DNA from: Acidobacteriota bacterium
GTDB taxonomy: Bacteria; Acidobacteriota; Terriglobia; 20CM-2-55-15
Assembly (NCBI GenBank): GCA_003223875.1
Contig: QHWY01000100.1
Location: forward strand, 1 to 64,000
Direction: 5' to 3'
Length of the DNA: 64,000 nucleotides
Part shown: positions 1-64,000 of the stretch, in pieces
Layout of the letters: the number at the start of each line of letters is the position of its first letter
Numbering within the stretch: position 1 is the stretch's first letter
Made by a program: the position numbers and the translations under genes
Notes under the pieces: generated by a model
What the model was told of the DNA's origin: nothing
Databases searched by the model: none
The model's input: only the letters and a program-made list of their open reading frames with translations

Positions 1-1
1 G

Positions 2-403
2 TCATTGCCAGAAGATACCGAAGACCTCGCGATGATCATCGATAAAGCGGGCGCCTTCCTAATCGATATTGAAGAATACTTCGACGGTCTTGAACTCTTC
101 CGCGCGGCCTCGCTAAAATTTCCGGATGTTGCCGCCTTTCAACAAGGCATCGGTTGCTGTGCGGGTCATGTGGGTTTCATCGAGGAGGCTTTGACAGCGA
201 GCCGCCGAGCAGTCGAATTGGATCCAGATGATCCGGCCTACGTGAGTGACCTTGGTTGGACCTTGGTGCTTGCGGAGCGCTACCAGGAGGCAGAAGCAAC
301 GTTGCTGCGAGCCACAACGATGAATAGCTCGAACAGGCTCGCGCAGACGAACCTGGAGTACTGTCGCGAAAAAATAGCGGAAAGACTCAAAGCGCTTAAA
401 TAA
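2..403 (+). CDS. TPR-repeat protein, C-terminal fragment (5' end outside window)
   Basis: The reading frame is open to the left edge, so this is the C-terminal part of a longer gene; the first possible start inside the window is a TTG at base 5. About 130 residues form roughly three helix-turn-helix repeats of tetratricopeptide type, with typical spacing of Ala, Gly, Tyr and Pro (for example AVELDPDDPAYVSDLGW and a preceding repeat with LFRAASLKFPD). TPR arrays act as protein-docking scaffolds. No signal peptide or catalytic motif can be seen because the start is missing. The partner and role are unknown. Confidence 0.75.
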   Translation, partial: SLPEDTEDLAMIIDKAGAFLIDIEEYFDGLELFRAASLKFPDVAAFQQGIGCCAGHVGFIEEALTASRRAVELDPDDPAYVSDLGWTLVLAERYQEAEATLLRATTMNSSNRLAQTNLEYCREKIAERLKALK

Positions 404-464
404 GCAACAACTCTTTCCATCTCACACTCAAAAGGACAAGCGCTGAGGTGAATCGGAAAAGGTA

Positions 465-492
465 TTGACAGGAATAAGCGTCCAGCTAAAAT
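465..492 (+). promoter_or_regulatory. Predicted sigma-70 type promoter (TTGACA / TAAAAT)
   Basis: A perfect -35 hexamer TTGACA (465-470) is followed after 16 bases by TAAAAT (487-492). No protein gene lies downstream on this strand before the terminator hairpin at 639-673, so the promoter would drive a short untranslated transcript. The prediction rests on motif match only. Confidence 0.4.
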
Positions 493-498
493 TATCAG

Positions 499-673
499 TT
501 CCGGTAACAACCAAACGAGATGCTTATGCAGAAGTCTTTCCACTCAACACCCAATCAACACACCCGCTGTTCATTTTTGCGACAGTCCCGCTTATTACTG
601 TCTCTTCTCTGATTTTTTAAAGAAACCTTCCGTAAGACAACAGCCGCGGCTCACCGCCGGGGCTGTTGTTTTT
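499..673 (+). ncRNA. Candidate small RNA of about 175 nt, family unknown
   Basis: This span is delimited by a good sigma-70 promoter (465-492) and a GC-rich hairpin followed by a T run (639-673), with no convincing coding frame between them. The longest plus-strand frame gives an uncharacterised 30-residue peptide from the ATG near 521 without a clear ribosome binding site. I do not recognise an RNA family: the ends do not pair as in 6S RNA and there is no SRP-like tetraloop hairpin that I can see. It may equally be a decayed intergenic region. Confidence 0.3.
639..673 (+). terminator. Rho-independent terminator
   Basis: AACAGCC (639-645) pairs with GGCTGTT (661-667); after one mismatch four more GC pairs extend the stem around a short loop. 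It is followed by GTTTTT. Orientation is plus strand. It lies 236 bases after the TPR gene, and would end either that transcript or an independent small RNA. It also sits just before the convergent galU stop. Confidence 0.7.
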
Positions 674-681
674 GGCGGGTT

Positions 682-1554
682 CTACAGTTTTAATGATTTT
701 AGGTATGTCCGGAATTCGGCGCCGAGGTCATCGCGGCGGAGGGCGAACTCGACGGTTGCTTTGAGAAAGCCCAACTTATCGCCCGCATCGTAGCGTTTGC
801 CTTCGAACATGTAGGCATAGACAGGCTGTTGCTCGAGAAGAAGGCGTATACCGTCGGTCAGCTGAATTTCGCCGCCGCTTCCTGTGCGTGTTTTCTCGAG
901 GAAACCGAAAATCTGCGGCGTCAGAATGTAACGGCCGATGATCGCCAAATTGGAAGGCGCCTCCTCCGCTGGCGGTTTTTCGACGACGTCCTGAACGCGG
1001 TAGACGCGGCCGCCGAAGCCTTCCACAGGAGTTCCGGCTATGACTCCGTAGTGGTGTATTTCAGAATGAGGGACTTCGCAAGTTGCGATGACCGAACCTT
1101 GGAGCTTTTCGAAGACATCGATCATCTGGCGCATGCACGGAACCTGCGAATGAATAATGTCATCCCCGAGGAGCACCGCGAATGGGTCGTTTCCGATCGC
1201 GTCCCGAGCAACCCAGATGGCATGTCCCAGGCCAAGCGCCTCCTTTTGCCGCACGTAGCTGACATTGATCATGTTCGAAATGAGGCGCACTTCGTTCAGC
1301 AGGTTCTCTTTTCCACGTTCTTCCAGGACGCGTTCCAACTCGTAGGAGACGTCGAAGTGATCTTCGATCGCATTCTTTCCCCGTCCCGTGACGATCGTGA
1401 TGTTGCGAATGCCGGCTCCGACTGCTTCTTCAATGACATACTGGATGAGAGGCTTATCGACCAGCGGCAACATCTCCTTCGGTTGGGCTTTTGTCGCCGG
1501 CAAAAAACGCGTGCCCAAGCCGGCGGCCGGAAAAACAGCTTTGGAAATCCGCAT
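682..1554 (-). CDS. galU: UTP--glucose-1-phosphate uridylyltransferase
   Basis: GalU makes UDP-glucose from UTP and glucose-1-phosphate in the cytoplasm, feeding polysaccharide and cell-envelope synthesis. The 290-residue length is normal. The nucleotidyltransferase signature is near the N-terminus (AAGLGTRFLPATKAQPKEM, residues about 10-28), followed by LVDKPLIQY, the metal-binding LLGDD segment and the sugar-binding VVEKPP. The ATG start is 4 bases after the cupin gene upstream, so the two are co-transcribed and probably belong with lepB and yqeY in one minus-strand operon. Confidence 0.95.
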   Translation of the reverse strand: MRISKAVFPAAGLGTRFLPATKAQPKEMLPLVDKPLIQYVIEEAVGAGIRNITIVTGRGKNAIEDHFDVSYELERVLEERGKENLLNEVRLISNMINVSYVRQKEALGLGHAIWVARDAIGNDPFAVLLGDDIIHSQVPCMRQMIDVFEKLQGSVIATCEVPHSEIHHYGVIAGTPVEGFGGRVYRVQDVVEKPPAEEAPSNLAIIGRYILTPQIFGFLEKTRTGSGGEIQLTDGIRLLLEQQPVYAYMFEGKRYDAGDKLGFLKATVEFALRRDDLGAEFRTYLKSLKL

Positions 1555-1558
1555 CGTT

Positions 1559-1933
1559 CTATTTTCCCCTCAAATACTGGTCGGTTCCATCGAGCCAGTC
1601 TTGCCGTGGCGGAGAAAAAATATCGATATCGAGGGTATCCTCCAAGGCAGTCGCCGAATGGACGACATTGGACGGAATGTGAAGGACATCGCCGGCGCGA
1701 AGAATGATTTCTCTTCCGTTCACTTCGAACTTTAACGTCCCACGGATGACGTAACTTACTTGTTCGTTCTCATGGTGGTGAGCCCGAACGACACATCCTT
1801 TCTTGAGTACGAGTTCTGAAAGCATCACGCGGTCGCCCGTGATGAGTTTTCGAGTCAACAGCGGATTCAGTTCTTCCTCGGGAATGTCCGCCCAGCGATA
1901 TTTTGTTACATCCTTACCTTGAGCTTGTTTCAT
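1559..1933 (-). CDS. Cupin-domain protein
   Basis: A 124-residue single-domain cupin. The metal-binding first motif is HHHENEQ with a Gly/Tyr strand after it, and the second motif is IPSNVVHSA, so the usual His-His-Glu-His set is present. Small cupins of this type bind a metal and a sugar or small organic acid, and can be isomerases, dioxygenases or regulators; the substrate cannot be told from sequence. Its position directly upstream of galU suggests a sugar-nucleotide or envelope context, which is inference only. Confidence 0.8.
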   Translation of the reverse strand: MKQAQGKDVTKYRWADIPEEELNPLLTRKLITGDRVMLSELVLKKGCVVRAHHHENEQVSYVIRGTLKFEVNGREIILRAGDVLHIPSNVVHSATALEDTLDIDIFSPPRQDWLDGTDQYLRGK

Positions 1934-1946
1934 ATGATTCCTTCAA

Positions 1947-2768
1947 TTATCGAACGATCGTGCCGAAGCGAAACCACCGCGTCTTGTCAAAGAAATGGAA
2001 GGCAATGGCGAGATAGCTGTCGAGCGATTCACGAAAAGTCTTGTCTCCTGGTACATACGGGTCGCTTTCATACGACCAGTACACGAAAAGTGGTTTTCCA
2101 ATAAGCTCGTCCCAGGTGACAAAGCCCCAATAACGGCTGTCGTTGCTGTTGTCGCGATTATCGCCCATTACCAGGTACCTGTTGGCAGGAACCGTCACCG
2201 GACCATAGTTGTCGCGGATCTTTAGTTCCTCCGGAGTCCACGGATCGGTGCCATAGACCGTCGAATCGACGTGAATCTTATACGGCTCGTCCAGCTGAAT
2301 GCCATTCACAAACACCGATTTGTTGCGTACTTCGACGGTATCGCCCGGCATTCCGATGACTCGCTTGACGAATGGAATATTGCCGTCGGTCGGAGACTTG
2401 AACGCCACGATATCGCCGCGCCTGATCGACCGGTGCGGCAGATAATGCCGAATGAACGCTGGATAATTTGCCGGAAACGCGATCTTGTCGAGAAAAAAAT
2501 GATCACCGACGAGGATCGTTGGCTTCATCGACTCCGTTGGGACTTGTGTTGCCTGAGCGATATAGCTTGTGAATACAAGAACGAAAATGACCGTGAACGC
2601 CAGACTTTCAACCCATTCGCGGAATACTCCCTTCCGGCGCACGGGGATTGTTTGAAAAGTGGTGAGTTCATCGAGCCGGACATCCGGCCGTTCAAACACG
2701 ACAAAATTTTCGAGCGGAATATCCGGAATATCCCGGTTTTCAACTTCGGAGCTCGGACCCTCGATCAT
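1947..2768 (-). CDS. lepB: Signal peptidase I
   Basis: Leader peptidase of the inner membrane that cuts Sec and Tat signal peptides on the periplasmic side. The 273-residue protein has a cytoplasmic N-terminal tail of about 50 residues, one transmembrane helix (about 53-72), then the catalytic Ser80 in PTESMKP and the general-base Lys135 in PFVKRVIGMPGD. The conserved GDNRDNSNDSRYWGFV box follows. Its start overlaps the yqeY-like stop by 4 bases (ATGA), indicating translational coupling. Confidence 0.95.
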   Translation of the reverse strand: MIEGPSSEVENRDIPDIPLENFVVFERPDVRLDELTTFQTIPVRRKGVFREWVESLAFTVIFVLVFTSYIAQATQVPTESMKPTILVGDHFFLDKIAFPANYPAFIRHYLPHRSIRRGDIVAFKSPTDGNIPFVKRVIGMPGDTVEVRNKSVFVNGIQLDEPYKIHVDSTVYGTDPWTPEELKIRDNYGPVTVPANRYLVMGDNRDNSNDSRYWGFVTWDELIGKPLFVYWSYESDPYVPGDKTFRESLDSYLAIAFHFFDKTRWFRFGTIVR

Positions 2769-3214
2769 GCCGACAACTTGTCCTTTACCAATTGGCTGAC
2801 GCGAGATCCGTCTGCACTCTTGCCGGAGAGACGTGCGAGAGTGGCTTTCATCACTTTTCCCATATCCTTCATCGAAGCCGCGCCCGTTTCCTCTATGGCG
2901 TGAGCAATTGCCTGCTGGATCTCCTGCTCTGAGGCCGCAGCCGGCAAGTATTCTTCGATGATCCTGATCTCGGCTTCTTCCTTTTGCGCTAGCTCTTCGC
3001 GGCCACCTTTGCGAAATTGATCGATGGAATCCTTCCGCTGCTTGACCAGCGTGTTCAAAACCGCGATCACTTCGTTCTCATCGAGCGGCTTCATTTTATC
3101 AACCTCCCTGTTTTTGACGGCGCTTTTCATCATGCGCAGCACACTGAGCCGCAGCTGATCCTTGTTGCGCATCGCATCGGACATTTGCGCTTGGATTTTT
3201 TCCTGAATCGTCAT
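2765..3214 (-). CDS. GatB/YqeY domain protein
   Basis: A 149-residue protein of the YqeY family, which shares the helical tail domain of GatB, the tRNA-dependent amidotransferase subunit. The family is widespread next to translation genes, and its precise function is not settled. The usual features are present: an N-terminal amphipathic helix (KIQAQMSDAMRNKD), a basic LRMMKSAVKNREVD segment, IRIIEEYLP and a C-terminal MKDMGKVMKATLARLSGKSA helix. It overlaps lepB by 4 bases. Confidence 0.88.
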   Translation of the reverse strand: MTIQEKIQAQMSDAMRNKDQLRLSVLRMMKSAVKNREVDKMKPLDENEVIAVLNTLVKQRKDSIDQFRKGGREELAQKEEAEIRIIEEYLPAAASEQEIQQAIAHAIEETGAASMKDMGKVMKATLARLSGKSADGSRVSQLVKDKLSA

Positions 3215-3220
3215 CAGAAG

Positions 3221-4612
3221 TTAACCTTTAATAACCCCAATCGGACGGAGCCGCGCGACGCGCGAGGCAAGCCCCGCGCCTTGAACAACGTCAACGACGG
3301 CTTCGATATCCTTGTAAGCGTCCGGTTTCTCTTCCGTAAGCCCTTCGCGAGTCAAGGATTGAACTATAATACCGCGGGACTCCAATTCCTTTTGAATTTC
3401 CTTCGCCGTGACACCCTTTTTGGCTGCGGACCGGCTCAATACGCGGCCCGCGCCGTGACAGGCGGTGCCGAAGGTCTCGTATAGGGCGCCTTCCTGGCCC
3501 AACAGAAAGTATGAAGCCGTTCCCATGCTGCCGGGAATGAATACCGGCTGTTTAGGGAATGCCCGGGTTGCACCCTTGCGATGAACCAGGACGCGCTTTT
3601 TCTTTCCATCAACGAGGTGCGTCTCGATCTTGGCAATATTGTGCGCGACATCGTAGATGACGGGCAGGTGCACAGCCTCCCCAAATAAACGTTGGAACGC
3701 ACCGCGCACAGAATGACTGATCAACTGACGATTGGTCCATGCAAAGTTCGCGGCACCGGCCATCGCGTGGAGATAGCGCTGTCCCTCAGGAGAGTGGATG
3801 GGAGCACACGCGAGTTGACGGTCGGGCAGATCGAGACCGTATCGCCGCATCGTCACGTCCAACTGACCGACATAGTCCGTGCAAATCTGATGGCCTAATC
3901 CCCGCGAACCAGTGTGGATCAGAACCACGATGCGGTCTTTCACGAGATTGTGCTCGGATGCGGTTTTCTCATCGAAAATCTCATCGACATACTGGACCTC
4001 GAGGAAATGATTTCCCGACCCGAGCGTCCCAAGCTGAGGTTTCCCACGTTGTTTGGCGCGGGCGCTGACGGCATCAGGATCGGCACCGGCAATGCAGCCT
4101 CGTTCTTCCGTGCGATCGAGATCGGCTTCGGATCCCATGCCATGTTCAACGGCCCATTGGGGACCTTTTTGAAGAACCTGGTCGAGATCGTTGTCGGAAA
4201 TATTCAGCCGGCTCGACTGGCCGGTTCCCGACGGAACGTCGCGAAAGAGTTGATGCACCAGATCGCGAAGCTTGACCTTGACCTCCTTCAACGTCAGATT
4301 GCTGTTCAGCAGGCGAACGCCGCAATTGATATCAAAACCAACACCGCCGGGAGAGACCACGCCATCCTGCCCGTCAACAGCGGCTACGCCTCCAATTGGG
4401 AAGCCGTAACCCTGATGGATATCGGGCATTGCAAGGGCGCGCCCAACAATGCCGGGAAGCATGGCGACGTTCGCTGCCTGTTCTAGAGACTGATCGCGCC
4501 GGATCGCCTCCAGCAACGGCTCACTCGCGTACACAACCGCGTCCGTGAGCATGCCCGCCTTATACGTCCTTGGAATCAGCCAGCGATAATCGTCGATTTT
4601 CTCGAGCTGCAT
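3221..4612 (-). CDS. rtcB: RNA-splicing ligase RtcB
   Basis: RtcB joins RNA 2',3'-cyclic phosphate or 3'-phosphate ends to 5'-OH ends using GTP and manganese. The 463-residue protein begins at the ATG at 4612, since the frame upstream lies inside the archease gene. It shows GYGFPIGGVAAVDG, GVGFDINCGVRLL, GTLGSGNHFLEVQY, GSRGLGHQ and the guanylylated-His segment GTACHGAGRVLSR. The archease gene ends one base upstream, the standard pairing of ligase and activator. A convergent overlap is absent; yqeY follows 6 bases downstream. Confidence 0.95.
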   Translation of the reverse strand: MQLEKIDDYRWLIPRTYKAGMLTDAVVYASEPLLEAIRRDQSLEQAANVAMLPGIVGRALAMPDIHQGYGFPIGGVAAVDGQDGVVSPGGVGFDINCGVRLLNSNLTLKEVKVKLRDLVHQLFRDVPSGTGQSSRLNISDNDLDQVLQKGPQWAVEHGMGSEADLDRTEERGCIAGADPDAVSARAKQRGKPQLGTLGSGNHFLEVQYVDEIFDEKTASEHNLVKDRIVVLIHTGSRGLGHQICTDYVGQLDVTMRRYGLDLPDRQLACAPIHSPEGQRYLHAMAGAANFAWTNRQLISHSVRGAFQRLFGEAVHLPVIYDVAHNIAKIETHLVDGKKKRVLVHRKGATRAFPKQPVFIPGSMGTASYFLLGQEGALYETFGTACHGAGRVLSRSAAKKGVTAKEIQKELESRGIIVQSLTREGLTEEKPDAYKDIEAVVDVVQGAGLASRVARLRPIGVIKG

Positions 4613-4613
4613 A

Positions 4614-5024
4614 TCAAACGTCCACGAACACCCGGATCTCCCAACCATCCGATGTCGGATGACTTTCAAATTGATGGTAGGTCGCGGCCTTGACTGCAGT
4701 GCGAAACTCATGCCGGTCGATGTCAAATCGCTCTCCTCGCGCGCGGCCGGTGATCTCGCCGTTAGTCCACGAGTCGATTTCAAACTCGACGAACACGAGC
4801 CCATCTGTGTCGAAGAAGAAGAGGACTTCGTTCAGCCAGTTGATGATCTGTGCCGTCTCGTCCGTGCCGGGTGCTTTGAAATAACGTTCCTCGACGGGAC
4901 GGAATGGAGAGGGATTCACCAGGATGCTGACCAAGCCTTGAGAAGCGGCGACAAGCGCTTCTTCGCGCGTGCGGCCGCGCGCGCGAATCCCGACATCGGA
5001 GGTGTGTTCGAGAAATTCAAACAT
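4614..5024 (-). CDS. Archease, RtcB activator
   Basis: Archease promotes multiple turnover and guanylylation of RtcB. The start is set at the ATG at 5024 (MFEFLEHTSDVGI); an upstream TTG would add five residues of no family character and would reach into a palindromic repeat. The HTSDVGIRARG metal-binding N-terminus, the NWLNEVLFFFDTDGLVF core and the C-terminal FVDV acidic end are all present, and the length of about 136 residues is normal. It is one base upstream of rtcB. Confidence 0.93.
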   Translation of the reverse strand: MFEFLEHTSDVGIRARGRTREEALVAASQGLVSILVNPSPFRPVEERYFKAPGTDETAQIINWLNEVLFFFDTDGLVFVEFEIDSWTNGEITGRARGERFDIDRHEFRTAVKAATYHQFESHPTSDGWEIRVFVDV

Positions 5025-5032
5025 GGAAATGA

Positions 5033-5087
5033 GCCACAAAAAACCACAAAGGACACAAAATTGGTGTTCTTTGTGCCTTCTTGTGGC
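5033..5087. repeat. Intergenic palindrome, CCACAAAA family, copy 1
   Basis: Two 24-base arms (5033-5056 and 5064-5087) form an imperfect hairpin beginning GCCACAAAAAACCACAAA. A second member with the same sequence style lies at 29971-30028, and a half-site (CCACAAAAAGCACAA) lies at about 15739. It sits immediately upstream of archease and after the HNH stop, so it may affect transcript ends. It is probably a dispersed REP-like repeat. Confidence 0.75.
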
Positions 5088-5095
5088 CGTCCTAC

Positions 5096-5623
5096 TTAAA
5101 TATCCAGTTCTATATTCCAGTATAGATAATCGCGCCAGCTATCCGGCGGCGATTTCAGTCGGAAAGTAACGTGGAATGCGGGCAGCCAATGGGGTTCGGT
5201 CGGCTGACGAATCAGGTGCATGCCGGCCTCTTCGGGCGTACGGCCGCCTTTCCTATGATTGCACCGGAAGCAGGCGGCAACGATGTTATCCCAACGCTTC
5301 TGGCCACCGAGCGCAACAGGCATGACGTGGTCGAACGTCAGATCCTCGGAAGGAAATTTTTTGCCGCAGTACTGACACGTGTAATCATCGCGCGCATAGA
5401 TGTTCGCACGCGAAAACTTCACACGATTCAGGTTCTTGACTCGGACATATTTAAGCAGCCGGATGATCGACGGCAGCTTGACGGCAAAGGTGATGGAATG
5501 AACCTGCTCGTCATATTCTTCAATGACTTCAACTTTTCCGGCGAAGAATAGGGTGAGTGCCTTTTTCCAGGAAATGATTCGAAGCGGTTCGTACGAGGCA
5601 TTCAGCAGCAGTGTCGCATTCAT
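5096..5623 (-). CDS. HNH endonuclease family protein
   Basis: A 175-residue protein with a C-terminal HNH/treble-clef module: CQYCGKKF, then LTFDHVMPVALGG and NIVAACFRCNHRKGG give the two CxxC zinc pairs and the His-Asn-His triad. The N-terminal half (LLLNASYEPLRIISWKKA) is the conserved lead-in of a chromosomal HNH family common in many phyla and not tied to phages. The biological role of this subfamily is unknown. It is likely co-oriented with rtcB-archease but is separated by the palindrome. Confidence 0.88.
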   Translation of the reverse strand: MNATLLLNASYEPLRIISWKKALTLFFAGKVEVIEEYDEQVHSITFAVKLPSIIRLLKYVRVKNLNRVKFSRANIYARDDYTCQYCGKKFPSEDLTFDHVMPVALGGQKRWDNIVAACFRCNHRKGGRTPEEAGMHLIRQPTEPHWLPAFHVTFRLKSPPDSWRDYLYWNIELDI

Positions 5624-5707
5624 CTTAAAAGCAGATTTTTCAGATAAGTCGCGGCTTTGTCAAGGCCTTTCCACCCTCAAACCCTTGTCACTACTGGGTT
5701 TTAACGA

Positions 5708-5718
5708 TCTGTTACAAT
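5708..5718 (+). promoter_or_regulatory. Possible extended -10 promoter, near-leaderless larE transcript
   Basis: TGTTACAAT contains TACAAT at 5713-5718 with an upstream TG, an extended -10 arrangement. A start point about seven bases later would fall on or next to the larE ATG at 5725, giving a leaderless or very short leader. A TTGTCA at 5685-5690 is 22 bases away, too far for a standard -35. Motif evidence only. Confidence 0.3.
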
Positions 5719-5724
5719 GTTTGA

Positions 5725-6546
5725 ATGCTCGAAAAAGAAAATCACCTCAGGCGCATTCTGCGCGAGATGAAATCCTGCATCGTGGCGTTTAGCGGAGGCG
5801 TGGACAGTTCGTATCTCGCTCTCATTGCGCATCAAGAGCTTCGGTCGAACGCATTAGCCGTGACAGCCGAGAGTCCAAGTTATCCCACTCATCAGCGGAA
5901 AATCGCCGTCGACCTTGTGAGACGCTACAACTTTCGCCATGAATTCATCGAGTCAGAAGAAATGGAGGATTCGAATTACGTCGAGAATCCCTCGAATCGC
6001 TGCTATTTCTGCAAGCAGGAACTGTACTCCCGCCTTCAAGAAATGGCGAGAGTACGCGGGTTTCGATATGTCGTCGATGGGAACAATTTGGATGACATGG
6101 GCGACTACCGGCCGGGCCGTCAAGCCGGTCGCGAACTGGAGATCCGCAGCCCTCTTATCGAAGCCGGCTTGAACAAGGCGGAAATTCGCGAGCTTTCCCG
6201 ACAGCAGGGTCTTCCGACGTGGAATCAGCCGGCATCCGCGTGCCTGTCATCGCGCATTCCGTACGGTTCACCAGTCACCATCGAGAAGCTGCGCATGATC
6301 GATCAGGGAGAGGAAATCATGCGGGCTCTCGGCTTCAGTCAAACGCGCGTCCGCCATCATGGCGAGATCGCGCGGATTGAGATCGCGCGGGCAGAAATGC
6401 CAAAGGCCTTGAACATCGAGGTGTTCGATCGCCTTAGCCACGAATTCAAGAAGATCGGGTTCCGTTTCGTTGCGATTGATGTTGATGGTTACCGGACGGG
6501 CGCGCTCAATGAAAGCCTGACGCAGATCACCGTTTCCTCTAAATGA
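5725..6546 (+). CDS. larE: LarE-family ATP-dependent sacrificial sulfur transferase
   Basis: LarE is a PP-loop enzyme that adenylates and thiolates the pyridinium dicarboxylate precursor of the nickel-pincer cofactor, giving up its own cysteine sulfur. The 273-residue protein has the PP-loop AFSGGVDSSYLA (residues about 20-31), the NRCYFCKQELY segment, and the active cysteine in PASACLSSRIPYG. LarB and LarC are not in the window, so the family name is firm but the pathway is inferred. It opens an operon with purD and purE; the purD ATG overlaps its stop. Confidence 0.88.
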   Translation: MLEKENHLRRILREMKSCIVAFSGGVDSSYLALIAHQELRSNALAVTAESPSYPTHQRKIAVDLVRRYNFRHEFIESEEMEDSNYVENPSNRCYFCKQELYSRLQEMARVRGFRYVVDGNNLDDMGDYRPGRQAGRELEIRSPLIEAGLNKAEIRELSRQQGLPTWNQPASACLSSRIPYGSPVTIEKLRMIDQGEEIMRALGFSQTRVRHHGEIARIEIARAEMPKALNIEVFDRLSHEFKKIGFRFVAIDVDGYRTGALNESLTQITVSSK

Positions 6547-7808
6547 AAATTCTTGTCGTCGGATCCGGTGGACGAGAACACGCTATCGTCGAGGCTTTGG
6601 CGCAAAGTCCTGAGGTTCGCAAGATCTATGCAGCGCCGGGCAATGGGGGAATTCGCGAACAGGCAGAACTTATTTCGATTGAACCTAATAATATCGAGGC
6701 CGTCGCGGACTTTGCCACCGCAGAACGGATCGATCTGACGTTTATCGGCCCCGAGATGCCGCTGAGCAAAGGTATCGTTGACGCCTTCCGTCAGCGCGGC
6801 CTTGTCATCATTGGTCCCACTGCCGATCAAGCGCGTCTGGAATCCAGCAAAATCTTTGCGAAGCAGTTCTTCAAAAAAAATGGCATTCCGACGGCGGAGT
6901 CTTCGGAATGTTCAACGCCGGCCGAGGCATACGCGATTCTGGAACGTTCGAAATATCCGATCGTAATCAAGGCTGATGGGCTCGCCGCCGGCAAAGGAGT
7001 CGTGATCGCGGAGAACCCGGCCGATGCACGTCTCACGGTTCAGCAATTCATGCAATCGAAGGCGCTGGGAGAAGCCGGATCACGATTGGTCATCGAGGAA
7101 TTTCTCGAAGGCGAGGAAGCTTCGTTCCACGTTTTCGCCGACGGCCCCCATTTCCAGCCAATGGTTGCGGCACAGGATCACAAGCGCCGTTTCGATGGCG
7201 ACAGGGGTCCGAATACCGGTGGAATGGGTGCCTACTCCGTGGACACGATTCTCTCGCGCCAACAGCAACACGCCGTTCTCCAACGAATCATCGAACCGAC
7301 ACTCGCAGCCGCAAAATCTTATTCCGGGATTCTGTATGCAGGTCTCATGCTCACATCCGCCGGACCTAAGTTGCTCGAATATAACGTGCGGTTCGGCGAT
7401 CCCGAAACTCAAGTTATCCTCTCGCGATTGAAGACGGAGTTGCTGGACGTCCTCATCGACATTGCCGAACACCGGCTGCCTTCCAGAAAATTGGAGTGGC
7501 GGCAGGACGCCGCAGCCACTGTTGTACTTGTTACGAGCGGCTATCCGGGGAAAGTTGAAACCGGAAAACAGATCTTTGGACTCGAAGAAGCCAAGCGAGT
7601 CGAGGGCGTCAAAATCTATCACGCCGGCACGCGTTTTGGAGACGGAAAGATCTATACGACAGGGGGGCGCGTGCTCAATGTGACTGCGCGCGGAAGCACA
7701 TTGGCCGAGGCTTTGGACCGGGCGTACTTTGCCGCGCAGATGATAGAATTTGAAGGGAAGGACTACCGAAAAGACATCGGAAACAAAGGACTCGCAAAAC
7801 AACGGTGA
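6543..7808 (+). CDS. purD: Phosphoribosylamine--glycine ligase
   Basis: Second step of de novo purine synthesis: joins phosphoribosylamine and glycine with ATP. The 421-residue ATP-grasp protein begins MKILVVGSGGREHAI, with IGPEMPLSKGIVDAF, the grasp loop KADGLAAGKGVVIA, DHKRRFDGDRGPNTGGMGAYS and the catalytic EYNVRFGDPETQ. Length is normal. The ATG overlaps larE by 4 bases and its stop overlaps purE by 4 bases, so larE-purD-purE are translationally coupled. Confidence 0.97.
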   Translation: MKILVVGSGGREHAIVEALAQSPEVRKIYAAPGNGGIREQAELISIEPNNIEAVADFATAERIDLTFIGPEMPLSKGIVDAFRQRGLVIIGPTADQARLESSKIFAKQFFKKNGIPTAESSECSTPAEAYAILERSKYPIVIKADGLAAGKGVVIAENPADARLTVQQFMQSKALGEAGSRLVIEEFLEGEEASFHVFADGPHFQPMVAAQDHKRRFDGDRGPNTGGMGAYSVDTILSRQQQHAVLQRIIEPTLAAAKSYSGILYAGLMLTSAGPKLLEYNVRFGDPETQVILSRLKTELLDVLIDIAEHRLPSRKLEWRQDAAATVVLVTSGYPGKVETGKQIFGLEEAKRVEGVKIYHAGTRFGDGKIYTTGGRVLNVTARGSTLAEALDRAYFAAQMIEFEGKDYRKDIGNKGLAKQR

Positions 7809-8305
7809 AACCAGTCGTCGGCATTATCATGGGCAGCGATTCTGATCTTCCCGTCATGCAGGAAACGGCGAAGGTCCTGAAACAGTTTGAAATTCCCTAC
7901 GAAATTGGTGTCTATAGCGCGCATCGCTCTCCGCATCGAACGCTAGATTACGTGAAATCCGCGCGCGAACGCGGACTCAAGGTGATCATTGCCGGTGCGG
8001 GAAGCTCAGCTCATCTCGCCGGAGTCACAGCCGCCGAAACGACGTTGCCTGTTATCGGCATTCCGATAGATAGCTCGCCGCTTTCCGGTCTCGATGCGTT
8101 GTTATCGACAGTGCAAATGCCGCCTGGGGTTCCGGTTGCCACCATGGGAGTGGGAAAGTCCGGTGCGACGAATGCGGGCATGTTCGCCGTGCAGATTCTC
8201 GCGCTCAACGATGAGAAGCTGGCAAGAAAATTGGCCGAGTACAAAGATCAGCTCGAGAAATCCGTCGCGGATAAGAACAAGCAAGTACAGCAAGGGCAAT
8301 TGTAG
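7805..8305 (+). CDS. purE: N5-carboxyaminoimidazole ribonucleotide mutase
   Basis: Class I PurE moves the carboxylate of N5-CAIR to give CAIR in purine synthesis. The start is a GTG (7805) overlapping the purD stop. The 166 residues include [11 protein letters not shown], the substrate-binding [21 protein letters not shown] and the [15 protein letters not shown] segment. The C-terminal tail ([16 protein letters not shown]) is a short charged helix. purK is not in the window. Confidence 0.95.
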
Positions 8306-8310
8306 CGGCA

Positions 8311-9633
8311 ATGGAGAAAACGTTTTTCATCACGAATTTTGGCTGCCGGGCTTCGCAATCCGAGGGTGCATCGATTCATCAGGAACTCTTGGAATCGCAC
8401 GCGGTCGAGTCGGAATCCGCCTACGAAGCCAACGTCGTCGTGGTCAACTCCTGTACCGTTACCTCCGAGGCCGACCGAGACGTTCGCCAGACGATTCGAC
8501 GCATCGCTTCCCGCAATCCTAGCGCCCAGATCATCGTCACCGGCTGCTACGCGCAGCGCGCGCCGGAAGAATTGGCAGCTCTTCCGCAAGTCCGCTTCGT
8601 CGTCGGAAATTCACACAAATCCCTCGTCGGCCAATTCGCTTTGAATCTTCTTCACGACGACTTCGGCACACACGGCCGCGCGGAAATCCTGTGCAGCAGC
8701 ATTTTTCTGGAGCGTGAACTCAGGCCTCCATCACACGTCGGTTCCGGGGGACGGACGCGCGCGGTCGTGAAGGTACAGGACGGCTGCAACGCCAACTGTT
8801 CGTTCTGCATCATTCCGTCGGTTCGCGGGCGAAGCCGGAGTTTTGAACCGGAAGCGGCCATTGCGGAAGTGCGCGATTTGGTGGCTCGCGGCTACAAGGA
8901 AGTCGTCTTCTCAGGAATTCACCTGGGAACATACGGACGCGACCTTCAATCGAAGACGAGCTTTTACGAACTGATTTGCCGGGCTCTCGAGGTGCGCGGT
9001 CTCGAACGATTGCGCGTGAGTTCGATCGAGCCGCTGGAGGTCGTTCCCGAATTGATCGATTTGGTCGCGAGAGATCCGCGCATGGCGCATCATTTTCATA
9101 TCCCGCTCCAGAGCGGCTCTGCGCGCATCCTGCGATCGATGTACCGCCCGTATTCGCCTGATTACTACGTGCAACTGGTTTCACGTATTCGCACCTGCGT
9201 TCCGGATGCCGCCATCGGGGCGGATGTGATGGTCGGTTTTCCCGGTGAGACGGATGAGGATTTCTTTGAGACGTATCGATTGATCGAGCAATCGCCGCTG
9301 ACTTATCTTCACGTTTTTCCCTATTCCTCCCGCCCCGGAACCATTGCTGCCGGTCTTCCGAATCACATTCCGGAACATGTGTCCCGCTTCCGCGCAAAAG
9401 TGTTAAGGAATCTCATCGCACGAAAGAACGAGGCATTCCGCCGCAAGATGATCGGCACTGAAGTTGAAGCCCTGACATTAGAGGACGGCACCGCACTGAG
9501 CAGTAACTTCCTACCGGTGGTGATTTCGGAAGCTGTTCCTGTGAATGAATGGGTCCGTCTTCTCGTTACAGGATTGGACCGGGATCGCGGGCTTCTCGCC
9601 TCCAGGATCACGACCGCGCACGAAACCCACTGA
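8311..9633 (+). CDS. mtaB: MtaB-type tRNA methylthiotransferase (radical SAM)
   Basis: Family enzymes convert t6A37 to ms2t6A37 in tRNA using two 4Fe-4S clusters. The 440-residue protein has the N-terminal UPF0004 cysteines (FGCRASQ, VNSCTVTSEAD, VTGCYAQRAPEE) and the radical-SAM triad GCNANCSFCIIP, then HFHIPLQSGSARIL. A TRAM-like tail is present at the C-terminus. The last 13 codons lie inside a 39-bp sequence that is a copy of the acpS 3' end (see 9598-9636), so the C-terminal residues are probably not ancestral. It follows purE by 5 bases. Confidence 0.92.
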   Translation: MEKTFFITNFGCRASQSEGASIHQELLESHAVESESAYEANVVVVNSCTVTSEADRDVRQTIRRIASRNPSAQIIVTGCYAQRAPEELAALPQVRFVVGNSHKSLVGQFALNLLHDDFGTHGRAEILCSSIFLERELRPPSHVGSGGRTRAVVKVQDGCNANCSFCIIPSVRGRSRSFEPEAAIAEVRDLVARGYKEVVFSGIHLGTYGRDLQSKTSFYELICRALEVRGLERLRVSSIEPLEVVPELIDLVARDPRMAHHFHIPLQSGSARILRSMYRPYSPDYYVQLVSRIRTCVPDAAIGADVMVGFPGETDEDFFETYRLIEQSPLTYLHVFPYSSRPGTIAAGLPNHIPEHVSRFRAKVLRNLIARKNEAFRRKMIGTEVEALTLEDGTALSSNFLPVVISEAVPVNEWVRLLVTGLDRDRGLLASRITTAHETH

Positions 9634-9636
9634 TCG
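9598..9636. repeat. Direct repeat, left copy (acpS 3'-end sequence inside mtaB tail)
   Basis: These 39 bases match 10827-10865 at 36 positions by eye. The right copy is the C-terminal coding end of acpS; the left copy encodes the last residues and stop of mtaB. The pair brackets a 1.2-kb segment carrying the coiled-coil gene. This suggests that mtaB and acpS were once directly convergent and overlapping. Confidence 0.8.
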
Positions 9637-9748
9637 ACAAAGTTGATGGACTAAGCGGACCGGCGCGTTGCTCTGCCGGCCAGCAGCCTCGTGCAGTCAA
9701 GCAGTTAGCGATGGCAAAACACTTGCGTAGTCCTGGTGGGAGGTGTCC

Positions 9749-9862
9749 ATGCAAACTGCATTTTGGTCCCTTAATTCATGGAAAGCCGCGATGATTCTGG
9801 CCGCGGCATTTGTGCTCAGCTTCTGCGCAACCGTTGTTGTTCTAATAGAAACCGGAATCTGA
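9749..9862 (+). CDS. Small single-pass membrane protein, 37 residues
   Basis: An ATG 6-7 bases after a strong GGGAGG ribosome binding site opens a 37-codon frame ending at 9862. The product has a short polar start (MQTAFWSLNSWK) and one hydrophobic helix of about 22 residues (AAMILAAAFVLSFCATVVVL), then a few polar residues. It precedes the coiled-coil membrane protein by 36 bases and could be translated with it. No family is recognised. The ribosome binding site and clean hydrophobic profile support it; it is too short for certainty. Confidence 0.5.
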   Translation: MQTAFWSLNSWKAAMILAAAFVLSFCATVVVLIETGI

Positions 9863-9898
9863 CGAATGGCATCCGCAACCCGAAGTGGAGGACAGCAG

Positions 9899-10807
9899 AT
9901 GAAATCGAGTGAAAAATCGAGTGAAAATTTCGTGCTCAAAATACTGGCGGTCGCAAACCTCGTGCTGGTCCTGGCACTCGGTTTTGGATTGCTTTCAATG
10001 AAAGACACACTTGCGCGTCGCATCGCTAAAGTCGAATCGATGAATGAACAGACACAGTCGGAAAACGAGAAGATTCTAGAGATACGATCATCGGAAACCG
10101 ACAAGAAAATGAACGACCTCGTCGCGGATCTGGACCTGATTAAGCGGAAGGTTGGTATGACTTCCCTCGAGCTGAACCATGCTCGAAATATAGCGCAGAC
10201 CCTTAAACGACAGCAGGAACAGTCCAGCAAAGAGTTAGCCAGTCAGCTCGCCGCGAAAGCGAACTCCTCGGAGGTCGATGTGGCTCGCCAAGAAGCAGCC
10301 ACTCGAATCTCGGAGGTTCAGCAGGATTCGGAATCCAAACTTGGAGACGTCTCAGGAGAAGTCACTGGAATCAAGCGTGACCTTCTGGCGACGCGCGACG
10401 ATTTCGGCCGCCAGCTGATCGATGTGAAGAACAGTCTAAGCGAGCGTATCGCGAAGAATTCCAGCGAATTGGCTGAGCTTCGAAAGAAAGGTGAGCGGGA
10501 TTATTTCGAATTCGACATTAGCAAGAACTCAAAGCAGCAATTTCAGCGTGTGGCCGACCTTCAACTCGCACTGCTGAAGACAGATACCAAAAAGCACAAG
10601 TACAATGTAGCAATTCAGGTCGACGACAACCGGCTCGAAAAGAAAGACCGAACGACAAACGAACCTGTCCAGTTTCTCGTCGGGCGTGATCAACTCCGAT
10701 ATGAGGTCGTGGTTAATGCCGTCGATAAAGACCGGATACGTGGATACGTGAGCACACCGAAAGACAAAGTGCTGGCCGCGGAAGCGCCGCAATTCCGGTT
10801 GCAATAA
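9899..10807 (+). CDS. Membrane-anchored coiled-coil protein, unknown function
   Basis: About 302 residues from the ATG at 9899, chosen because GGAGGA lies 7 bases upstream; an ATG at 9866 is also in frame. One transmembrane helix (LKILAVANLVLVLALGFGLL, residues about 11-30) is followed by some 165 residues of heptad-rich, charged coiled coil, then a C-terminal globular domain of about 110 residues with beta character (YFEFDISKNSKQQF to FRLQ). The C-terminal part looks like an extracytoplasmic domain. Family not recognised. The gene lies in a 1.2-kb segment between copies of the acpS 3' end. Confidence 0.75.
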   Translation: MKSSEKSSENFVLKILAVANLVLVLALGFGLLSMKDTLARRIAKVESMNEQTQSENEKILEIRSSETDKKMNDLVADLDLIKRKVGMTSLELNHARNIAQTLKRQQEQSSKELASQLAAKANSSEVDVARQEAATRISEVQQDSESKLGDVSGEVTGIKRDLLATRDDFGRQLIDVKNSLSERIAKNSSELAELRKKGERDYFEFDISKNSKQQFQRVADLQLALLKTDTKKHKYNVAIQVDDNRLEKKDRTTNEPVQFLVGRDQLRYEVVVNAVDKDRIRGYVSTPKDKVLAAEAPQFRLQ

Positions 10808-10822
10808 CTCGATCCACAGGCT

Positions 10823-11200
10823 TCAGGCCTCCAAAATCACGACCGCGCACGAAACCAACTGATCGTGCGTAAGCGACACGTAAAATCTCTTCGCTCCCAT
10901 TGCAGTCGCCTTGGCAAGAGCTTCGCCGTGCAGGCGAAGCTCAGGCTTTCCTGAGGGTAGGCGCTCGACTTCGACATCCTTCCACTTCACACCTTGGGCC
11001 CAGCCGGTGCCCAGGGCTTTGAAAGCTGCTTCCTTTGCGGCGAAGCGGGCAGCATAGTGGATCTCCGATTTGACACAATTCTTGCAGTAAGCGATCTCCT
11101 CTTCTGTATATATTCGATTTAAGAAGCGGTCCCCGAAGCGCTGAACGGAATCGCGAAGGCGGTCGTTTTGAACGACGTCGATGCCGATACCGGTAATCAT
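10823..11200 (-). CDS. acpS: Holo-[acyl-carrier-protein] synthase
   Basis: AcpS transfers 4'-phosphopantetheine from CoA to acyl carrier protein. The 125-residue length is normal; the magnesium-binding start GIGIDVV and the FAAKEAAFKALGTGW signature are complete, and FYVSLTHDQLVSCAVVI closes the fold. It is divergent from pgeF with only about 7 bases between the two likely starts, so promoters must overlap coding sequence. The 3' end is duplicated at 9598-9636. Confidence 0.95.
   Translation of the reverse strand: MITGIGIDVVQNDRLRDSVQRFGDRFLNRIYTEEEIAYCKNCVKSEIHYAARFAAKEAAFKALGTGWAQGVKWKDVEVERLPSGKPELRLHGEALAKATAMGAKRFYVSLTHDQLVSCAVVILEA
10827..10865. repeat. Direct repeat, right copy (acpS 3' end)
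   Basis: Partner of 9598-9636, with three mismatches in 39 bases. This copy is the native acpS coding end. The intervening 1190 bp hold the small membrane ORF and the coiled-coil gene. Confidence 0.8.
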
Positions 11201-11207
11201 TAGCTCT

Positions 11208-11972
11208 ATGTTACAGATAAAACGCCGGGATCAAATAACGTTCCTTCAGTCCGAAGCGCTTAGCCGGGTCCCCGGCATCATTCAGGCATTCTCTACTCGG
11301 CGGGGCGATCACACGGATCTCAGCCTCGGCCCGCATTCATCTCCTAATCCGATCGTGCAGATGAATCGTGTCCGATTTCTTGCGGCTGTTGGGGCACCTG
11401 GCTGGCCGGTTATGAAATTGAGACAAGTCCACTCGGGCACGGTCGTCGCTATAGACGACACATCCGCTGCGAATGACGCGGTTGAAGGCGATGCGGCCGC
11501 GACCGACCTCAAGGGAATCGTCCTGGGCATTCAAACTGCGGATTGTGTGCCCATCCTTGTCGCCGATTCACGTGGAGCGGCCGTTGCAGCGATTCACGCG
11601 GGCTGGCGCGGCACCGCAGCACGTATTGTTGAATCGACGGTCGCAAGATTTCGCGAGAAGTTTTCTTTGGAGCCAAAAGATCTCATCGCGGCGGTTGGTC
11701 CCCATATTGGTGTCTGTTGCTACGAGGTGGGTCAGGATGTCGTTGATGCCATCGGCGATCCAGTCTTTTTCGAAAGCAGACCGCATTGGGCCAAGCCGCA
11801 TTTGAACCTCGGCGCGGCCAACCGGCGACAGCTCATAAACGCAGGCTTACACGACGAACAAATCGAAGTCTCATCGTTGTGCACCCGATGCCGCGGAGAT
11901 CTGTTTCATTCCTACCGGAGGGATGGCAAGAAAACGGGGCATATGCTCTCCGTCATCGGTATCGTTCCATGA
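11208..11972 (+). CDS. pgeF: Laccase-domain purine nucleoside phosphorylase family protein (YfiH/PgeF)
   Basis: The family is a copper/zinc-type fold formerly called polyphenol oxidase; members act as purine nucleoside phosphorylase/deaminase and as peptidoglycan-editing factor. About 254 residues from the ATG at 11208. The three metal-site motifs are visible: KLRQVHSG, TADCVPILV...HAGWRGTA and VGPHIGVCCYEVG, and SLCTRCRGDLFHSYRRDG near the end. The stop overlaps the pseudouridine synthase ATG by 4 bases. Which activity dominates cannot be told from sequence. Confidence 0.9.
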   Translation: MLQIKRRDQITFLQSEALSRVPGIIQAFSTRRGDHTDLSLGPHSSPNPIVQMNRVRFLAAVGAPGWPVMKLRQVHSGTVVAIDDTSAANDAVEGDAAATDLKGIVLGIQTADCVPILVADSRGAAVAAIHAGWRGTAARIVESTVARFREKFSLEPKDLIAAVGPHIGVCCYEVGQDVVDAIGDPVFFESRPHWAKPHLNLGAANRRQLINAGLHDEQIEVSSLCTRCRGDLFHSYRRDGKKTGHMLSVIGIVP

Positions 11973-12691
11973 AAAAGCCGCGGGCAACGCTGGATCGAAT
12001 CCTTTCCAAAGCGGGCATCGCTTCGCGCACGACCACGCGCGGATGGATCGAAGAAGGCCGTGTCAAGGTCAATGGCCGCGTCATCCGGAATCCGGATCAC
12101 TGGGTCGAAACGGGAAAAGATGTTGTCCACTTGGACGGGCTGAAGGTCCGAGAAGAGAAAAAGATATACGTCGCCTTGAATAAGCCGACGGGTGTCGTTA
12201 CCTCCTTCGGCGATAACAGGTATCGCCCTACCGTATACGACTACCTCAGAAGTCTGGACCGGTGGGTCTTTCCCGTAGGACGTCTCGACATGGACACTTC
12301 GGGCCTTTTGATCCTCACGAACGACACGCAATACGGCGAGGCTTTGCTTCAACCGGAATCGAAGATACCCAAGACTTACTATGTGAAAGTCGATGGTGTC
12401 CTGACGGCTGAGGAATATTTCAAGCTCGCGTACGGTCTCGACATCGGCCACAGTGAGGTAAGCGGAAGAGCTGTCGTTCACGAGGTCCGGGTAAGCGACA
12501 AATACACCTGGTTTGAGCTAACGATTTCTGAGGGCAAGAATCGTCAGGTTCGACGCATGTGCGAAGCCGTTGGCCACGCGGTACTCAAACTGGTACGTAT
12601 ACAAATCGGAGATCTTTCACTCGGCGATTTGCCCGTCGGGCAATTCAAAGTTCTGACCCAAAAGGAAACGCAAAAGGCGCTTCAAAAATGA
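11969..12691 (+). CDS. RsuA/RluB-family pseudouridine synthase
   Basis: About 240 residues: an N-terminal S4 RNA-binding domain (LDRILSKAGIASR to GLKVR, residues 8-60) and a catalytic domain with the nucleophilic Asp in VGRLDMDTSGLLILTND. EGKNRQVRRMCEAVGH is the family signature near the C-terminus. It modifies a single uridine in rRNA; RluB/RluE/RluF/RsuA types cannot be separated by eye. Start at the ATGA overlap with pgeF. Confidence 0.92.
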   Translation: MKKPRATLDRILSKAGIASRTTTRGWIEEGRVKVNGRVIRNPDHWVETGKDVVHLDGLKVREEKKIYVALNKPTGVVTSFGDNRYRPTVYDYLRSLDRWVFPVGRLDMDTSGLLILTNDTQYGEALLQPESKIPKTYYVKVDGVLTAEEYFKLAYGLDIGHSEVSGRAVVHEVRVSDKYTWFELTISEGKNRQVRRMCEAVGHAVLKLVRIQIGDLSLGDLPVGQFKVLTQKETQKALQK

Positions 12692-12718
12692 CCGATCCGT
12701 CGGGTAGGATGTGTACTT

Positions 12719-13204
12719 ATGAAGTCACTCATTGTTGCTTTGCTTCTGGCGATGCAGGTTCAAGGCGTGGCCCCGAACATCTCCGGCTTTTCCATCCAGG
12801 GCACGACGGTCAACCTGAATTCCTTTAAGGGTAAGAAGTCCGTCCTGGTCGTCTTTTACCGGACTCAGGCTTGAGGGTTCTGCCGCGCGCAGCTCGGCGA
12901 GCTGCAAAAAAATTATCCGAAGATTAAGAGCCTCGGGGCGGAGATGATTGCAGTGAGTGCAGATGCCCCTGCCGATGGTCAAAAGGTCGCGACCGAGTTG
13001 AACCTGACCTACCCGATCCTCTCCGATATCTACAAAAATTTCATAAAGCAGTACGGAGTGCTACACCCGACGGAAGGCATCGCACGGCCTTCGATGTTCA
13101 TTGTGAACAAGGAAGGCAAGATTGTTTGGAAGTACGTTGGAGCGGAGGCGAGCGACCGCCCGCCCATCGATACGGTGCTCCAGCAACTGGCGGCAGCGAA
13201 ATAA
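12719..13204 (+). CDS. Peroxiredoxin-like protein with predicted selenocysteine (TGA at codon 52)
   Basis: The frame runs from the ATG at 12719 to the TAA at 13204 (161 residues) with one in-frame TGA at 12872-12874. Upstream of it the protein has a signal peptide-like start (MKSLIVALLLAMQVQG) and FSIQGTTVNLNSFKGKKSVLVVFYR; downstream it has GFCRAQLGEL, EMIAVSADA, YPILSDIYKNF and PSMFIVNKEGKIVWKYVG, a full AhpC/TSA redoxin fold. The TGA falls exactly where these proteins carry the first Cys of CxxC, giving U-G-F-C. A hairpin with the spacing of a bacterial SECIS follows. Likely an exported thiol peroxidase or oxidoreductase. A nonsense mutation is the alternative. Confidence 0.85.
12872..12905 (+). 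promoter_or_regulatory. Predicted bacterial SECIS element after UGA
   Basis: The TGA at 12872-12874 is followed, 21 bases on, by the apical loop of a perfect 7-bp stem: GCAGCTC (12889-12895), loop GGC, GAGCTGC (12899-12905). A G at the first loop positions and 16-37 nt between UGA and loop are the known features of SelB-binding elements. The stem overlaps coding sequence for a conserved RAQLGEL segment, as expected for in-gene SECIS. Confidence 0.7.
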
Positions 13205-13262
13205 TTCGGGGACAGACACCGAATTACTGAAGTAAAGAAATTCGGTGTCTGTCCCCCGAATT
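13203..13262. repeat. Palindromic repeat / bidirectional terminator (GGGGACAGACACC family)
   Basis: Arms AATTCGGGGACAGACACC... (13203-13225) and its complement (13239-13262) differ by one inserted C and enclose 13 bases. It overlaps the stop codons of the two convergent genes on either side, so it may end both transcripts. The GTCCCCGAATT end recurs at 16738-16747. From memory, repeats of this sequence style are found near REP-associated transposases in other genomes; not verified here. Confidence 0.75.
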
Positions 13263-14982
13263 ACACCAATCTGCCCGGATTTTTCTTATAGCGATTCACG
13301 ATCGCATCGGCACTCATGTACGCAAGCGCTTGAATCGTGAGGGTCGGATTGAACCCGCTCATCGTCGGAAATGTCGAACTGCCGATGATGAATAGGTTCG
13401 GAATATCCCAGCTTTGGCCGTAGCGGTTTACGACCGAAGTCTTCGGGTTATCGCCCATGCGCGTCCCGCCTTCGTGATGCGCGCCCGGAGCACCTGCGCC
13501 CATGGGCGAGCGCCAGTACCGTGTCGCACCCATGGCGGCGGCTAACTGCTCCAGCTTGCCAGTCAAGAACTCGATGCGCGCGAGCTCATTAGGCCGGCGC
13601 CAATCATAGGTCAGCCTCGGCGCTGGTAATCCCCACTGATCACGGACGGTAGGATCGAGATCGATGGTTTGGTCGGCATAGGGCAAGTTCTCAGTTTGCG
13701 CAATAACGGCGGCGTAACGCGCGAAATACTTCGCAAGGAAATCGCGATAAGCAGCGCCCCACCGCGGAATACCAGGCGGCGGATTCATGCTCATGGCGGC
13801 GCCGATGGGACCGCCTTCCAGATCCGCGGGTGAGACGGAGATCTGACCGCCCCGGATGAATTTCAATCCACTGTGGTCGAAGTTGTCCGCGTTGAAATCG
13901 TCGAGGCTGTGTTTCTGCGCATTCGGCCCCATGTAGATGTTGACAAACCGGTCCTCGAACGTCGCGAACACTCGGGGAGTGATGTGCGCCATGAGATGCT
14001 TACCGAGCTGGCCGCTCGAGTTGGCCAATCCGTTCGGGAATTTCCTCGTCTTTGAAACGAGCAGCAGACGCGTATTGTCGTAGATAAAAGTCGCAAGAAT
14101 GACGAGCTCCGCCTCGATGGTGTTCGTGGAGCCATCCGGTCCGTAATACGACACGCCGGTCACACGCCCGCTGTTGTCACTGTTCACGCGGAAGCACATC
14201 GTGCCGGTCAACAGCTTGAAGTTGCCGGTCGCATCAGCCTCCGGAAGTTTCGTGACGAGGATGCTGGATTTCGCGCCGACGTGGCAGCCAAACGCCTGGC
14301 AAAATCCGCAGTAAGTGCAGCTCGGCCGGCCATGATACGACTGCGAGAGGATCGCGCGCGGTGTCGAGAAGGGGTGGTGGCCGAGCTTGTGAGCCCCCTC
14401 TTCAAAGATGAGGCCCGATTGATCCGCAAGCAACGGCGGCAGCGGATACTCCCGGCGGCGCGGCGCTTCAAATATATTGCCGCCTTCGATCTTACGTCCT
14501 TCGAGGTTTCCAGCCTTGCCCGATACGCCAAGCTCGTACTCCGCGCGATCGTAAAAAGGTTCGAGATCCGCGTAAGTCAATGGCCAATCAATCAGCGATG
14601 AGTCTTTTGGGATCGCCGACGATCCATAGCGCTGAATCGTCTGTGACCGCACGCGGAAGTCGTCCTCATGAAAGCGCCAAGAGACGGCCCCATAATGGAC
14701 CGTCCCGCCGCCGGCCTGATTGCCATAGTTCAGAATGGGAAGCGGCTTCGCGGCCGCGTTCGCACTCGCGCGCCAGGTCACCGGCTGGCGCTTTGCGTTT
14801 GGACGCAGATCCTGCCGCTGGAAGTAACGCAATTCGTCCTGACCGCTGAAATCCGCCGTGCTCAGGCGCGGGCCACGCTCCAGGCCAATGACTTTCATTC
14901 CTGCTTTGCCAAGCTCGGCGGCGAGTATTCCGCCTACAGCGCCCATACCGACGATGACGACATCCGTTTTTTCGGTTGCCAT
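13261..14982 (-). CDS. GMC-family FAD-dependent oxidoreductase
   Basis: A 573-residue flavoprotein of the glucose-methanol-choline family that oxidises an alcohol or sugar. It has the dinucleotide-binding start VIVGMGAVGGILAAELG, GGGTVHYGAVSWR in the middle and the C-terminal domain with HHEGGTRMGDNPKTSVV and MSGFNPTLTIQALAYM. No signal peptide is evident; it is probably carried out by its partner. The gluconate-dehydrogenase subunit 3-like gene lies 17 bases upstream and has a Tat signal, giving the usual exported two-subunit dehydrogenase. A cytochrome partner is not adjacent. Substrate unknown. Confidence 0.92.
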   Translation of the reverse strand: MATEKTDVVIVGMGAVGGILAAELGKAGMKVIGLERGPRLSTADFSGQDELRYFQRQDLRPNAKRQPVTWRASANAAAKPLPILNYGNQAGGGTVHYGAVSWRFHEDDFRVRSQTIQRYGSSAIPKDSSLIDWPLTYADLEPFYDRAEYELGVSGKAGNLEGRKIEGGNIFEAPRRREYPLPPLLADQSGLIFEEGAHKLGHHPFSTPRAILSQSYHGRPSCTYCGFCQAFGCHVGAKSSILVTKLPEADATGNFKLLTGTMCFRVNSDNSGRVTGVSYYGPDGSTNTIEAELVILATFIYDNTRLLLVSKTRKFPNGLANSSGQLGKHLMAHITPRVFATFEDRFVNIYMGPNAQKHSLDDFNADNFDHSGLKFIRGGQISVSPADLEGGPIGAAMSMNPPPGIPRWGAAYRDFLAKYFARYAAVIAQTENLPYADQTIDLDPTVRDQWGLPAPRLTYDWRRPNELARIEFLTGKLEQLAAAMGATRYWRSPMGAGAPGAHHEGGTRMGDNPKTSVVNRYGQSWDIPNLFIIGSSTFPTMSGFNPTLTIQALAYMSADAIVNRYKKNPGRLV

Positions 14983-14999
14983 AACCTATACCTCCGCGT

Positions 15000-15641
15000 C
15001 TACAGGCCAGTGACTGGCGCGCGAGAGAACGCTTGTTTGCTCTCCAGGTCCGTTCTGGTAAAGATCGGCTGTGCGCCGGGAAAGCCCACCAAACGCCATC
15101 CCGCAAAGTCTTTATTGCCGCCGTAGATCGGGTCGGCGAACATTCCTTCCATCGTGTGCGTGCGGATTGTATTGAAGAACTCCTGTGCCGTGGGCCACGT
15201 GAATTCTGTGGCCTCGCCCTGCTCGAGTGCTCTGATCACTTCGTCCTGACGCGCGGCATTCAGCCGCACGAACGGCTCGTTGTATCTTTTGCGGCACAGG
15301 GCATCGAGTTGCGCCAGCCCGTGCCGGTAGAAATCCTGAAGATCTGCGTAAGCGCCTGCCAGGGCGAGATCAATGTAATGGAGTACTCCCGTATCGTGTG
15401 CGCCAGGCTTTCCGGGCGCACCCGGCATCAGCCGTTCTGTGAATGCCGCGACGGTCGCCGCATCGTCGCGGTTGAAAAACGCGCCATGCCGGTCCTCGCC
15501 TGAATGCGATTGAGCGGAAGCGTTTGCTTCCTTCGGCGATTCGGTAGTCTGAGCCGGCACGAGTTCCGCACCGGCAATGGCTCCCGTTCCAACGATTGCG
15601 CGCACCAAGAATGTGCGGCGTCCCGGATCATGTTCCGTCAT
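15000..15641 (-). CDS. Gluconate 2-dehydrogenase subunit 3 family protein, Tat-exported
   Basis: A 213-residue small subunit of a membrane-bound GMC dehydrogenase. The N-terminus carries a twin-arginine signal (RRTFLVRAIVGTGAIAGAEL, residues 8-27). The mature part has the family features FNRDDAATVAAFTERLMPG, HYIDLALAGAYADLQDFYRHGL and a C-terminal DPIYGGNKDFAGWRLVGFPG. It is the first gene of the pair, so the flavoprotein likely hitch-hikes through Tat with it. Confidence 0.9.
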   Translation of the reverse strand: MTEHDPGRRTFLVRAIVGTGAIAGAELVPAQTTESPKEANASAQSHSGEDRHGAFFNRDDAATVAAFTERLMPGAPGKPGAHDTGVLHYIDLALAGAYADLQDFYRHGLAQLDALCRKRYNEPFVRLNAARQDEVIRALEQGEATEFTWPTAQEFFNTIRTHTMEGMFADPIYGGNKDFAGWRLVGFPGAQPIFTRTDLESKQAFSRAPVTGL

Positions 15642-15770
15642 TGACCTACCCCCTCTTACTTTGCTTGACTTTGCACCATATTCCAGTCGCTCAACTGGGT
15701 CAATCTAAACCGACCCCGTCCAACAAACGTGGAACGAACCACAAAAAGCACAACAACGTAATTTCTCCGA

Positions 15771-15776
15771 TATAAT
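15771..15776 (+). promoter_or_regulatory. Possible -10 box upstream of the B3 lactamase-fold gene
   Basis: TATAAT at 15771-15776 lies 47 bases before the ATG at 15823, but no good -35 hexamer is seen at 16-18 bases upstream. The 181-bp gap here separates divergent genes and also holds a CCACAAAAAGCACAA half-repeat at about 15739. Confidence 0.3.
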
Positions 15777-15822
15777 CGACGCACTTATCATTTCACTGTC
15801 GATTCAAATTCCGGAGGTTCTG

Positions 15823-16707
15823 ATGCGTAACGCCGTGTTGCTAATTATCATGAGTTCGGTGTTTGTCTGGGCGCAGACCTCGCCACTATCTCCGGAACAA
15901 CGAGCCACGTTCCATGGGCGACAGAGTGAGGCGGTGGAGCCGTTCCGAATCGTCGGCAACATCTACTATGTGGGCGCGAGAAACATTGCGTCGTACCTCA
16001 TCACCACGCCCGAAGGGCACATCATGATAGACACCGGCACAAAGGAGATGCATGACGTGATCCGGACGAATGTCGAAAAGCTTGGTTTCAAGCTGCAGGA
16101 CATCAAGATACTTCTATCGGGACATGCCCATTTTGATCACGTACAGGGACACGCGGCCATGAAAAGGCTGACGGGCGCGAAAGTTATGGCGATTGGCGAG
16201 GACGCTCGAGCGCTAGAAGCCGGAGCCGACTTGTCACCGCTGGGCGATGAGGGATGGGAGCCGGTCAAGGTCGATCGCGTGTTAAAGGACGGCGACACGG
16301 TCATGCTTGGTGGGACAACATTACGCGCTGTTTTGACACCCGGCCATACGCCGGGATGTACCACGTGGACGACTGGGGTTGAGGAAAAGAGGAGGCCCTA
16401 CTCTGTCGTTTTTCAGGCCTGCGGAGGCCCCAACGCTGGAGTCAAGCTGATTGGGAACTCAAAATTTCCGAGGCTCGTCGAAAACACGCTGCGGACGTTC
16501 CAGGTCCAGGAAACTCTCAAGCCCGACATCTACCTGCCGATGCATCCGGAAACTTATTTTGCCGGCAAGGTCGAACGTATCAAGGCCGGCGAAACACCGC
16601 ATCCGTTGTTCGATCCGGACGCTTACACCAAACTGATTTCCGAGACGGAAGCCAATTTTCAGAAGCGGGTCCAAGAAGAGCGCGCGAAGGCAATTCGGAT
16701 ACAGTGA
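15823..16707 (+). CDS. Subclass B3-like metallo-beta-lactamase fold hydrolase, exported
   Basis: 294 residues with an N-terminal signal peptide (residues 1-18), start supported by GGAGG 7 bases upstream. The zinc-binding motif is GHAHFDHVQG (HxHxDH), with TPGHTPGCTTW for the next His and LPMHPETYF near the end for the last His, the ligand set of subclass B3. True B3 enzymes hydrolyse beta-lactams; many environmental relatives have other or weak activity. ARNIASYLITTPEGHIMIDTG is the family lead-in. It may be a carbapenem-active enzyme, but that cannot be concluded from sequence. Confidence 0.85.
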   Translation: MRNAVLLIIMSSVFVWAQTSPLSPEQRATFHGRQSEAVEPFRIVGNIYYVGARNIASYLITTPEGHIMIDTGTKEMHDVIRTNVEKLGFKLQDIKILLSGHAHFDHVQGHAAMKRLTGAKVMAIGEDARALEAGADLSPLGDEGWEPVKVDRVLKDGDTVMLGGTTLRAVLTPGHTPGCTTWTTGVEEKRRPYSVVFQACGGPNAGVKLIGNSKFPRLVENTLRTFQVQETLKPDIYLPMHPETYFAGKVERIKAGETPHPLFDPDAYTKLISETEANFQKRVQEERAKAIRIQ

Positions 16708-16748
16708 GCAATTTCTTGCGCTTCAGAAATTGCTCGCCGTCCCCGAAT
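16689..16748. repeat. Nested palindrome overlapping the lactamase-fold gene end
   Basis: Inner arms GAGCAATTTCT (16704-16714) and AGAAATTGCTC (16723-16733) are perfect; outer arms CAATTCGG (16689-16696) and CCGAATTG (16741-16748) also pair. The left side overlaps the last codons of the upstream gene. Its CCCCGAATT end resembles the palindrome at 13203-13262, so it may be a related, decayed unit. It may also serve as a terminator. Confidence 0.6.
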
Positions 16749-16770
16749 TGCCCAGCGGTAGTATAGACGT

Positions 16771-17178
16771 ATGGGCGGCACCAATCCTTACGTCAATCAA
16801 GAGGCGCCGGCTCCGGCGACTCAAAAATTTACGATTACTTTTCTGCCCATGAACGTTACCGTGGAAGTGGATCCGGAAAAGATCCCGTTTGGCGTGACTG
16901 GTCTGCCGGGCAGCATTCTGGACATTGCTCTGGCTCACGGTATCAATCTCGATCACGCCTGCGGGGGTGTGTGTGCCTGCTCGACCTGCCACTGTATTGT
17001 GCGCGAAGGTCTGGAAACAATTTCAGAAATGAGCGAGGCTGAGGACGAAGAGCTCTCATTCGCGCCGGGTCTTACCCCCAATAGCCGGCTGAGCTGCCAA
17101 AGCGTTCCCAATGGCACGCGAAACCTTGTTGTGGAAATTCCGAATTGGAACCGGAATGTGGTACGCGAGAGCCATTGA
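16771..17178 (+). CDS. 2Fe-2S ferredoxin, adrenodoxin type
   Basis: 135 residues. The cluster ligands are in HACGGVCACSTCHC and the distal LSCQ, the spacing of ISC-type ferredoxins. The acidic interaction helix (EMSEAEDEELSF) is intact. The first 26 residues form an unusual Pro/Ala-rich extension before MNVTVEVDP; the start could instead be that internal Met at 16849. It is a soluble electron carrier for iron-sulfur assembly or an oxygenase. No isc genes are near. Confidence 0.88.
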   Translation: MGGTNPYVNQEAPAPATQKFTITFLPMNVTVEVDPEKIPFGVTGLPGSILDIALAHGINLDHACGGVCACSTCHCIVREGLETISEMSEAEDEELSFAPGLTPNSRLSCQSVPNGTRNLVVEIPNWNRNVVRESH

Positions 17179-17287
17179 GAAAATCTTTTTAATTCTTCAC
17201 CGAACACGGGTATAAAATGTGGCCGCAATCCTGACACTGGTACAAAATTAGAGATGCGGCTACAGGCCGCTGAAGAGTGAGCTCACG

Positions 17288-18304
17288 ATGAACGCACGAA
17301 AACACGTTTGGGTCTTCGGTAATGGTCTTCTTTGCGTTTTGTGTGCCGGAGTTATATCCATTGCCGCGCACCCGCAGCAAAATCCGCCACAGGAGAATGC
17401 GCAGCCGCAAACTCCTCCAACGGATCCCCAGGATCCACGATTCAAACTCAATGTTGAAGTCGAACTGGTGAACATTACAGCCACGGTCCTCGACGAGCAA
17501 GGCAAGTACATGGATGGGCTGAAGCTCGAAGATTTTCAAGTCTTTGAGGACGGGGAAGAGCAAAAGATTTCCTTCTTTTCACATGACCTGCGCGTGCCGA
17601 TCAGCGTTGGTGTGCTGATCGACAACAGCGGCAGTATGCGCCACAAATTGCAGCAAGCTTTGCAGACGGTACGAGAGATCGCAACTGCGCTCGGCCCGCA
17701 AGATGAAATGTTCGTGATTTCCTTCAATTCCGATGTGGATGTCCGCCATCACTTCACGACCAACATGCAGGAGATTCAGCGCAGCTTCAGGGACATCAAG
17801 GCAGGTGGCGAGACCGCGGCCTACGACGCCATTCAGCTAGCCGTGACGGAAGAAATGAAGAAGGCAAAGCACAACAAAAAGGTTTTGCTCATGGTCACCG
17901 ATGGGTTCGATACCAAAAGCCACATCAATTCGGCGCAGGTTGAAGACGTCCTGAAACGCGCCGAGGTCCTCGTCTACGCTATCGGGATCGATGATGATGA
18001 CGATGACCCGCTCGTTTTACGTAGGACGCGCTATCACATCTATCACTATATGCTTGGCCGCCTCACCAGTATCAGCGGAGGACGCGCCTTCCGTCTCTTT
18101 ACGGGCAGAAACTACGCCTTGAACAGTCTGGCGCAGGTGCTTCTGGAGGAACTGCATCAGCAGTACACGCTCAGTTATTATCCGGTTGTGGGACGGGATA
18201 AGAATGCCTGGCGTCAAGTCGAGGTGAAGGTCAAGAGAGCGGGTTCGCAAATCCGGCACCGTACCGGGTATTACATCAACCAGCCTAGCAAGGCATCAAA
18301 TTAA
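17288..18304 (+). CDS. Secreted VWFA-domain protein (acidobacterial type)
   Basis: 338 residues: an N-terminal signal/anchor, a Pro/Gln-rich linker, an N-terminal beta domain (VELVNITATVLDEQGKYMDGL) and a von Willebrand A domain from about residue 105 with the MIDAS motif DNSGSMRHKL and the MVTDGFDT strand. This architecture is the VWFA-related family that is strongly expanded in Acidobacteria, and is the main phylum clue here. Function is unknown; the fold binds a divalent metal and a protein ligand outside the cytoplasm. It converges with the HD-GYP gene, overlapping by 4 bases. Confidence 0.88.
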   Translation: MNARKHVWVFGNGLLCVLCAGVISIAAHPQQNPPQENAQPQTPPTDPQDPRFKLNVEVELVNITATVLDEQGKYMDGLKLEDFQVFEDGEEQKISFFSHDLRVPISVGVLIDNSGSMRHKLQQALQTVREIATALGPQDEMFVISFNSDVDVRHHFTTNMQEIQRSFRDIKAGGETAAYDAIQLAVTEEMKKAKHNKKVLLMVTDGFDTKSHINSAQVEDVLKRAEVLVYAIGIDDDDDDPLVLRRTRYHIYHYMLGRLTSISGGRAFRLFTGRNYALNSLAQVLLEELHQQYTLSYYPVVGRDKNAWRQVEVKVKRAGSQIRHRTGYYINQPSKASN

Positions 18305-19389
18305 AGCACGGCAAAATAGTCGCCGCGCGGTCTGCTGGCCATCTCGAGGCGCGCGCGGTCGAATTGTATGCGCGCGTCGATAGCGATTTCCACAAGAGCG
18401 GGATCGAATTGAGTTCCGGCATTGCGTTTGATTTCGTCCAATGCCTCGTTTGTAGTCATGGCACGGCGGTAAGGCCGATCACTTGTTATGGCGTCAAACG
18501 TGTCGGCGATGAAAATGAATCGCGACTCTAGCGGGATCATCTCTGCTTTCAAGCCGTTTGGATAGCCTTTTCCGTCAAACCGCTCATGATGATGCCGCAC
18601 CGCCGGCTCGACATTGAATCCGTAGAGCGTACGCACAATACGTCCACCGATCTCCGGATGCGTTTGGATCTCACAGTACTCATGCACGTCAAGCGCGACG
18701 GGTTTGCATAGCACCTCGCTGCGTACACCGATCTTGCCGATGTCGTGCAAGATGGCTCCCATTCTCAGGTTGAAGATCCACTTTTCGTCGAATCCCCCAT
18801 GCCGCCGGGCCAGCAATTCTGCGTAGCGTTCCACGCGGTCGCAATGTCCGGCGGTATACGCATCTTTCGCTTCTATTGATTTGGCGTGCGCCCGGACCGA
18901 GGAGACCAGAATCTTCCTCATTTCTTCTTCGTGATGAACCAGAATGTGCTGCTTTTCGGACTCGCTCTTGTGGAGCAACTGCTCGAGATGCGTCCGCTCC
19001 TGTTCGTGCTGGCGCAAAATGCGCCGGCGCTCCGTCGCGCGTTCCAGGCTTGTTTCGAGTTCAGCGAGCGTAAAGGGTTTGTTCAAAAAATCGAATGCGC
19101 CCGCCCGAAGAGCTGCGACGGTTGTCGCGGAATCGGCGAATCCGGTCAAGAGGACCGAAACGATCGTGGGATCGATGCGGGAAAGCCGTTGGACAAGCTC
19201 GACGCCGCCGACCTCCGGCATCCGCAAGTCCGTGTACACCAAACCGTATTGGGAGGGATCGCGTTCGATGTGCTTCAGTGCGGCCCGTCCATTTTCCGCG
19301 ACTTCCGCTTCCATCCCTTTGGACCGAACGGCATCCGCCAGTGCGTTGCGGTAATGGCTCTCATCATCGACGACTAAGACGCGTTCCAT
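18301..19389 (-). CDS. HD-GYP domain response regulator
   Basis: 362 residues. An N-terminal receiver (VLVVDDESHYRNAL, Asp in VYTDLRMP, Lys in LNKPF) is joined by a coiled coil (residues about 125-165) to an HD-GYP domain with ILHDIGKIG and HHERFDGKGYPNGL. HD-GYP domains hydrolyse cyclic di-GMP, so phosphorylation probably controls c-di-GMP turnover. It is 42 bases downstream of the sigma-54 regulator gene on the same strand, beside the flagellar locus. Confidence 0.92.
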   Translation of the reverse strand: MERVLVVDDESHYRNALADAVRSKGMEAEVAENGRAALKHIERDPSQYGLVYTDLRMPEVGGVELVQRLSRIDPTIVSVLLTGFADSATTVAALRAGAFDFLNKPFTLAELETSLERATERRRILRQHEQERTHLEQLLHKSESEKQHILVHHEEEMRKILVSSVRAHAKSIEAKDAYTAGHCDRVERYAELLARRHGGFDEKWIFNLRMGAILHDIGKIGVRSEVLCKPVALDVHEYCEIQTHPEIGGRIVRTLYGFNVEPAVRHHHERFDGKGYPNGLKAEMIPLESRFIFIADTFDAITSDRPYRRAMTTNEALDEIKRNAGTQFDPALVEIAIDARIQFDRARLEMASRPRGDYFAVL

Positions 19390-19431
19390 GGCAGTCTTAT
19401 CGTCGGACGCCGAAGGTGCCTTTAGCCGCAG

Positions 19432-20835
19432 TTACGCACGCGCCGCCATATGCTCGATCAGGCCGATACGTTTGATCTTTTCAATGAGAGTTGTACGCTT
19501 CAGATTCAGCAATTTCGCGGCAAGTTTCTTGTTACCGTTGGTTTTACGGAGGCTCTGAAGAATCAATTCCCGCTCCATGTCGGTGACGACATCCTGGAAA
19601 TTGATGCCCCCTTCGGGAATTTCAATCAACGGGACGAAGTTCAAGGAGTCACGATTTTGAATTTCTGCTGGCAAGTCCGCCGGAAGAAGTGCCGGCCTGT
19701 TAGCAGTCAATGCAACCATGCGCTCGACGATATTCTCCAATTGCCGAACATTGCCCGGCCAGTCATATGCCATCAACGCTTTGAGGACCTGAGGTGAGAT
19801 AGTCTTCAGATCGAGTTTGTGCGTTTCGCAGAAATGTTCGATGAAGCGCTGCACCAACAAAGGAATATCTTCGCGCCGTTCGCTCAGCGGCGGCAGATCG
19901 ATCGGGATAACATTCAACCGGTAATAAAGGTCTTCGCGGAAGGTACCGTCTTTGACCATCTGTTCGAGGTTAGAACTTGTTGCCGCAACGATGCGAACGT
20001 CCACTTTCACAGTGCTGTTACCGCCAACTCGTTCGAACTCGCGTTCCTGCAGTACGCGCAACAATTTCACTTGAAGCGCTACCGGCATGTTGCCGATTTC
20101 ATCCAGGAAAATCGTTCCGCCGTTGGCTTGCTCGAATCGACCGATACGTGTCTGAACTGCGCCAGTAAAGGCGCCTTTCACATGCCCGAATAATTCCGAT
20201 TCCAACAGGTTTTCAGGAATTGCGCCGCAGTTGATGCTGACCATCTTCTGGTCCTTGCGCGGGCTGTTGAAATGAATCGCTTTTGCGATCAGCTCTTTCC
20301 CGGTGCCGGTTTCACCCTGGATCAGTACGGTGCTGGTCAACCCAGCGATGGTCTCGACCAATTCAAAGATCCGCTTCATCGCGCGTCCGGTGCCGATGAT
20401 GTTATTGAAGCCGTATCGTTCATCCAACTGCTTGCGGAGGTACTGATTTTCGAAGCGGAGGTGGCGTTCCTTGAGCCCCTTCCGAACCATGATCGGAAGC
20501 TCGACTAACTTGAACGGCTTTGTCAGGTAGTTATAGGCACCTTTTTTAATCGCGCTCACGGCGGTTTCGATGGTGCCGTAGCCGGTGATGACGATGCCGA
20601 TGATTTCCGGATATCGAACCATCGACTCTTCCAACAGCTCGACACCCGTCTTTCCGGGGAGATTGTGATCCGTGATCAGGACGTCGTAGGCCGTCTGGGA
20701 CAATTTATCGGCAGCTTCCTCCGCGGACCCTGCCTGATCGACCTCAAACCCGTCGAGTGTCAAAACGTCGACAATAGCCTTCCGAAGATCTTCTTCGTCG
20801 TCGACTACCAGGATTTGTTCCCTGTTGATATCCAT
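19432..20835 (-). CDS. NtrC-family sigma-54-dependent response regulator
   Basis: 467 residues: receiver domain (residues 1-120, phospho-acceptor Asp in [10 protein letters not shown]), AAA+ domain with [14 protein letters not shown], the sigma-54-contacting GAFTGA and ATSSNLEQM, and a Fis-type C-terminal helix-turn-helix ([21 protein letters not shown]). It activates sigma-54 promoters after phosphorylation. Placement next to a second such regulator and the flagellar genes suggests a role in motility control, but acetate, nitrogen or envelope targets are possible. Confidence 0.93.
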
Positions 20836-20899
20836 ATCTCTAGCCTCCTGCTAAGAATTTGTCGATTACACCTATGGGGATCCTAAAGATTTCAAGAAA

Positions 20900-21448
20900 T
20901 TGGCCGATACAGGGGATATGGTGAACATTGCTGAGCTGTTTCCAGGGAAAGTTCGCATTCTCGTCGTAGACGATGACAGTGACTTGAGATTGACGCTTTG
21001 CGAATATCTGGAGTCAAGCAATTTCAATGTCTTATCAGCGCGCGACGGCTCAGAAGCCATCCATCTTTTGCAGTCCCAGAGATCCAACTTCGACATCATA
21101 TTCACCGACCTCGTTATGCCGTCCGGCCCGGACGGGGTGGAGGTGCTGAAGGTCGCGAAGCAATTCTATCCGTCGAGCTATGTCGTTGTAATGACAGGCT
21201 ATTCTTCCATTGAAACTGCCATCGAGTCCATCCGGTGCGGTGCCTTCGATTACCTCACCAAGCCGTTCAAACTCGCTCAAATCGACATTATCGTGAACCG
21301 GATTCTCGAGTACCTCGCAATGCTTGACGATAACAAGAGGTTATCCGCCAAACTGGCCGTGATTACTGAAAAATCCACGACGATCGATGCCAGGCTCGAA
21401 CGAATCGAACTCCTACTCAGCAGCCTCATTGCCAAAGTTCCGACATAG
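20900..21448 (+). CDS. Single-domain response regulator
   Basis: 182 residues, or 176 from the ATG at 20918. One receiver domain is preceded by a short lead and followed by a coiled-coil tail of about 45 residues (LEYLAMLDDNKRLSAKL to the end). Phosphorylation-site Asp is in IIFTDLVMP and the conserved Lys in YLTKPFK. There is no output domain, so it probably acts by protein contact. It is divergent from the sigma-54 regulator with 64 bases between, and precedes the histidine kinase. Confidence 0.88.
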   Translation: MADTGDMVNIAELFPGKVRILVVDDDSDLRLTLCEYLESSNFNVLSARDGSEAIHLLQSQRSNFDIIFTDLVMPSGPDGVEVLKVAKQFYPSSYVVVMTGYSSIETAIESIRCGAFDYLTKPFKLAQIDIIVNRILEYLAMLDDNKRLSAKLAVITEKSTTIDARLERIELLLSSLIAKVPT

Positions 21449-21590
21449 TCCAAGACATTGACATTGTTGGATTGTTGACAGCAGCCTCGGCTTGCTACCT
21501 GTCAAACAGCCGTCAAATGGGGTGTTTTGTTGTCAGGAGTTCGACGCTTCCGTGCGTTGAACTAGGCAAAAATTGCCCTAAGTCTATGGT

Positions 21591-22463
21591 TTGCCTATGC
21601 ACACGTTTGTGGCACTCCGACTGCCCATACCGGCCGCGATGAGTGGGAACGCAATCACCCTTGAAGACCTTTTACTGAGATTTCAGTCGGCTTCGGAATC
21701 TCTGGAACGTTCGTACCGGGAACTCCAAGGACGGGTTCAAGCTCTCACAGCGGAGCTGGAGAGAGAACGGGAAGAACGGATTCGGCTGGAACGGCTGGCA
21801 GCGATGGGTGAAATGGCCATGGAGTTGGCGCATGAAATTAGAAATCCACTCGGAAGCATTGAACTCTACGCGTCGATGCTCGATGGCGACTACGCTGAAC
21901 AGATCGTGCGGAGTGTACGTTTGCTGAATCACTCGGTCACGAACGTTCTTCAGTTCGGTAGGCCCGTTGTGCCGGAGCCGGAACGGATGTCGGTGAGCCG
22001 GTTACTCGAAGGGATTCGAGTCTTTCTTCAGCCGATCGCACAGCAAAAGCGGATTCGAATCGTAACGGATTGTGACTCGGAATGCCTGGCTGTTGCCGAT
22101 CAGGAGCTGCTGCACAGGATGTTGCTGAACCTTGTACTCAATGCAGTTCGCGAGACCCCCATGGATGGAACGGTGCGCCTTTCGGGGCGAGTCGCAGGAA
22201 GCGACGTGTTGATCGCGGTCGAAGATTCGGGACCGGGAATTCAGGAAGAACGACTGGCCCGGATCTTTGACCCGATGTTCTCTACAAGCCGCGAGGGATG
22301 CGGCCTGGGGCTTCCGATCGTCAAGAAGATTGTCGAAAGCCATAACGGAACAATTACGGTCAGCTCGCGAAACGGAACGAAATTTTTGATTCGGATACCA
22401 GCCAACATGCGTGGGGGGACCGGCCAATGCCAGTCCAAGGAGGCCGCCATTGGGAGCGCGTAG
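21591..22463 (+). CDS. Sensor histidine kinase, FlrB/FleS-like
   Basis: 290 residues, without transmembrane segments. A coiled coil (SASESLERSYRELQGRVQAL) leads to the phospho-acceptor His in ELAHEIRNPLGSIELYASML and the ATPase domain with NLVLNAVRE, VEDSGPGI and GCGLGLPIVKKIV. Soluble architecture and location just upstream of a sigma-54 activator and flgB match the FlrB/FlrC or FleS/FleR pair that fires class III flagellar genes. No PAS domain is clear. Start may be the second Met in the leader. Confidence 0.88.
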   Translation: MPMHTFVALRLPIPAAMSGNAITLEDLLLRFQSASESLERSYRELQGRVQALTAELEREREERIRLERLAAMGEMAMELAHEIRNPLGSIELYASMLDGDYAEQIVRSVRLLNHSVTNVLQFGRPVVPEPERMSVSRLLEGIRVFLQPIAQQKRIRIVTDCDSECLAVADQELLHRMLLNLVLNAVRETPMDGTVRLSGRVAGSDVLIAVEDSGPGIQEERLARIFDPMFSTSREGCGLGLPIVKKIVESHNGTITVSSRNGTKFLIRIPANMRGGTGQCQSKEAAIGSA

Positions 22464-22563
22464 CGCGACCAGTAACGGCGGTGTACCAGCTAAGGTTGGC
22501 CGCGCGAAGCGCGAGCCCGATAGAGTGAAGCCGTAAACAAATGCCCGACGCTAAACATGGAGG
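22464..22563. repeat. Short palindromic repeat region between kinase and regulator
   Basis: The 100-bp gap holds GC-rich inverted pieces. The 20 bases at 22503-22522 (GCGAAGCGCGAGCCCGATAG) match 51070-51089 inside flhF at 19 positions. This marks a dispersed repeat family. No gene is seen here. Confidence 0.6.
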
Positions 22564-22569
22564 TTGCGC

Positions 22570-23889
22570 TTGAGCCGGTTGCTCGTTGTTGACGACGATA
22601 TTCAGATGCTCTCCGCGCTTGAAGCGGCGCTGCGCCGGAAGGGACACACGGTGGAGACGGCATCGAATGGATTCGTTGCCATTTCCAAGTTAGAGAAAGC
22701 CCCCTTTCAAGCCATCATTACCGACCTTCGGATGCCGGGGATGGATGGTCTGGAGCTGCTTCAGCAGGTGCGGCGCACCAGACCTTCGTTGCCTGTCGTC
22801 GTTTTATCGGCGTATGGCACCGTGCCTACTGCCGTCGATGCGATGAAGGCAGGCGCAAGCGACTTTCTTCTAAAACCCTTTTCGCACACCGCACTCGATG
22901 AGATCCTCAACCAACACGTAGCCGCCGGCGGCGGTCCACTGACCGGTAGTCCGCGTTCGTCGGCCGAATCGACAGAAATCATTACGCAGAATTCTCTAAT
23001 GCTGTCGCTCTTGGATCAGGCAACCCAAGCCGCAAAGACGAATGCCACGATTCTCGTACAAGCGGAAAGCGGCACCGGCAAGGAATTACTCGCGCGATGG
23101 ATACACAAAAATAGCGCGAACCATAACGGTCCTTTCGTTGCGGTAAACTGCGCAGCGCTTCCGGAAAACTTGCTCGAATCCGAGCTTTTCGGCTACGAGA
23201 AAGGCGCGTTCACAGGAGCGAACAATTTCAAGCCCGGTAAGTTCGAACTGGCGCAGAACGGAACCATCCTGCTCGACGAAATCGGCGAGATGGCGCCGCT
23301 ACTCCAAGCAAAGCTTCTACGCGTCCTGCAAGAACAAGAAGTCGACCGCATCGGCGGCAAACGTCCCATTCCCATCCGCGTCCGGGTGATCGCCACCACG
23401 AACAAAGAGCTGAGAAAACTGATCGCACGCGGACAATTTCGCGAAGATCTATTCTTCCGCCTGAATGTCGTTCCGCTGCGCGTTCCTCCGCTACGTGACC
23501 GCAAGGACGACATCGCCGTACTTACTGAACATTTCGTCAAGAAATATGGTGCTCCGAGCCAGCCCGATGCAGAAACCCTGGAGTTGCTCCAGCGCTATGG
23601 TTGGCCCGGTAACGTACGGGAACTCGAGAACATCATTCACAGATCGTTCGCGTTACGCGGCCGTCTGAAGATTGCACCTGCAGACTTGTTCGATCAGAGT
23701 GTTGAATCGCCGGAAGCCGCCTTGCAAGCCGGACAATCCGTCGGTGAAATGGAGCGCAAGCTCATCATGACGACACTCGAGCAGACCGACGGCAATAGGA
23801 CTCACGCGGCGAGATTGTTGGGTATCTCGCTTCGGACGCTGCGAAACAAACTTCGCGAATACCGGGTAGAGGAGGCGGCAGCCAGATGA
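22570..23889 (+). CDS. NtrC-family sigma-54-dependent regulator, FlrC-like
   Basis: About 439 residues. The start is placed at the TTG at 22570, 6 bases after GGAGG; a TTG at 22564 would give two more residues but sits on the binding site. Receiver (LLVVDDDIQML, Asp in IITDLRMPG, Lys in LLKPFS), AAA+ with AESGTGKELLARWI, GAFTGA and ATTNKELRKL, and C-terminal Fis helix-turn-helix (THAARLLGISLRTLRNKL). Its stop overlaps flgB by 4 bases, so kinase, regulator and rod gene form one operon. Confidence 0.9.
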   Translation: MSRLLVVDDDIQMLSALEAALRRKGHTVETASNGFVAISKLEKAPFQAIITDLRMPGMDGLELLQQVRRTRPSLPVVVLSAYGTVPTAVDAMKAGASDFLLKPFSHTALDEILNQHVAAGGGPLTGSPRSSAESTEIITQNSLMLSLLDQATQAAKTNATILVQAESGTGKELLARWIHKNSANHNGPFVAVNCAALPENLLESELFGYEKGAFTGANNFKPGKFELAQNGTILLDEIGEMAPLLQAKLLRVLQEQEVDRIGGKRPIPIRVRVIATTNKELRKLIARGQFREDLFFRLNVVPLRVPPLRDRKDDIAVLTEHFVKKYGAPSQPDAETLELLQRYGWPGNVRELENIIHRSFALRGRLKIAPADLFDQSVESPEAALQAGQSVGEMERKLIMTTLEQTDGNRTHAARLLGISLRTLRNKLREYRVEEAAAR

Positions 23890-24272
23890 TCAATCCCAGC
23901 GATGCTTCTTTCTTTCCTGCGCTGCAGCACCTTTTGTCATGGACATCCAAGCGGCAGCAGGCCTTAGCAGGCAATGTCGCCAATATGGATACCCCCGGCT
24001 ACCAGGCACGCGACTACAGTTTCGAGCAGGAACTGGCGACGATGAACCTCACAACGACGGCACCGAACCATATTGCACCGTTAGAGGACACAGCTCACTC
24101 CCGTATGTACCAAGTGCATACCAGGCTGAAGCCCAATGGAAACAACGTCGACCTGGAGCGCGAAATGACGGAGATCACCAAGAATGGTCTTCAGTACATC
24201 ACGCTCGTCCAGTACTTGAATCAGAAAATCCGAACCCTGCGTGCCGCAATTAACGAGGGAGGGAAGGTTTAG
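23886..24272 (+). CDS. flgB: Flagellar proximal rod protein FlgB
   Basis: FlgB is the innermost rod subunit on the MS ring. 128 residues, near the usual length. N-terminal amphipathic rod motif LAGNVANMDTPGYQARD is present, and the C-terminal helix LQYITLVQYLNQKIRTLRAAINEG is complete. It overlaps the upstream regulator by 4 bases. Unlike the other rod genes in this window it shows no internal loss. Confidence 0.93.
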   Translation: MINPSDASFFPALQHLLSWTSKRQQALAGNVANMDTPGYQARDYSFEQELATMNLTTTAPNHIAPLEDTAHSRMYQVHTRLKPNGNNVDLEREMTEITKNGLQYITLVQYLNQKIRTLRAAINEGGKV

Positions 24273-24275
24273 CGT

Positions 24276-24329
24276 ATGAATCGCATCGTGAAAACGATGA
24301 TCAATCGAACGCTGGACATCGGGAGATAA
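24276..24329 (+). pseudogene. flgC: flgC remnant: start plus last 15 codons
   Basis: Between flgB and fliE, where flgC is expected, only a 17-codon frame remains: MN followed by RIVKTMINRTLDIGR and TAA. The tail matches the conserved FlgC C-terminus (type: ATKSM..RALDIG). A full flgC is about 140 codons, so about 120 are absent, although start, stop and intergenic spacing look untouched. The product cannot form a rod subunit. Confidence 0.72.
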
Positions 24330-24330
24330 G

Positions 24331-24627
24331 ATGAGCGATTTCAGAGTCTACAACAACCTTCCCCGGATTATGCCGCCGGCAGCGGCGCCCGACCGGCAAC
24401 CTTCCGGTCCGTCCTCATTCGGCAAACTTCTCAATGAGGCCGTTCAGCAGGTCCATGATGTCGAGAAGGGATCACAAGGCGAGCTTCAAAAATTTCTGAG
24501 CAATGAATCCGACGTTCATTCCGTGATGATCGCGTTAGAGAAAGCAGACCTCTCGTTCCAAGTCATGATGCAGGTGCGCAACAAGATCGTCCAAGCGTAC
24601 CAAGAACTAATGAAATCTCAGGTGTAA
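24331..24627 (+). CDS. fliE: Flagellar hook-basal body protein FliE
   Basis: FliE couples the MS ring to the rod and is exported by the flagellar type III system. 98 residues, normal length. A proline-rich N-terminus is followed by SSFGKLLNEAVQQVHDVE and the conserved C-terminal rod-like helix DVHSVMIALEKADLSFQVMMQVRNKIVQAYQE (in part). One base separates it from the flgC remnant stop. Confidence 0.92.
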   Translation: MSDFRVYNNLPRIMPPAAAPDRQPSGPSSFGKLLNEAVQQVHDVEKGSQGELQKFLSNESDVHSVMIALEKADLSFQVMMQVRNKIVQAYQELMKSQV

Positions 24628-24647
24628 CCCGAGGATCGTAATCGAGG

Positions 24648-26321
24648 ATGGCCGCTCCAAATCCGTTTGAACAACTTAAAGCGTTCTTTACGCGCTACAG
24701 CCTTCAACAGAAGCTAGCCCTAACCGGCTCTGCCGCTCTGGTTTTGGTTCTTTTGTGGGCACTGGTTTATTTTGTCAATCGCGTGGAGTATCAAACGCTC
24801 TATGCCGATCTCGATCCGCAGGAAGCCCAAGGCATCGTTCAGAAATTGCAGGAGCTGAAAGTCCCTTACGAACTTGGAACGGACGGACGAACGGTCAAAG
24901 TGGCAGCCGATAAGCTTGCCGAAGTTCGCATCCAACTTGCCAGCCAAGGATTGCCGGAAAGCGGCCGCATCGGCTTTGAGATATTCGACCGGACGAATTT
25001 CGGCCTTACGAATTTCCAGGAACAAGTCAATTACCAACGTGCGCTCGAAGGCGAGCTGGCGCGGAGCATCATGACACTTACCGAAGTTGAGGCGGCGCGC
25101 GTTCACCTTGTGCTCGCAAAGGACTCCCTTTTTCAAAGCTCTGATGAACAAACGAAGGCGTCGGTGATCCTAAAGCTGAAAAATGGACGTTCGTTATCGG
25201 GCTCGGCAGCGCAGGGAATCGTCAATATGGTTGCCAGTGCTGTGAAAGGTCTCACTCCCGAGAAAGTCGTTCTGGTCGACTACCGCGGCAAAATCTTATC
25301 GCGCAACGAAAGCGGTGAAAGCGGCCTTTCGGCGCAGCAATTGGATGGGCGGCAAAAACTGGAAACCGAGCTCGCGGGTAAAATTGTCCAGATCCTGGAA
25401 CCGGCTGTCGGACAGGGCAAGATCCGTCCGCAGGTTTCGATCCTGATGAACTTCCAGCAAGTCGAGGAGACGGTTGAACAGTACGATCCGCAACGCAGTG
25501 TCGTTCGAAGCCAGCAAAAGCAGGAAGAGCGCCTGCCGAAAACAGAAGAAGTCGGCGGTATTCCCGGCCCGCGGAACACTCTAAGCAGCAATCCGGCGGG
25601 CGCGGCTGCGGCGCAAGCAGATCCGGCGCCCGGCAACACTAACGCCGAGTTTCTGAAGCAGAACGAAACGATCAACTATGAAGTGAGCAAAGCTGTCCGC
25701 CATGTGGTCAACCCGGTTGGAAGGATCGAACACGTTTCGGTTGCCGTCGTCATCGATAATCACACAAAAGTTACGACGAGCAGCGACGGCAAAGAACAGA
25801 CGAGCCAGGAGCCGCGCACTCCGGAAGAAATGAAAAAATACCGTGATCTTGTCGCCGCGGCAATTGGCTTCAATCCCGATCGGGGCGATCAGCTCACGGT
25901 CGAGAACATTTCCTTCCAGGGTGAGACTGAACTTATCGAGAAACCCGGATTCCTGGAGAAACAGGGGCCCATGATCATGACCGTGTTGCGGTATCTCATC
26001 ATTCCGGTTGTGTTCATCATTCTGTATCTGTTGTTCCTCCGTCCCCTGCAGAAAACAGTATTCGCGAATTGGGCCGCAGCCCCCACTCCGCGAAGCTTAC
26101 CTTTGTTGCCGGCAAACCTGCAGACGCCGATGACGGTCAAGCAACTCGAGGCACAACTAAGCGGCGCTTCGCCGTATGGGAATGCGGAGCGCGACTTGCC
26201 CCTGCCTACACCGAGCAAGATGGACATGATCCGCAAGCGCGTGGTCGAGCACGCGCAGTCGGATCCGGAAACTGTTGCCCGGCTCGTCCGAGCTTGGCTT
26301 GCCGATGAGAAGAACAGATGA
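24648..26321 (+). CDS. fliF: Flagellar MS-ring protein FliF
   Basis: FliF builds the MS ring in the inner membrane. 557 residues with the first transmembrane helix at about 23-43, the RBM domains (QTLYADLDPQEAQGIV, ELARSIMTLTEVEAARVHL), a Pro/Ala/Gln-rich periplasmic region at about 290-330, a second transmembrane helix at about 440-463 and the C-terminal FliG-binding helices (MDMIRKRVVEHAQSDPETVARL). Complete. It overlaps fliG by 4 bases. Confidence 0.96.
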   Translation: MAAPNPFEQLKAFFTRYSLQQKLALTGSAALVLVLLWALVYFVNRVEYQTLYADLDPQEAQGIVQKLQELKVPYELGTDGRTVKVAADKLAEVRIQLASQGLPESGRIGFEIFDRTNFGLTNFQEQVNYQRALEGELARSIMTLTEVEAARVHLVLAKDSLFQSSDEQTKASVILKLKNGRSLSGSAAQGIVNMVASAVKGLTPEKVVLVDYRGKILSRNESGESGLSAQQLDGRQKLETELAGKIVQILEPAVGQGKIRPQVSILMNFQQVEETVEQYDPQRSVVRSQQKQEERLPKTEEVGGIPGPRNTLSSNPAGAAAAQADPAPGNTNAEFLKQNETINYEVSKAVRHVVNPVGRIEHVSVAVVIDNHTKVTTSSDGKEQTSQEPRTPEEMKKYRDLVAAAIGFNPDRGDQLTVENISFQGETELIEKPGFLEKQGPMIMTVLRYLIIPVVFIILYLLFLRPLQKTVFANWAAAPTPRSLPLLPANLQTPMTVKQLEAQLSGASPYGNAERDLPLPTPSKMDMIRKRVVEHAQSDPETVARLVRAWLADEKNR

Positions 26322-27322
26322 AAAGCGGCGATGTAAAGATGGCCGCAACCCTCTTCGTTTTGATGGGGGAGGAAACGGCGGCCGAAGTCTTACGTTACCT
26401 GAACGAGGCCGAGATCGAAGCGATCTCCAAAGAGATTTCGACCGTCGGACCGATTGCCGCCGAAGACGCCGAAAAATCAGCCGAGGAGCTTTACCAGCTT
26501 CTCGTGGCCAACCGGTTCGTTTCGGAGGGCGGTGTCGAGTACGCCAAGAAAGTTATTCTCCGGACGTTGGGCGCCGGCCCCGCCAGGCGCATCATGGATC
26601 GCTTAACCCAGAGCTACTCCAGGTCAAACGCGTTCGACGCCATCGACCGTCTGAATCCAATGCAGCTTTCGCAGTTCATCCAAAATGAACATCCCCAAAC
26701 GATCGCCCTTATACTCGCGCACCTCACCACCGCCAGCTCCGCGGAACTGCTGGAATCATTGCCTGAAGACATTCAGGCGGACGTCGCTGTCCGAATGGCG
26801 AGCTTGGAAACGATTTCGCCCGAAGTCATTCGAGGGATTTCGGCGGTACTGGAAGAAAAACTGAAGCCCGTGGGTACGTATGCGCAGCAGGCTTACGGGG
26901 GCATTCGCGCGGTTGCTGAGCTTCTCAATCGCATTGACCGCCGGAAAAGCCGGGCCGTTCTCGAAAAGATGGATAGCAGCAAACCGGACGTGGCGAATTC
27001 GATTCGCGAATTGATGTTCGTATTCGAGGACATCGCCACACTCGACGATGCCGCCATTCGTGAAATTTTGCAACGCGTGGACAAAAAGACGATCGCGACT
27101 GCGCTGAAAGGCGGCACCGAACAACAGCAACAACAATTCTTCCGTAACATGTCGGGGCGGGGTGTGGAGATGATGAAGGAAGAAATCGAAATCATGGGTC
27201 CGGTGAAGATCAAGGATGTCCATGCCGCCCAGCAACGCATTGTCGAGGTTGTCCGCAAGCTTGAAGAGGAAGGGCGCATCAATCTCGGCGGCCGCGGCAG
27301 TGGTGATGAATATGTCGTCTAG
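26318..27322 (+). CDS. fliG: Flagellar motor switch protein FliG
   Basis: FliG links the MS ring to the C ring and contacts the stator. 334 residues, full length. The middle-domain EHPQ motif is in QNEHPQTIALIL, and the C-terminal torque helix with charged residues is present (MKEEIEIMGPVKIKDVHAAQ). Complete domains suggest selection until recently, although no stator gene (motA/motB) is in the window. Confidence 0.95.
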   Translation: MKSGDVKMAATLFVLMGEETAAEVLRYLNEAEIEAISKEISTVGPIAAEDAEKSAEELYQLLVANRFVSEGGVEYAKKVILRTLGAGPARRIMDRLTQSYSRSNAFDAIDRLNPMQLSQFIQNEHPQTIALILAHLTTASSAELLESLPEDIQADVAVRMASLETISPEVIRGISAVLEEKLKPVGTYAQQAYGGIRAVAELLNRIDRRKSRAVLEKMDSSKPDVANSIRELMFVFEDIATLDDAAIREILQRVDKKTIATALKGGTEQQQQQFFRNMSGRGVEMMKEEIEIMGPVKIKDVHAAQQRIVEVVRKLEEEGRINLGGRGSGDEYVV

Positions 27323-27890
27323 GGTCATTCGCGGCGACGGCCGCGGCCAAAAGCTAACGGTCAGCATGCCTGGACAAGTCAAAGTTCTTGGCGGCTCGCA
27401 TGAACATGTGATGGACGTCGAGAAGCAAGCCTTCGAGCAGGGTTACGCCGAAGGCGAGCGCATCGGCAAAGAGATGGGCGAGAAGATGGTGGAGACAGTT
27501 GTGAAGCGGTATGACAATGCTGTCGCGCAGCTCGCCGAAACACACAAAGCGCTCGCTGAATCGATGGAGGAAGAAATCGTTCGTCTGGCATTGGAGATTT
27601 CGCGGAAAATCGTGCAGCGAGAGCTTGCGATGGATCCCGATATTGTCACTGCGCTGGCTGCCGTTGCGCTCAAGCGGGTATCCAATCACCAGTCGATTAC
27701 GCTTCGAGTCAGCCGGCAGGATTTCGGGCGGATTCGCGTTGCGGTTGCGTCAACAAATCCCGCAGTCAATATTAAAGAGGATGCCTCATTGGAGCGAGGA
27801 GACTTCGTGGTCGATACAGGGCAAACACACCTCGACGGCCGTATTGCGAGTCAAATCGATGCGATCAGTCACGTCCTCTTAGATGACTAG
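27306..27890 (+). CDS. fliH: Flagellar export ATPase regulator FliH
   Basis: FliH holds the FliI ATPase at the export gate and the C ring. About 194 residues starting at the ATG at 27306, inside the fliG end; an ATG at 27312 is also possible. It has the glycine-containing repetitive helix (EKQAFEQGYAEGERIGKEMGE), EEEIVRLALEISRKIVQREL and the C-terminal globular domain SLERGDFVVDTGQTHLDGRI. fliI begins 2 bases after the stop. Confidence 0.92.
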   Translation: MNMSSRVIRGDGRGQKLTVSMPGQVKVLGGSHEHVMDVEKQAFEQGYAEGERIGKEMGEKMVETVVKRYDNAVAQLAETHKALAESMEEEIVRLALEISRKIVQRELAMDPDIVTALAAVALKRVSNHQSITLRVSRQDFGRIRVAVASTNPAVNIKEDASLERGDFVVDTGQTHLDGRIASQIDAISHVLLDD

Positions 27891-27892
27891 GC

Positions 27893-29200
27893 ATGTTAGA
27901 ACTTTCGCGATTTCATAGCCGGCTTCAACACGCAGATCCGATCGCCGAGTTCGGCATCATCGAGAAAATCGTCGGCAACACCATCGAATCACATGGTCCC
28001 AATGTGACGATGGGATGCGTGTGCTGGTTGGAAAATCAGGGCAGGCGAATTCCTGTAGAAGTCGTCGGCTTTACCGACGGAAAAGTGATCGCGATGCCGC
28101 TCGGACAAATTGATGGCGTCAGACAGGGCGATGTTTTGCAAGCCTCGGGCCGTACCGCCAGCATCGGCATAAGTGAACAGCTGCAAGGACGGATCCTCGA
28201 TGGGCTGGGAAGGCCGATCGACGATCGGTCGTTACCTCTCGTGCTAGATCGTCAGGATCTCTATGCCGAGCCCGCAAATCCGTTGTGCCGCGATCCCATT
28301 CGTGAGCCCTTGCAAACTGGCGTTCGCGCCATTGACGGATTGCTTACTTGCGGCCTCGGACAGCGAATCGGAATTTTCGGTGGCAGCGGCGTCGGAAAGA
28401 GCAGCCTGTTGGGAATGATCGCGCGCTACACCAGTGCCGACATCAATGTGATCGCGCTCATCGGCGAGCGCGGACGCGAGGTACGTGAGTTCATTGAAAA
28501 CGACTTGGGTAGAGAAGGGTTGAAGCGTTCCATTGTTATCGCATCCACATCGGATCAACCCGCCCTCGTCAGAATCCGCGCCGCCTTTGCCGCTACGGCT
28601 GCGGCTGAATACTTCCGTGACCGCGGATGTAATGTGATGCTGCTGATGGATTCCATTACGCGGTTCGCCATGGCTCAGCGAGAGGTCGGCCTGGCGGCTG
28701 GAGAGCCACCTTCGTCGAAGGGCTATACGCCCTCCGTGTTTTCATTACTGCCCAAACTGCTCGAGCGATCGGGCAAGTTCGCGAAAGGCAGCATTACAGC
28801 GTTTTATACCGTCCTCGTCGAAGGCGACGACATGAATGATCCGATTGCCGATCACGCGCGGTCCATTCTGGACGGCCACGTCGTGCTCGATCGCGATCTG
28901 GCGACGCGTGGCCATTATCCCTGTATCGACGTGCTGTCCAGCATCAGCCGTCTTATGCCGCACCTCGTAAGCTCGGAATTGAAGAACGCCGCCTACGAGA
29001 TTCGCGACCTGATGGCGACCCACAAGAAATCCGAAGATCTCATCAACATCGGCGCGTATAAGCGTGGTTCAAATCCTCGCATCGATACATCCATCGACAG
29101 AGCGGACGCCATCAGAGCATTTCTAAAACAACGTCCTGAAGAATTCTCACAACTCACCGTTACGCAACAGCAGCTCATCCAATTAGCACACTTGCAATGA
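27893..29200 (+). CDS. fliI: Flagellum-specific ATP synthase FliI
   Basis: Hexameric ATPase that drives substrate unfolding and delivery to the flagellar type III gate. 435 residues with the Walker A motif GGSGVGKSSLLGMI near residue 162, the Walker B strand CNVMLLMDSITRFAMAQRE, and the type III ATPase signature PPSSKGYTPSVFSLLPKL. N-terminal FliH-binding region present. The stop overlaps fliJ by 4 bases. Confidence 0.96.
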   Translation: MLELSRFHSRLQHADPIAEFGIIEKIVGNTIESHGPNVTMGCVCWLENQGRRIPVEVVGFTDGKVIAMPLGQIDGVRQGDVLQASGRTASIGISEQLQGRILDGLGRPIDDRSLPLVLDRQDLYAEPANPLCRDPIREPLQTGVRAIDGLLTCGLGQRIGIFGGSGVGKSSLLGMIARYTSADINVIALIGERGREVREFIENDLGREGLKRSIVIASTSDQPALVRIRAAFAATAAAEYFRDRGCNVMLLMDSITRFAMAQREVGLAAGEPPSSKGYTPSVFSLLPKLLERSGKFAKGSITAFYTVLVEGDDMNDPIADHARSILDGHVVLDRDLATRGHYPCIDVLSSISRLMPHLVSSELKNAAYEIRDLMATHKKSEDLINIGAYKRGSNPRIDTSIDRADAIRAFLKQRPEEFSQLTVTQQQLIQLAHLQ

Positions 29201-29655
29201 AGGATGAGCTGAAAGCCACCCTCAAAAGGCTGGAACGCCTCGCACACATCAAACAGACATACGTGTCTGTAGCAGAAGCTAACGTGAAGAACGCTGAAGG
29301 CGAAGTCCGGCAACTGGAAACAGCCGAAACCAAGATCATCGGGAACATCCAGAACACTCAGGCAGAAATTGCCTATCTGCAGACTGCCACTGGACACGAT
29401 GTACAGAGCGGCGAAAGATATATTCGAGCGCTCGAATTGCAGCGAACCTTGATTCGGCAATCTCTTGAAAAAGCAAACATCCACCTCGAGCAACGCCGTA
29501 AAGAATGGACCGAAGCAATGCGCGAACAGAAGATCATTGAGAAGGTCCAGGAACGCCGATTGCATCAATGGGAACGCCAGGACGACGCGGCCGGTCAGAA
29601 GTCGCAAGACGAGATGTCGGTTGGCCGCTTCGTTCGAACACGGCGAGAGAACTAG
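29197..29655 (+). CDS. fliJ: Flagellar export chaperone FliJ
   Basis: FliJ is the coiled-coil stalk of the FliI hexamer. 152 residues, almost wholly helical and charged (LKRLERLAHIKQTYVSVAEANVKNAE in part at the N-terminus). No globular domain. The C-terminal 30 residues are less conserved. Normally fliK, flgD and flgE follow; here only the flgE tail is found, 13 bases downstream. Confidence 0.88.
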   Translation: MKDELKATLKRLERLAHIKQTYVSVAEANVKNAEGEVRQLETAETKIIGNIQNTQAEIAYLQTATGHDVQSGERYIRALELQRTLIRQSLEKANIHLEQRRKEWTEAMREQKIIEKVQERRLHQWERQDDAAGQKSQDEMSVGRFVRTRREN

Positions 29656-29668
29656 ATACCGAGGTTAG

Positions 29669-29752
29669 TTCCAGCGTGGATACCAGGCATACGCCAAAAT
29701 CATTACGGCGACGGATCAGATCATGCAAGAAACAATGAACCTCAAACAATAG
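29669..29752 (+). pseudogene. flgE: flgE remnant: last 27 codons only
   Basis: Directly after fliJ, one frame reads FQRGYQAYAKIITATDQIM then QETMNLKQ and TAG. This is the conserved C-terminal helix of the hook protein FlgE (type: QRAYQAN.K.ITT.D.MLQ..IN.K). An in-frame TAG precedes it and no start codon is usable. A normal locus has fliK, flgD and about 400-1000 codons of flgE between fliJ and this point, so several kilobases are missing at one junction near 29656-29668. Confidence 0.8.
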
Positions 29753-29775
29753 CCCGATGCTAGATTGGTCACCTT

Positions 29776-29967
29776 ATGGACGAAGATCGGATCCGAAAGT
29801 GGTTGCACGATTTGAACAATCGCGTCGGAATGGTGCTCGCCAACGCGGAGTTGCTTCAGTTAGAAAACCTTAGCCCCAAGGCGCGCGAACGTACAAAGCT
29901 CATTGAAGAAAAGACGATCGAGATCCGGCAGATCATTCGAGATATCGGCGACCACCTCTTCGAGTAA
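29776..29967 (+). CDS. Orphan histidine-kinase DHp-like protein, 63 residues
   Basis: An ATG opens a 63-codon frame whose product resembles only the dimerisation and phospho-acceptor helix hairpin of a histidine kinase: LHDLNNRVGMVLANAELLQ, then a charged linker and a second helix RTKLIEEKTIEIRQIIRDIGDHL. There is no ATPase domain. It could be a phosphotransfer or kinase-dimer modulator, or a remnant of a larger kinase. It lies between the flgE remnant and fliL in the flagellar operon. Homology is inferred from motif only. Confidence 0.65.
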   Translation: MDEDRIRKWLHDLNNRVGMVLANAELLQLENLSPKARERTKLIEEKTIEIRQIIRDIGDHLFE

Positions 29968-29970
29968 TTG

Positions 29971-30028
29971 GCCACAAAAAAGCACAAGATACACAAAAAT
30001 TTTTGAGTCTTTTGTGCGTTTTTGTGGC
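29971..30028. repeat. Intergenic palindrome, CCACAAAA family, copy 2
   Basis: A 58-bp imperfect hairpin beginning GCCACAAAAAAGCACAAGA and ending GTGCGTTTTTGTGGC, in the same style as the one at 5033-5087. It splits the flagellar operon just before fliL and could act as a terminator or processing site. Confidence 0.75.
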
Positions 30029-30155
30029 TAATCCCTAGTTTCTTCTGGATCGATGTCAAGTCTTTGACGCCCATTCCTCGTAACTCCTTCTTTTTCGTTC
30101 GACTTGAGCGGTACGACGCGTGCTTTTTCAACGGCCGGAAATGAGGAGGCGAACC

Positions 30156-30701
30156 GTGCTCGAAGAAAAAGCCGTTGAAGCAAAAGAACCCCCACCATCG
30201 CCCAAAGGTGGATTCTCCATTGGCAAGATCCTGCTCGTGGTGGTCCTAGCGCTCGTTTCCAGCGCCGGTGGAGGAGTGCTCTCGTTCGTACTGATCAAGC
30301 AGGCGCTTCCCCCCGTGCAGGCTGCTGAGAAGGCTGCTGAGAAATCGGAGAAGGTGGAGCAGGAGAAATTCGCTGAGTTGCTGGAGAAAAGCGCTGTGCT
30401 CCCTCTGGAGCCATTCGTGGTGAATCTTGCCGACACCGATGCAGCGCGGTATCTGCGCATAAAGATCAGTCTCATGGTCGATGACAAGACGAAACTCAAG
30501 GACCTCGCTGAAAACCAGGCGCTCCAATTGAAACTCCGTGATGTGATCCTCGAAAGTCTCACTGCCAAACGTTCGCAGGATTTGATCAACGCGGAAGGCA
30601 AAAACAAGCTTCGTCACGAGCTCCAGGAAAAGGTGGCGGTCTACTTCCGAGCGCCCAAGCTTGTGGATGTGATGTTTACGGAATTCATTATTCAGTTATG
30701 A
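30156..30701 (+). CDS. fliL: Flagellar basal body-associated protein FliL
   Basis: FliL is a single-pass inner-membrane protein near the stator. About 181 residues from the GTG at 30156, chosen for GAGGAGG 7 bases upstream; an ATG at 30141 is in frame. A short cytoplasmic tail is followed by one transmembrane helix (KILLVVVLALVSSAGGGVLS), an Ala/Glu/Lys-rich spacer and the periplasmic domain with LEPFVVNLADTDAARYLRIKI and the C-terminal VMFTEFIIQL. It overlaps the next gene by 4 bases. Confidence 0.92.
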   Translation: MLEEKAVEAKEPPPSPKGGFSIGKILLVVVLALVSSAGGGVLSFVLIKQALPPVQAAEKAAEKSEKVEQEKFAELLEKSAVLPLEPFVVNLADTDAARYLRIKISLMVDDKTKLKDLAENQALQLKLRDVILESLTAKRSQDLINAEGKNKLRHELQEKVAVYFRAPKLVDVMFTEFIIQL

Positions 30702-30994
30702 GCGATACGCAAACTGCATTGACGGCGCGGACCGATGCCATGCTGCGCGAGTTGGCCACCGTTTACGACGTTTCGGTGCACATCACCATCGAGGTCGGAC
30801 GCTTACGTCTTCGAGTTCGGGATCTGATTCGGCTGGCGCCCGGTTCCATCATCGAGCTGAAAAAGCCCGCGGGAGAACCATTCGACATCTGCGTTAACGG
30901 CATACAGGTAGCGCGAGGCGAGGTGATTAACGTCGAACAGTCATCGGGTGTCAGGATTGTCGACATTCCTAAGTCTGGAGGATCGACCTCATGA
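30698..30994 (+). CDS. FliN/FliY-type motor switch protein, first paralogue
   Basis: 98 residues with a SpoA/surface-presentation domain: VSVHITIEVGRLRLRVRD, LAPGSIIELKKPAGEPFDI and VARGEVINVEQSSGVRIVDI. This is the FliN fold of the C-ring base. A second FliN is encoded at 53712-54011 next to fliM, so this copy in the fliL-fliO position may serve the export gate or an alternative ring. Both are intact. Confidence 0.9.
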   Translation: MSDTQTALTARTDAMLRELATVYDVSVHITIEVGRLRLRVRDLIRLAPGSIIELKKPAGEPFDICVNGIQVARGEVINVEQSSGVRIVDIPKSGGSTS

Positions 30995-31227
30995 TCGCGT
31001 TCCAGGTGATCGGATCCCTCATTTTGATCCTGGGCGGCCTTGTGCTCGTCCTCAAACTCCTAAAGAAATATGTGCCCGCGATGGCCGGACCGCGTGATCT
31101 TTCCGTAATCGAGCAGCTCCATCTGGGAGATCGATGCCGCCTCATGGTGGTCAAAATCCGAGGTGAAGAACTGCTCATCGGCGTCACCCGCGATCAGATT
31201 TCGATCCTGGACAAATTAGCACAATGA
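30991..31227 (+). CDS. fliO: Flagellar biosynthesis protein FliO
   Basis: FliO helps assemble the FliP ring. Only 78 residues, at the short end for the family: one transmembrane helix near the N-terminus (VIGSLILILGGLVLVLKLL) and a cytoplasmic domain with LSVIEQLHLGDRCRLMVVKIRGEELLIGVT in part. Placed between fliN and fliP with 4-base overlaps on both sides. Confidence 0.9.
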   Translation: MIAFQVIGSLILILGGLVLVLKLLKKYVPAMAGPRDLSVIEQLHLGDRCRLMVVKIRGEELLIGVTRDQISILDKLAQ

Positions 31228-31943
31228 ATTATTGGATCTTGACCAAACTGCTGGCGGTGTCGCCGCCGGTCGAATCGACGCTGAAGCTGGACATGACAAG
31301 CTCCAATGGCCAGGTTCAAATGACGATGCCGGTGCAGATCATGATCCTGCTGACGCTGCTGACATTTCTGCCGGCGATCATCATCTCGCTTTCATCATTT
31401 ACGCGAATCATCATTGTGTTTCACTTCCTGCGCCAGGCTCTCGGAACTCAGGAAGCTCCATCGAATCAAATTTTGATCGGGCTTGCGTTGTTCCTATCCT
31501 TCTTCATCATGAACCCGACCTTAACCGCGATGTACAACAACGCGTATGAGCCCTGGTCCAAGGGCCAAATCGATCAGGACCAGGCATTGGAGCGAGGATC
31601 CCAGCCGCTCAAGCAGTTCATGTTGAAAAGTACCAGAGAGAAAGATCTGCAACTCTTCATGGATATGGCCGGCGGTCCAAAACCAAAGGGGCCCGATGAT
31701 CTGCCGATGCGCGCGGTCATCCCGGCATTTATGATTTCGGAAATCAAGACCGCTTTTCAAATCGGCTTCGTGTTGTTTCTTCCATTTCTAGTTATCGATA
31801 TGGTCGTGTCTTCGGTACTGCTGTCGATGGGAATGATGCAACTGCCGCCGGTGATGGTATCGCTGCCATTCAAGGTTCTTCTTTTCATTATGGTAGACGG
31901 CTGGGGATTGGTCGTCTCGTCGCTGGTTAAAAGCTATGTCTGA
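31224..31943 (+). CDS. fliP: Flagellar export gate protein FliP
   Basis: FliP forms the core of the type III gate. 239 residues with four transmembrane helices; the signature ITLLTFLP-type segment (LLTLLTFLPAIIISLSSFTR), FHFLRQALGTQ, and the conserved IPAFMISEIKTAFQIGF and MGMMQLPPVMVSLPFK are all present. Start at an ATG overlapping fliO. Complete. Confidence 0.96.
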   Translation: MNYWILTKLLAVSPPVESTLKLDMTSSNGQVQMTMPVQIMILLTLLTFLPAIIISLSSFTRIIIVFHFLRQALGTQEAPSNQILIGLALFLSFFIMNPTLTAMYNNAYEPWSKGQIDQDQALERGSQPLKQFMLKSTREKDLQLFMDMAGGPKPKGPDDLPMRAVIPAFMISEIKTAFQIGFVLFLPFLVIDMVVSSVLLSMGMMQLPPVMVSLPFKVLLFIMVDGWGLVVSSLVKSYV

Positions 31944-32205
31944 AGAAATGATTCTGAGACTTGCGAAACAAACGCTCGAGACGGTGCTCCTCGTGAGTGC
32001 GCCAATGCTCGCGGCCGGGCTGATCGTCGGCGTCATCGTCAGTATCGTTCAGATCATCACCTCGATTCACGATACAGCGCTTGCATTTGTGCCGCGAATT
32101 GTCGTGACCTTCATCGTTTTTCTGATCGTTTTCCCGTGGATGATGACAACGATGGTGTCGTATACCCACTCCCTTCTCTCATCCTTTCAGCCTTACGTGC
32201 GATGA
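31936..32205 (+). CDS. fliQ: Flagellar export gate protein FliQ
   Basis: 89 residues with two transmembrane helices joined by a short loop (VLLVSAPMLAAGLIVGVIVSIVQ in part; IVVTFIVFLIVFPWMM). FliQ packs around FliP and FliR. Overlaps fliP by 8 bases. Full length. Confidence 0.95.
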   Translation: MSEEMILRLAKQTLETVLLVSAPMLAAGLIVGVIVSIVQIITSIHDTALAFVPRIVVTFIVFLIVFPWMMTTMVSYTHSLLSSFQPYVR

Positions 32206-32208
32206 ACG

Positions 32209-32958
32209 ATGCGATTGATATCGCTTTCCATCCCTTACCTGTATCTCCTCCACGTTTTGATCATAAGCGTTCGTGTAGGGGCCACACTCCTGTTCGCGCC
32301 GATCTGGGGGTACCCCGGTTTGCCGCAATATTTCCGAGTCCTGTTGGTATTTGCAGTCGCGGCCGCCATCTCCGTGGTCATTCCGTTTAACGCAGCCGCC
32401 TTGTCGAATCCTGAACTGGTCTTCCCGGTCGAATTGCTCATTGGGCTGCTTTTGACGATGGGCATCCGCATTGCATTTGCCGGTCTGCATATGGGCGGCC
32501 AACTGGTGAGCTATCACCTCGGATTTTCGGCAGTGCAAGCGATCGATCCGCAGACGCAGAACCGCTCGACGCTCATGTCGAACTATTTCACGATGTTCGG
32601 ATACGCCCTCGTTTTGGCAACGAACCAACATCACCTGATTTTCCGCGCGCTGGCCGATAGTTACACCGCTTTTCCGGTCGGCGCTTCCGTAGCATCCAGT
32701 CAATGGTTCGGCGCGTTGATCGAAGCCTCGAAGCAAATCTTCATCATCGGCTGGAAAATCGCCTTGCCGGTGTTCGTAGCCAGCTTCGTTATAGAGATGA
32801 CAATCGGGTTTATCTCGCGCATGCAGCCGCAGATCAACACGATGGTCGTGACCGCTCCGCTCAAAATTTTCGTTGGCATTGTCATCTTGGGCGCTTCGAT
32901 GACGTTTGTGCCGCGCGTCATCGCATCGATGATGGACACCATGGTTTTGAGGAAATAG
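32209..32958 (+). CDS. fliR: Flagellar export gate protein FliR
   Basis: FliR caps the FliP5 ring. 249 residues, about six hydrophobic segments, with LFAPIWGYPGLPQYFRV and FSAVQAIDPQTQNRSTLMSN as family hallmarks, and a C-terminal MTFVPRVIASMMDTMVL. Starts 3 bases after fliQ. Complete. Confidence 0.95.
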   Translation: MRLISLSIPYLYLLHVLIISVRVGATLLFAPIWGYPGLPQYFRVLLVFAVAAAISVVIPFNAAALSNPELVFPVELLIGLLLTMGIRIAFAGLHMGGQLVSYHLGFSAVQAIDPQTQNRSTLMSNYFTMFGYALVLATNQHHLIFRALADSYTAFPVGASVASSQWFGALIEASKQIFIIGWKIALPVFVASFVIEMTIGFISRMQPQINTMVVTAPLKIFVGIVILGASMTFVPRVIASMMDTMVLRK

Positions 32959-32960
32959 GC

Positions 32961-34007
32961 ATGGCCCAGCAGGCGGGCGAACGCACAGAAAAAGCAACAT
33001 CCAGACGAAGACAACGCGCAAGGGATCAGGGACAGTTTGCCTACTCCCAAGAATTGACTGCGGCGATGACACTCGCAGCTTGCGTAGGGACGGGCTTTTA
33101 TTACCTGCAATCTCCATCGGGGTTTCGAGCGTTTTTCGCCGGTCTGCTGGAAAATGCCGCTACTCAAAGCGGTCCACAGCTCGTCCGGCAGACGGGAACG
33201 TATTTCCTAATCGTGGCTGCTCCCATCCTTGCCGCCGCTGTGATTGCGGCGCTAGCGGGAAATCTCATCCAGGGGTTACCGATTTTTCCACGAGAATCGG
33301 CAGCGTTCAAGTGGGAACGCCTGAATCCCCTTCAAGGTTTGTCACGTCTGAAAACGCAGCTTTCCTGGATTCAATGGCTGAAACTGCTCTTCCTTGTGGG
33401 TGTGGTAGGGCTTGTCGTGTGGAAAACTCTCACGGCCTCGTGGGAGCAAGTGATCACGCTACCTGCTTATTCGATCGATATGTCGAATTCGATCATCCGA
33501 TCTCTCACCCTTCGCATTTTCCTATACATCACTGGGTCTGTCGGAATCTTGGCCATTGGGGATTTCTTCATTCAGCGGTGGCGGTTTGAGCAAAGCATCA
33601 AACAGACGAAGGCTGAGGTCAAGGAAGACATGAAGGCTCTCGAAGGTAATCCAGCGATCAAGGGCAAAATCCGGTCGCTCCAGCGCGACACCGCACGCCG
33701 GCGCATGATGTCGCGTGTGAAAGATGCCGATGTCATTGTCACGAACCCGACCCACTATGCCATTGCGCTCGAATACAAGCCGGACAAGATGGCAGCCCCG
33801 CGTGTGGTGGCGAAGGGAAGCAACTCGCTCGCACAAGAGATCAAAGAACTGGCTCGGGAACACGACATCCCCACCGTTGAAAATGTGCCTCTTGCCCGCG
33901 CTTTGTATCGCAGCGTGGATATCGAGCAGGAGACTCCCATAGAGCTTTATCAGGCCGTTGCTGAAGTGCTTGCATACGTTTACAAGATTCGCAAGCGCAC
34001 CCAATAG
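32961..34007 (+). CDS. flhB: Flagellar export switch protein FlhB
   Basis: FlhB sets substrate specificity of the export apparatus by self-cleavage. 348 residues, start at the ATG 2 bases after fliR. N-terminal basic tail (ERTEKATSRRRQRARDQGQ), four transmembrane helices, linker helix (EVKEDMKALEGNPAIKGKIRS) and the autocatalytic NPTH in VIVTNPTHYAIALEY, then the C-terminal LARALYRSVDIEQETP. Intact. Its 3' half is repeated, in damaged form, 14.4 kb downstream before flhA. Confidence 0.95.
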   Translation: MAQQAGERTEKATSRRRQRARDQGQFAYSQELTAAMTLAACVGTGFYYLQSPSGFRAFFAGLLENAATQSGPQLVRQTGTYFLIVAAPILAAAVIAALAGNLIQGLPIFPRESAAFKWERLNPLQGLSRLKTQLSWIQWLKLLFLVGVVGLVVWKTLTASWEQVITLPAYSIDMSNSIIRSLTLRIFLYITGSVGILAIGDFFIQRWRFEQSIKQTKAEVKEDMKALEGNPAIKGKIRSLQRDTARRRMMSRVKDADVIVTNPTHYAIALEYKPDKMAAPRVVAKGSNSLAQEIKELAREHDIPTVENVPLARALYRSVDIEQETPIELYQAVAEVLAYVYKIRKRTQ

Positions 34008-34068
34008 GCGATTTTTGCCGGATGGCATTGAGGTTGCGCAATGAATCGCAGGCCGTAATGCCAATAGC
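33466..34068. repeat. Long direct repeat, left copy (flhB 3' part and flhA start)
   Basis: Matches 48390-48869. It covers the last 180 codons of flhB, the short gap with a sigma-54-like motif, and a degenerate copy of the first nine codons of flhA (ATGAATCGCAGGCCG... ending near ATGCCAATAGC at 34068). Over the final 275 coding bases about 27 differ by eye, near 90% identity. The two copies bracket the 14.3-kb island. Confidence 0.85.
34023..34038 (+). promoter_or_regulatory. Sigma-54 -24/-12 motif, duplicated copy
   Basis: TGGCAT, five bases, TTGCG: GG and GC are ten bases apart as required. It is the counterpart of the motif before flhA, but now faces only the remnant flhA start and a convergent gene. 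Confidence 0.4.
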
Positions 34069-34151
34069 GAAAAAACCTGATCTGCATGCAGCTTTTGAAC
34101 CGTCGGCAGTTGAAGCTCCAGGCCGGGAGGATGGCATGGAACAGATACGAG

Positions 34152-36395
34152 CTAGAAGAGCCACAGGTAGTTCAGCTTCACGAATACCTGCCGCCCCATG
34201 GACATTCCTGGCGAGCTGCTGCGTTCGAGCGCCGGCGGGTTGCCGGGGAGCAGCCGGAAATTTTCGTAGCGGTCGCTGTAGCCCACGTACAGCGCGGTGC
34301 CCGGGTGGACCAAGTAAGTGAACAGGAGGTCCACTCCCCAGCGATGCTCCGGCTCCACGCGAGACAGGGTCGAGTCCCGATCCACGGTCGAGTAGTCCAC
34401 GATGGCCCGGAAGGAGAGCAGGCGGGTGAACTGGTAGTTGAGCTTCTCGCGCAGAATACGGTTTGCGAGGATCCGCTTCGGGGAGTCACCCGCTAGCGCC
34501 GCGCCCGGGCGCGTTTTCAAGCGCTCGTAGAGGAACGTGTGGTCGAGCCGCAGCTGCCGGATGGGCCGGAGCGTTAGTCCGACAGCTCCATCCTGCGCAT
34601 CGGCGAGATACGGCGATAGTCCCTTGGCCGGTTTGTGGTTCACCGCTGTGCCAAGCCCGATCTTGGCCGAGCCGGCGAGCCATTTCAACCATTCGCTCTG
34701 GAAGGTCGCGCGCGTCCGGTGCGTGTCGAACGGCAGGCCGCCGAACAACTCGAACGCCTGCTCCCTGCCGACGACGAGCTTCGTCTCGCGGCGCAGCTTC
34801 ACCTCGAAGGAGGCTTCGAGCGAGCGGTCCAGCAGGCGTCCGTGCGGATCCCAGTCCAAGGACGTCGTGAAGGTGGGGCCGAACCTCACGACGGGACCCT
34901 TCGGCCGCCGAATGATCTGGAGCTGCTGGCCGAATTGCCGGATCCCGACGCGTTTCACAAAGCCAAGCTGCGTTTCAAACGACGGACTCAGGTCGAGATA
35001 GGTGGCACTGTAGTCGAGGTTGCGCCCGTCGTGCAGCAAGTTCGCGTACCAGCCTGTTCCCGACGATCGGGTGGCGCTCGTATCCTGGGTGCGTGTGGCC
35101 ATCGCCTGGCCGGAGAAGATCCAGGTCTTGGTCAACTTGAGCCGGGTGTCCGCCGAGACCACGCGGTTCGAGCCGCCGTGGAGTGACCGGTCACTCGCAA
35201 GCATTCCGACCGTCGACTCGCCGCCGAAGTCGCGCTGAACGCGCACAACACCAATGCCGGCGCGCGCATCTCCAGGCACGGCGCCCGCCGCGCGGTCGTC
35301 GGTCCCAATCGCGCCCACGGCCCAGCGGCCCGCCTTCCCGGTGAGCCGCAGCCCCCTGCCCGGGTCCGCGATCCGCCGCGAGAAGAACAGGTTCACCGGT
35401 GTCTGGAAGTAGCCCGCGTTTTCGATGAAGAAAGGCCGCTTCTCCGGGAAGAACACCTCAAAGCGCTCGTTGATAGTCACCTGAGGCTGGTCGGACTCGA
35501 CCTGGCTGAAATCGGGATTAACCGTGCCGTCGAGCGTGAGCGCGCCGCCCAACACCGCCTTGGCGTCCAGCCCGATGCGCGCGTCGTTGGCGCGGCGGAA
35601 TGCCGGCACACTCGCATCCAGGAACCGCGCGCCGGTGAACGCCGTGTAGGGGTTGAACCGGACGTTGCGTCCCGGGGCGATGTCCTGGAGTCCCTCCAAC
35701 GTCGCGAACTGGGGCACTAAACCCGAGACCCGCTTAGTGAGGTACGGCCAATAGGACTCTTCGTTGTAACGCCGAATGAAACGGCCGAGTGCAATGCCCC
35801 AGGATTGCGCGGCCCCGCTCCCGAACCGCAGGCTCCGGAACGGGATGGTAAGCCGCACAACGTAGCCCTCCGGCGTTAGCTGTCCCTCCGATTGCCACAC
35901 GGTATCAAAGCTGTAGTCATCATCCTGCCCTTCGGTCATGATGCCGTCGAGCTGGACGCCCAGCGGATTGGCCCAGAAAATGTAGGCGCGCTTGCGGTCG
36001 TGGAAGGTGTCGAGATACACGGCGACACCGTCATCGTTCCCCACGTCCTCGCGATTGGCCAGGGTCGCCCGGACCTTCGTCGGGTCATCCTTGCAGACGA
36101 AGACCACATACAGATTCTCATCGTCGTAGCTCAAGTAGGCCGTTGTGGGCGCGCTCACGGCGACACCGTCGCCGGGATCACGCTGGCGGAAGCCCGTGAC
36201 TGCCGCCGCCCGCGTGTGGTCAGCCCCCTCCGCGCCGTCCAGGAAATCGTCGAACTGGAGAGGCTCGGACAGGCGGACGATCCGCAGGGTTGAAATCGGA
36301 TTTTGTTGGGGCAGGGGCTGCGGATCCTGTGCAAGCACCATGGCCGGCATCAGCGCGAGCAGCAAAGTCCGAACTATTAAAAAGCGAATCCGCAT
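34152..36395 (-). CDS. DUF5916-type outer-membrane protein with CBM9-like domain
   Basis: 747 residues. Signal peptide at residues 1-22 (MRIRFLIVRTLLLALMPAM), a CBM9-like sandwich at about 35-230 (TTAYLSYDDENLYVVFVCKD, DDGVAVYLDTFHDRKRAYIF) and a long C-terminal beta-barrel-like region with alternating aromatic strands, ending in Phe (KLNYLWLF), as in outer-membrane proteins. This is the DUF5916 architecture, of unknown function. It is the last gene of a four-gene operon with an MFS transporter and two ATP-grasp ligases. Base composition is clearly richer in G+C than the flagellar genes beside it. Confidence 0.85.
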   Translation of the reverse strand: MRIRFLIVRTLLLALMPAMVLAQDPQPLPQQNPISTLRIVRLSEPLQFDDFLDGAEGADHTRAAAVTGFRQRDPGDGVAVSAPTTAYLSYDDENLYVVFVCKDDPTKVRATLANREDVGNDDGVAVYLDTFHDRKRAYIFWANPLGVQLDGIMTEGQDDDYSFDTVWQSEGQLTPEGYVVRLTIPFRSLRFGSGAAQSWGIALGRFIRRYNEESYWPYLTKRVSGLVPQFATLEGLQDIAPGRNVRFNPYTAFTGARFLDASVPAFRRANDARIGLDAKAVLGGALTLDGTVNPDFSQVESDQPQVTINERFEVFFPEKRPFFIENAGYFQTPVNLFFSRRIADPGRGLRLTGKAGRWAVGAIGTDDRAAGAVPGDARAGIGVVRVQRDFGGESTVGMLASDRSLHGGSNRVVSADTRLKLTKTWIFSGQAMATRTQDTSATRSSGTGWYANLLHDGRNLDYSATYLDLSPSFETQLGFVKRVGIRQFGQQLQIIRRPKGPVVRFGPTFTTSLDWDPHGRLLDRSLEASFEVKLRRETKLVVGREQAFELFGGLPFDTHRTRATFQSEWLKWLAGSAKIGLGTAVNHKPAKGLSPYLADAQDGAVGLTLRPIRQLRLDHTFLYERLKTRPGAALAGDSPKRILANRILREKLNYQFTRLLSFRAIVDYSTVDRDSTLSRVEPEHRWGVDLLFTYLVHPGTALYVGYSDRYENFRLLPGNPPALERSSSPGMSMGRQVFVKLNYLWLF

Positions 36396-36398
36396 GTC

Positions 36399-37718
36399 TC
36401 AGCCGGAATGGGTTTCTGCGTCACTCTCGGAAAACTCACGGATCGTCGGCGTGGCGGCTATAGCCACGGAGAAGCCTTCCATTCTCCGTTGCTTGTTGAG
36501 GAAGCCCACCAACGTCGTCGCGTAGACCTCGGTGACGAGCGCAAGCAGCACACGTATACCCAACACGACGGGCACACCCCACGCGCTCCACAGGAAACCG
36601 GCCAGCACCGGTCCGGCGATCTCGCCGGCATCTTCTCCCAGGCACATGAAGCTGATCGTTCGAGCGCGGCGCTTCTTGTCCAGGCTCGAAACGTCGGCCA
36701 TGAGCGCCCCCCAGGCGGGCTTAAAAGCGGCCTTGCCTAGGTCATCGACCGCTTTGCCGAGGGCAATGCCGGCGAGACTGGGAGAAGCGAGGAACAAGAT
36801 GGAGGAGAACGTGTTGGCAATGCCTCTCACCATTAAGACCAGCCTCTGGCTCACATTGTCCGACAACCAACCGAACAGCGGCCCGGCAAAGATCACGACC
36901 AGCGTGGAGACCGTGTAGATGATCCCAGTCTGCGCTTCGCTCAGGCCGGCATACTGCGTCGCCAGAAGGGGGAGCAAGCCGCGCAACATTTGCGCTGTCC
37001 CGCTGATCATGACACCCAATCCAACGTACGAGAATATGGCGAGCCCCGATCTCGAAGCCGCAATGGAGCTTCCCGAGGGATACGTTTTGCGTTCGTCGGA
37101 AACCGCATCCCCTGTCGCTATTGTTTCATCCGGTTCGTTGGTTTCGCTTCTCTCCTGGACGTAGCGCCCTACCATAAAGACCGGCAAGAGCGACAGGACA
37201 AAGGCTGCCACGAAGACCAGCGAGTAGTTGGAGGCGGTCAGCGAGAGCAGAACGCCCGCTGCGGCGCTTCCGAGGGACCCTCCCACGCTCTTTGCCGTGG
37301 AGTACCATCCAAAGGAAGAGGCGACCATCTTCTTGCCCCCGTGCTCGGCAAGAAGCGCGTTGAGGGCCGGATCACGCACCGACTGCGACACTCCATATGC
37401 GGACCGGAACGCGAGCAATTGCCATGGTGAACTGACGAACGCCAGGGCCAACGATACGACGCTGCGAAGAGCCGTGGCCACGGTGAAGCTGCGCTTGAGG
37501 CCAAATCGGTCCGCCATCGCGCCCATCAACGGTTTGAACGCCATCGCGACGACCAGGTTGATCGAAGAAAGGATCCCGATCTCTGAGAGGTTCATCCCCA
37601 GGTGATAGGCGTAGAGCGGCAGGGCGAAGCTGATCAAGCCGAAGCTGAGGCGAGAAAGGAAACCCTCCGCGACAATGGAAAGCAGGGCTGGATTACTGAA
37701 GACCGATGCTGCCTTCAC
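36399..37718 (-). CDS. MFS transporter
   Basis: 439 residues with about twelve hydrophobic helices. The first conserved loop is MGAMADRFGLKRSFT (the GxxxDRxGRR-type motif), and GPLFGWLSDNVSQRLVL is its counterpart in the second half; a hydrophilic central loop (residues about 190-215) separates the halves. It looks like a drug/H+ efflux-type permease. Location between ATP-grasp ligases and an outer-membrane protein suggests export of their product. Its start overlaps the ATP-grasp stop by 4 bases. Confidence 0.9.
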   Translation of the reverse strand: MKAASVFSNPALLSIVAEGFLSRLSFGLISFALPLYAYHLGMNLSEIGILSSINLVVAMAFKPLMGAMADRFGLKRSFTVATALRSVVSLALAFVSSPWQLLAFRSAYGVSQSVRDPALNALLAEHGGKKMVASSFGWYSTAKSVGGSLGSAAAGVLLSLTASNYSLVFVAAFVLSLLPVFMVGRYVQERSETNEPDETIATGDAVSDERKTYPSGSSIAASRSGLAIFSYVGLGVMISGTAQMLRGLLPLLATQYAGLSEAQTGIIYTVSTLVVIFAGPLFGWLSDNVSQRLVLMVRGIANTFSSILFLASPSLAGIALGKAVDDLGKAAFKPAWGALMADVSSLDKKRRARTISFMCLGEDAGEIAGPVLAGFLWSAWGVPVVLGIRVLLALVTEVYATTLVGFLNKQRRMEGFSVAIAATPTIREFSESDAETHSG

Positions 37719-38560
37719 GCAGCCTCTCCGGCGAACTGGTTCACCGCGAGGGTGGGGCAGTGCTCTTTAGCATAGTCCTCAATGTAATCGGCGATCAGAG
37801 GAGCAGCTTCCGGCACACCTCGATAGCTAGGAAAGTAATTCAAGTCCACGACAACGGGCCCGTCGGGACCCTCAACCATGTCGAGTCCGTAGAGGCCCAG
37901 CCCGCAGACCTGGCCGCACCGCAGCGCGATCCGGCGCACCTTGGAGCTGACCGGGCACGCAGCACGCACGCGGGCGCATCCGTTCGTGGAAGAGGGCAGA
38001 CGCATGGCAAAGACTTCGTCGCGGACGACGTATACCTTCAGCTCGTCGCCGCCGGCGACGAACTCCTGAACCAGGACCGGCCGCTGGGGAGGGCGTACGG
38101 AGGCGAGTTCCCGAGGCTCGTTCACAATCCGGACGCCATTGCCGCGCCTGCCGTCGTAAGGCTTCAGGATGAGCTGTCTCTCCGCGGCGAGAGCCAGTAA
38201 CAATTTCAGATCGCCCGTCACCCACGAGCGGGGTATCGGGACTCCCGCCAAACGCAGCCGCGACGCGGTCATGATCTTGTTCCGCGTGGCCATGCAGGCC
38301 AAGTACGGATTGAGGAGCCGTGCGCCCTGAAAGTGCAGCACGCCCGCGAGGCTCAGCCACAAATCGGTGTGCGACTTGAGAATGTAGAGGTCGTGCTTGA
38401 CCGATAGCGCCTCGGGCCGCAGCAGCAGGCTTTCGGCGAAGCCAATCTCGATCCGAAACCCTTTTCGTTTCAGGATCGCGAAAACCTCGGCCACAACCGG
38501 GTTCGGCGCCCATGACTTGTTGCGGAAGGCCAGCATGAAATATAGTTTCGTCTGTTGCAT
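37715..38560 (-). CDS. ATP-grasp ligase, RimK-like, paralogue A
   Basis: 281 residues from the ATG at 38560, supported by AGGAG about 10 bases upstream. ATP-grasp features: NKIMTASRLRLAGVPIPRSW, LILKPYDGRRGNGVRIVNE for the nucleotide loop, VLVQEFVAGGDELKVYVV and the metal-binding end VVDLNYFPSYRG. These enzymes activate a carboxylate with ATP and join it to an amine or thiol. It is a clear paralogue of the next gene upstream. Substrate unknown; no precursor peptide is seen adjacent. Confidence 0.85.
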   Translation of the reverse strand: MQQTKLYFMLAFRNKSWAPNPVVAEVFAILKRKGFRIEIGFAESLLLRPEALSVKHDLYILKSHTDLWLSLAGVLHFQGARLLNPYLACMATRNKIMTASRLRLAGVPIPRSWVTGDLKLLLALAAERQLILKPYDGRRGNGVRIVNEPRELASVRPPQRPVLVQEFVAGGDELKVYVVRDEVFAMRLPSSTNGCARVRAACPVSSKVRRIALRCGQVCGLGLYGLDMVEGPDGPVVVDLNYFPSYRGVPEAAPLIADYIEDYAKEHCPTLAVNQFAGEAA

Positions 38561-38606
38561 GCCACGTCGCTCCTGTGGTCGATTGGTGAGATCAGCTGTG
38601 CTGGCT

Positions 38607-39413
38607 CTAACCCCCAACCAGCAGCGGCTCACCTCTCAACACGCGCTGTGCGGCGGCTTCGATATAGTCCGCCAGGCGCCGTGGAGCATCGGGCACACCC
38701 ATGTAGCTTCCGAACTTCTGTACATCCACTACGTAGGGCTGACCAGCGCTCATCACCACGTCCAACCCATAAAGGTCGATGCCAAAGACTCGGCCACACC
38801 GCAAGGCGATCTCCCGGAGTTCCGAGGTGACGGCAAAGGGTTCACCCGCTTTGTCCTCATACGTCCGGATCGGCCAGATCCGCTTGACACCGAACAGCTC
38901 CCCGCCAATGCAATAGATTTTGCGATCCATTCCGTCCGGTTCATGGTAGCGTTGGGCCAAAATCAGCCCGTTAGGTTTTATTCCGTCCAGCTCGTGGGCA
39001 TCCCGGATGATGCGGATGCCCACGCCTCGCGAACCGCGATAGGGCTTGAGGATCAGCGGTCCGGCGTCCAGCAGCGGCGCAAACTCGCTGGGATCGGAGG
39101 CCACGTAGGACGCGGGCGTGGGCAGCCCCGCTTGCTGCAGCATCCGCGTCACAATGATCTTGTTCCGCATCATCGCCACAGTCGGGTATGGGTTCAGCGT
39201 TACCGCTCCCAGCGCGTGCAATGCTCCGGCCATACTCAACGCGAGTTCGGTCCCCGACTTGAGAATGTACAGATCGCTCTGGACCGTCACCGCCGCCAAG
39301 TCGAGCATCTGCTTCTCCGGACAGATGAGGTCTAGCTTCACCCGCGTGGAGAGCTCCTGGAAGGTGGCCGCCATGGTAGGGTTCATCCAATCAAGAATCA
39401 CACCGATTCTCAC
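38607..39413 (-). CDS. ATP-grasp ligase, RimK-like, paralogue B
   Basis: 268 residues, first gene of the operon. The same order of motifs as paralogue A: YILKSGTELALSMAGALHALG, NKIIVTRMLQQAGLPTPASY, LILKPYRGSRGVGIRII, LAQRYHEPDGMDRKIYCI and VVDVQKFGSYMGVP. Two different ligases in tandem imply two successive couplings or two substrates. The genes upstream and downstream give no substrate. It is followed by a 46-base gap and paralogue A. Confidence 0.85.
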   Translation of the reverse strand: MRIGVILDWMNPTMAATFQELSTRVKLDLICPEKQMLDLAAVTVQSDLYILKSGTELALSMAGALHALGAVTLNPYPTVAMMRNKIIVTRMLQQAGLPTPASYVASDPSEFAPLLDAGPLILKPYRGSRGVGIRIIRDAHELDGIKPNGLILAQRYHEPDGMDRKIYCIGGELFGVKRIWPIRTYEDKAGEPFAVTSELREIALRCGRVFGIDLYGLDVVMSAGQPYVVDVQKFGSYMGVPDAPRRLADYIEAAAQRVLRGEPLLVGG

Positions 39414-39909
39414 GGCTGCTCCCTATGCTTCGGCCTGCTCGTGGGTCCTATAAGTTGAGGCAATTCGACCGCGATGGGTTTCAGGGGATTCGGCAAACCA
39501 GCGCGTCTCGAATGATCCCGGAATTGAATGCCACCGTGAACGCACATCTTGTGCATCTAGTAACCAACTCTCCCTGAACTCTCTGTTGAGATGTTACGGA
39601 ATTGTTTCTATGCTAGCAGGTCAGGTTCCACAACCCGAACATTCTTAAGCCACAGAAAACTTGAGCCGAAGATGAGTTGTGTACGGCGATCCATAGAAAC
39701 TGAGATTCACTTTATGAACGGCCGTGCAGTGCACGAGCACTCATGTCTGTGACCTTCGATATCTTGATGGATTCCCGAAGGTGGCGTTCCTGCGCTCGCC
39801 GCTTTGAGCATGGTTTGCCGCCTTGAATCGGTGAAGGCGCTCATCCCGCCGCGGAAAACGCCAAGATTTTCGTTGCCATAAACTCGTCTGTATTGCACAT
39901 TGGCGCCCA
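39414..39909. other. Divergent intergenic region, 496 bp, no gene seen
   Basis: Lies between the minus-strand ATP-grasp operon and the plus-strand GH114-like gene, so it must hold two promoters. I find no convincing -35/-10 pair on either strand. A minus-strand 63-codon frame (39707-39898) has no family features. The sequence is less G+C-rich than the operon to its left. Confidence 0.5.
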
Positions 39910-42531
39910 GTGGGGAGGAAGCGTATTGCGGCTCTTATTCGGAAAGCAGCGTTCGCGGCTCCCCTCCTGGTCTCGTGGACTGGAAACCTACTGGCATTAC
40001 CAGCCGGCCGCCTGCCGGAGATCGGGCCATCTTCCGCGTTCTTGATTTACTACGGAAACGATTTCGGCGCGCAGCAACTCCAGCTGATGTCGCGCTTCGA
40101 TGCGGTCGTTCTCAACCCGCGCAGCAGCCAGATGACGCCCGCCGTCGTGGCCACGCTCAAGAAGGCGGGCGTGCGCTACGTGTTCGGTTACATTTCAATC
40201 GGAGAAGACGACGCCCCTAATCCCGTCAATGGAAACGGAGAGGGACCTGTTTTTCATAACGGCACGGCGATTGTGCCGGAGAACAGGGGAATTGCATCGT
40301 TCTATGTGGATCAAGAATGGAATGGAACGGAATACGTTTCCGACGGTACCGCCGACCTTAATTCCAATTTCGGCGGCCGGTTCGTCCTGCCGAACAGCGA
40401 CTGGCGGTGGGTGATCAACACGCAGAGAATTGGAGGTTCGGCGGGTTTACCGTCAAGAAGCGTTGCCGGACTCCAGCAACTGGCTGGCAATCGTCAAAGC
40501 GATACGGATCAAGAAAGGACGCACAACTTCGGGTTTGATGGTTTCTTTCTCGATACAATCGATACAGCGGGGCCGTTTGAAAATGTCTGGGGCTACTATG
40601 CCTGGGCCGCGGAAGAAATGCGGAATACGGTGCAGTTCGTTCATGAGACGTATCCGGATAAGTTCATCCTGGCAAATCGCGGATTGTTTTTTCACAACCC
40701 GAACCTGCATAACCGGACGTTCAACATCTCGCCGTACGATTTCACGATTCGGCCTTATATCAACGGGGTTCTGTTCGAAAGCTATACGCTCGATAGCGAC
40801 CCGGCTCACCTGGAGGTGAGCCCTTACTTCGCCGATAACAAGTACAACTATGCGCCAAAGCTGATCGCCGAGGGGAATCGCCTCGACGGTTTTACGATCT
40901 TTTCACTCGATTACCAATTGAAGAGGCCCGATTCGCTATTGCGTTCGTCCATCGACGAACGCGCCGCGAATGGATGGGTGGGCTATCTGGCGCCTGATGG
41001 GCAGTTGGACAGAATCAGCACGTACGTGCTGGACCATCCACCACTGCGAGATACGGCTCCGCCGTCATGGAGCAGCGCAGGAGCTCTCGGCTCAGCGCCG
41101 GTACCTGATCGCGTGGGCATTCAGTCAGTGATGTTGGGAAAGCGGGCAGGTGAAGTGATTATCCATTGGGATGTTGCCCGCGATCAGACACCGCCAGTGC
41201 GCTACAACATCTACAGCAGTTCCGATCCGGGATTTTCCAATCCAGTCCGGTATTCCGCGGTGGCTTACAGCATTGGCGATGGATGGTCTTTGAACACATC
41301 GGCGGCTTACGCCAACAAATTCACACTCACCGGCCTTCCGCCAGGGACGTACTACTTCAGAGTCCGAGCCCAGGATACCTCGGACACAGGACGGCAGGAA
41401 CAGAACACAGTCACGCTGTCCCTTGTCGTTCCAGGTTCGAATCCGGGGTCCAACATTGTGGTGGATGGAAATCTGAAAGATTGGTCGGGCCTGCAGAAAT
41501 TTGACGAGGATCCCGACGATGTCGCGGGATCGAACAATCCCGCCGACTGGCGGAGCATCGCGCTCGCTCACGATGGGGCTAACCTTTACTTCGCTTACGT
41601 GAACGACGGACCCATTACGCTCACCTGGGCTTACACAATTTATCTGGATACGGACTGCAACCGCGCGACCGGATTTCGCGGTTCTCAGAACGAGTTTCCC
41701 ATTGGCAGCGATTACATACTCCAGGGGGCGTATCTGTTCCGCTACTCCGGAAATGGATCGAACTGGTCATGGACCTACGTAGGCAGGGCCGCCAACGCCG
41801 TCTCCGGCGAACGCGCAGAATTAGCTTTGCCAAGAGGCTGGATCGAGAATCCCTCTCAAATCCGTTTCTTTGCTGTAGCCGACAACTCCGCGTTCGCCGG
41901 CGGCACCGCAGTCGACCTGTATCCAGACGGCGCGCTAAAGCCGGGGGCAATCCCGAGATACCTGACCTACTCGCTTAGCAGCATCTCGAATCCGGTCTCG
42001 AGCATTACGATAGATGGCAGCCTTTCGGACTGGTCCGGAACGGCGCGGTTCGCGAGCGACCCTGACGATGTTTCCGGAGCCGCAAATCGGCTGGACTGGA
42101 AACAGGTGCAGATCGCCCACAATGCGAGCCGGCTGTTCGTCGCATACACAAATGATGGCCCCATCACCCTCAACGCGGCTTTCAACATGTATATCGATTC
42201 CGACCAGAATCGAAAGACGGGTTTTCGCGGGGCAGGAAACGATTTTCCGATCGGCGCCGAATATCTTCTGCAAGGCTCTAATCTCTACCGCTATACGGGT
42301 GACGGAACCACCTGGAGCTGGAGCTGGGTCGGAACTTCTGCTTTCGCCGTAAACGGCAACGTCGCTGAATTCAGCATCCCCCAATCCTGGATTGGCGACC
42401 CAGTGGCGTTCGGCTTCTTCATGCTCGGAGACAATACGATCTATCCGGCCGGAGTCGCCATCGATCAGTACCCCGACGGCGCTATTCTTAGCGGCGGCTC
42501 GGGAGCCTTTTTTGATTACCGGATCCGTTAG
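39910..42531 (+). CDS. Secreted GH114-like TIM-barrel protein with two C-terminal CBM9-like modules
   Basis: 873 residues, GTG start. Signal sequence at residues 1-28. Residues about 35-380 resemble the GH114/TM1410 TIM barrel (polygalactosaminidase family): VFGYISIGEDDA, FGFDGFFLDTIDTAG and DKFILANRGLFF. A fibronectin III-like stretch (YNIYSSSDPGFS ... LTGLPPGTYYFRVRAQD) follows at about 425-500. Two tandem copies of a 170-residue module, each starting VDGxLxDWSG and containing DSDQNRKTGFRG or DTDCNRATGFRG, end the protein. It probably acts on an extracellular polysaccharide. Catalytic assignment is inferred. Confidence 0.75.
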   Translation: MGRKRIAALIRKAAFAAPLLVSWTGNLLALPAGRLPEIGPSSAFLIYYGNDFGAQQLQLMSRFDAVVLNPRSSQMTPAVVATLKKAGVRYVFGYISIGEDDAPNPVNGNGEGPVFHNGTAIVPENRGIASFYVDQEWNGTEYVSDGTADLNSNFGGRFVLPNSDWRWVINTQRIGGSAGLPSRSVAGLQQLAGNRQSDTDQERTHNFGFDGFFLDTIDTAGPFENVWGYYAWAAEEMRNTVQFVHETYPDKFILANRGLFFHNPNLHNRTFNISPYDFTIRPYINGVLFESYTLDSDPAHLEVSPYFADNKYNYAPKLIAEGNRLDGFTIFSLDYQLKRPDSLLRSSIDERAANGWVGYLAPDGQLDRISTYVLDHPPLRDTAPPSWSSAGALGSAPVPDRVGIQSVMLGKRAGEVIIHWDVARDQTPPVRYNIYSSSDPGFSNPVRYSAVAYSIGDGWSLNTSAAYANKFTLTGLPPGTYYFRVRAQDTSDTGRQEQNTVTLSLVVPGSNPGSNIVVDGNLKDWSGLQKFDEDPDDVAGSNNPADWRSIALAHDGANLYFAYVNDGPITLTWAYTIYLDTDCNRATGFRGSQNEFPIGSDYILQGAYLFRYSGNGSNWSWTYVGRAANAVSGERAELALPRGWIENPSQIRFFAVADNSAFAGGTAVDLYPDGALKPGAIPRYLTYSLSSISNPVSSITIDGSLSDWSGTARFASDPDDVSGAANRLDWKQVQIAHNASRLFVAYTNDGPITLNAAFNMYIDSDQNRKTGFRGAGNDFPIGAEYLLQGSNLYRYTGDGTTWSWSWVGTSAFAVNGNVAEFSIPQSWIGDPVAFGFFMLGDNTIYPAGVAIDQYPDGAILSGGSGAFFDYRIR

Positions 42532-43022
42532 TTACCGGCGCCGTCGGCAGAAGGCGCCGCCACCGGTAATGACGCAATTGTCGGACCGGCCGGCGCAGCA
42601 CACACTGGCCTTCCGAGAAAAGCGGCGAGGACCAGCGATAGCGCCACCTTGCTGTCCAAACTTCGAGAGTCTCCCCCGCGCGCGGTATAGTTAGTGCAGA
42701 TCCTACCGTGCGTCGTCGCCTACTACTGGATACGGATGTCAGACGTTGTTTTTGAGTGAAACCGTGCTTACTAAAGGGGGAGAATAGTATTGCGACCGAT
42801 GGGTTTTTGTCAATCGGCTGACCGCAGAATTTACAATGTAACACAAGCGGATGACGTCCTTCAGAAGGTCTTTTCGAATTGTGACTCAGAGTTCCTACCA
42901 TCGTTCAGAGAAAAAGTTTACAAACGTAAACAGCGAAAAAATGCCTTCTTCCGTCTTAGAAGGCGTGTGTTGACAAATGTTCATGATCACAAACAATTGA
43001 AGCGAAAGGGTGGCAGCTTATC
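42532..43022. other. Intergenic region, 491 bp, no gene supported
   Basis: A GC-rich imperfect hairpin TTACCGGCGCCG...CACCGGTAA directly after the stop at 42531 may be a terminator (about 42531-42569). A TTGACA at 42970 with ACAATT 17 bases later could serve the next gene but would give a leader of about 25 bases. Frames at 42488-42901 (minus) and 42790-43026 (plus) lack family features. Confidence 0.45.
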
Positions 43023-44468
43023 TTGAATTTGAAGATACCGTATAAATCCTTCTCGATCTTGTTCCTCGGTGCATTGACGGGTACCGCGCTTGCGTCGGAT
43101 TTCCCGGCCGGTTCGTGCCAGCCGTCGAATTCGATGTCGGTTCTGGTCGCGGGAAAGGACGTATTCTCGTTCGTGCCCAAGGGTGGTTCCCTCCAGGTTC
43201 CACTACAGAACGACATCGTCCTGGTAAGAGTCGAGCCTGACGGCATTCCACTGAAGACAATCCAGACAGACAACGTGGTAAATTCATGCGCCTCGAACTC
43301 TCGCACGGGCCAGACGGTCTGCACTTCGACTGAAAAAGACGTTTATGTATTCAGCGGGCCAATACTCACATCCAAGTTAAATAGCAGCGGGTCCGGAAAG
43401 AGCGTGTTCTCGGGTGCCGTTTGCACGAATTGCGGGGTTACGATGGACGCTGTTCATGACAGAGCCCTCATCGGCCTCAGCCTCGGACTGGTCTCGGGGT
43501 ACCAGTATGTGGATCTCGGTCCCAGGGCCTGGCTTGAAGAAGCATTCCCTTCGCAAGCACCAAGCTACCCAGGAGGGGAGATTTCGAAGGGCATTCTGAT
43601 TGACCCGATCCGCAATTGGATATTGTCAGCTAACGAGTCCGGTAACTACGAAATCATCAAGTTGGCCAATCAGAAAGATGATAAAAAAGATAATAAAAAG
43701 GACAATGAGCGCAAAGACAAGGACAGGAAGAGTGCTAAGGGTAACAACCGCAAGGATGACGGTGATGATGACGCCAACGATGACGATAAAGGTGATCGGA
43801 GCTGGCGCAAAGACAAGGACAGGAAGAGTGCCAAGCATAACAACCGCAAGGATGACGCTGATGATGACGACAACGATGACGATGAAGGTGATCGGAGCCG
43901 AGAGGGATTCTTTGAGAACACAGTTTCCCAATCCATATCATTTGGTTCCGCAGGCGAAGACTGCAGTACCGGGATCGCTCTCGCGACGGTGGAGCCTTTC
44001 TCAGAACCACGGTTCGATATATATATCGCCGATTTGACCCAAGCCGTGTTCACGCCCGGTTCGCCCGGCACGTGGCGCGCACCTTATAGATTCAAGGTGT
44101 TATCAGAATTAGACACCCCTCCATCGGATATCGCCGTGGCCCAGGGGACCCATATCGGGATCGTCGCGCGAATGAGCAGTAACAGTATCACGGCTATTAA
44201 GCTACCCGCAGTGTCGGGTAGCGGCATCCCGGATATCAAGGACTGGGTCACGTGCACGATTCCTGCAATCACTGGCAATGCTCCCCACACCGTCAACGCG
44301 TATCAAAGTCCAAACACCGGCCATGCCATTTCGTTGATCAGGGACTTTTTCGCGAAGACTCTCACAGTGGTTGATCTGACGAAGATGCTCGAGCTGCCGC
44401 GCGTCGGCAACAGGTGTGAAATGGGACTTCTCCCGCCCAACGTGATGAGCACCATCAGTCTGCCGTAA
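43023..44468 (+). CDS. Secreted protein of unknown function with tandem Asp/Lys-rich repeat
   Basis: 481 residues from a TTG start, signal peptide MNLKIPYKSFSILFLGALTG... cleaved after ALA near residue 25. The rest reads like a beta-propeller or secreted beta protein (LIGLSLGLVSGYQYV; VIDLTKMLELP near the end). The centre, residues about 218-292, is a low-complexity run of Lys, Asp and Arg with a 32-residue unit present twice (KDKDRKSAK.NNRKDD.DDD). Such acidic/basic repeats often bind calcium or disordered partners. Family not recognised. Confidence 0.65.
   Translation: MNLKIPYKSFSILFLGALTGTALASDFPAGSCQPSNSMSVLVAGKDVFSFVPKGGSLQVPLQNDIVLVRVEPDGIPLKTIQTDNVVNSCASNSRTGQTVCTSTEKDVYVFSGPILTSKLNSSGSGKSVFSGAVCTNCGVTMDAVHDRALIGLSLGLVSGYQYVDLGPRAWLEEAFPSQAPSYPGGEISKGILIDPIRNWILSANESGNYEIIKLANQKDDKKDNKKDNERKDKDRKSAKGNNRKDDGDDDANDDDKGDRSWRKDKDRKSAKHNNRKDDADDDDNDDDEGDRSREGFFENTVSQSISFGSAGEDCSTGIALATVEPFSEPRFDIYIADLTQAVFTPGSPGTWRAPYRFKVLSELDTPPSDIAVAQGTHIGIVARMSSNSITAIKLPAVSGSGIPDIKDWVTCTIPAITGNAPHTVNAYQSPNTGHAISLIRDFFAKTLTVVDLTKMLELPRVGNRCEMGLLPPNVMSTISLP
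43709..43900 (+). repeat. Two tandem 96-bp coding repeats
   Basis: Units 43709-43804 and 43805-43900 each encode 32 residues and differ at about ten bases. The unit length is a multiple of three, so copy-number change would preserve the frame of the surrounding gene. Confidence 0.85.
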
Positions 44469-44500
44469 GAAGGCACGGTTCGCGAAGAGCCAGGGCTCGG

Positions 44501-45310
44501 TCAAGGCTGGATTTGTTGGCGGCACCGTCCGCCCAGACACACTTCGGTTGGCGCGCAGCACCTGCCATTGCAGCAAACCAACGACAGCGAGCAACAAAGG
44601 TTTGCCGCCGCATTACAGCACCTTTCCGTAGTCTCGTTACAGCAGGCTGCACCACAGGCAATGTAACCAGTGGCACAAGCCGCGAAAGCGGTACGCCGCA
44701 AACCGATTGCTGAAAAAAGCGCGCCGGCGACCACGGCACCCGCGATGCGGAAGGCCTCCCTTCGAGGGATGGGGCTGGACAGCACTCTAGAAACCTCGTT
44801 GACAATGGACCAATCTAGGGGCCCACGTTTAAACTCTTTGCGGAACACAGAGACTATCTGAGCCAAACCAACCGCGACTTCCCCAATCGTCCGGCCGTCT
44901 ACTGCGATGAGAAAAGCGACAGGGGTAGCGAAAATCCCATATTTGCGTGAAAGCTTCCATCGGTCCTGGATGACGACGGGGAACTCGAAACCGTGCTCTT
45001 CAGCTTTTCGGCGGTTTTCCTCGCGCTCGCCGCGGCTGACGACAATGATATTCGCTGCATCCGGACGGCGCCGCCGGTAACTGCGCACAAGTTGCTGTGC
45101 AACATCATTGCATGGCCCGCAATGCGGATCACTAAAGACCAGCAATATCCGTTGGCCGCGATACTGCTCGAGTGCGACGGAACCCCCGTATATATCCGGC
45201 AGGGTGAAATCCGGGGCAATGCTGCCGGGCTTCAGACCGTTACGCTCAATCCGACTCTGACTGAGTGGTTTCATGCCCGCGCGGCTCCGGACGGTACTTC
45301 CTATCTCCAT
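44501..45310 (-). CDS. Thioredoxin-fold redoxin with internal membrane segment and Cys-rich tail
   Basis: About 269 residues from the ATG at 45310; a TTG at 45349 is also in frame. Residues about 25-155 are a redoxin/TlpA-like domain (APDFTLPDIYGGSVALEQY, active site SDPHCGPCND, KYGIFATPVAFLI). A basic-hydrophobic stretch at about 185-210 (PRREAFRIAGAVVAGALFSAIG) looks like a Tat-like signal or membrane anchor inside the chain. The last 55 residues carry 14 cysteines, mostly in CC pairs (CGAACCNE, RCCNAA, NLCCS, VCCNGRCC). The layout suggests that the redoxin services or is tethered to the Cys-rich module. It may have arisen by fusion of two genes. Confidence 0.78.
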   Translation of the reverse strand: MEIGSTVRSRAGMKPLSQSRIERNGLKPGSIAPDFTLPDIYGGSVALEQYRGQRILLVFSDPHCGPCNDVAQQLVRSYRRRRPDAANIIVVSRGEREENRRKAEEHGFEFPVVIQDRWKLSRKYGIFATPVAFLIAVDGRTIGEVAVGLAQIVSVFRKEFKRGPLDWSIVNEVSRVLSSPIPRREAFRIAGAVVAGALFSAIGLRRTAFAACATGYIACGAACCNETTERCCNAAANLCCSLSLVCCNGRCCAPTEVCLGGRCRQQIQP

Positions 45311-45383
45311 TCGGGATATTTTAGACCCATAACTCAGAACTCTGTGCAAAAACCATTTCGATCTTTCAGACCAGTTTCATATC

Positions 45384-46622
45384 ATGTCGGAAGTTCACGA
45401 CGGCGCGGTTGACAAAATGAAGAAAATTTGGGCCATTCTGGGCGCAACGCTCGCCATATTTCCAAATATCCGCTACTTGGCGGACCTTCGATACCGAGTC
45501 GACCCGGCCTTGGAACGTTCTGTCTGCAGGAGCCTGGTCTGCTCAGACACCGTGCTTCTGGATGCTGCAGACCGCTTAAGCCTCGGCGACAAGGAAGACA
45601 AGGCTATTGCTGTCGCAAACTTGCGAGAAGCGCTGCGGCGCAATGTTGCTTCCCCATACAGGTGGGCCGATCTTGGCCAAGCGTTTCTGAACCTCGATCA
45701 AACAGCAGAAGCACAATATTGCTTTATGCGGGCTGTCGAACTTGGGCCGCGGATTCCACCCATACTGTGGCGGACGGCTCGGTTTTATTTGGATATCCAA
45801 GACATTAATCGCAGCCAGGAGTACCTCGGCAGGATGTTGGAAGCCGCACCGGACTATAAGGACCTTGTGTTTGGCCTGTATCTGTCCAGCCCGAGAGGAG
45901 TCGTGGACTCGTTCGAATTCGGAATTCGCAGGCAAGGCCGGGTGGCGCAGGATTACTTCCGCTATTTACTTGGTCACGCGCCGAGCGAAGACGTGGGAAA
46001 AGCCTGGAGTTGGCTGCAGGATCATTCCCTCGCGGACAGCGGCTTGGCTGTTGATTACGTGGATTTCCTTCTTAAAAAAGCACAGTACCCACTCGCCACC
46101 GAAATCTGGATACGAAGCGTGGGCCGCGAGGACGATGCCTATCTCAGGCCCAATCTCGTTTTCAACGGCGGCTTTGAACGAGAACCACTGCAGGGAGGAC
46201 TGGATTGGAGCTTTTCGAAGATTAACGGCGTAAAAATCAGGCGCGATTCGACCGGGGCGTTTTCGGGCTCTTCATCACTGCAGATCGAATTTGACGGAGC
46301 CAAGAATATCGACTCCAACCTTCTGACTCACAGCGTCGTGGCGAATCCCGGCCGCCATCATTTCAGAGCATGGGTACGCACTTCAGAATTGACGACCGAC
46401 GAAGGGATTGGTTTTCGTCTTGTGGATTCATCGGCACAGATCGATCTCCAGACAGCCCGTCTGACCGGCATTCGTGACTGGACTCCCTTGGATTTGGAAT
46501 TCACCGTGTCTGGTCCGCCTCGATTGCTTCGCATCGAAGTCGTCCGGCAATCATCGCAGAGACTTGATAGCAAAATCATCGGCCGCGTCTGGATTGATGA
46601 CGTTTCACTCATCCAGAGATGA
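45384..46622 (+). CDS. TPR protein with C-terminal carbohydrate-binding-like domain
   Basis: 412 residues. An N-terminal hydrophobic anchor (KKIWAILGATLAIFPNI) precedes TPR-like helices (VANLREALRRNVASPYRWADLGQAFLN) and a C-terminal beta-sandwich of about 155 residues beginning VFNGGFEREPLQGGLDWSF and ending GRVWIDDVSLIQR, the CBM-like domain seen in exopolysaccharide export clusters. It converges and overlaps by 14 bases with an O-antigen ligase-like gene, supporting an envelope polysaccharide role. The start may be the second Met at 45417. Confidence 0.75.
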   Translation: MSEVHDGAVDKMKKIWAILGATLAIFPNIRYLADLRYRVDPALERSVCRSLVCSDTVLLDAADRLSLGDKEDKAIAVANLREALRRNVASPYRWADLGQAFLNLDQTAEAQYCFMRAVELGPRIPPILWRTARFYLDIQDINRSQEYLGRMLEAAPDYKDLVFGLYLSSPRGVVDSFEFGIRRQGRVAQDYFRYLLGHAPSEDVGKAWSWLQDHSLADSGLAVDYVDFLLKKAQYPLATEIWIRSVGREDDAYLRPNLVFNGGFEREPLQGGLDWSFSKINGVKIRRDSTGAFSGSSSLQIEFDGAKNIDSNLLTHSVVANPGRHHFRAWVRTSELTTDEGIGFRLVDSSAQIDLQTARLTGIRDWTPLDLEFTVSGPPRLLRIEVVRQSSQRLDSKIIGRVWIDDVSLIQR

Positions 46623-48039
46623 ACGTTGCCTGAGAGTCGAAGTCCAAACTTGCTACAGCGCCGCTGATCCACGCTAACAGCATGGCATTGGCGGGAACGT
46701 ACAGGTTGTAGTCTGTAAGGCTGTGGACGAGGACAGCCACGAGCGCCCCAATACACGCAACTGCGAGATAACGTGTGGCAGGACGGACGCTCTCAACGAC
46801 GGCTCGAGCGGCCGAGACCAGGACGACCAACATCGCTGAAGCCGCGATCGTAAAGCCGAACCCGCCAAGCTCAACCAGCAATTGTAGATAGTCGTTCCGA
46901 ACTGAGTCGACCGCAACCCTGGGCGCGAATGTTTTGTACTTCTGAAAGGCCTGTTCGAACGTACCCAAACCGCTTCCCACTAAGGGATAGTCTCTGGCCA
47001 AAGCCCATGTGTCTTTCCAAATCCAAAGTCGAGGATCTGGCGTTGTATCGGAGGCTCTAACTACCTGGTCAAAGCGATAAATCAGGGGATCCGGAATGAG
47101 GTAAAGAGAGATCGCAATGACAGCACCACCCACAATTCCCACTGCCGCAAATCGCTTGCGACCTGACGTCCCCATCGCGACAGTCAAGCACGCCACAACA
47201 AAGAGCGACGAAACGGAAGCCACGAACCCCATTCTCGAAAGGGAAAATAGAATCCCAAGCAGAATCAGCGCAGCGAGTGCCAGCGACGCTGAAGTGAGTA
47301 GCGCGCTCCCTAACGACCGGCGGCGTGTCCTGATCGTGAAGATCGGGTAAACGACAGCAAAAGGCAGCGACAACTCCAAAAGACCTGCGAAATGATTTCC
47401 GCTAAGGTACGTCCCATGCGCGGGTGATACGGGTGTCAGCCAGTCGAACTGAAAAACTCCCAATGCCGCTTGCGCTCCCGCAATCACCATAATCGGGAAA
47501 ACGACGACCCAGCGTCGACGGAGCGTTCTCCACGCCAGCTCGCGAACCAAGACAAGCACGGCGACATACGAAGCAACCCGGAGCAGGTGCGCCAGCGTTC
47601 CCGGCGGAAACACGCTGATCGGCGCTGCATGGATTCCTGCAGACACTCCCTGCAGCGCTCTCAAGAGCGCAGCGCGACGTGGCGAGATAACCTGCAACAA
47701 TGATGCGGGCAAGGGCACCAGCTGCAAGCCAATAAATCCCAACAGCAACAGAACCGGCCAGCTCAACCAGCTTTCCAGAGCGGGCGCGAGATCGCTTTTC
47801 TTTGTCAGACCAAAATAAACCAGCACGAGCAAACCGAGGCTCACCACACATCGGTCCCAGTCTTCAGTAACAATTCCACCCGATTGAAGAACGGCATAAC
47901 CGAAGGTAAGCGTGAGCGCAACAAGGTAGAGCCAGACGGAAACCCTCAGCGCTTTCTTCGCACGCGCAGGCCTTATGACGGGACTGCTAGAAATGTCCGC
48001 AGTCCATCGGCGGGGCAGTCTGAGTTCATGAAATTTCAA
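46609..48039 (-). CDS. O-antigen ligase-family membrane protein
   Basis: 476 residues with about twelve hydrophobic helices and a large loop after residue 300 (LIPDPLIYRFDQVVRASDTTPDPRLWIWKDTWALARDYPL in parts). The ligase signature region GSGLGTFEQAFQKYK and HSLTDYNLYVPANAMLLAW match the Wzy_C/WaaL superfamily, which polymerises or transfers lipid-linked sugars in the periplasm. The substrate is unknown. It shares its 3' end with the TPR-CBM gene on the other strand. Confidence 0.85.
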   Translation of the reverse strand: MKFHELRLPRRWTADISSSPVIRPARAKKALRVSVWLYLVALTLTFGYAVLQSGGIVTEDWDRCVVSLGLLVLVYFGLTKKSDLAPALESWLSWPVLLLLGFIGLQLVPLPASLLQVISPRRAALLRALQGVSAGIHAAPISVFPPGTLAHLLRVASYVAVLVLVRELAWRTLRRRWVVVFPIMVIAGAQAALGVFQFDWLTPVSPAHGTYLSGNHFAGLLELSLPFAVVYPIFTIRTRRRSLGSALLTSASLALAALILLGILFSLSRMGFVASVSSLFVVACLTVAMGTSGRKRFAAVGIVGGAVIAISLYLIPDPLIYRFDQVVRASDTTPDPRLWIWKDTWALARDYPLVGSGLGTFEQAFQKYKTFAPRVAVDSVRNDYLQLLVELGGFGFTIAASAMLVVLVSAARAVVESVRPATRYLAVACIGALVAVLVHSLTDYNLYVPANAMLLAWISGAVASLDFDSQATFISG

Positions 48040-48249
48040 AATCGATCGATCCCTTCAGCGGACCCGAATCGCCAGAATTCTTAGATTCATGCGCGGACAA
48101 TAGTAGTGGATTCGCCCCTCTCTCGCACGACAAAACGCTGCCGCGCGGGAAATGAATCTGCTGCACAGTAGCGGCGATTCCTGCGGAGCAAACGATTTTG
48201 CTGTCCAGCAGCGGCGGTTGCCGCGCAGCGACCTTAACGCACTCCACAG

Positions 48250-48357
48250 GGCTTTGCACAAAAAATCCTGGGCGGTCATAGACCGCCCCTACAGCTTGGG
48301 GTGCGCAACTGTAGGGGCGCTCTATGAGCGCCCGCGATGTATTTTTTGTGCAAAGCC
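48250..48357. mobile_element. 108-bp palindromic MITE-like element, copy 1
   Basis: Ends are GGCTTTGCACAAAAAAT and its inverted complement; inside are three hairpins (GGGCGGTCATAGACCGCCC, CCCCTACAG...CTGTAGGGG, GGGCGCTCTATGAGCGCCC). Flanks carry a 10-bp direct duplication CACTCCACAG (48240-48249 and 48358-48367), the mark of transposition. Copy 2 at 54899-55006 is the reverse complement with two differences in 108. It has no coding capacity and must use a transposase elsewhere. The rest of the 48040-48389 gap (350 bp) holds no gene that I can see. Confidence 0.88.
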
Positions 48358-48389
48358 CACTCCACAGGAACCTTCAATTCGGAACAGGG

Positions 48390-48795
48390 ACTTATTCGAT
48401 TGACGCATCGAACTCAATCATCCGGTCTCTCACCCTTCGGATCTTCGCGTACATCACGGGCGCTGTCGGAATTTTGGCCATCGCGGATTTCTTCATTCTT
48501 CCCGGGTGAAAGATGCCGGCGTCATCGTCACGAACCCGACCCACTATGCCGTTGCGCTCGAATACCATCCGGACAAGATGGCAACCCCGCGTGTCGTGGC
48601 GAAGGGACGCAACTAGCTCGCACAAAAGATCGAAGAACTGGGTCGGGAACATGACATCCCCGCCGTCGAAAATGTGCCTCTTGCTCGCGCTTTGTATCGC
48701 AGCGTTGTCATCGAGCAGGAGATTCCCATGGAGCTTTATAAGGCAGTTTCCGAAGTGCTTGCATACGTTTACAAGATCGCAAGCGCACGCAATAG
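48390..48795 (+). pseudogene. flhB: flhB 3' fragment, degenerate
   Basis: Sequence from SNSIIRSLTLRIF onward follows FlhB, but with a 143-base internal loss after DFFI, a TAG within the cytoplasmic domain (VAKGRN* at about 48615) and a one-base loss near the end that shifts the stop. The NPTH motif is still readable. It lies directly upstream of flhA. An intact flhB exists at 32961-34007, so this copy is redundant and free to decay. Confidence 0.85.
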
Positions 48796-48810
48796 GCAAT
48801 TTTTGCCGTA

Positions 48811-48826
48811 TGGCATTGAGGTTGCA
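48811..48826 (+). promoter_or_regulatory. Sigma-54 promoter motif upstream of flhA
   Basis: TGGCAT (48811-48816), TGAGG, TTGCA (48822-48826): -24 GG and -12 GC are exactly ten bases apart. The start would fall about 5 bases before the flhA ATG at 48841, giving a very short leader. Sigma-54 control fits the two NtrC-type activators at 19.4-23.9 kb. Sequence match only. Confidence 0.5.
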
Positions 48827-48840
48827 CAACCGGTGGCGTA

Positions 48841-50874
48841 ATGAAGTCGCAAGTCGCAATGCCCATAGCAATCATCGTCATCCTGATTGCTATCATCATC
48901 CCGCTGCCCAGGATCGTCCTCGATGTACTTATATCGTCGAATATTTCGCTGTCCGTAGTCATCTTGCTGGCTTCGGTCTACTTGTTAAATCCGGTTGAGT
49001 TTTCTTCGTTCCCATCGATTCTCTTGATGTCGACGTTGTTTCGGCTCTCGCTGAATCTCGCTTCGACACGTCTCATTTTGCTCAACGGCAGTCAAGGTAT
49101 GTCCGCTGCCGGCGACGTCATTCGCGCGTTTGGTCAATTCGTCGTCGGTGGCAATTACGCAGTCGGTATTGTGATCTTTCTGGTCTTGATCGTTATCCAG
49201 TACGTCGTGATCAACCACGGCGCGGTTCGTATTTCGGAAGTAACGGCCCGGTTCACGTTGGATGCGTTGCCGGGCAAGCAGCTTGCGATTGATGCGGACC
49301 TGAATGCTGGAATCATCGATCAGCAAGAAGCCCGCGAACGCAGGGCGGAGATCGGCAAGGAAGCCGAATTCTACGGCGCCATGGATGGCGCCATCCGATT
49401 CACCCAGCGCGACGCGATGGCTTCGATTCTTATTACGCTCATCAACATTATCGGCGGCCTGTTCATCGGCGTCTTCCAGTTCGGAATGCCGGTCGCGTCC
49501 GCGCTGACGACCTTCACAGTACTGACGATCGGTGACGGCCTCGTCACGGCGATACCTTCGCTGCTGATCTCGATCGCGGGTGGTTTGGTAACAACACGCG
49601 CCGCGTCGGACGTGAGCATGGGACAAGAGGTTTCGACGCAGCTTTTCTCGAATCCGAAGCCGGTTTACTTCGGATCCGGCATCGTGGCTGGGCTTGGGCT
49701 GATTCCCGGATTTCCGAAGTCCTCGTTCTTCTTCCTCGCGGCAACACTCGGATTCATCGCATTTACATTAGCCAAAGCCGCTAAGCAACGAGAATCCGCT
49801 CCCACGACCGACGCGACACCGAAAAATGCTGCGGACACTCCGGAAAAGGCCACGAGTTTTCTTAAGATCGATAGTCTCGCCATCGAGATCGGCTACGGGC
49901 TCATCAGTATTGTCGATGTGCAGCAAGGCGGCGAGTTCCTGAATCGAATTCGTTCGATCCGTAAACAGGTCGCGCAAGACCTGGGCGTCATCGTGCCGCC
50001 CGTAAATATTACCGACAACTTGAAGCTGGGCCCACGGGAGTATTCGATCCTGCTTAAGGGCGTTGAGATCGCCCGGGGCGAGTTGATGCCCGACAAGTTC
50101 CTGGCGATCAATCCGGGCAGTGCGACGGAAAATATTCCTGGTACTCCGACAACGGAACCCACGTTCGGTCTGCCCGCGTTCTGGATCACCAAAGACAATC
50201 GCGAACGCGCTCAAATGCTCAATTACACGGTTGTGGATCCGGCGACCGTTTTGGCGACGCACCTGACGGAAACCATTCGGGGCCATGCCTACGAACTTCT
50301 CGGCCGGCAAGAAGTAAAGGCGCTTATCGACTATATCGTCGAGACACATCCAAAGCTTGTCGAAGAACTCGTTCCGAAAACGCTTTCGGTGGGCGAAATC
50401 CAGAAGGTTCTTCAAAACCTGCTGCGTGAGAAAGTCTCCATCCGCGACCTGGTTACGATTTTCGAGACACTTGCGGATTACGGCGCGCAGACGAAGGACC
50501 ACATTACCCTGACCGAAGTGACCCGCGCAGCTCTGAATCGTTCGATCAGTAAGGCTCTCTTGAACGATCAAAACGAGCTCGCGGTTATCACTCTTTCTCC
50601 CCATTGGGAAGAACGATTGAATCAGTCGATAGTGCGCGGAGAATCAGGCACGTATCTCGCGCTCGACGCCAAAACATTCGAGGGCCTTGTGAAGGCACTC
50701 ACCGAGGTTTGCCAAAAAACGATGGCAGCGCAGTGGACATTGCTTTGTTCCAGTGGCCTGCGATTCCATCTGCGCAAGTTGATTGAACGATTCCTTCCGC
50801 AATTGGCAGTGATCTCGCCGAATGACATTCCACCTAATGTTCAGATCGTTTCACTTGGAGTCGCAGGACAATGA
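48841..50874 (+). CDS. flhA: Flagellar export gate protein FlhA
   Basis: 677 residues: eight hydrophobic helices in the first 300 residues with the FHIPEP-family signature RFTLDALPGKQLAIDADLNAGIID, then the cytosolic substrate-docking domain (KIDSLAIEIGYGLISIVD, YTVVDPATVLATHL, LVPKTLSVGEIQKVLQNLL). Complete. It overlaps flhF by 4 bases. The ancestral neighbour flhB now lies 14.8 kb upstream with an island between. Confidence 0.96.
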   Translation: MKSQVAMPIAIIVILIAIIIPLPRIVLDVLISSNISLSVVILLASVYLLNPVEFSSFPSILLMSTLFRLSLNLASTRLILLNGSQGMSAAGDVIRAFGQFVVGGNYAVGIVIFLVLIVIQYVVINHGAVRISEVTARFTLDALPGKQLAIDADLNAGIIDQQEARERRAEIGKEAEFYGAMDGAIRFTQRDAMASILITLINIIGGLFIGVFQFGMPVASALTTFTVLTIGDGLVTAIPSLLISIAGGLVTTRAASDVSMGQEVSTQLFSNPKPVYFGSGIVAGLGLIPGFPKSSFFFLAATLGFIAFTLAKAAKQRESAPTTDATPKNAADTPEKATSFLKIDSLAIEIGYGLISIVDVQQGGEFLNRIRSIRKQVAQDLGVIVPPVNITDNLKLGPREYSILLKGVEIARGELMPDKFLAINPGSATENIPGTPTTEPTFGLPAFWITKDNRERAQMLNYTVVDPATVLATHLTETIRGHAYELLGRQEVKALIDYIVETHPKLVEELVPKTLSVGEIQKVLQNLLREKVSIRDLVTIFETLADYGAQTKDHITLTEVTRAALNRSISKALLNDQNELAVITLSPHWEERLNQSIVRGESGTYLALDAKTFEGLVKALTEVCQKTMAAQWTLLCSSGLRFHLRKLIERFLPQLAVISPNDIPPNVQIVSLGVAGQ

Positions 50875-52076
50875 AGGTCAAGACATACAAAACCCGTTCG
50901 CTGCATGAAGGTCTCCAGGATATTAAGCGAGACCTCGGAAGCGAAGCGCTTATCTTGAGCACGCGATCCGTCTCGGTTCGCCCTCCTTTTCGTTTGTTTA
51001 AAAAGCCGGCCTGGGAAATTACCGCAGCGCTCGAGGAAAAGATGGCACCCATAGCGATACCCTCACCCCGCGAAGCGCGAGCCCGACAGGGCGAACTCTC
51101 AATAAATGACACGCCGCGGCTCCTCCCAAAGGGAGAGGCTGCTGCGAAGCAGCCCGTGAGGGTCTCACCTTCAACGACAGCCGCAGCAGTTGCACCGGCC
51201 CGAATTGTTCAAAGAGATCCACGCATGGAAGAGCTGATCGCGGAAATCGGCGATCTGAAAAAATCCCTCCGCTCGTTGACCAAAGCAATTCCGGGGAAGT
51301 CGGAGTCTGGGGGCGGCATGTTTGCCGAGCTTGTGGGCCAAGGCATTGATCACGACTTCGCGGATCATTTGATTGTTACTGCGTCTCGCGGTAATCCCGC
51401 TCCCTCAGAGCAACGCTCCCGCGTGCGCCGGTTGCTGGCCGATCAGTTGATTATCGCCGCTCCGGTAGAACTCTACGCTAAAACGCGGGTCGTCAGCGCA
51501 TTCGTGGGTCCTACCGGAGTGGGAAAGACGACGACGATTGCGAAAATTGCAGGACATGCCGCGATCCGGATGAAAAAGAAAGTAGCGCTGATTTCGACCG
51601 ATACCGTTCGAATCGGCGGGCATGAGCAATTAGCGCGGTTGGGAGAACTGCTTGGTATTCCGACATACGGCTGTGCTGATGTCTCCACGCTGAAGGACTT
51701 GGTAGCTAGCCTCGACGATCGCAATCTGATTCTCATCGATACGCCGGGCTCGAGCCCTTCGGATGTTTCCCGCTTGTCGAAATTGGAGGACGTTATCTCC
51801 GGGGCCGATGCAAAGGTTCATCTCGTGATCAGCGCGACCACTCGGTCCGACGACATTATGAAGATCGTTTCACGCTTCGAGCGTTTTTCCCCGACAAGTG
51901 TGATTTTCACCAAAATCGACGAAACCGATTCGAAGGGACCGCTCACCGGAGATCTGCTGCGCAATGAACTGCCGGTTTCATATCTCACAAACGGCCAGCG
52001 TGTGCCGGAGGATCTCGTCCTTCCGAGCGCCGATGAATTGGCCGGATATGTTTTGCCTCTGGAGGCCGTGATATGA
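50871..52076 (+). CDS. flhF: Flagellar GTPase FlhF
   Basis: SRP-family GTPase that sets flagellar number and pole. 401 residues: N-terminal B domain, then NG domain with GPTGVGKTTTIAKI (near residue 211), DTVRIGGHEQLARLGELLG, LIDTPGSSPSD and FTKIDETDSKG. Residues about 63-98 are encoded by a 105-bp palindromic repeat inserted in frame, in the poorly conserved linker. The partner flhG is not found; fliA follows with a 4-base overlap. Confidence 0.93.
   Translation: MKVKTYKTRSLHEGLQDIKRDLGSEALILSTRSVSVRPPFRLFKKPAWEITAALEEKMAPIAIPSPREARARQGELSINDTPRLLPKGEAAAKQPVRVSPSTTAAAVAPARIVQRDPRMEELIAEIGDLKKSLRSLTKAIPGKSESGGGMFAELVGQGIDHDFADHLIVTASRGNPAPSEQRSRVRRLLADQLIIAAPVELYAKTRVVSAFVGPTGVGKTTTIAKIAGHAAIRMKKKVALISTDTVRIGGHEQLARLGELLGIPTYGCADVSTLKDLVASLDDRNLILIDTPGSSPSDVSRLSKLEDVISGADAKVHLVISATTRSDDIMKIVSRFERFSPTSVIFTKIDETDSKGPLTGDLLRNELPVSYLTNGQRVPEDLVLPSADELAGYVLPLEAVI
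51059..51163. repeat. 105-bp palindromic repeat in frame inside flhF
   Basis: Outer arms ACCCTCAC (51059-51066) and GTGAGGGT (51156-51163) enclose smaller hairpins (CTCCCAAAGGGAG type; GCTGCTGCGAAGCAGC). 105 is a multiple of three and the segment has no stop, so it adds 35 residues (about 63-98) to FlhF. Bases 51070-51089 match 22503-22522 at 19 of 20. Confidence 0.75.
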
Positions 52077-52816
52077 CGCCTGCCGAAAGAGATGCACTGA
52101 TCAACGAAACGCTTCCGCTGATCAAACACATTGCCCACCGTGTAGCCACCCGGCTGCCGAGCAATATCGAAATGAGAGATCTGATCAATGCCGGAGTTCT
52201 TGGCTTGATGGACGCGATCGAAAAATTCGAGCCCGAACGGAACGTGAAGTTCAAAACCTATGCTGAAGTCCGGATTCGCGGCGCTATCCTCGACAGCTTG
52301 CGAGATCTGGATTGGGCTCCGCGTTCGCTTCGCAAAAAGAGCAAGGATCTCGAAAAGATCTATTCCGACCTGAGCCAGAAGCTCGGACGCCCCGCTACGG
52401 ATGAAGAAATATCGGAGGCAATGGGCGAGGATATCGAAGACTTTCATGCGCTCGTCGACCAGTTGCACGGTCTGACGATCGGTTCCTTCGAAAACCTCAG
52501 CGATAGCGACGACAGCGAAAGCTACATCAACTACTATCCTGACGACGGCAGCAACGACCCGTACGCGAAATTCGAATCGAATGAATTGACCCGGCTGCTG
52601 GCAGGAGCGATCGACGAGCTGCCCGAAAAGGAGCGGCTCGTTCTGTCTCTTTACTACTACGAAGAATTCACCATGAAAGAAATTGGCGCGCTGCTCGGCG
52701 TAAACGAGTCGCGCGTCTCTCAACTTCATACGAAAGCGACCCTGCGGCTTCGTGGAAGGCTTGCGAAGCTTGTTCCTGATGTCGACTCCATGCTTCGGAC
52801 CTCTGTTACCGGATAA
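52073..52816 (+). CDS. fliA: Flagellar sigma factor sigma-28
   Basis: 247 residues. Sigma-2 region with HIAHRVATRLPSNIEMRDLINAGVLGLMDAIEKF in part, region 3 (LGRPATDEEISEAMGEDIEDF) and region 4 (LPEKERLVLSLYYYEEFTMKEIGALLGV). Directs late flagellar promoters, held in check by FlgM. Its anti-sigma gene is intact at 56011. Overlaps flhF by 4 bases. No typical sigma-28 target gene (fliC) is in the window. Confidence 0.95.
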   Translation: MTPAERDALINETLPLIKHIAHRVATRLPSNIEMRDLINAGVLGLMDAIEKFEPERNVKFKTYAEVRIRGAILDSLRDLDWAPRSLRKKSKDLEKIYSDLSQKLGRPATDEEISEAMGEDIEDFHALVDQLHGLTIGSFENLSDSDDSESYINYYPDDGSNDPYAKFESNELTRLLAGAIDELPEKERLVLSLYYYEEFTMKEIGALLGVNESRVSQLHTKATLRLRGRLAKLVPDVDSMLRTSVTG

Positions 52817-52822
52817 CATCGA

Positions 52823-53731
52823 ATGGCTGAAAGAAAAATTCTCAAATACAACTTCAAAAGGCCCGATCGTATTTCGAAGAACCAGGTCCGATCCTTACAT
52901 TTTGTGCTAGACCGCTTCGCCCGGAATTTTTCCTCGTCGGTGTCCGCGTACATGCGGGCCGTCGTCGAGATCAACCTTGAAAACATTGCACAGACCAGCT
53001 ACGCCGAGTTCCTCGACACAGTGCCGGATCCGACCTGCTATTCGGGGATTTCTTTGAAGCCCCTGGACGGTGTAGCCGCCATCGAGATCGGTCCTACACT
53101 TGTGTTTCCGATGATCGACAGGCTTTTGGGCGGTGCCGGCCGCCCGATGACGAACCCGCGCCCGATGACGGAGATCGAACAAAGCATCATGCAGAATGTG
53201 TTGCGGCTGCTCGTCGATAACCTGAGAGAAAGCTGGCGTCCGGTGTATGCGATTGAATTCAGTCTTACCTCAACGGAAACACATCCCCACATGGTTCAAG
53301 TAACGTCGCCGAACGAGATGGTGATCCACTTTCAGTTCCAGGCGCGGATGAAAGAGACCATCGGCAAAATTCACCTCGTCATACCGACCTTGGGGCTCGA
53401 ACCGATCATGCACGTATTCGATCAGGAAGAGGATAGCCATCGAAAAATTGTTCAGGATGGAACATTGCTGCATCTGCTGCGGCACATTCCTGTCCAGGTG
53501 AGCATCGAAACCCCTGAGACATCGTTTTCCATGGAATCGTTGGTGTCTCTGCAAGTAGGCGACACGCTGGTGCTGGATCAGCAGGAAAAGTGGCCCGTCA
53601 TGATCAAGGTCAACGGCAAGAATAAGCTGCATGCAAAAGCGCAAATGGACGCGACGCGAAAGACTTTCGTTATCACTAGACACGTACGATCGACAAGAGA
53701 GGAGCCGATGAATGGACACATCGCTGAATAA
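52823..53731 (+). CDS. fliM: Flagellar motor switch protein FliM lacking the CheY-binding N-terminus
   Basis: 302 residues against about 330 normally. The sequence begins at the equivalent of the middle domain (YNFKRPDRISKNQVRSLHFVLDRFARNF), so the conserved LSQxEIDALL peptide and the linker that bind phospho-CheY are missing. The middle CheC-like domain (LVFPMIDRLLGGAGRPMT, LTEIEQ-type MTEIEQSIMQNVL) and C-terminal FliN-like domain are intact. Start at the ATG at 52823, 6 bases after fliA; no in-frame upstream start would restore the peptide. Confidence 0.9.
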   Translation: MAERKILKYNFKRPDRISKNQVRSLHFVLDRFARNFSSSVSAYMRAVVEINLENIAQTSYAEFLDTVPDPTCYSGISLKPLDGVAAIEIGPTLVFPMIDRLLGGAGRPMTNPRPMTEIEQSIMQNVLRLLVDNLRESWRPVYAIEFSLTSTETHPHMVQVTSPNEMVIHFQFQARMKETIGKIHLVIPTLGLEPIMHVFDQEEDSHRKIVQDGTLLHLLRHIPVQVSIETPETSFSMESLVSLQVGDTLVLDQQEKWPVMIKVNGKNKLHAKAQMDATRKTFVITRHVRSTREEPMNGHIAE

Positions 53732-54011
53732 CCCCGAGACCGAGGAAAGCACCAATCTCGCCATCCTCATGGACGTGCAGCTTCCGGTTTCCATCCGCTT
53801 CGGTGAAACGGAAATGGTTTTGGAAGAGATCGTGAAGCTCGGCGTTGGATCGGTTATCGAATTGAATTCGGGAATTGATCAACCTGTCGAGCTCGTCGTT
53901 AACAACCGCATTCTGGCTCGCGGAGAAGTCGTCACGATCGACGGATTTTACGGAATACGCATTACGGAGATCACAAGTGTTGGCGAACGATTTAAATCTC
54001 TCAATTCATAA
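53712..54011 (+). CDS. fliN: Flagellar motor switch protein FliN, second paralogue
   Basis: 99 residues: acidic lead (NNPETEESTNLAILMDV) and the FliN core (LPVSIRFGETEMVLEEIVKLGVGSVIELN in part, VNNRILARGEVVTIDGFYGIRI). C-ring base subunit. It overlaps the fliM end by 20 bases. The other paralogue is at 30698-30994. Confidence 0.94.
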   Translation: MDTSLNNPETEESTNLAILMDVQLPVSIRFGETEMVLEEIVKLGVGSVIELNSGIDQPVELVVNNRILARGEVVTIDGFYGIRITEITSVGERFKSLNS

Positions 54012-54375
54012 TCCGATCCTGATCTACTCGTTTCTCGCTGCCTATGGACTGCTGACGGTTTTGATACTCATGTACGTCCATGCCAAATTTCGTGTGGCCG
54101 CGAAAACATTAAAGCTACTTCAGACGGAATGGCAAAACGCGCGGTCAACCCACGCAGGTTTTGTGGGAGCGGCACAGGAACAACTCTCGAAATTAGCTGC
54201 GCCCAAGCCTACCCCGGCTCTAGCGGTACGAAACGCGGGTATGAATTTCGATACGCGAAATCAGGTTGTTGCGATGGCCAAGCGAGGAATCGCGGCTCCC
54301 GAGATTGCCCGATCCTGCGGTCTCAACGAAGGCGAAGTCGAAGTCGTGTTGGGGATGGTTCGGTTACAACGGTGA
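53977..54375 (+). CDS. Small membrane protein, DUF2802/DUF6115-like
   Basis: 132 residues from a GTG at 53977 with GGAG 8 bases upstream; it overlaps fliN by 35 bases. One N-terminal transmembrane helix (ILIYSFLAAYGLLTVLILMYV), a coiled coil (LLQTEWQNARSTHAGF) and a C-terminal helix-turn-helix-like motif (VAMAKRGIAAPEIARSCGLNEGEVEVVLGMV). Proteins of this shape occur in flagellar operons, function unknown. The family link is inferred from layout and motif. Confidence 0.65.
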   Translation: MLANDLNLSIHNPILIYSFLAAYGLLTVLILMYVHAKFRVAAKTLKLLQTEWQNARSTHAGFVGAAQEQLSKLAAPKPTPALAVRNAGMNFDTRNQVVAMAKRGIAAPEIARSCGLNEGEVEVVLGMVRLQR

Positions 54376-54495
54376 TCGGACGGCACTAGGCAAGAATGGC
54401 CGGACTCGTCCGTTCTTACCTATCGGCAGATTCCGGGAGAACTTTAGTTTCAATTGGTTTGAGGGTGGAGACAGGGTTGCACAGGTGGCAATGAT

Positions 54496-54715
54496 ATGAG
54501 CGACGCGTTTATCGACACATATTCAGCGCTCGAAGCGCGCATGAAGATTATCGATAAAGGGTGGATATCTTGAGCGGTCCAACGTAAACGCGATCGATGA
54601 GATGGTTCATCTCATGTCCGCCTATCGCGAGTTTGAAGCAGTCCAGCGCGCAATGAAGATATTAATGACCGACATGAACTCAAAATTGATTCAGGAATTG
54701 GGAAAACTTAGTTAA
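54496..54715 (+). pseudogene. flgF: flgF remnant: both ends, interior deleted
   Basis: An ATG at 54496 starts MSDAFIDTYSALEARMKIID, the FlgF/rod N-terminus. At 54558 the frame shifts and, in another frame, GYLERSNVNAIDEMVHLMSAYR and MKILMTDMNSKL end at TAA 54713-54715, the FlgF C-terminal D0 helix. About 170 of roughly 245 codons are missing and the join is out of frame, so the read frame stops after 25 codons (TGA at 54571). Confidence 0.8.
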
Positions 54716-54738
54716 CCGAGTAAGGAGAGCTGCGAGCT

Positions 54739-55560
54739 TTGTACACGGCGGCGAGGGGAATGCAGGCGCAGCAGATCAACATCGACACGATTGCGAACAA
54801 CATCGCAAATGTGAACACAACGGGCTTTAAACAGGGCAGGGCTGAATTCCAGGATTTGCTTTATCAAAACATTCGCCCCGCAGGTACGGCATCGTCTTGG
54901 CTTTGCACAAAAAATACATCGTGAGCGCTCATAGAGCGCCCCTACAGTTGCGCACCCCAAGCTGTAGGGGCGGTCTATGACCGCCCAGGATTTTTTGTGC
55001 AAAGCCCATCGTCTTCATCGACGGAATATCCCGTTGGACTACAGCTGGGATTAGGCACGAGACCGGTGGCCACAGACCGCATTCTGCGCCAGGGAGATTT
55101 CCGCCAGACCGGCAACCCGCTGGACCTCGTCATTGATGTCACACTTTCGTCAATCGGCGACGCCACGAGTTTGCAGGGTGGCATCCTGCTTCAAACACCG
55201 CTAATTGGCCCGGATGGAATCGTTTATGCCTTGGTGCAGGGGTCCCTTGTGATTGGGGGCTTCGCTGCCGGCAATGCCAGCACGGGCGTTACTGTCAATC
55301 ATCCGACAGTCGGCCGGATTCCAAATGGGGCGAATGTCGAGCGAGCCGTCGCTGCGGGTATGCCGCAAACCATTGACGTACTGGAAATAGAGCTCGATCG
55401 CGCGGACTCTACGCCGATCAAACGGGCCACCGATGCGCTAAACACCACCTTTGGCGGACCGATTGCAACTCCCATCGACGGCCGATCCATCCGGCTTCAA
55501 GTACCGCCGGACTACCGGCAGCGGCCGATTGATTTACAAGCAGAACTCGAGATTTTATGA
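54739..55560 (+). pseudogene. flgG: flgG-flgI fusion remnant, split by a 108-bp element
   Basis: Reading from TTG at 54739 (or a CTG at 54730; AAGGAG lies at 54722): [39 protein letters not shown] and RQGDFRQTGNPLDL are FlgG. From there the chain becomes FlgI (IDVTLSSIGDATSLQGGILL, PNGANVERAVAAG), then joins after QRPID to LQAELEIL and TGA, the FlgI extreme C-terminus. So flgG body, flgA, flgH and flgI N-terminus are lost, and a second loss lies inside flgI. The 108-bp element (54899-55006) adds a TGA; removing it with one 9-bp duplication restores an open frame. Confidence 0.82.
54899..55006. mobile_element. 108-bp palindromic MITE-like element, copy 2, inside flgG
   Basis: Reverse complement of copy 1 at 48250-48357 with two differences. 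Flanked by a 9-bp direct duplication CATCGTCTT (54890-54898 and 55007-55015). Insertion plus duplication is 117 bp, a multiple of three, but the element carries a stop in this frame. Near-identity to copy 1 points to recent movement. Confidence 0.9.
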
Positions 55561-55967
55561 TTCCTGACATCACCAACATTACAAACCTTGGCGCGAAGAC
55601 GGAGCCGAAAGCAGTAGCCGCGAAAGTCCAAGGTATGTTTCTGGAAGTGATACTCAAGACGATGGAAGACAGCGTGGACGCAGAAGGCGGATTGTTTGGA
55701 AGCAGCGCAAGCTCGGATATTTATCGAGGCATGCTCAGAGAGCACCTTGCGGACGCTCTCGCGCGGCAAATGAACAGTCCATTGAAGGGTGGTTTCGGCA
55801 ACACAGTTGTTATCGAAACGCAGGACGGCCGTAAGATGTTGTACGGCCATAATAATCATAACTTTGTCCAGGTGGGTGACTGGGTATCTCGCGGCGATAC
55901 CATAGCCGAAGTGGGATCCACCGGACGAGCAACCGGGCCGCATGTGCATTTTGAAGTAAAGTTTTAA
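55557..55967 (+). CDS. flgJ: FlgJ-like rod-binding domain fused to truncated M23 peptidase
   Basis: 136 residues. Residues 1-75 are the FlgJ/rod-binding domain (AAKVQGMFLEVILKTMED, DIYRGMLREHLADALARQM). From about 78 the chain is the second half of an M23/LytM domain (GFGNTVVIETQDGRKMLYGH, VGSTGRATGPHVHFEVKF). The HxxxD zinc-binding half of the peptidase and the usual linker are missing, so only the HxH end remains and the enzyme should be inactive. The ATG overlaps the flgI stop. The frame is open; still expressed or not cannot be told. Confidence 0.78.
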   Translation: MIPDITNITNLGAKTEPKAVAAKVQGMFLEVILKTMEDSVDAEGGLFGSSASSDIYRGMLREHLADALARQMNSPLKGGFGNTVVIETQDGRKMLYGHNNHNFVQVGDWVSRGDTIAEVGSTGRATGPHVHFEVKF

Positions 55968-56010
55968 TGAGCCCCCGCCGATAATGGTTGGATAGGGGGA
56001 GAGACTCTAG

Positions 56011-56295
56011 ATGAGTATTGACCGAGTTAACATCAGCAACGCGGGCATCGATCGGGCACAAGGAACACAGCCCAATGATCCGACGCGCAATTCTGGTAAG
56101 GATCGAAACGTCCCCGCTGGTTCAGATTCCGTCGCACTGTCTTCCAAGGCGAAGGAACTGGATCGGTTGGCGAACGCTATCGATCAATCCCGTGCCGAAC
56201 GCCTCGATGAAGTTCGCGAGGCGTTGGAATCGGGTACTTACCGGGTATCCGCCAGGGATCTTGCCCAAAAGCTGATCGACACGAATAAAAAATGA
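56011..56295 (+). CDS. flgM: Anti-sigma-28 factor FlgM
   Basis: 94 residues. The unordered N-terminus (DRVNISNAGIDRAQGTQ) is followed by a conserved sigma-binding C-terminal half (DSVALSSKAKELDRLANAI, REALESGTYRVSARDLAQKL). FlgM holds FliA until the hook is complete and is then exported. With rod and hook genes broken, FlgM should stay inside and keep sigma-28 off. Intact. Confidence 0.9.
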   Translation: MSIDRVNISNAGIDRAQGTQPNDPTRNSGKDRNVPAGSDSVALSSKAKELDRLANAIDQSRAERLDEVREALESGTYRVSARDLAQKLIDTNKK

Positions 56296-56299
56296 TTCA

Positions 56300-56356
56300 G
56301 GGGGCGCAGACCTGAACTCCTGAATTCTCGAATTCGGGAGTTCAGGTGTGCGCCCC
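56300..56356. repeat. 57-bp hairpin between flgM and flgN
   Basis: Arms of 26 bases (56301-56326 and 56331-56356) pair with two mismatches; the left arm begins GGGGCGCAGACCTGAAC. The flgN ribosome binding site AGGAG follows immediately (56357-56361), so folding may affect flgN translation or end the upstream transcript. Confidence 0.75.
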
Positions 56357-56369
56357 AGGAGAAAGTCCC

Positions 56370-56684
56370 ATGGACGGGCTCGTAGAAGAACTATTGCGCT
56401 TGGAGAGCGCAAAACACAAAGCACTCGTCGAGATCGACGCCCCCGCTTACGACGCTACTGTTCGTGCTCAGTTGCGCCTGGTTTCGGCATCTAAAAAAAC
56501 CCCGGGCAAACTGGCCAACGTCGAGAGGCTTCTTGCTCTTTCTCAGCTAATCACTCTTAATTCCCGGTTACTGCAAAACCTCATATCGACTACCCCGTGG
56601 TTCGCCTTTAGCAAAAACGCTTACAACGCCAAAGACAGGGTTTCAGCGGCCGCAGCTTCACGCCGGATTTCAGTCGGGGCATAG
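56370..56684 (+). CDS. flgN: FlgN-like flagellar export chaperone
   Basis: 104 residues, shorter than the usual 140-150, from the ATG at 56370 (AGGAG 8 bases upstream). All helical: LVEELLRLESAKHKALVE, NVERLLALSQLITLNSRLLQNLI and a polar tail. FlgN escorts FlgK and FlgL to the gate. The assignment leans on position between flgM and flgK. Shortness may reflect loss in the first helix pair. Confidence 0.75.
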   Translation: MDGLVEELLRLESAKHKALVEIDAPAYDATVRAQLRLVSASKKTPGKLANVERLLALSQLITLNSRLLQNLISTTPWFAFSKNAYNAKDRVSAAAASRRISVGA

Positions 56685-56686
56685 TT

Positions 56687-58015
56687 ATGTGGTCGTCGGG
56701 AGCGCTGAGCAGCGCCTTGTCATCATTGATGGCGAACCAACTCGCATTGTCTGTGGCTTCAAACAACATCGCGAACGCAGGCGATCCCGACTACCCGCGA
56801 CGAAGGCTCCTGACCGCTCCTGCCGGTTCTGATGGTGGGTCGCTAGGCATCGGGCGAGGCGTCGATGTCGTTGGCGTCGAGGCCATCCGAAATGACCTTG
56901 TAGAGACTCGTTTGCGGCAAGAAACCGCCGCAAAGTCGGGAGCCGAAACGCTCGCTGAGGGTTTGAAGAACATCGAAAACGTCTTCAATGACGCCAATGG
57001 AAGCGGGCTGCTCGACAGCCTCACGAATTTTTTCAATAGCTTTCAACCGCTTTCGCAGGATCCGAGTTCGCTGAACTTTCGTGAGCAACTGAAACTCAAC
57101 GCCAACGCACTCGTGAACGCATTCCACACCCGCAGCAGCGATCTCACACAAATCAAGAGCAGTGCCGACAAGGCAATCTCTGCAGACCTCGATCAAATCA
57201 ACAGCCTGGCCAAGCAAATACCAGATCTCACGATGGAGATCAAAAGCGAAGATATCACCCACCCCGTACCTGATCTTCGTGACCGCCGCGCAGCTCTTGT
57301 CAAACAACTCTCCACGTACGTCGACATCAACGAAGTTGAATCCGGCACTGACTATCAGATCACGACAAAGAATAATCGGTTGTTGGTCTTCAACAATACG
57401 GCATGGTCGATAACCGCCGCCGATGTCGATTCCAGCATTGGCAAGGGTTCGCTCAGATCGGCGCTCGATATTCGTGACACATACGTTCCGAAATATCTTG
57501 GCGCCCTCGATCAGCTTGCTTACGAAATAACGCAGCGGGTAAACGCGATCCATTCGGCTGGCTATGACTTGAACGGAAATACGAATATTGATTTCTTCGC
57601 GCCCCTAGCTTTGGCTACCGACGCAGCGCGGCTCATCACTCTGGCCCCAGCGGTTGCGGCTGATACTCGAGAAATCGCTGCCTCGACTTATGGAAGCGGT
57701 ACCGAAAACGGCGTGGCTCTCCAACTCGGCAATCTTTTACACGATCCGGTATTCAGCCGCGGTTCCGTTACTGACCAGTATGGAAACCTGATCTACGCCA
57801 TTGGAACCGACAGCAGCAGTGCGCAGTCGAGCGCAACGGAACACGACGGACTGCTTACGCAACTCCAAAACCGACGGCAATCGTTTAGCGGCGTTTCGAT
57901 TGATGAAGAAAGCATGCAGATTCTGCAATTTCAGCGCGCGTACGAAGCTTCGGCGCGAGTCATTCAGGTAGTGGACGAACTTCTGAAGACCACCCTCAAC
58001 ATAGGAGCTGCCTGA
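56687..58015 (+). CDS. flgK: Flagellar hook-associated protein FlgK (HAP1)
   Basis: 442 residues. N-terminal D0 motif LALSVASNNIANAGDPDYPRRR, the coiled-coil D1 region (FNSFQPLSQDPSSLNFREQLKLNANALVNAF in parts) and the C-terminal D0 helix LQFQRAYEASARVIQVVDELLKTTL. Both ends and the middle look complete, in contrast to flgL downstream. FlgK is the hook-filament junction. The stop overlaps the flgL ATG (TGATG). Confidence 0.92.
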   Translation: MWSSGALSSALSSLMANQLALSVASNNIANAGDPDYPRRRLLTAPAGSDGGSLGIGRGVDVVGVEAIRNDLVETRLRQETAAKSGAETLAEGLKNIENVFNDANGSGLLDSLTNFFNSFQPLSQDPSSLNFREQLKLNANALVNAFHTRSSDLTQIKSSADKAISADLDQINSLAKQIPDLTMEIKSEDITHPVPDLRDRRAALVKQLSTYVDINEVESGTDYQITTKNNRLLVFNNTAWSITAADVDSSIGKGSLRSALDIRDTYVPKYLGALDQLAYEITQRVNAIHSAGYDLNGNTNIDFFAPLALATDAARLITLAPAVAADTREIAASTYGSGTENGVALQLGNLLHDPVFSRGSVTDQYGNLIYAIGTDSSSAQSSATEHDGLLTQLQNRRQSFSGVSIDEESMQILQFQRAYEASARVIQVVDELLKTTLNIGAA

Positions 58016-58119
58016 TGAGAGTAACTGAAGGCACGAATTCGCTGAGCTTATTGCGCGACTGCGAAAGTTAGGTTAGCGCGCGAGTCTCGCAGCTGACGAT
58101 CTTAGATTTTTTGAAGTAG
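58015..58119 (+). pseudogene. flgL: flgL remnant: 19 N-terminal and 15 C-terminal codons
   Basis: ATG AGA GTA... reads MRVTEGTNSLSLLRDCES, the FlgL start (type MRVTEnMxxxxLLRDLQ), and stops at TAG 58069-58071. Just beyond, in another frame, VSARVSQLTILDFLK and TAG (58117-58119) is the conserved FlgL C-terminus. About 260 codons between are missing. Start, stop and the overlap with flgK are preserved. Confidence 0.85.
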
Positions 58120-58135
58120 CTCCCAAGGAAGGGAA

Positions 58136-58564
58136 ATGAAAGCAATGCCCGCATATGATCAATCAACCCAGCTTAGGCTGAAGAGCAAGGATGCGATCAT
58201 CCACTTCGATGAAGGATTGATCGGCTTTTCAGAATTTAAAGACTATGTATTGATGGAGAACGAGAGTCTGGCTCCATTCCGTCTCTTGCAATCGCTGGAA
58301 TCGCCGCAGGTCGGTTTTCTTGTGCTTGAAGCCGCTGCTTTGGTCCGGAACTATTACGAACTGGTTCCCGCCAGAGAATGGGAGTCGCTCGGCGTTACCG
58401 GCAAAACGAAACCTCTGGCCTTTGTAATTGTTGTAATCGGCTCCACGCCACAGGCCAGCACCGGCAATTTCCAGGCGCCTCTTCTCGTTAATTACGAAAA
58501 AATGATGGGAAAACAGGTGATCCTGACCGACTCGGGCCTGTCCGTGCGCCAACCTTTGATGTAG
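58136..58564 (+). CDS. fliW: Flagellar assembly factor FliW
   Basis: 142 residues with the family hallmarks FDEGLIGFSEFKDYVLMENE, PFRLLQSLESPQVGFLVLE and NFQAPLLVNYEKMMGKQVIL. FliW binds flagellin and, when free, CsrA, so it ties flagellin level to CsrA repression. Ribosome binding site AAGGAAGG is upstream of the ATG at 58136. csrA follows after 95 bases. The flagellin gene itself is not in the window. Confidence 0.93.
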   Translation: MKAMPAYDQSTQLRLKSKDAIIHFDEGLIGFSEFKDYVLMENESLAPFRLLQSLESPQVGFLVLEAAALVRNYYELVPAREWESLGVTGKTKPLAFVIVVIGSTPQASTGNFQAPLLVNYEKMMGKQVILTDSGLSVRQPLM

Positions 58565-58659
58565 CGCCCAGCATTGCTAGCGCAACACTGGAATGCGTGC
58601 TTTTAGTGATTTGCTTGCTCGACCTAGGGCTTTCCGATATGCTTTAAAAAGGGAACTCT

Positions 58660-58899
58660 ATGCTTGTTGTGACGCGCAAAAAGGACGAGAAGCTGATCAT
58701 CGGAAACGAGATTGAAATCCAAGTGCTTCGTATTGGCCGGGATAACGTCCGCCTGGGAATCAAAGCGCCCGCTCATATCTCGATTTATCGCTATGAAATC
58801 TACGAAGCAATCAAGAACGAAAATGTCTCTGCAGTCACCTCTCAAATCCCTGACAAAGAAACCCTTGAGAAAATCACGAAGGGGATGAAGGCTGAATAG
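58660..58899 (+). CDS. csrA: Carbon storage regulator CsrA, paralogue 1
   Basis: 79 residues, RNA-binding post-transcriptional regulator. LVVTRKKDEKLIIGNEIEIQVL, VRLGIKAPAHISIYRYEIYE are typical; the RNA-binding strand and the C-terminal helix are intact. It follows fliW, the usual arrangement. A second copy is at 59294-59533. Confidence 0.95.
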   Translation: MLVVTRKKDEKLIIGNEIEIQVLRIGRDNVRLGIKAPAHISIYRYEIYEAIKNENVSAVTSQIPDKETLEKITKGMKAE

Positions 58900-59293
58900 T
58901 CTTCGCTACTGTTTTTGTTTCTGGCGCCACAAATTCGTAAAATTTCTTTACGATCTCCATGCGCACTCTAACCGATACTATCTGAAACAATTAGCCGGCG
59001 CGCGGTTGTCGAAGGCGATTTATCTGTAAACATTCTTTACGATTTTCCAGTTTCCCTCAACTGGCTAAGAGTGTCAGAATTAAATCGGAAAACGCCTAAA
59101 GATTGGCATAAAGATCGAAAATTGTGAAAGTTGCAAAAGGCATATTTGTCGTTCGTACATGCGACTTCGCGTGGTGGACCACTTGCTATGTTAAGATGCC
59201 TGTAAAGGCGCGTGTGGCTGTAATATAGTCACCGACGGGCGCAGCCCGTATATCGAAATCCACCGACGAACGCGCATTACGTCAAGGAGCTCT
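58900..59293 (+). other. Intergenic region, 394 bp, with possible sigma-54 motif
   Basis: A/T-rich compared with neighbours. TGGTGG, ACCAC, TTGCT at 59172-59187 has the ten-base GG/GC spacing of a sigma-54 promoter but departs from consensus at three positions; it overlaps the palindrome GTGGTGGACCAC. It would start a leader of about 95 bases before csrA paralogue 2. No gene seen. Confidence 0.35.
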
Positions 59294-59533
59294 ATGCTTG
59301 TAGTCACGCGGAAAAATGGAGAGAAGGTGGTCATCGGGAACGAGATCGAAATCCAAGTCCTCCACATCGGCCGCAATCACATTCGCATCGGAATCAAAGC
59401 ACCGGCACATATTTCGATCTACCGGGAAGAAATCTATCAAGCCATCAAGAATGAGAACGAGACGGCCGTAACGTCTCAATTCCCTGACAAGGAAACTCTG
59501 GAAAAGTTCTCCAAGGCCGTGGCGGCTGGATAA
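59294..59533 (+). CDS. csrA: Carbon storage regulator CsrA, paralogue 2
   Basis: 79 residues, clearly homologous to the copy at 58660: LVVTRKNGEKVVIGNEIEIQVL, IRIGIKAPAHISIYREEIYQ. AAGGAGC lies 7 bases before the ATG. It has its own 394-bp upstream region, so the two copies may be controlled separately. Differences concentrate in the C-terminal tail. Confidence 0.95.
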   Translation: MLVVTRKNGEKVVIGNEIEIQVLHIGRNHIRIGIKAPAHISIYREEIYQAIKNENETAVTSQFPDKETLEKFSKAVAAG

Positions 59534-59658
59534 CTTTCCGCCCGCTTCTTTTTCTCTCATCGACTCGAGCCAGATTGCGCATTACCCACGCTTGCAGCCA
59601 TAATGGGCGCTACCCGGACTGGGTGATTCCCGGTCGCATTGTGATTTAGGAGAAATGT

Positions 59659-60819
59659 ATGCGCAGGTCGAAGGTGGCGAAAAGAGTGATGAAGATTTTA
59701 GGGTTCGTGGCCATTGCGGGGTTTGCACTGTTCTCGGTATATGGACAGATCTCCAACACTGCAACCGCGCCGAAGATTCCGAAATTCAAATATGACGGCG
59801 CCTGGCCCAAACTACCGCTGCCGAATGCATGGACTTTTGAGGGCATCACCGGCCTGACCGTTGATAAGGACGATGTGGTCTGGGTGCTCGAGCGGCCGGG
59901 GGATTTCGACTTTGATCCGATCTTCCGGCGGCCGGAAGTCACCGAGAACTATGCGTCGCTGAACCCCCCGACCGCCATGTGCTGCAAAAAACCGCCGGCG
60001 GTGCTCGCATTCGATCAGGCGGGGAGCCTGGTGCACAGTTGGAATCCGGAATCGCAGAATGGCCTCCATCTGATATTGGCGGATAAGGCAGGTAATATCT
60101 GGATCGGCACGGATACGATGCGCAAGTACACTAAAGACGGCAAACTGCTCGCAACCATTCAACGCGTGCCGGAACCACCAGGGCAAATCAAGGCTGATCA
60201 GTATCCGGGAGATACGCCGATGGTCGTTGGTGGCATCGAGGGGGGTGAATTCTTCGAGCGTGATCGCGAACTTTTCATCACCGATAATTACCTCCGGGGA
60301 CGCGTTCTGGTCTTTGACATGGATACCCTGAAGTTCAAGCATGGCTGGGGAGCATATGGAAAGCCTCTCAAGGACATCGCAGTCACACAGAATTTCAAAT
60401 ACTCGCCGGGCATCGCCCCGCCAAAAGACTTCGTTGCTCACCTCACGTTGTCAGTCGCAAATGACGGGTTCGTCTATGCCGCCGATCGTGGCGCAGATCG
60501 CGTACAGGTATTCACCAAGGACGGGATGTTCGTCCGGGAATTCACCGTGGCGTCCGAAACGCTGGATCGCGGGTCCACCGGAGGTCTCACATTTTCGCGT
60601 CCGGATCAAACCTTCATCTACATCTCCGATATCATGAACAATGTCGTGTGGATCGTGAACCGAGCTGACGGAAAAACAGTAGGTCACTTCGGCTTCTTCA
60701 GCCACGCCGGCGGCGGATTCCACTGGCTGCACATGGTCGCGTCCGATTCGAAGGGCAATGTTTATACCGGTGAAGTCGACACCGGCAAACGCGTTCAACG
60801 GTTCCTGATTCAGCGGTAA
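59659..60819 (+). CDS. Secreted NHL-repeat beta-propeller protein
   Basis: 386 residues with an N-terminal signal/anchor (residues 8-28) and about six NHL-type blades: GITGLTVDKDDVVWVLERPG, LHLILADKAGNIWIGTD, LTLSVANDGFVYAADRGADRVQVF and MVASDSKGNVYTGEVDTGKRVQRF in parts. The overall shape resembles peptidyl-glycine alpha-amidating lyase-like proteins and other ligand-binding propellers. The CCKKPPAV segment near residue 108 is unusual. AGGAG precedes the ATG. Function unknown. Confidence 0.82.
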   Translation: MRRSKVAKRVMKILGFVAIAGFALFSVYGQISNTATAPKIPKFKYDGAWPKLPLPNAWTFEGITGLTVDKDDVVWVLERPGDFDFDPIFRRPEVTENYASLNPPTAMCCKKPPAVLAFDQAGSLVHSWNPESQNGLHLILADKAGNIWIGTDTMRKYTKDGKLLATIQRVPEPPGQIKADQYPGDTPMVVGGIEGGEFFERDRELFITDNYLRGRVLVFDMDTLKFKHGWGAYGKPLKDIAVTQNFKYSPGIAPPKDFVAHLTLSVANDGFVYAADRGADRVQVFTKDGMFVREFTVASETLDRGSTGGLTFSRPDQTFIYISDIMNNVVWIVNRADGKTVGHFGFFSHAGGGFHWLHMVASDSKGNVYTGEVDTGKRVQRFLIQR

Positions 60820-60878
60820 CGAGTCTTGCGGATCTCGGCTGATCCGTGAAAGGTCCGATGCCGGTGAATGCCGGAAAC

Positions 60879-61313
60879 TTACCTCGTCGAGGGTTTCGAA
60901 GCGTCTTCCACGATCTGATTCAGCAAAAGTATGTTTTTTAAATCCGGCTGGGCGTTCTTGAAGGTCCGAATATACGCATAGATGTCCTTCGCCTGTTTGT
61001 CAGATAGCGTGTTTTCGGCGAAGTTGGGCATACTGGTCGACGGCGTTAGCGGAGCCACATTCGCCCGCCCGCGAAGAAATCGGATGAAGTTTTCTTCGTT
61101 GGCGAGATTCGCACTCCAGTTCCCAACGAATGCTCGTCCCGTCTCACCGTTGTATCCGTGGCATGCATAGCAACTGTAGGAGTAATACAGCGCTTTACCA
61201 TTTGCCGCGCTGCCGGTAACCGGGCTCGTCGGTGCTTGCGTATTGCCCCGCTGCGCGTAGATGGGCAGCATCGACGTTAGAAGGAAGACCGCAATTCCCA
61301 AAATCGTCTTCAT
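60879..61313 (-). CDS. Periplasmic c-type cytochrome
   Basis: 144 residues from the ATG at 61313, supported by GAGGAGG about 7 bases upstream. Signal peptide (MKTILGIAVFLLTSMLPIYA), one haem motif SCYACHGYNG and a distal Met ligand candidate in STSMPNFAENTLSD. It is the electron acceptor type of small class I cytochromes. The gene starts 11 bases after the ThDP enzyme stop, so they are co-transcribed. Confidence 0.88.
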   Translation of the reverse strand: MKTILGIAVFLLTSMLPIYAQRGNTQAPTSPVTGSAANGKALYYSYSCYACHGYNGETGRAFVGNWSANLANEENFIRFLRGRANVAPLTPSTSMPNFAENTLSDKQAKDIYAYIRTFKNAQPDLKNILLLNQIVEDASKPSTR

Positions 61314-61324
61314 TTTCTTCCTCC

Positions 61325-63238
61325 TCACCGCGGCTGCGTGATCACGTCAATCAGATAAGGTTCGCCGCGCTTTACCGAATCCAGGCCGCGCTTGAAGGCA
61401 GCCGCCAATTTGCTCGGATCCGAAATCGGCCCTTCGGATGCCATCCCATAACCCGCGGCCATCTTCGCGTAATCGATGAAGGGATCTCGCAGGCTCGTGC
61501 CGATATGGCCTCGGTCAGTTCCGCGGCCGCGAACCCCGCACATGTACTCTACAAACATCAGTTCCTGATGCCATGCGCGGTTGTTGTGCATGATCGTCAG
61601 CATGGGAAGCTTGTGATGAACGGCAGTCCACAGCACGCCGGGAGCGTAATTCAGATCACCATCGGTTTGGATATTGATGACGATCCGATTGCGGCTTTTT
61701 GCTGCCAGCGCAGCGCCGACCGAGGCCGGAGCGCCGTACCCCATGCCACCAGCGCCTTGCCCGCCCAGATAGCTGTAGGGCTTGTTGTGATCCCAAAGCT
61801 GCACGTGGTGCCCGCCCGAGAAGCCGCTTGGTGACGCGAGACACCAGTCTTCGTTCTTGATCAAGGGCCAGAGTTCGGCGTAAATACGCGCGGTTGCGAC
61901 GGGGCTTGAATCCCAACCGTTTCGCTTCGTTTCGACGGCTTGAGTGATGGCCTCGATGCGCGCTTTTCGATTCGCCTCGGCATGCTTCGCTTTGCGTTCC
62001 TCGATAACTCTTCGCTTGTCTGCCGTGAGCTGACGCTTTACTTCTTCGATGAGAAGCGGCAGGCTCGCCTCTGCGTCGGCCTGAATCGCCGCGGCGTTGG
62101 TGGCGCCGGCGCCGCCACGCGCACCGCGCCCGCCCGCAACAGGCACGATCCCGCCGAATCCGACGTTGGCGGTGTCGCGAGCCAACAGCGTGGCAAGCCC
62201 TGGACCAATGATCGATGCCTGTGCAGCGGGAATCTCCAAGCCCAGCGTGTAATCGTACGCAGTGCTCGCGCCCGGCCCGCACAACGGATGACGTTGCGGG
62301 AAGCTCATCGGGCCTGTCGTTGCCCCTGTACCCGTGGAGGCGCCCACGAGTTCGGCCAACTCGACTGATAACTTCACACCTTGAGGCGTTCGCAGCCGTC
62401 GGACTTCTGTTCTCGGGTTTTGTGCATCAAGCAAAGCTTCCGCAATTTCCTTCGCCTTGCCTGCGTCAATACCGGCGATTTGCGGCGGCCGGTAAGCAGG
62501 CACTTTTAGCTCGCGCGCCTCTTCTTTCTGGAATTCCGTGTCCAACACCACCAAGGTCGGACCCATCGGCGGTGTGATCGCTTCGTTGTATGCGTGCTGC
62601 AAAGCGGTGAGCGATTCCTCGAGCGTCCTTGGCTGAGCATCCCATTTCGTAAAGCTGCGGACCATGGCAGACATGTCATGCGCCGTGTGTGCCTGGATGA
62701 AACCTTCGTCCCGGCCGGTAATCATGAGAACGGGCGTGCGATCGTAGTACGCCTGGTAAATCGACATTGCGGCGTGCTGGACTCCGATCGTGCCGTGCAG
62801 CAAAGCAATCATCGGTTTGCCTTCGGCTTTGGCATATCCGTGAGCCATTGTCACGGCGGATTCTTCATGAAGAGCGGTGATGAATTCAGGCATCCTGTTC
62901 GGCGGATTTCCATAGTTGATGAAAGACTCTTGCAGGCCTTCGAAACTCGATCCGGGATTTCCGGCGACATATTCGAGCCCCATATCTTTCAGCACCTGCA
63001 CCATGAGATCGGACCCCGGCCGCTGGACTGCCCGCACGGTCGCAGGCGGCCGGACCACTCCGGCGTCCCTTGCGATTTGCTCCTGCGTGGGCGCAGGTAC
63101 CGGCGCAGCGGCGTTGCCACCACGCTGAGCCTCGGCCGGGGACGTATTTGTAACCAGAGATGCCGCACTTGCAGCAGCGCCTGCTGCGGCGCCCTTTAGA
63201 AAACCGCGCCGGTTCAACGATCCATTTTTCTTAGCCAC
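61325..63238 (-). CDS. Tat-exported thiamine-diphosphate enzyme, acetolactate-synthase fold
   Basis: 637 residues, GTG start with AGGAG about 9 bases upstream. The N-terminus is a twin-arginine signal (NRRGFLKGAAAGAAASAASL). The mature protein has the PYR domain (EYVAGNPGSSFEGLQ, catalytic Glu in ALHEESAVTMAHGYA) and the ThDP domain GDLNYAPGVLWTAVHHKLP then NNRAWHQE, which are the metal and cofactor motifs. A low-complexity Gly/Arg/Ala insert lies at about 360-390. Decarboxylases or carboligases of this fold are normally cytoplasmic. The cytochrome downstream suggests an oxidase-type reaction. Confidence 0.88.
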   Translation of the reverse strand: MAKKNGSLNRRGFLKGAAAGAAASAASLVTNTSPAEAQRGGNAAAPVPAPTQEQIARDAGVVRPPATVRAVQRPGSDLMVQVLKDMGLEYVAGNPGSSFEGLQESFINYGNPPNRMPEFITALHEESAVTMAHGYAKAEGKPMIALLHGTIGVQHAAMSIYQAYYDRTPVLMITGRDEGFIQAHTAHDMSAMVRSFTKWDAQPRTLEESLTALQHAYNEAITPPMGPTLVVLDTEFQKEEARELKVPAYRPPQIAGIDAGKAKEIAEALLDAQNPRTEVRRLRTPQGVKLSVELAELVGASTGTGATTGPMSFPQRHPLCGPGASTAYDYTLGLEIPAAQASIIGPGLATLLARDTANVGFGGIVPVAGGRGARGGAGATNAAAIQADAEASLPLLIEEVKRQLTADKRRVIEERKAKHAEANRKARIEAITQAVETKRNGWDSSPVATARIYAELWPLIKNEDWCLASPSGFSGGHHVQLWDHNKPYSYLGGQGAGGMGYGAPASVGAALAAKSRNRIVINIQTDGDLNYAPGVLWTAVHHKLPMLTIMHNNRAWHQELMFVEYMCGVRGRGTDRGHIGTSLRDPFIDYAKMAAGYGMASEGPISDPSKLAAAFKRGLDSVKRGEPYLIDVITQPR

Positions 63239-63669
63239 AATCCACTCTCCTGGATAGCCTGAATTGCTTGAGAACTAATGTTACCTGCGCGACCAGTGTT
63301 CTTCACGAAGATTTCAATGAATGTCACTGTAGCCGGACCTGGATTCTTGAAGCCGTGTGGCGTGTTCGATTTGAAGAGATGCACCTGGCCGGGCGCAACC
63401 GTTTCTCTCTCTTCTTTCCCTTCAGGTCCGAAAAAGATCTCCACAGCACTCGTAATAGGAATAAATAGATGAAACGGGCCTTCATTGTGGACATGCGAAG
63501 GCCGCGCAGCGCCGGCATCGAGCTGCACACGTGTGACGCGAATATCTGCGTTGTCCATGATTGTCTGCGGACTCACGCCAGGGTTGCCGCGGCCTTGTCC
63601 GCGCTGCTCGGCCAACGCGGGCGCCGAACAAAGAGCGAACATCGCAATGCAAACGAGAGACTTGGTCAT
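63214..63669 (-). CDS. Exported cupin-domain protein
   Basis: 151 residues from the ATG at 63669, chosen for GGAGG 7 bases upstream. Signal peptide with SAPALAEQ cleavage region. The cupin motifs are HVHNEGPFHLFIP and APGQVHLFKSNTPHGFKN. It overlaps the start of the ThDP gene by 25 bases and is the first gene of a three-gene operon. The substrate is unknown. Confidence 0.82.
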   Translation of the reverse strand: MTKSLVCIAMFALCSAPALAEQRGQGRGNPGVSPQTIMDNADIRVTRVQLDAGAARPSHVHNEGPFHLFIPITSAVEIFFGPEGKEERETVAPGQVHLFKSNTPHGFKNPGPATVTFIEIFVKNTGRAGNISSQAIQAIQESGLWLRKMDR

Positions 63670-63690
63670 GACATCAACCTCCGAACAGCT

Positions 63691-63728
63691 AAAAGGCCGC
63701 CATCGCATTTTTACAATGGCGGCCTTTT
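63691..63728. terminator. Strong bidirectional terminator
   Basis: Perfect 13-bp arms AAAAGGCCGCCAT (63691-63703) and ATGGCGGCCTTTT (63716-63728) with a T run on each strand. It ends the truncated gene at the right edge, and lies between it and the cupin ribosome binding site, so the cupin promoter must be very close. Confidence 0.88.
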
Positions 63729-63751
63729 CGTGTGTTTATACCTTGTGGTTG

Positions 63752-64000
63752 TTAATCCGCTTTCGGCTTCGCAGGAGCCGGCTGGGCGAACTTCGACGCG
63801 TCAATGTTGACGTTGGCTTGCACGTCCGTTAATTCGACAGTTGCCTGGCCGTCGGTCCAGGTCGAGGTAATCTTGAACGGAAATTTGACCCCTGCCACTT
63901 CACGATAATCCGAATAGTCGACCTGTGTGGGGATGCGCCCGAGTGCCGTGTCGACGAAGCGGACCAAGCGCACCAGCAGGCCCGAGTTGTCGAAGTACAG
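63752..64000 (-). CDS. C-terminal fragment of an exported protein (5' end outside window)
   Basis: The frame is open to the right edge (83 codons). Readable residues include DTALGRIPTQVDYSDYREVAGVKFPF and a C-terminal DASKFAQPAPAKPKAD. The strand pattern resembles outer-membrane lipoprotein-sorting or acidobacterial cytochrome-associated C-terminal domains, but no family can be fixed from this part. Confidence 0.6.
   Translation of the reverse strand: MYFDNSGLLVRLVRFVDTALGRIPTQVDYSDYREVAGVKFPFKITSTWTDGQATVELTDVQANVNIDASKFAQPAPAKPKAD

Follow-up and report, generated by a model that had tools for sequence, protein, structure and literature searches.

Positions 12719-13204 of the window (the whole 64,000-nt stretch of Acidobacteriota DNA analysed here; the selenoprotein gene, the sites within it and the ferredoxin gene given below lie on the forward strand) hold a reading frame with a single interruption, a TGA at codon 52 (12872-12874). 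Read through this codon, the frame gives a product of 161 residues with the peptide FYRTQA-U-G-F-C-RAQL around the predicted selenocysteine, Sec52, the first residue of a UxxC motif; the second is Cys55 (codon 12881-12883). The Pfam AhpC-TSA/Redoxin domain (PF00578) spans residues 17-137 unbroken (E = 4.7e-30) with the TGA inside it, in agreement with an earlier sequence-only reading that had noted conserved redoxin sequence on both sides of the TGA. That reading had also expected standard gene callers to split the gene, and ORF calling with table 11 indeed cuts it into pieces of 51 and 86 residues. By motif scan, 14 places in the window have a TGA in a UxxC, CxxU or TxxU context; the one at 12872-12874 has homology on both sides. 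A PHROGs match, to a family of unknown function, adds nothing.

Counting the source, the gene was found in eight genomes of one Acidobacteriota family, in the other seven at 57-94% identity to the window protein, with the TGA at codon 52 kept in all eight. Those relatives that carry names are Acidobacteria MAGs and include gp5 isolates and Candidatus Sulfopaludibacter; as far as named, the sequences are metagenome assemblies. A contig scan with two peptide patterns found no close orthologue outside Acidobacteria. In one MAG (L063, 2000-2420), transposase-like sequence takes the place of the orthologue's 5' half, as far as the LGELQ codons, which lie within the stem of the putative hairpin described below; since the sequence upstream of LGELQ is unrelated, L063 was excluded from the orthologue set. 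Relative to the window gene, dN/dS for the part after the TGA is 0.04-0.27 (rough values, as dS is near saturation in several pairs), which argues that this part is translated and under purifying selection. These comparisons bear on another reading of the TGA, in which it is a true stop or an inactivating mutation that leaves a fragment of 51 residues, perhaps with a further start at ATG 12944. Standard ORF calling returns exactly these two pieces, but the same TGA recurs in eight assemblies down to 57% identity, dN/dS is low on both sides of it in most pairs, and both the UxxC motif and the stem are conserved between the TGA and ATG 12944. We consider a genuine stop very improbable.

The TGA had been proposed to replace the first Cys of a redox CxxC (giving U-G-F-C), for which Cys homologues aligned at the TGA were the suggested check. 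Such homologues were found (L065, L069 and L072-L074); their motif is CxxC, with Cys at the position of the TGA. The genes for selenocysteine insertion (selA, selB, selD and tRNA-Sec), of which selB and tRNA-Sec would by their absence have counted against recoding, were sought in the source genome (6.58 Mb in 489 contigs, 93% complete), and all were found: one SelB above the curated cut-off, SelA, SelD and a tRNA-Sec with the anticodon UCA. The SelD of this genome (L026, G000:C103:2815-3738) is probably also a selenoprotein, as there is one in-frame TGA inside its gene. Across the source genome and 150 others of the same class, SelB is present in 114 of 151, including all eight that have the selenoprotein gene. 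Among the best redoxin matches listed, 124 of 139 rows in SelB genomes carry the TGA, compared with 3 of 11 where the genome has no SelB match (p about 1e-5); the assemblies of those three are only 84-91% complete, so SelB is possibly just missing from them. A genome-wide reassignment of TGA (for example, to Trp) or a sequencing error has nothing in its favour beyond the in-frame TGA itself: the TGA aligns with Cys rather than Trp, tRNA-Sec (UCA) and selA/B/D are present, and the TGA recurs in other assemblies. Either is scarcely credible.

A putative bacterial SECIS stem-loop lies at 12889-12905 (GCAGCTC-GGC-GAGCTGC), in which seven base pairs close a GGC loop (12896-12898); the distance from the TGA is 14 nt to the stem and 21 nt to the first loop base. 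It is the hairpin picked out in the sequence-only reading, with its 7-bp stem, a loop starting with G and a spacing inside the 16-37 nt range. Published bSECIS rules specify a loop of 3-9 nt, a stem of 4-16 bp, a G at loop position 1 or 2, a distance of 16-37 nt from the UGA and an MFE <= -7.5 kcal/mol (PMC13188914). The hairpin satisfies these rules, with its 3-nt loop, 7 bp, 21-nt spacing and -10.1 to -11.6 kcal/mol when folded alone. Folding alone is weak evidence, since the 46-nt region in the window has an alternative fold slightly better than the hairpin and a z-score of -0.5 against shuffles, and since 6.9% of the TGA triplets across the window have downstream of them a hairpin with 7 bp or more that satisfies the loop rules; the exact geometry (spacing of 21, 3-nt G-loop, 7 bp) occurs once among its 2104 TGA triplets. 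The folding energy of the 46-nt region, which lacks significance against the shuffles, was dropped as evidence. An Rfam scan of the window gave no matches.

The support beyond chance for the putative SECIS is comparative, and we regard it as strong evidence: the TGA is kept in all eight genes, the stem is frozen at synonymous sites, and there is covariation, by compensatory changes, in distant UxxC relatives. In the eight genes, 58 codons encode a conserved amino acid with degenerate codons, and only six of these are invariant, four of them the stem codons 58, 59, 61 and 62; outside the hairpin, 2 of 52 comparable codons are invariant (for the hairpin codons taken together, p = 5e-4). The hairpin region has two codons that vary, and their changes are confined to the loop (GGY) or to just beyond the stem (CAR). 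Among nine distant UxxC genes, with about a third protein identity, five keep 6-7 of the 7 pairs at the same spacing (CGAACTC-GGC-GAGTTCG in one of them). L004 keeps five of the seven pairs, while L038, L042 and L047 do not match the geometry and may use other hairpins. Over 17 sequences, 89% of cells are paired, with 11 double-change cells, a number reached by none of 500 shuffles; pairing drops to 29% when the partner is slid by one column and collapses with slides of 1-3 columns. The five CxxC homologues have no hairpin of the SECIS kind.

Taken with the orthologues, these observations make it almost certain, as far as sequence comparison can carry the claim, that the UGA is read as selenocysteine. 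Given what is established about bacterial selenoproteins, and the parts present in the genome, we would expect SelB, carrying Sec-tRNA(UCA) and recruited by the stem-loop 21 nt downstream, to decode the UGA at codon 52.

The sequence-only reading had called the product a candidate selenocysteine peroxiredoxin with a SECIS-like hairpin. The machinery and the Cys homologues uphold a selenoprotein with a SECIS hairpin, but the active-site motif, Arg48 and Pro124, and the clade do not agree with a peroxiredoxin. In the alignment with AhpE, Sec52 is opposite the Thr of PxxxTxxC, and Cys55 is opposite the peroxidatic Cys. Where peroxiredoxins have PxxxT(S)xxC/U, this protein has RTQAUGFC, with Arg48 (codon 12860-12862) in place of the active-site Pro and Sec52 in place of the Thr. 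The conserved catalytic Arg that precedes the last strands of peroxiredoxins is replaced in all eight orthologues by Pro124 (codon 13088-13090), at the thioredoxin cis-Pro position. These differences extend beyond the orthologues: in a comparison of 52 proteins, all 22 with UxxC or CxxC have Arg48, and Pro124 where covered (one was uncovered), whereas Arg occupies position 124 in 29 of the 30 with TxxU, TxxC, SxxC and similar motifs, and position 48 is Pro, Val or Ile in nearly all of the 30. The single exception at 124 is L006, in which the Arg is one position off. A FastTree phylogeny of 51 of the 52 proteins placed the UxxC/CxxC proteins apart from the TxxU/TxxC group with a support of 0.97. 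Cys and Sec forms interleave in the UxxC/CxxC branch (L072-L074 with L004/L080-L082; L069 with L042), and the three TxxU Sec-peroxiredoxins of the source genome (L002, L005 and L006) fall in the other clade.

The TxxU proteins of the class show some variation of their own. Many have Val or Ile at the active-site Pro position (e.g. FYVLAFTGGU) and retain the Thr and the Arg (L034-L036, L039-L041, L043, L046, L048, L050 and L053-L055). Besides the window gene, four AhpC-TSA genes of the source genome carry a TGA: the three for TxxU Sec-peroxiredoxins, at G000:C118:42059-42436 (L002), C430:28782-29162 (L005) and C263:428-790 (L006), and one for a YRSADWUPYC protein with a C-terminal extension, at C66:7421-7885 (L004).

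The predicted fold (one model from the 8-sequence alignment, mean pLDDT 84, compared with the PDB) is closer to AhpE (TM 0.85) than to ResA (TM 0.70-0.75). The fold is thus peroxiredoxin-like and the active-site residues thioredoxin-like. We rejected a true peroxiredoxin, as the U sits at the Thr position, Arg48 and Pro124 are present, and the protein groups with CxxC/UxxC oxidoreductases. The selenoprotein could still be a peroxidase, with Sec52 attacking hydroperoxides and Cys55 resolving the selenenic acid. Selenols react fast with peroxides, the domain is AhpC-TSA, and the fold is closest to the AhpE/Bcp peroxiredoxins (TM about 0.85); set against these points are the changes from Pro to Arg48, Thr to Sec52 and Arg to Pro124, common to the UxxC/CxxC relatives, and the separate TxxU peroxiredoxins already in the genome. 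We therefore judge a peroxidase rather unlikely. As a whole, the best explanation is probably a thioredoxin-fold UxxC selenoprotein, thiol-disulfide chemistry included. Computation shows the recoding signal and the machinery, a conserved Sec/Cys position and placement in the UxxC/CxxC clade. By analogy with thioredoxin-type CxxC chemistry, Sec52 would most likely be the nucleophile in a redox exchange of the thiol-disulfide type, in which a transient Sec52-Cys55 selenenylsulfide would form and then be reduced by a thiol donor.

The N-terminus of the product (12719-12766) is a probable signal peptide, MKSLIVALLLAMQVQG, judging by sequence and alignment, and is more clearly signal-like in the orthologues L032/L033 (TKLLTAALVATAWPAMA-QDA). 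The selenoprotein is thus probably exported. Upstream, the orthologous loci have AcpS, a Cu-oxidase_4 (laccase-domain) gene and, usually, a pseudouridine synthase. Downstream, in six of the seven loci compared (L057-L062), there is a [2Fe-2S] ferredoxin and a VWA protein, with the ferredoxin start within about 70 nt of the selenoprotein stop; in L030, the distance is 4 nt. The gene adjoining the selenoprotein gene in the window is a GMC oxidoreductase rather than the ferredoxin, and the same holds for L056 to the extent of its sequence. The window's [2Fe-2S] ferredoxin (PF00111) lies at 16771-17178, and between the two genes (13261-16707) are the GMC oxidoreductase, gluconate dehydrogenase subunit 3 and a metallo-beta-lactamase, found only in the window and, apparently, in its closest relative, L056. 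This block looks like a later insertion. That the ferredoxin is directly downstream in most orthologous loci suggests that the arrangement is an ancestral operon. We know of no description of a ferredoxin-linked selenoredoxin, and the idea that selenoprotein and ferredoxin form one redox unit of this kind is doubtful; a ferredoxin in the cytosol would be out of reach for a redoxin that is exported. The window also has a near-perfect long inverted repeat starting from the selenoprotein stop codon (13202-13263; -40.3 kcal/mol, z -10.5), an 18-mer of which, GGGGACAGACACCGAATT, occurs in only two other places in the genome; possible readings are a terminator and a REP-like element.

Among known systems, AhpE of Mycobacterium tuberculosis (1xxu, 4x1u and 5id2) is the nearest solved structure by sequence (26% identity) and is near the top by fold (TM 0.85), but it is a 1-Cys peroxiredoxin, in which the residues corresponding to Arg48, Sec52 and Pro124 are Pro, Thr and Arg. 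The ResA-type thiol-disulfide oxidoreductases share a CxxC-type motif and the Pro before the last strands, with a fold similarity (TM about 0.70-0.75) below that to AhpE. The TxxU Sec-peroxiredoxins (e.g. PrxU, NF040737) have the Pfam family and the fold in common with this protein; however, their Sec is the peroxidatic residue after the Thr, whereas here it is the Thr that the Sec replaces, and the protein lacks the active-site Pro and Arg. The best NCBIfam match is the SelL-related redox protein (NF040769), which at 68.5 bits (E = 5e-19) does not reach the curated threshold of 120 bits; the motif known from SelL is UxxU, whereas the motif here is UxxC. Closest in description are the Prx-like thiol:disulfide oxidoreductases (PF00578, UxxC/UxxU), listed as a predicted selenoprotein family (PMC9312934, PMC13188914); a Prx-like family with UXXC replacing TXXU was described in PMC1088965. 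The selenoprotein has both the PF00578 domain and the UxxC in place of TxxU and, like that family, a SECIS just downstream and CxxC Cys homologues. It differs as a subfamily, FYR[TM]xxU[GP]FC, found in this analysis only in one Acidobacteriota family (the reviews' family was compared by description). On this sequence evidence, we assign the protein to the known Prx-like thiol:disulfide oxidoreductase selenoproteins as a new subfamily member, its activity being a prediction.

The 'peroxiredoxin' label should accordingly be replaced, and the residues at positions 48, 52, 55 and 124 provide a rule that separates the UxxC from the TxxU branch. AhpC/TSA genes in Acidobacteriota are often split at a TGA by standard gene calling; in the source genome, 5 of the 23 AhpC-TSA matches carry one. 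The phylum is hardly mentioned in the selenoprotein literature that we examined, with four selenoproteins counted in 2006 (PMC1794560) and three reported from a single test genome in 2025 (PMC12013277). To these, the gene described here adds a well-supported, if predicted, selenoprotein subfamily.
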